Assembly: GCA_030628225.1 (NCBI GenBank)
Contig: DAOVRJ010000114.1
Coordinates: 1 to 7,705 of the forward strand
Direction: 5' to 3'
Length of the DNA: 7,705 nt
Origin: Candidatus Zixiibacteriota bacterium
GTDB lineage: Bacteria; SM23-81
Shown: positions 1-7,705 of the stretch, piece after piece
Position numbering within the stretch: position 1 is the first letter of the stretch
Layout: every line of letters starts with the position of its first letter
Notes under the pieces: model-generated
Seen by the model: the letters and a program-made list of their open reading frames with translations, nothing else
The model's database searches: none
What the model was told of the DNA's origin: nothing
Translations under genes and position numbers: made by a program

Positions 1-716
1 GAGGGCAGATAGCTCGACCCCACATCCACCCAAGTGTACTTGTCTACCTGTCCACGGAAAAAACGGCTGCGGTTGGTTCCCTTTTCGCGAATAATTTCGG
101 CGCGTTCGATGTACTGGGGGTCATTAATCAATAGTGCTCCCCCCTCTCCGCAGGTGAAGTTTTTCGTTTCGTGGAAGCTCTGCGCGGCCATGCAGCCTAA
201 GGTTCCGAGAAATTTGCCTTTATATTTGCCAAACAAACCGTGGGCATTATCCTCAATCACCGGGATGTTATGGCGGCCGGCGATCTTTAAAATTGTATCC
301 ATTTCACAGCCCACGCCGGCATAGTGAACGGGCAGAATGGCCTTGGTGCGAGACGTGATTAGCCTCTCCAGTTGGGTCTCATCCATGTTCAGTGTGTCGA
401 CTCTTACGTCGATAAAAACCGGTTTGGCTTTATATAGGGCAAAAGCGTTGACCGTCGACACAAAGGTGAATGAAGGAACAATCACTTCGTCACCTGTTTT
501 GATATCGAGTAAAATAGCTGCCATCTCAAGTGCATGTGTGCATGAGGTAGTCAGTAGCGCCTTAGCAACACCCAACTGTTCTTCGAAAAAAGCATGACAG
601 CGCTTTGTAAATTGTCCATCCCCTGAAATGAGGCCGTTATTGATCGCCTGGGCAATATAAACCAATTCTTTGCCCTCGAAACAGGGTTTGTTAAATGGAA
701 TTGCGAATTTGTCCAT
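1..716 (-). CDS. wecE: WecE/RffA-type dTDP-4-amino-4,6-dideoxygalactose transaminase, 3' end missing
   Basis: This is a PLP-dependent sugar aminotransferase of the DegT/DnrJ/EryC1/StrS family. WecE converts dTDP-4-keto-6-deoxyglucose plus glutamate to dTDP-4-amino-4,6-dideoxygalactose in the cytosol. About 239 residues are visible before the window edge, out of roughly 375 in the family, so the C-terminal third is missing because of the edge and not through decay. The match to E. coli WecE is long and specific: LLTTSCTHALEMAAILLDI near residue 54, PSFTFVSTVNAF near 81, LPVHYAGVGCEMDT near 128, and EKGTNRSRFFRGQVDKYTW near 211. Asp156 (PVIED) should contact the PLP ring, and Lys185 in HETKN should form the Schiff base. 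The ATG is preceded by GAGTAGG seven bases away, and an in-frame TGA five codons upstream rules out a longer start. It follows the wecD-like gene after 141 bases, the usual partnership for making Fuc4NAc. The product's exact stereochemistry is inferred from similarity. Confidence 0.93.
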   Translation of the reverse strand, partial: MDKFAIPFNKPCFEGKELVYIAQAINNGLISGDGQFTKRCHAFFEEQLGVAKALLTTSCTHALEMAAILLDIKTGDEVIVPSFTFVSTVNAFALYKAKPVFIDVRVDTLNMDETQLERLITSRTKAILPVHYAGVGCEMDTILKIAGRHNIPVIEDNAHGLFGKYKGKFLGTLGCMAAQSFHETKNFTCGEGGALLINDPQYIERAEIIREKGTNRSRFFRGQVDKYTWVDVGSSYLP

Positions 717-728
717 TAGCAGGCCTAC

Positions 729-857
729 TCATTGTGTCTTATAATCATTATAGGTTGCTACGTTGACAGCTTGTAGATAAGCCTCAAGTGAATTTAGGTT
801 ACTAAAACTTTTCGCTGCCGGCCGGGTATGCCCATCTGCATCCATGGTTGCCCACAC
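729..857 (-). other. Short protein-like reading frame between wecD and wecE
   Basis: Directly after the TAG that ends the wecD-like gene, the same frame stays open for 42 more codons to a TGA 12 bases before the wecE ATG. An internal ATG at 845 would give a 38-residue peptide. The translation looks protein-like (DADGHTRPAAKSF, then SLEAYLQAVNVATYNDYK), but I recognise no family. It could be a small gene, the tail of a lost gene, or a former C-terminal extension of wecD behind a TAG. No convincing Shine-Dalgarno stands before the ATG. It fills nearly all of the intergenic gap. An open frame of this length can also arise by chance. Confidence 0.3.
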
Positions 858-1670
858 CTACTTCCCTACTGTCACGAGGTGGGTAGCCCAAGGTGCGTGC
901 CAATGCAACAAAACCCCAGGGTCAGAAAATCGTGCCCCAAGGGAGGCATGGAGGTTTATCACTGGTGCGTTTGCTGCAGATATCTTCCCAAGTACAAATG
1001 ATGCACCCTGTTTTTGGAAATAACACATGGTTGAGGCAAACAGACCCACTCCAATCCGCTTTCCTTTCCATTGAGGGGCCACGGCAGCCAAGTGAAAGTA
1101 CCCTTGCTCGCCCCCGATCTGCACTATTGAGAAGGCGCGCACTTCTCCTCGCATTTTCAGCACGAGAAGAATTTGGGAGTTTGCCGGGTCAAATGTCCGG
1201 GACGCCCATTGTTGATAACGTTTGTCAGCGAGGTCTCTGGGGACGCGCACATCAGCATGGTAGCGTCCATTCTCAAAAACCTGGCCACAAATCTGCATGA
1301 CCGGTGCGAGGTCGTCCTTCTGCGCCGGTTTGAGCGTTACTTTTGTGTGCGGGTAATTGGTACTCTGGACACGTTCGTAGCGCACTACCATAGTCGTATC
1401 GATGTAGCGAAAACCGAGCGATTGGATAAAATAACGCCTCCGGATATCCGAAGCTGAGATGGTTGTGCTGACCAGCTCCACCTCATGAGTCTTGGCCCAA
1501 GCCTCGAGGTGCTCTCTGAGCCGGGAAGAATCCCGCAAAGAAGTGTTAAGCTCATCGGTCTTGTAATTGGCCACTCCGAAACCGAAGGTTTCTATGTCCC
1601 AGGGCACCAAGGCAATTTGCCCTGAATTGGCTAAATCGTTGGATATAGGTTCATAATGCAGCTCAAACAT
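858..1670 (-). CDS. wecD: WecD-like GNAT acetyltransferase (dTDP-4-amino-sugar N-acyltransferase)
   Basis: Predicted acetyl-CoA-dependent N-acetyltransferase of 270 residues. E. coli WecD acetylates dTDP-4-amino-4,6-dideoxygalactose to dTDP-Fuc4NAc, and that product is made by the wecE-type gene next door. The layout fits WecD: an N-terminal domain with PWDIETFGFGVANY near residue 23 (compare the W-x-x-x-FFG-V region of WecD), then a GNAT domain from about residue 111. The acetyl-CoA loop is VAPQWKGKRIGVGLF near 197-211, and the NAPVINLHASLGARF segment near 234-248 is typical of GNAT motif B. It is longer than E. coli WecD (224 residues), partly through a C-terminal end rich in His and Trp. 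The ATG is chosen because GAGAGGTG lies 11 bases upstream and family similarity begins there. The frame stays open further up, and an ATG at 1766 overlapping the upstream glycosyltransferase is a weaker alternative. The acyl group and exact substrate are inferred. Confidence 0.75.
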   Translation of the reverse strand: MFELHYEPISNDLANSGQIALVPWDIETFGFGVANYKTDELNTSLRDSSRLREHLEAWAKTHEVELVSTTISASDIRRRYFIQSLGFRYIDTTMVVRYERVQSTNYPHTKVTLKPAQKDDLAPVMQICGQVFENGRYHADVRVPRDLADKRYQQWASRTFDPANSQILLVLKMRGEVRAFSIVQIGGEQGYFHLAAVAPQWKGKRIGVGLFASTMCYFQKQGASFVLGKISAANAPVINLHASLGARFSDPGVLLHWHAPWATHLVTVGK

Positions 1671-1752
1671 ATTGACTTTAACACCTCTCAGAAAAAGCAC
1701 CACTAAAACGATACGCTCCCATGAATTATAAGGGAAGCTTGCCTCCTTTATA

Positions 1753-2691
1753 CTACGAATCGCCATGTTCCTTTTTTTCTCGAATCGCATAGCTGGGACG
1801 GTCCATGAGGCGAAGGTGCATCCTCGCCATGTATTCGCCGATGATGCCGAGAGCGAAAAGCTGCACACCTGAAAAGATGGAGATAATGGATGCAAGAAAT
1901 GGGAAACCTGCGACCCGTGTCCCGAACATCAAGTACCGGCCCACTACAAACACCAATATCAAAAAACCACAGAGTGTAAATGTAAAACCAAGCAAACTTG
2001 CAACCCTCAGAGGTAACACGCTGAATCCTGTGGCCATATTTATAGCCTGGGTGACTAATTTTAAAAAGGTATAGTTTGACGTCCCCTCCTGTCGTGACAT
2101 ATGCTTGACGGCAATAGCGGCAAAACGCTTGGTCCCCCAACTCAGCAAAACATCAATGGATGGATAGGTGCCGCGATAATCAGAGAATGAGTCCCGAAGG
2201 CGGGTGCGAAAAACCCTGAAAGCACTGACATTCCGAGCTATTTCAACACTCATCACGCTCCTGAGTACTAGCTTGGTAATTTGAGAAGCAAGGTCGCGCC
2301 ACAGGCCATGTTGTTCTATTTGCGGAGCACCATAAACCACGTCGTATCCTTCGTTTAGTTTTTCGAGCAAATTGCAGATCTCTTCGGGTGGATGCTGCAG
2401 ATCGTCATCAATAGTAACGGTGATATCGTATTTTGCCTCACGTATTCCTGCTAAGAGGGCGTTATGCTGGCCGTAATTGCGCATCAAGTTGAGGCTTTTG
2501 ACAAACTCCTTGTTATCAACCAGTTCCCCGATAACCTGCCAGCTGTCATCCAAGCTACCATCATTGATTAAGATAACTTCAAAAGCATCAGCATAGGCTT
2601 CAAGAACACTTTTCAGCTTTGTCACAAGAGGTTTTAGGGTGTCTTGGCTGTTATAAACCGGCACCACTACGGAAATACCAGCAAATCGCAC
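1753..2691 (-). CDS. ArnC/GtrB-like polyprenyl-phosphate glycosyltransferase (GT2)
   Basis: Membrane-anchored GT2 enzyme of 312 residues, expected to move a sugar from a nucleotide donor to undecaprenyl (polyprenyl) phosphate on the cytosolic face. The N-terminal catalytic domain has VVVPVYNSQDTL (residues 8-19), LINDGSLDDSW (41-51), RNYGQHNALLAGI (71-83) and the metal-binding DDD at 95-97 in TIDDDLQHPPEEI. The RNYGQH and DLQ-x-PPEEI blocks closely resemble E. coli ArnC. Two membrane segments follow (about 228-255 and 262-286), then GEYMARMHLRLMDRPSY, the usual cytosolic end of the ArnC/GtrB/DPM1 group. The start is GTG with AAAGGAG nine bases upstream. An ATG seven bases further up is out of frame and closes after 15 codons. 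ArnC itself handles a 4-formamido sugar, which suits a position beside 4-amino-sugar genes, but the donor here is not shown by the sequence. It ends in TAG, 82 bases before wecD. Confidence 0.9.
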   Translation of the reverse strand: MRFAGISVVVPVYNSQDTLKPLVTKLKSVLEAYADAFEVILINDGSLDDSWQVIGELVDNKEFVKSLNLMRNYGQHNALLAGIREAKYDITVTIDDDLQHPPEEICNLLEKLNEGYDVVYGAPQIEQHGLWRDLASQITKLVLRSVMSVEIARNVSAFRVFRTRLRDSFSDYRGTYPSIDVLLSWGTKRFAAIAVKHMSRQEGTSNYTFLKLVTQAINMATGFSVLPLRVASLLGFTFTLCGFLILVFVVGRYLMFGTRVAGFPFLASIISIFSGVQLFALGIIGEYMARMHLRLMDRPSYAIREKKEHGDS

Positions 2692-2700
2692 TTGTCATTT

Positions 2701-2707
2701 CTCCTTT
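2701..2707 (-). promoter_or_regulatory. Ribosome binding site deciding the GTG start of the ArnC-like gene
   Basis: On the minus strand this reads AAAGGAG, nine bases before the GTG at 2691. It supports GTG initiation: the only nearby ATG is out of frame and leads to a 15-codon dead end. The site lies just past the remains of the broken phosphohydrolase gene, so translation of the glycosyltransferase starts independently of that pseudogene. Confidence 0.7.
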
Positions 2708-2723
2708 CAGAATTTAGCCCGAT

Positions 2724-3192
2724 TTAATCATATATTGTCAGAAACTGAGGTTATGTAGTCTGTTTTCTGCTGTTATAGCCCGGATAGGGATAATCCGAGA
2801 TTATGAATCCGTTGACCTCCCATGGAGGATACGTCACAATCACGGTGATCACTCCCACTCTATAGCCCAATTTGCCCAGGATGTCTCAGAAGGTCTGGCC
2901 CACCATGGGCGCTGAAGTGATGAGGCTCGGCTCCATGAAGCTGTATTTGGTGGGACCGTAAGTGTAGAAATCATAAACGCCCTGTTTGCCTAGATTCTGA
3001 CCCCTCATGAAAGCACCTCAGGCGGGGTCGGCTCATGCAGGGGATGGTAGAACGAAATTTTTTCCAGCTGTTCTTTTCCATAAACCCTTGAAGATGGGGC
3101 AATCGCTCTTCTTGGAAGAGGGAGTCCATGACTTCAAAAGTGGTTCCATCCAACCCCAAAATAAGAACCTTTCAACCGTTTACTTTTTTCAT
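2724..3192 (-). pseudogene. Decayed, truncated third COG3379 phosphohydrolase paralog
   Basis: Remains of a third gene of the same alkaline-phosphatase-superfamily group as its two upstream neighbours. From an ATG at 3192 the frame reads MKKVNG, a TGA at 3172-3174, then KVLILGLDGTTFEVMDSLF and a stretch ending STIPCM. This matches NNGRKVLVIGLDCATP and STIPPITVPAW of the 5307-6692 gene, so the TGA probably replaces an Arg CGA. A frameshift near 3021-3050 moves similarity to another frame: PA-TGA-GAFMRGQNLGKQGVYDF (TGA at 3018-3020 in place of the Trp of PAW), then VGQTF-TGA-DILGKLGYRVGVIT (TGA at 2886-2888 in place of the Trp of WDILG), then TYPPWEVNGFIIS and a TAA at 2751-2753 where paralogs have the Tyr or Phe of YPAEL or FPQEI. 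Similarity stops near residue 155 of an expected 450-odd, so both later metal-ligand motifs are gone. The dead gene cannot make an active enzyme. The start is uncertain, because an ATG at 3232 in another frame could be original. Confidence 0.85.
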
Positions 3193-3256
3193 CGATGCAA
3201 CAATCTTTCTCACTGATTTTTCTTCGGTCCATCTCTTTCGGCATCTTATGAGCTTA

Positions 3257-4597
3257 TTAGACTGCCACCCTCCCATCCACATCCTGGGGCACCGGAACGT
3301 TCATCAAACTCATGATGGTCGGCAAAAGATCCATGATCTGCACATCTTCCCGGATTATCTTTTTGCCGCGGACGAACAAAGAGGCGTCGTCGTAAGTGTG
3401 CATGCCCACCAGAGCCGTCTTCTCGGTCAAGCCCTCCTTCTTGACGTCGGCCTTGAGATCAAATCCATCGAAGGGAATAGCGAACAGATCCGCCGCGGAG
3501 GAAAGATTTTCTCCCCGATAGATCTCCTCTCTCCTAAACACTTTCTGAATCACCTTCTCTCCCGTGTCCGGGAGGTGGAACCCCAACAGCTCTTCAGCAA
3601 CTTTCTCCCTCACTTTTTCATAATTGGACGGATCCACGCCGCCTTTGGGTTCCCGCCCTTTCAAATTTATATAGACACGCCCGGGAATGAGGGTGAAGGC
3701 CTGGGAGCTGGAGTGGATATCCCCAAGACCTGCCGGAGGGTTCTGCTCGAATTTCAGCAGTCCCCTCTCCACCAGATATCGACTGAGGTTCACCTCTTGC
3801 TTGATGGTGCAAAAACCGTGGTCGGACATCAGAATAAAGGTCACCTCATCTCCCAGCCTGCTGTTCAGATCACCCAGGATCTCGTCGATCTGATCATAAT
3901 ATTCCAGAAATGCCCGGGCATACCGAGGGTGGCCCTGCTCCATGTGTTCCCACATAAAATGGTTGATCCTGTCCGTGCCCATGATGTGCAGGTGAAAATA
4001 ATCCCAGGGCTCATGATCCATAAAATGGTACATGGCCTGGACCCTCTTCTCCAATGTGAGGCGCAGATCCTCCAAGAACTTGTCTAAAGACTTCCGGGCC
4101 AGAGCGGCATCGGCGTCGATCCGGTAGTCCATTTGCTCCAGTTGCCCGGAGATTTCCTGGGGAAAGGTGGCCTTTTCCAGGTTGGTGGCCAAAAAACCGG
4201 AGACTAAAATCCCATTGACCTGCCTGACTGGATAGGTGACCGGCACGTTGACCACCACCACTCTTTTCCCCCGCTCGCTGAGAATCTCCCATAGGGTCTT
4301 GCTGGTCATGTTCAGCGAGGTCGGTATAAAAACATCGTAGGAGTTGGGACGATGATCCACGAAACCGAAGATGCCGTGTTTTGCCGGGTTTTTTCCGGTC
4401 ATAAATGTGGACCAGGCCACCGATGAGATAGTGGGATAAACTGATCTCATCCTGGTGAAGGCACCCTTTTCAACCAGCCTGGCCAGGTGAGGAAACCGCC
4501 CCTGAGCTATCTGGTTTTGCAGAAAGCTATGTGGCACACCGTCGATGCTGAGAACGAAAACCCGGCGCTTCTTACTCCTGAATTTCAAAAAGGCCAT
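3257..4597 (-). CDS. Cytosolic AP-superfamily phosphohydrolase/phosphodiesterase, COG3379 type (paralog 2)
   Basis: Predicted metal-dependent phosphohydrolase or phosphodiesterase of 446 residues, from the alkaline phosphatase superfamily branch that includes type I phosphodiesterases and COG3379. The ligand set looks complete: Asp19 in VLSIDG; a Ser/Thr nucleophile region YPTISSVAWSTFMTGKNP, with Ser58 aligning with the nucleophile Thr of nucleotide pyrophosphatases; Asp209 and His213 in GTDRINHFMWEH; Asp259-His260 in MSDHGF; and His400 in GMHT. The family block INLKGREPKGGVDPSNYEKV lies near 310-329. There is no signal peptide or membrane segment, since the N-terminus is basic and runs straight into the first beta strand, so it should act in the cytosol. 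The ATG is preferred over an in-frame GTG at 4609 because AAGGAG overlaps that GTG but sits 11 bases before the ATG. It follows the CysC-like gene by 39 bases. The substrate is unknown; nucleotide sugars, lipid-linked intermediates and sulfonucleotides are all possible. Confidence 0.87.
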   Translation of the reverse strand: MAFLKFRSKKRRVFVLSIDGVPHSFLQNQIAQGRFPHLARLVEKGAFTRMRSVYPTISSVAWSTFMTGKNPAKHGIFGFVDHRPNSYDVFIPTSLNMTSKTLWEILSERGKRVVVVNVPVTYPVRQVNGILVSGFLATNLEKATFPQEISGQLEQMDYRIDADAALARKSLDKFLEDLRLTLEKRVQAMYHFMDHEPWDYFHLHIMGTDRINHFMWEHMEQGHPRYARAFLEYYDQIDEILGDLNSRLGDEVTFILMSDHGFCTIKQEVNLSRYLVERGLLKFEQNPPAGLGDIHSSSQAFTLIPGRVYINLKGREPKGGVDPSNYEKVREKVAEELLGFHLPDTGEKVIQKVFRREEIYRGENLSSAADLFAIPFDGFDLKADVKKEGLTEKTALVGMHTYDDASLFVRGKKIIREDVQIMDLLPTIMSLMNVPVPQDVDGRVAV

Positions 4598-4608
4598 GTT
4601 CCTGCCCA

Positions 4609-4614
4609 CTCCTT
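4609..4614 (-). promoter_or_regulatory. Ribosome binding site deciding the start of COG3379 paralog 2
   Basis: AAGGAG on the minus strand lies 11 bases before the ATG at 4597. It overlaps the alternative in-frame GTG at 4609, which therefore cannot use it. This removes four residues from the longest possible product. Confidence 0.6.
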
Positions 4615-4636
4615 CTTTTCCGACTGCGAAATGTGC

Positions 4637-5272
4637 TTAGAGATATCCGAGATCCTCCAGCCTTTTCTGGATCTTCTGCTCCTCTTCCTTGGAGTAAACC
4701 TGCTCATCCTCTGTTGAACCGCTCTGCTTGGCTGTCGTTGTTGCAGCCGGAATATACCCGAATTCCTCAAGCTTGTGGAGGACCGTATCCCGGCATTGCT
4801 CCGGGGTGGCCTCAGCGACCTTTAAAACGATCTCCGGATGCCGGGGAGCTTCATACGGATCGTCCACCCCGGTGAAATCCTTGATCTCCCCGGCCCGAGC
4901 CTTCTTATACATGTCCTTCACATCTCGCTGCTCGCAAACCTCCACGGGGCAGTCCACAAATATCTCCACAAAGTTGGTCGTTTCCTTCCTGGCATTGTTT
5001 CTCGCTTTAATATACGGTGACACGAAAGAGACCAACACGGCCACGCCGTTTCTGCTCAACAATTTGGCCACGAAGGTCACCCGCTCGATGTTCTTGTCTC
5101 TATCCTCCTTGGAAAATCCCAGATCACGGGTCAGGCTCTGCCTGACGATGTCTCCGTCCAGCCGCTCAACCCTCAAACCTCTCCGTTTCAGCTCCTCGGC
5201 CACCAGATCGGCCACGGTGGTCTTGCCGCAGCAGGGGAGCCCAGTAAACCATACGCAACATCCTTGTTGCAT
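4637..5272 (-). CDS. cysC: Adenylylsulfate kinase family protein (CysC-like) with a C-terminal tail
   Basis: APS kinase family protein of 211 residues. The classical reaction is ATP plus adenylylsulfate to PAPS, the sulfate donor for sulfotransferases, in the cytosol. The sequence shows a Walker A loop GLPCCGKTT (11-19), LDGDIVRQSLTRDLGFSKED (38-57), the family Ser85 in SFVSPYIKARNNARK, FVDCPVEVCEQRDVKDMYKKA (105-125), and the APS-site loop GEIKDFTGVDDPYEAP (128-143). The two cysteines in the P-loop replace the common Gly-Ala or Ser-Gly and are unusual. The kinase domain ends near residue 174 (KLEEFGYIP). After a linker rich in Thr, Ser and Lys comes an extra tail, YSKEEEQKIQKRLEDLGYL. GAGGAGGA lies seven bases before the ATG. 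It sits between two COG3379 genes (gaps 34 and 39). CysC-like kinases in capsule loci can have other substrates, for example the Campylobacter cytidine diphosphoramidate kinase, so PAPS synthesis is likely but not certain. Confidence 0.9.
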   Translation of the reverse strand: MQQGCCVWFTGLPCCGKTTVADLVAEELKRRGLRVERLDGDIVRQSLTRDLGFSKEDRDKNIERVTFVAKLLSRNGVAVLVSFVSPYIKARNNARKETTNFVEIFVDCPVEVCEQRDVKDMYKKARAGEIKDFTGVDDPYEAPRHPEIVLKVAEATPEQCRDTVLHKLEEFGYIPAATTTAKQSGSTEDEQVYSKEEEQKIQKRLEDLGYL

Positions 5273-5279
5273 CTTGAAA

Positions 5280-5287
5280 TCCTCCTC
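5280..5287 (-). promoter_or_regulatory. Strong ribosome binding site of the CysC-like gene
   Basis: GAGGAGGA on the minus strand, seven bases before the ATG at 5272, is the strongest Shine-Dalgarno that leads to a gene in this window. It lies inside the 34-base gap after the upstream phosphohydrolase stop, so it can reload ribosomes within the operon. Confidence 0.7.
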
Positions 5288-5306
5288 GCTTACACCTCAT
5301 TCGAGA

Positions 5307-6692
5307 TCAGATGATAGATTTTCCCTCCATATCCTCTGGAACGGACAGATTGAAGAGCCGCAGTATAGTGGGGGCCATGTCCATGAGATGGAGTCCTGAT
5401 TTCCTGCCCGCCGCAAGTCCTGAATTGTTCATGATGAATATGCCGTGCTGAGCGTGATTCGCATCGTCGGGACCAGTGTCATTCTCAGAAGTGCGGATGG
5501 TCCCGAATCCCACGCTGCCCACAGAACGCCAGGTCAGATTGCCGAAGTAAATTATCAGATCCGGGGCCACGTTCTTCACCTGGGGATAGATATCTCGGGG
5601 CCTGAAAACCCTGGTGTTGATGTTCGCACCGTTCTCATCCTCTATGGCCTCCAACTTGGCGATGAGCTCATCCCGAACCTTCTCGTAGTCCTCAGGATCG
5701 ATGACCCCCTGAGGCTCCCGACCCTTCACGTTTAGAAAGAGTCGGCCATAATAACCTCCGGACCCCCAGGCTTTGGTGTGCGACCAATCGATGTTATCGT
5801 TCTTCAGGGGCGTAATCTCACTGGGCATAGATTTCAGCTTAAGATAGCCCTCTCTCATCAACCACTCGTTGATGCAAATTCCCCCGTCCATGCGCTGAGC
5901 CCCGTGGTCAGAAACGATGAAAACCACGGTCTGCCGATCTACCTTGGTCAACAACTGGCCAACCTGCTGGTCGACATAATGGTAATACTCTTTGATAGCA
6001 TTTTCGTATGGTGAGCCCGGCTTATATTTCTTGTGTTGCTCATCGAAGTATTTCCAGAGACCATGATGAATCCGGTCGATGCCCATCTCCACGAACATGA
6101 AAAAGTCCCACTCCTTGGTCTCCATGAGATAGTTGACTACCTGGAAGCGGTTTTCGGTCATCTCGTAAATCTGCTTAATTAGATAATCCTTATCATCGGT
6201 GCGGAACTTCTTCACGTCGAGAATAAACTCTCCCGCAACACCCTCAATTTCCCCTTTCAGCTCCGCGGGATAGGTATACTGAGAGTCAGTGTCCGGCGCC
6301 AGAAAACCAGATATCATACACCCATTGAGCGGTTTCGGCGGATAAGTCTGCGGAACACCCACCAGAATGCTCTTTTTGCCGGCCCGGGAAAGAATGTCCC
6401 AAACGCGATCGTCCTTCACCGCCTGAGATGTGGCGAAGTACATCTCATCATAAGAGTAATTCTTTCGGTTGCGAAAACCGTAAAAACCCAGCACACCCGG
6501 ACTTTTGCTGGACATCATAGATGTCCACGCCGGAACGGTAATGGGCGGGATGGTGCTCTTTAACTCGCCATAGACGCTCTGCCCTAAAATCTTCTTAAAA
6601 TTAGGCAGCTCATCGCCCCAGCGGTCAAAAAGCAACTGGGGTGTGGCACAGTCCAGACCGATGACCAGCACTTTCCTGCCATTGTTAATCAA
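5307..6692 (-). CDS. Cytosolic AP-superfamily phosphohydrolase, COG3379 type (paralog 1)
   Basis: Predicted phosphohydrolase or phosphodiesterase of 461 residues, a diverged paralog of the gene at 3257-4597. Visible motifs are Asp14 in VIGLDCATP (most relatives have Gly where this has Cys15); STIPPITVPAWTSMM with candidate nucleophile Thr52; GFYGFRNRKNYSYD near 69; VWDILSRAGKKSILVGVP near 97; metal ligands Asp206 and His210 in GIDRIHHGLW and Asp262-His263 in VSDHGAQ; the block LNVKGREPQGVIDPEDYEKV near 320-339; and His416 in NHAQHGIFI as last ligand. It has no signal peptide and is expected in the cytosol. The TTG at 6692 is chosen because AGGAAGGGGG lies eight bases upstream. A TTG at 6734 would abut the upstream stop and add 14 residues, but has no good ribosome site. 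It ends in TGA, which argues for standard stop-codon use in this genome. The substrate is unknown. Confidence 0.87.
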   Translation of the reverse strand: MINNGRKVLVIGLDCATPQLLFDRWGDELPNFKKILGQSVYGELKSTIPPITVPAWTSMMSSKSPGVLGFYGFRNRKNYSYDEMYFATSQAVKDDRVWDILSRAGKKSILVGVPQTYPPKPLNGCMISGFLAPDTDSQYTYPAELKGEIEGVAGEFILDVKKFRTDDKDYLIKQIYEMTENRFQVVNYLMETKEWDFFMFVEMGIDRIHHGLWKYFDEQHKKYKPGSPYENAIKEYYHYVDQQVGQLLTKVDRQTVVFIVSDHGAQRMDGGICINEWLMREGYLKLKSMPSEITPLKNDNIDWSHTKAWGSGGYYGRLFLNVKGREPQGVIDPEDYEKVRDELIAKLEAIEDENGANINTRVFRPRDIYPQVKNVAPDLIIYFGNLTWRSVGSVGFGTIRTSENDTGPDDANHAQHGIFIMNNSGLAAGRKSGLHLMDMAPTILRLFNLSVPEDMEGKSII

Positions 6693-6700
6693 AGAAATGC

Positions 6701-6710
6701 CCCCCTTCCT
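6701..6710 (-). promoter_or_regulatory. Ribosome binding site deciding the TTG start of COG3379 paralog 1
   Basis: AGGAAGGGGG on the minus strand stands eight bases before the TTG at 6692, right where similarity to the other paralogs begins (NNGRKVLVIGLD). It makes this TTG more likely than the upstream in-frame TTG at 6734, within whose reading the ribosome site itself would be translated. Confidence 0.6.
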
Positions 6711-6734
6711 CAGAATTGGTTTAAAATACGGCAA

Positions 6735-7705
6735 CTATTGAATTGACTGAATTGACGAACTTTTTATGCTAGTAAGAAAATCATAGTACTCCTGGCTAAC
6801 TACCTCCCAGGCAAAGGTGGTCTCCGCTACCCGACGACCTCGTTCTCCCATTACTCGAAGTCTCGAACTGCCCATGTTATAAGCCTGCCGAATGGCTTCT
6901 GCCAACCCGGATGCCGATGGATGATACACCAAACCGCAATGGTATTTGCTGACAAACTGAGCCGTCTCCTCCACATCCGTGACCAGAACAGGTTTGCCCA
7001 GGGCAAGATATTCGCCGAACTTGGTGGAAAAACTCACCACATTGGCAGGGTGATGTGGCCTGCACGTGACGAGAATATCTGCCGCCTGAAGGTGTCTGAT
7101 AAGCTCTTGGAGCGGAAGATAATCAACCAATTCAGCCTTGGAACCTAATCTTTCTTTGATCTTTTCCTTCCACTTCCTGTCATATTGGGTTTCGCGAAAT
7201 CCCATAAATTTCAGTTTTATATCCAGATCTTGCAGCATTTGCCCCGCCTCGATGAGAAAGTCAACGCCCTGCCAGGCTTGATAAGCTCCAGCATAGCAGA
7301 CGGTGAAGGTGCCGTTTTGGGAAACACCAACGGGTCTGAACATCTCCGTATCCACGCCGTTACGAATCAATCGGATTTTTTTTCTGGGGACACCATGGGC
7401 CAGAAGCAGCTCTTGGAGGGGCCGGGAGACGACCAGATGATAGTCCGAATGATGTATAGCCACCCGTTGCTCCAGTAAAAACTCGAGGAGATGAAAGGTG
7501 TTTCTGAACTTGTTTAATTTCCACATCAGGAGCATCTCGCTGATTACATCCCCGTGCATATCGTGCACCACAGGAGCCTGGAAGTGTCGCCTAAAGAGGC
7601 AAAAAGGAAAGGCTACGTAAGGATTTCCAGCATGGATCACATCATAGCCCCGCAGTCGTGGAAGCAAGCTTGAGAACTGGAGCGGAAACAAGATGGGGGG
7701 CGTCC
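6735..7705 (-). CDS. GT4-family glycosyltransferase, 5' end missing
   Basis: Glycosyltransferase with the GT-B fold, family GT4, likely adding a sugar from a nucleotide donor to a growing cytosolic glycan or lipid-linked acceptor. The frame is open to the right edge, so the true start lies outside. The 322 visible residues lack perhaps the first 60-90. Visible blocks are YDVIHAGNPYVAFPF and VVHDMHGDVISEM in the N-terminal half, then IRNGVDTEMFRP, FTVCYAGAYQAWQGVDFLIEA, the donor-site region STKFGEYLALGKPVLVTD near residue 235-250, and CGLVYHPSASGLAEAI. The first Glu of the classic E-x7-E motif is absent while the second is kept in GEYLALGKPV, as in GT4 members with a TK-x-x-EY-x-A-x-GKPV pattern. 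No membrane segment is obvious. It ends in TAG, 42 bases before the first COG3379 gene, and is the most upstream operon member visible. The sugar is not predictable. Confidence 0.9.
   Translation of the reverse strand, partial: TPPILFPLQFSSLLPRLRGYDVIHAGNPYVAFPFCLFRRHFQAPVVHDMHGDVISEMLLMWKLNKFRNTFHLLEFLLEQRVAIHHSDYHLVVSRPLQELLLAHGVPRKKIRLIRNGVDTEMFRPVGVSQNGTFTVCYAGAYQAWQGVDFLIEAGQMLQDLDIKLKFMGFRETQYDRKWKEKIKERLGSKAELVDYLPLQELIRHLQAADILVTCRPHHPANVVSFSTKFGEYLALGKPVLVTDVEETAQFVSKYHCGLVYHPSASGLAEAIRQAYNMGSSRLRVMGERGRRVAETTFAWEVVSQEYYDFLTSIKSSSIQSIQ

Follow-up and report, generated by a model that had tools for sequence, protein, structure and literature searches.

The window, by which we mean the whole stretch of 7,705 nucleotides analysed, is the entire contig C270 of a 2.34 Mb MAG in 306 contigs. 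Completeness of the MAG is 92%, which bears on the lack of a PAPS reductase match given below for this genome. All genes of the window are on the minus strand (Table 1). At its centre are three genes, AlkP-A, CysC and AlkP-B, whose reading frames are intact and free of internal stops, with gaps of 34 and 39 bases between them. AlkP-A starts with TTG preceded by GGAAGGGGGG, and CysC and AlkP-B start with ATG preceded by AGGAGG and AAGGAG, respectively. An earlier note on this DNA had described a CysC-like kinase gene between two intact genes for cytosolic AlkP proteins, with short gaps and their own ribosome sites, and the Pfam matches, reading frames, metal ligands and nucleophiles bear this out. 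The dead third copy mentioned there is a real AlkP remnant, but it lies outside the interval 3257-6692 in which it had been placed. It corresponds to the N-terminal part of an AlkP protein. Its tblastn matches fall in two frames interrupted by stops, and it is nearest to the AlkP proteins on contigs C201 and C121 of the same genome, not to AlkP-A or AlkP-B.

Table 1. Features of the window, with the basis of each assignment where there is one
Feature	Position	Strand	Remarks
GT4 glycosyltransferase	6735-7703	minus	cut by contig end
AlkP-A, type I phosphodiesterase/nucleotide pyrophosphatase family	5307-6692	minus	PF01663, 163 bits
CysC, APS kinase with C-terminal extension	4637-5272	minus	PF01583, 212 bits
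C-terminal tag of CysC, VYSKEEEQKIQKRLEDLGYL	4640-4699	minus	common to RHH and some AlkP proteins
AlkP-B, second, distinct type I phosphodiesterase family member	3257-4597	minus	PF01663, 162 bits
Remnant of third AlkP gene, with frameshift and stop codons	2769-3201	minus	tblastn
GT2 glycosyltransferase	1753-2691	minus	
GNAT acyltransferase, WecD-like	858-1745	minus	
WecE-like aminotransferase	3-716	minus	cut by other contig end

Relatives of the window CysC were taken from public genomes, giving 80 loci; the window's own phylum is represented in this sample by four genomes only. In 19 loci the gene directly 5' of CysC is AlkP-A; AlkP-B lies on the 3' side, directly or at a short distance, in nine sampled loci as well as in the window, and in six loci besides the window both flank the kinase gene. 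The loci come from Zixibacteria, Chloroflexi, Aminicenantes, Acidobacteria, Cloacimonadota, Coatesbacteria and Mcinerneyibacteriota. The adjacency of CysC to AlkP genes of the COG3379 type, for which a count across genomes had been proposed, is therefore recurrent and is not confined to the window genome. Zixibacteria SM23_81, the nearest relative, has the genes in the order Sat, GT4, a further AlkP, AlkP-A, CysC and AlkP-B. Nucleotide alignment of this genome to the window extends only over 3257-6680 (77% identity), so that the conserved block stops exactly at the three genes.

CysC scores above the cut-offs of both NF002059 (245.6, cut-off 244) and TIGR00455 (220, cut-off 138.7), and its best PDB relative is the SAT/APS kinase 2gks. 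From its sequence, we regard it as a canonical APS kinase with a complete domain. The sulfate adenylyltransferase gene, Sat, is in the same locus in all 17 AlkP-A/CysC loci in which this could be tested, from several bacterial phyla, and was found in 27 of 29 genomes. In SM23_81, Sat (PF01747) is upstream of AlkP-A, CysC and AlkP-B in the same cluster. The earlier note had seen no sulfate adenylyltransferase, PAPS reductase or sulfotransferase and had argued against sulfate assimilation on that ground, but the window genome has a Sat, on contig C213. It is 81% identical to the Sat of SM23_81 and is flanked by the same BNR-type upstream gene and by a transposase. Sat is in the same operon in SM23_81 and in all testable relatives, and the contig ends limit what can be seen of this arrangement in the window genome; the argument from an apparent absence of Sat is an artefact of a contig only 7.7 kb long. 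The gene directly downstream of the Sat on C213 (L098, 1703-2674) encodes a DDE transposase, which may have cut Sat off from the other operon genes or interrupted the assembly. The earlier note had suggested PAPS as a product of the kinase, and there is good support for this in the canonical APS kinase domain, in the adjacency of Sat in relatives and in the lack of a PAPS reductase match in the window genome.

A counterpart of these genes is present in archaea. AlkP-A orthologues were found in ten Thermoplasmatota genomes, with scores of 505-686 bits (the remaining matches score 341 bits and below). Four Thermoplasmatota loci (L164, L165, L167 and L168) have the order RHH-Sat-DHH-AlkP-A-CysC, and their AlkP-A proteins are 47-52% identical to that of the window. 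A profile search confirmed the DHH gene in each of the four, and Pfam did so in L164 and L168. This order is that of the published Thermococcales sulfate-activation cluster. In P. yayanosii the genes run in the order CopG, ATP sulfurylase, DHH pApase, type I phosphodiesterase and APS kinase, with TauE adjacent, and a role in PPi degradation has been proposed for the phosphodiesterase (PMC8268124). TON_1705, which occupies the AlkP slot in T. onnurineus, is reported to be a pyrophosphatase (PMC4463584); its kcat is 2.1/s and its Km 18.8 uM, and the pH listed is 9.5 (PMC9653972). Additionally, in a study of a methanogen, the pyrophosphatase step was rate-limiting in a coupled Sat/APS kinase assay (PMC10322725). 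The statement that no pathway had been assigned to this gene set thus does not hold. Since the same order is seen in several bacterial phyla and in Thermoplasmatota, the arrangement is beyond chance.

Both hydrolases belong to PF01663, with the domain above cut-off, the metal ligands, the nucleophile and the fold of the family. The ligands and the nucleophile (T54 in AlkP-A; S62 in AlkP-B by motif alignment) are invariant across the relatives. In the tree, AlkP-A and the archaeal forms, joined by an outlying AlkP from archaea (L174), make up one clade (100/100) distinct from the other AlkP proteins of the window genome. AlkP-B forms a clade of its own (100/100) and, among the loci sampled, is seen only just after CysC. 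We considered that AlkP-B might be a simple duplicate of AlkP-A and rejected this because the tree separates the two. Sequence searches of the PDB gave no match for AlkP-A and only weak phosphonoacetate hydrolase matches for AlkP-B. AlphaFold models (pLDDT 90.3 for AlkP-A and 89.6 for AlkP-B) both best match the NPP/ENPP pyrophosphatase-phosphodiesterases, with Z 28.1, rmsd 3.0 and 329 aligned residues for AlkP-A, and Z 30.1, rmsd 3.4 and 338 aligned residues for AlkP-B (the latter result from VIA-align). The predicted fold common to both hydrolases does not fix the substrate. In the window genome, several more genes of the type I phosphodiesterase family follow one another on C201 (L099), and the product of one has the LGYL tag described below at its end.

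Taken together, the data suggest that the three genes are probably the downstream half of a PAPS-forming sulfate-activation operon in which AlkP-A acts as a pyrophosphatase and the PAPS serves sulfation. Sat would convert ATP and sulfate to APS and PPi; AlkP-A, as a cytosolic NPP-like hydrolase, would split the PPi and so pull the unfavourable Sat reaction forward; CysC would phosphorylate APS to PAPS; and the PAPS would be spent on sulfation rather than reduction. AlkP-B would then hydrolyse PAP, or excess PAPS or APS, in place of the archaeal DHH pApase. By analogy with the slot of TON_1705 and from its family, AlkP-A is likely to be a Sat-linked pyrophosphatase; the match to TON_1705 is one of gene order and family name.

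The role of AlkP-B is more tentative, and hydrolysis of PAP, PAPS or APS is suggested only weakly. Archaea remove PAP with the DHH enzyme, an orthologue of which is present in the archaeal genomes and in none of the bacterial genomes of the set. CysQ was above the TIGR01331 cut-off in none of the 29 genomes, and in the window genome not even a weaker match was seen. We found no described counterpart of AlkP-B, which is a candidate for this step. Some genomes with AlkP-A and no AlkP-B likewise have no recognised PAP phosphatase, which means that AlkP-B cannot fill this gap in every case. In most of the genomes that have AlkP-A alone there are genes of the inositol-monophosphatase family, whose products could act on PAP.

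The lack of a recognised PAP phosphatase in the bacterial genomes, and the fact that NPP-type folds bind AMP in solved structures, also fit a different division of labour, in which both AlkP proteins would be nucleotide hydrolases acting on PAP, PAPS or APS for recycling or control of the PAPS level, and PPi would be left to ordinary pyrophosphatases. We consider this rather unlikely, as pyrophosphatase activity has been measured for TON_1705, which has the same slot, and the archaeal loci have AlkP-A besides the DHH pApase, so that AlkP-A is not needed for PAP there.

The window CysC and the CysC of all nine AlkP-B loci end in a tag with the consensus EEExxIxxRLxxLGYL (more fully, a sequence near YSxEEExxIxxRLxxLGY[LIM]). 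Small RHH-like proteins encoded directly 5' of Sat in other lineages end in it as well, and so do some AlkP proteins, including one in the window genome. RLxxLGY[LIM] thus ends proteins of three unrelated families, APS kinase, small RHH and AlkP/sulfatase-type (4640-4699 in the window; L093, L086, L109, L125, L126, L132 and L133). Of the 7843 ORFs in the loci, 34 carry the tag, where shuffling of the C-termini gives an expectation of 0.02, and most of the mapped operons have it on either the RHH protein or the CysC extension. Among the RHH proteins tested, only that of the window genome passed the Pfam cut-off, the others falling below it; its gene is on contig C155 beside TauE and not beside Sat. 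Two Gemmatimonadaceae loci (L036, 11255-12814; L081, 7219-7917) have a second CysC-bearing ORF that is tagged and has no adjacent AlkP-B. A correlation between the tag and AlkP-B (Fisher p 2.7e-8, uncorrected) was not significant when kinship was counted, and it is not established because there are only two supported independent pairs. Searches of the literature for COG3379 together with APS kinase, or for the LGYL tag, yielded no useful paper. It is conceivable, though we would not favour it, that AlkP-B represents a class of PAP/PAPS phosphatase, so far unrecognised, on an alkaline-phosphatase fold and that the tag is a docking signal bringing CysC or the RHH protein to a shared partner in an assembled complex.

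For the use of the PAPS, we looked for reductases and sulfotransferases. Matches to the PAPS reductase domain PF01507 are lacking in the window genome and in 19 of the 29 genomes, and in most of the others they are only partial or weak. Sulfotransferases are present in 15 of the 29 genomes, including SM23_81, where one is on the same contig as the cluster. Inspection of the flanking genes, as proposed in the earlier note, placed a sulfotransferase within the cluster itself in L024 and L175; in the window genome, PF13469 had no match. Together, the lack of a PAPS reductase match and the sulfotransferases in half or so of the set (15/29) make PAPS for sulfation, not for reduction, the likely product in the window genome. 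Ordinary assimilatory sulfate reduction has Sat and CysC in common with the set, but we rejected it as highly improbable given that the window genome has no PF01507 match and most other genomes none or weak ones.

The earlier note had placed the three genes in a glycan locus, and glycosyltransferase and sugar-nucleotide genes do surround them. The WecE-like (3-716) and WecD-like (858-1745) genes suggest a dTDP-4-amino-4,6-dideoxy sugar as part of the surroundings. This link did not survive the comparison with SM23_81. Synteny ends at the three genes, and the GT4 proteins of the two genomes are not the same gene (26% identity), so we dropped the reading of the locus as a glycan operon. In SM23_81 (L003, 10309-16631), MbtH-like and nonribosomal peptide synthetase genes follow the operon where the window has glycan genes. 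Glycan decoration, in which the CysC relative would phosphorylate another activated nucleotide and the AlkP proteins would transfer or trim phospho groups of a glycan, has a parallel in the CysC-like kinase of Campylobacter capsule phosphoramidate synthesis, which acts on another nucleotide; with a canonical CysC, Sat adjacent in relatives and flanking glycan genes that are not conserved, we give it very little weight. Our preferred explanation, sulfate activation for sulfation, presumes a final sulfate acceptor, and because the glycan context is not conserved a glycan is only one possible acceptor.

The archaeal version of the sulfate-activation set has already been described. What is new is AlkP-B as a separate clade, the finding that no known PAP phosphatase is recognised in the bacterial genomes of the set, and a C-terminal tag that CysC has in common with Sat-adjacent RHH proteins and with some AlkP proteins. 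These data would give a large uncharacterised AlkP group (the COG3379 type, as the earlier note labelled it), so far unknown phosphohydrolases, a definite part in the sulfate activation of many uncultured bacterial lineages. The organisms that carry the set probably make PAPS for sulfation, and their PAP phosphatase is a testable gap. The tag, for which no description was found in the literature searched, offers a specific starting point in the search for a protein-protein contact.

Finally, the set can be compared with known systems. Like the Aquifex SAT-APS kinase (2gks), the window CysC has the full kinase domain, the P-loop and the APS-kinase motifs; it differs in about 35 extra residues that end in the LGYL tag. 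The two hydrolases share with NPP/ENPP and phosphonoacetate hydrolase of the AlkP superfamily the fold, the two-metal site and the Thr/Ser nucleophile. In contrast with these enzymes, they are cytosolic and operon-linked to Sat and CysC, and their structural sequence identity is 12-18%. Compared with the Thermococcales cluster (pych_17520-17570; TON_1704-1707), the window set has no DHH pApase and has AlkP-B after CysC, the tag is on CysC and not on an RHH protein next to Sat, and Sat is on another contig of the MAG. The two have in common Sat, the RHH (CopG) and TauE genes (in the window genome or its relatives), and a type I phosphodiesterase gene directly 5' of that for APS kinase, which in the window is orthologous to the archaeal one. 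Nor has an intact sulfate-reduction pathway been identified in P. yayanosii.
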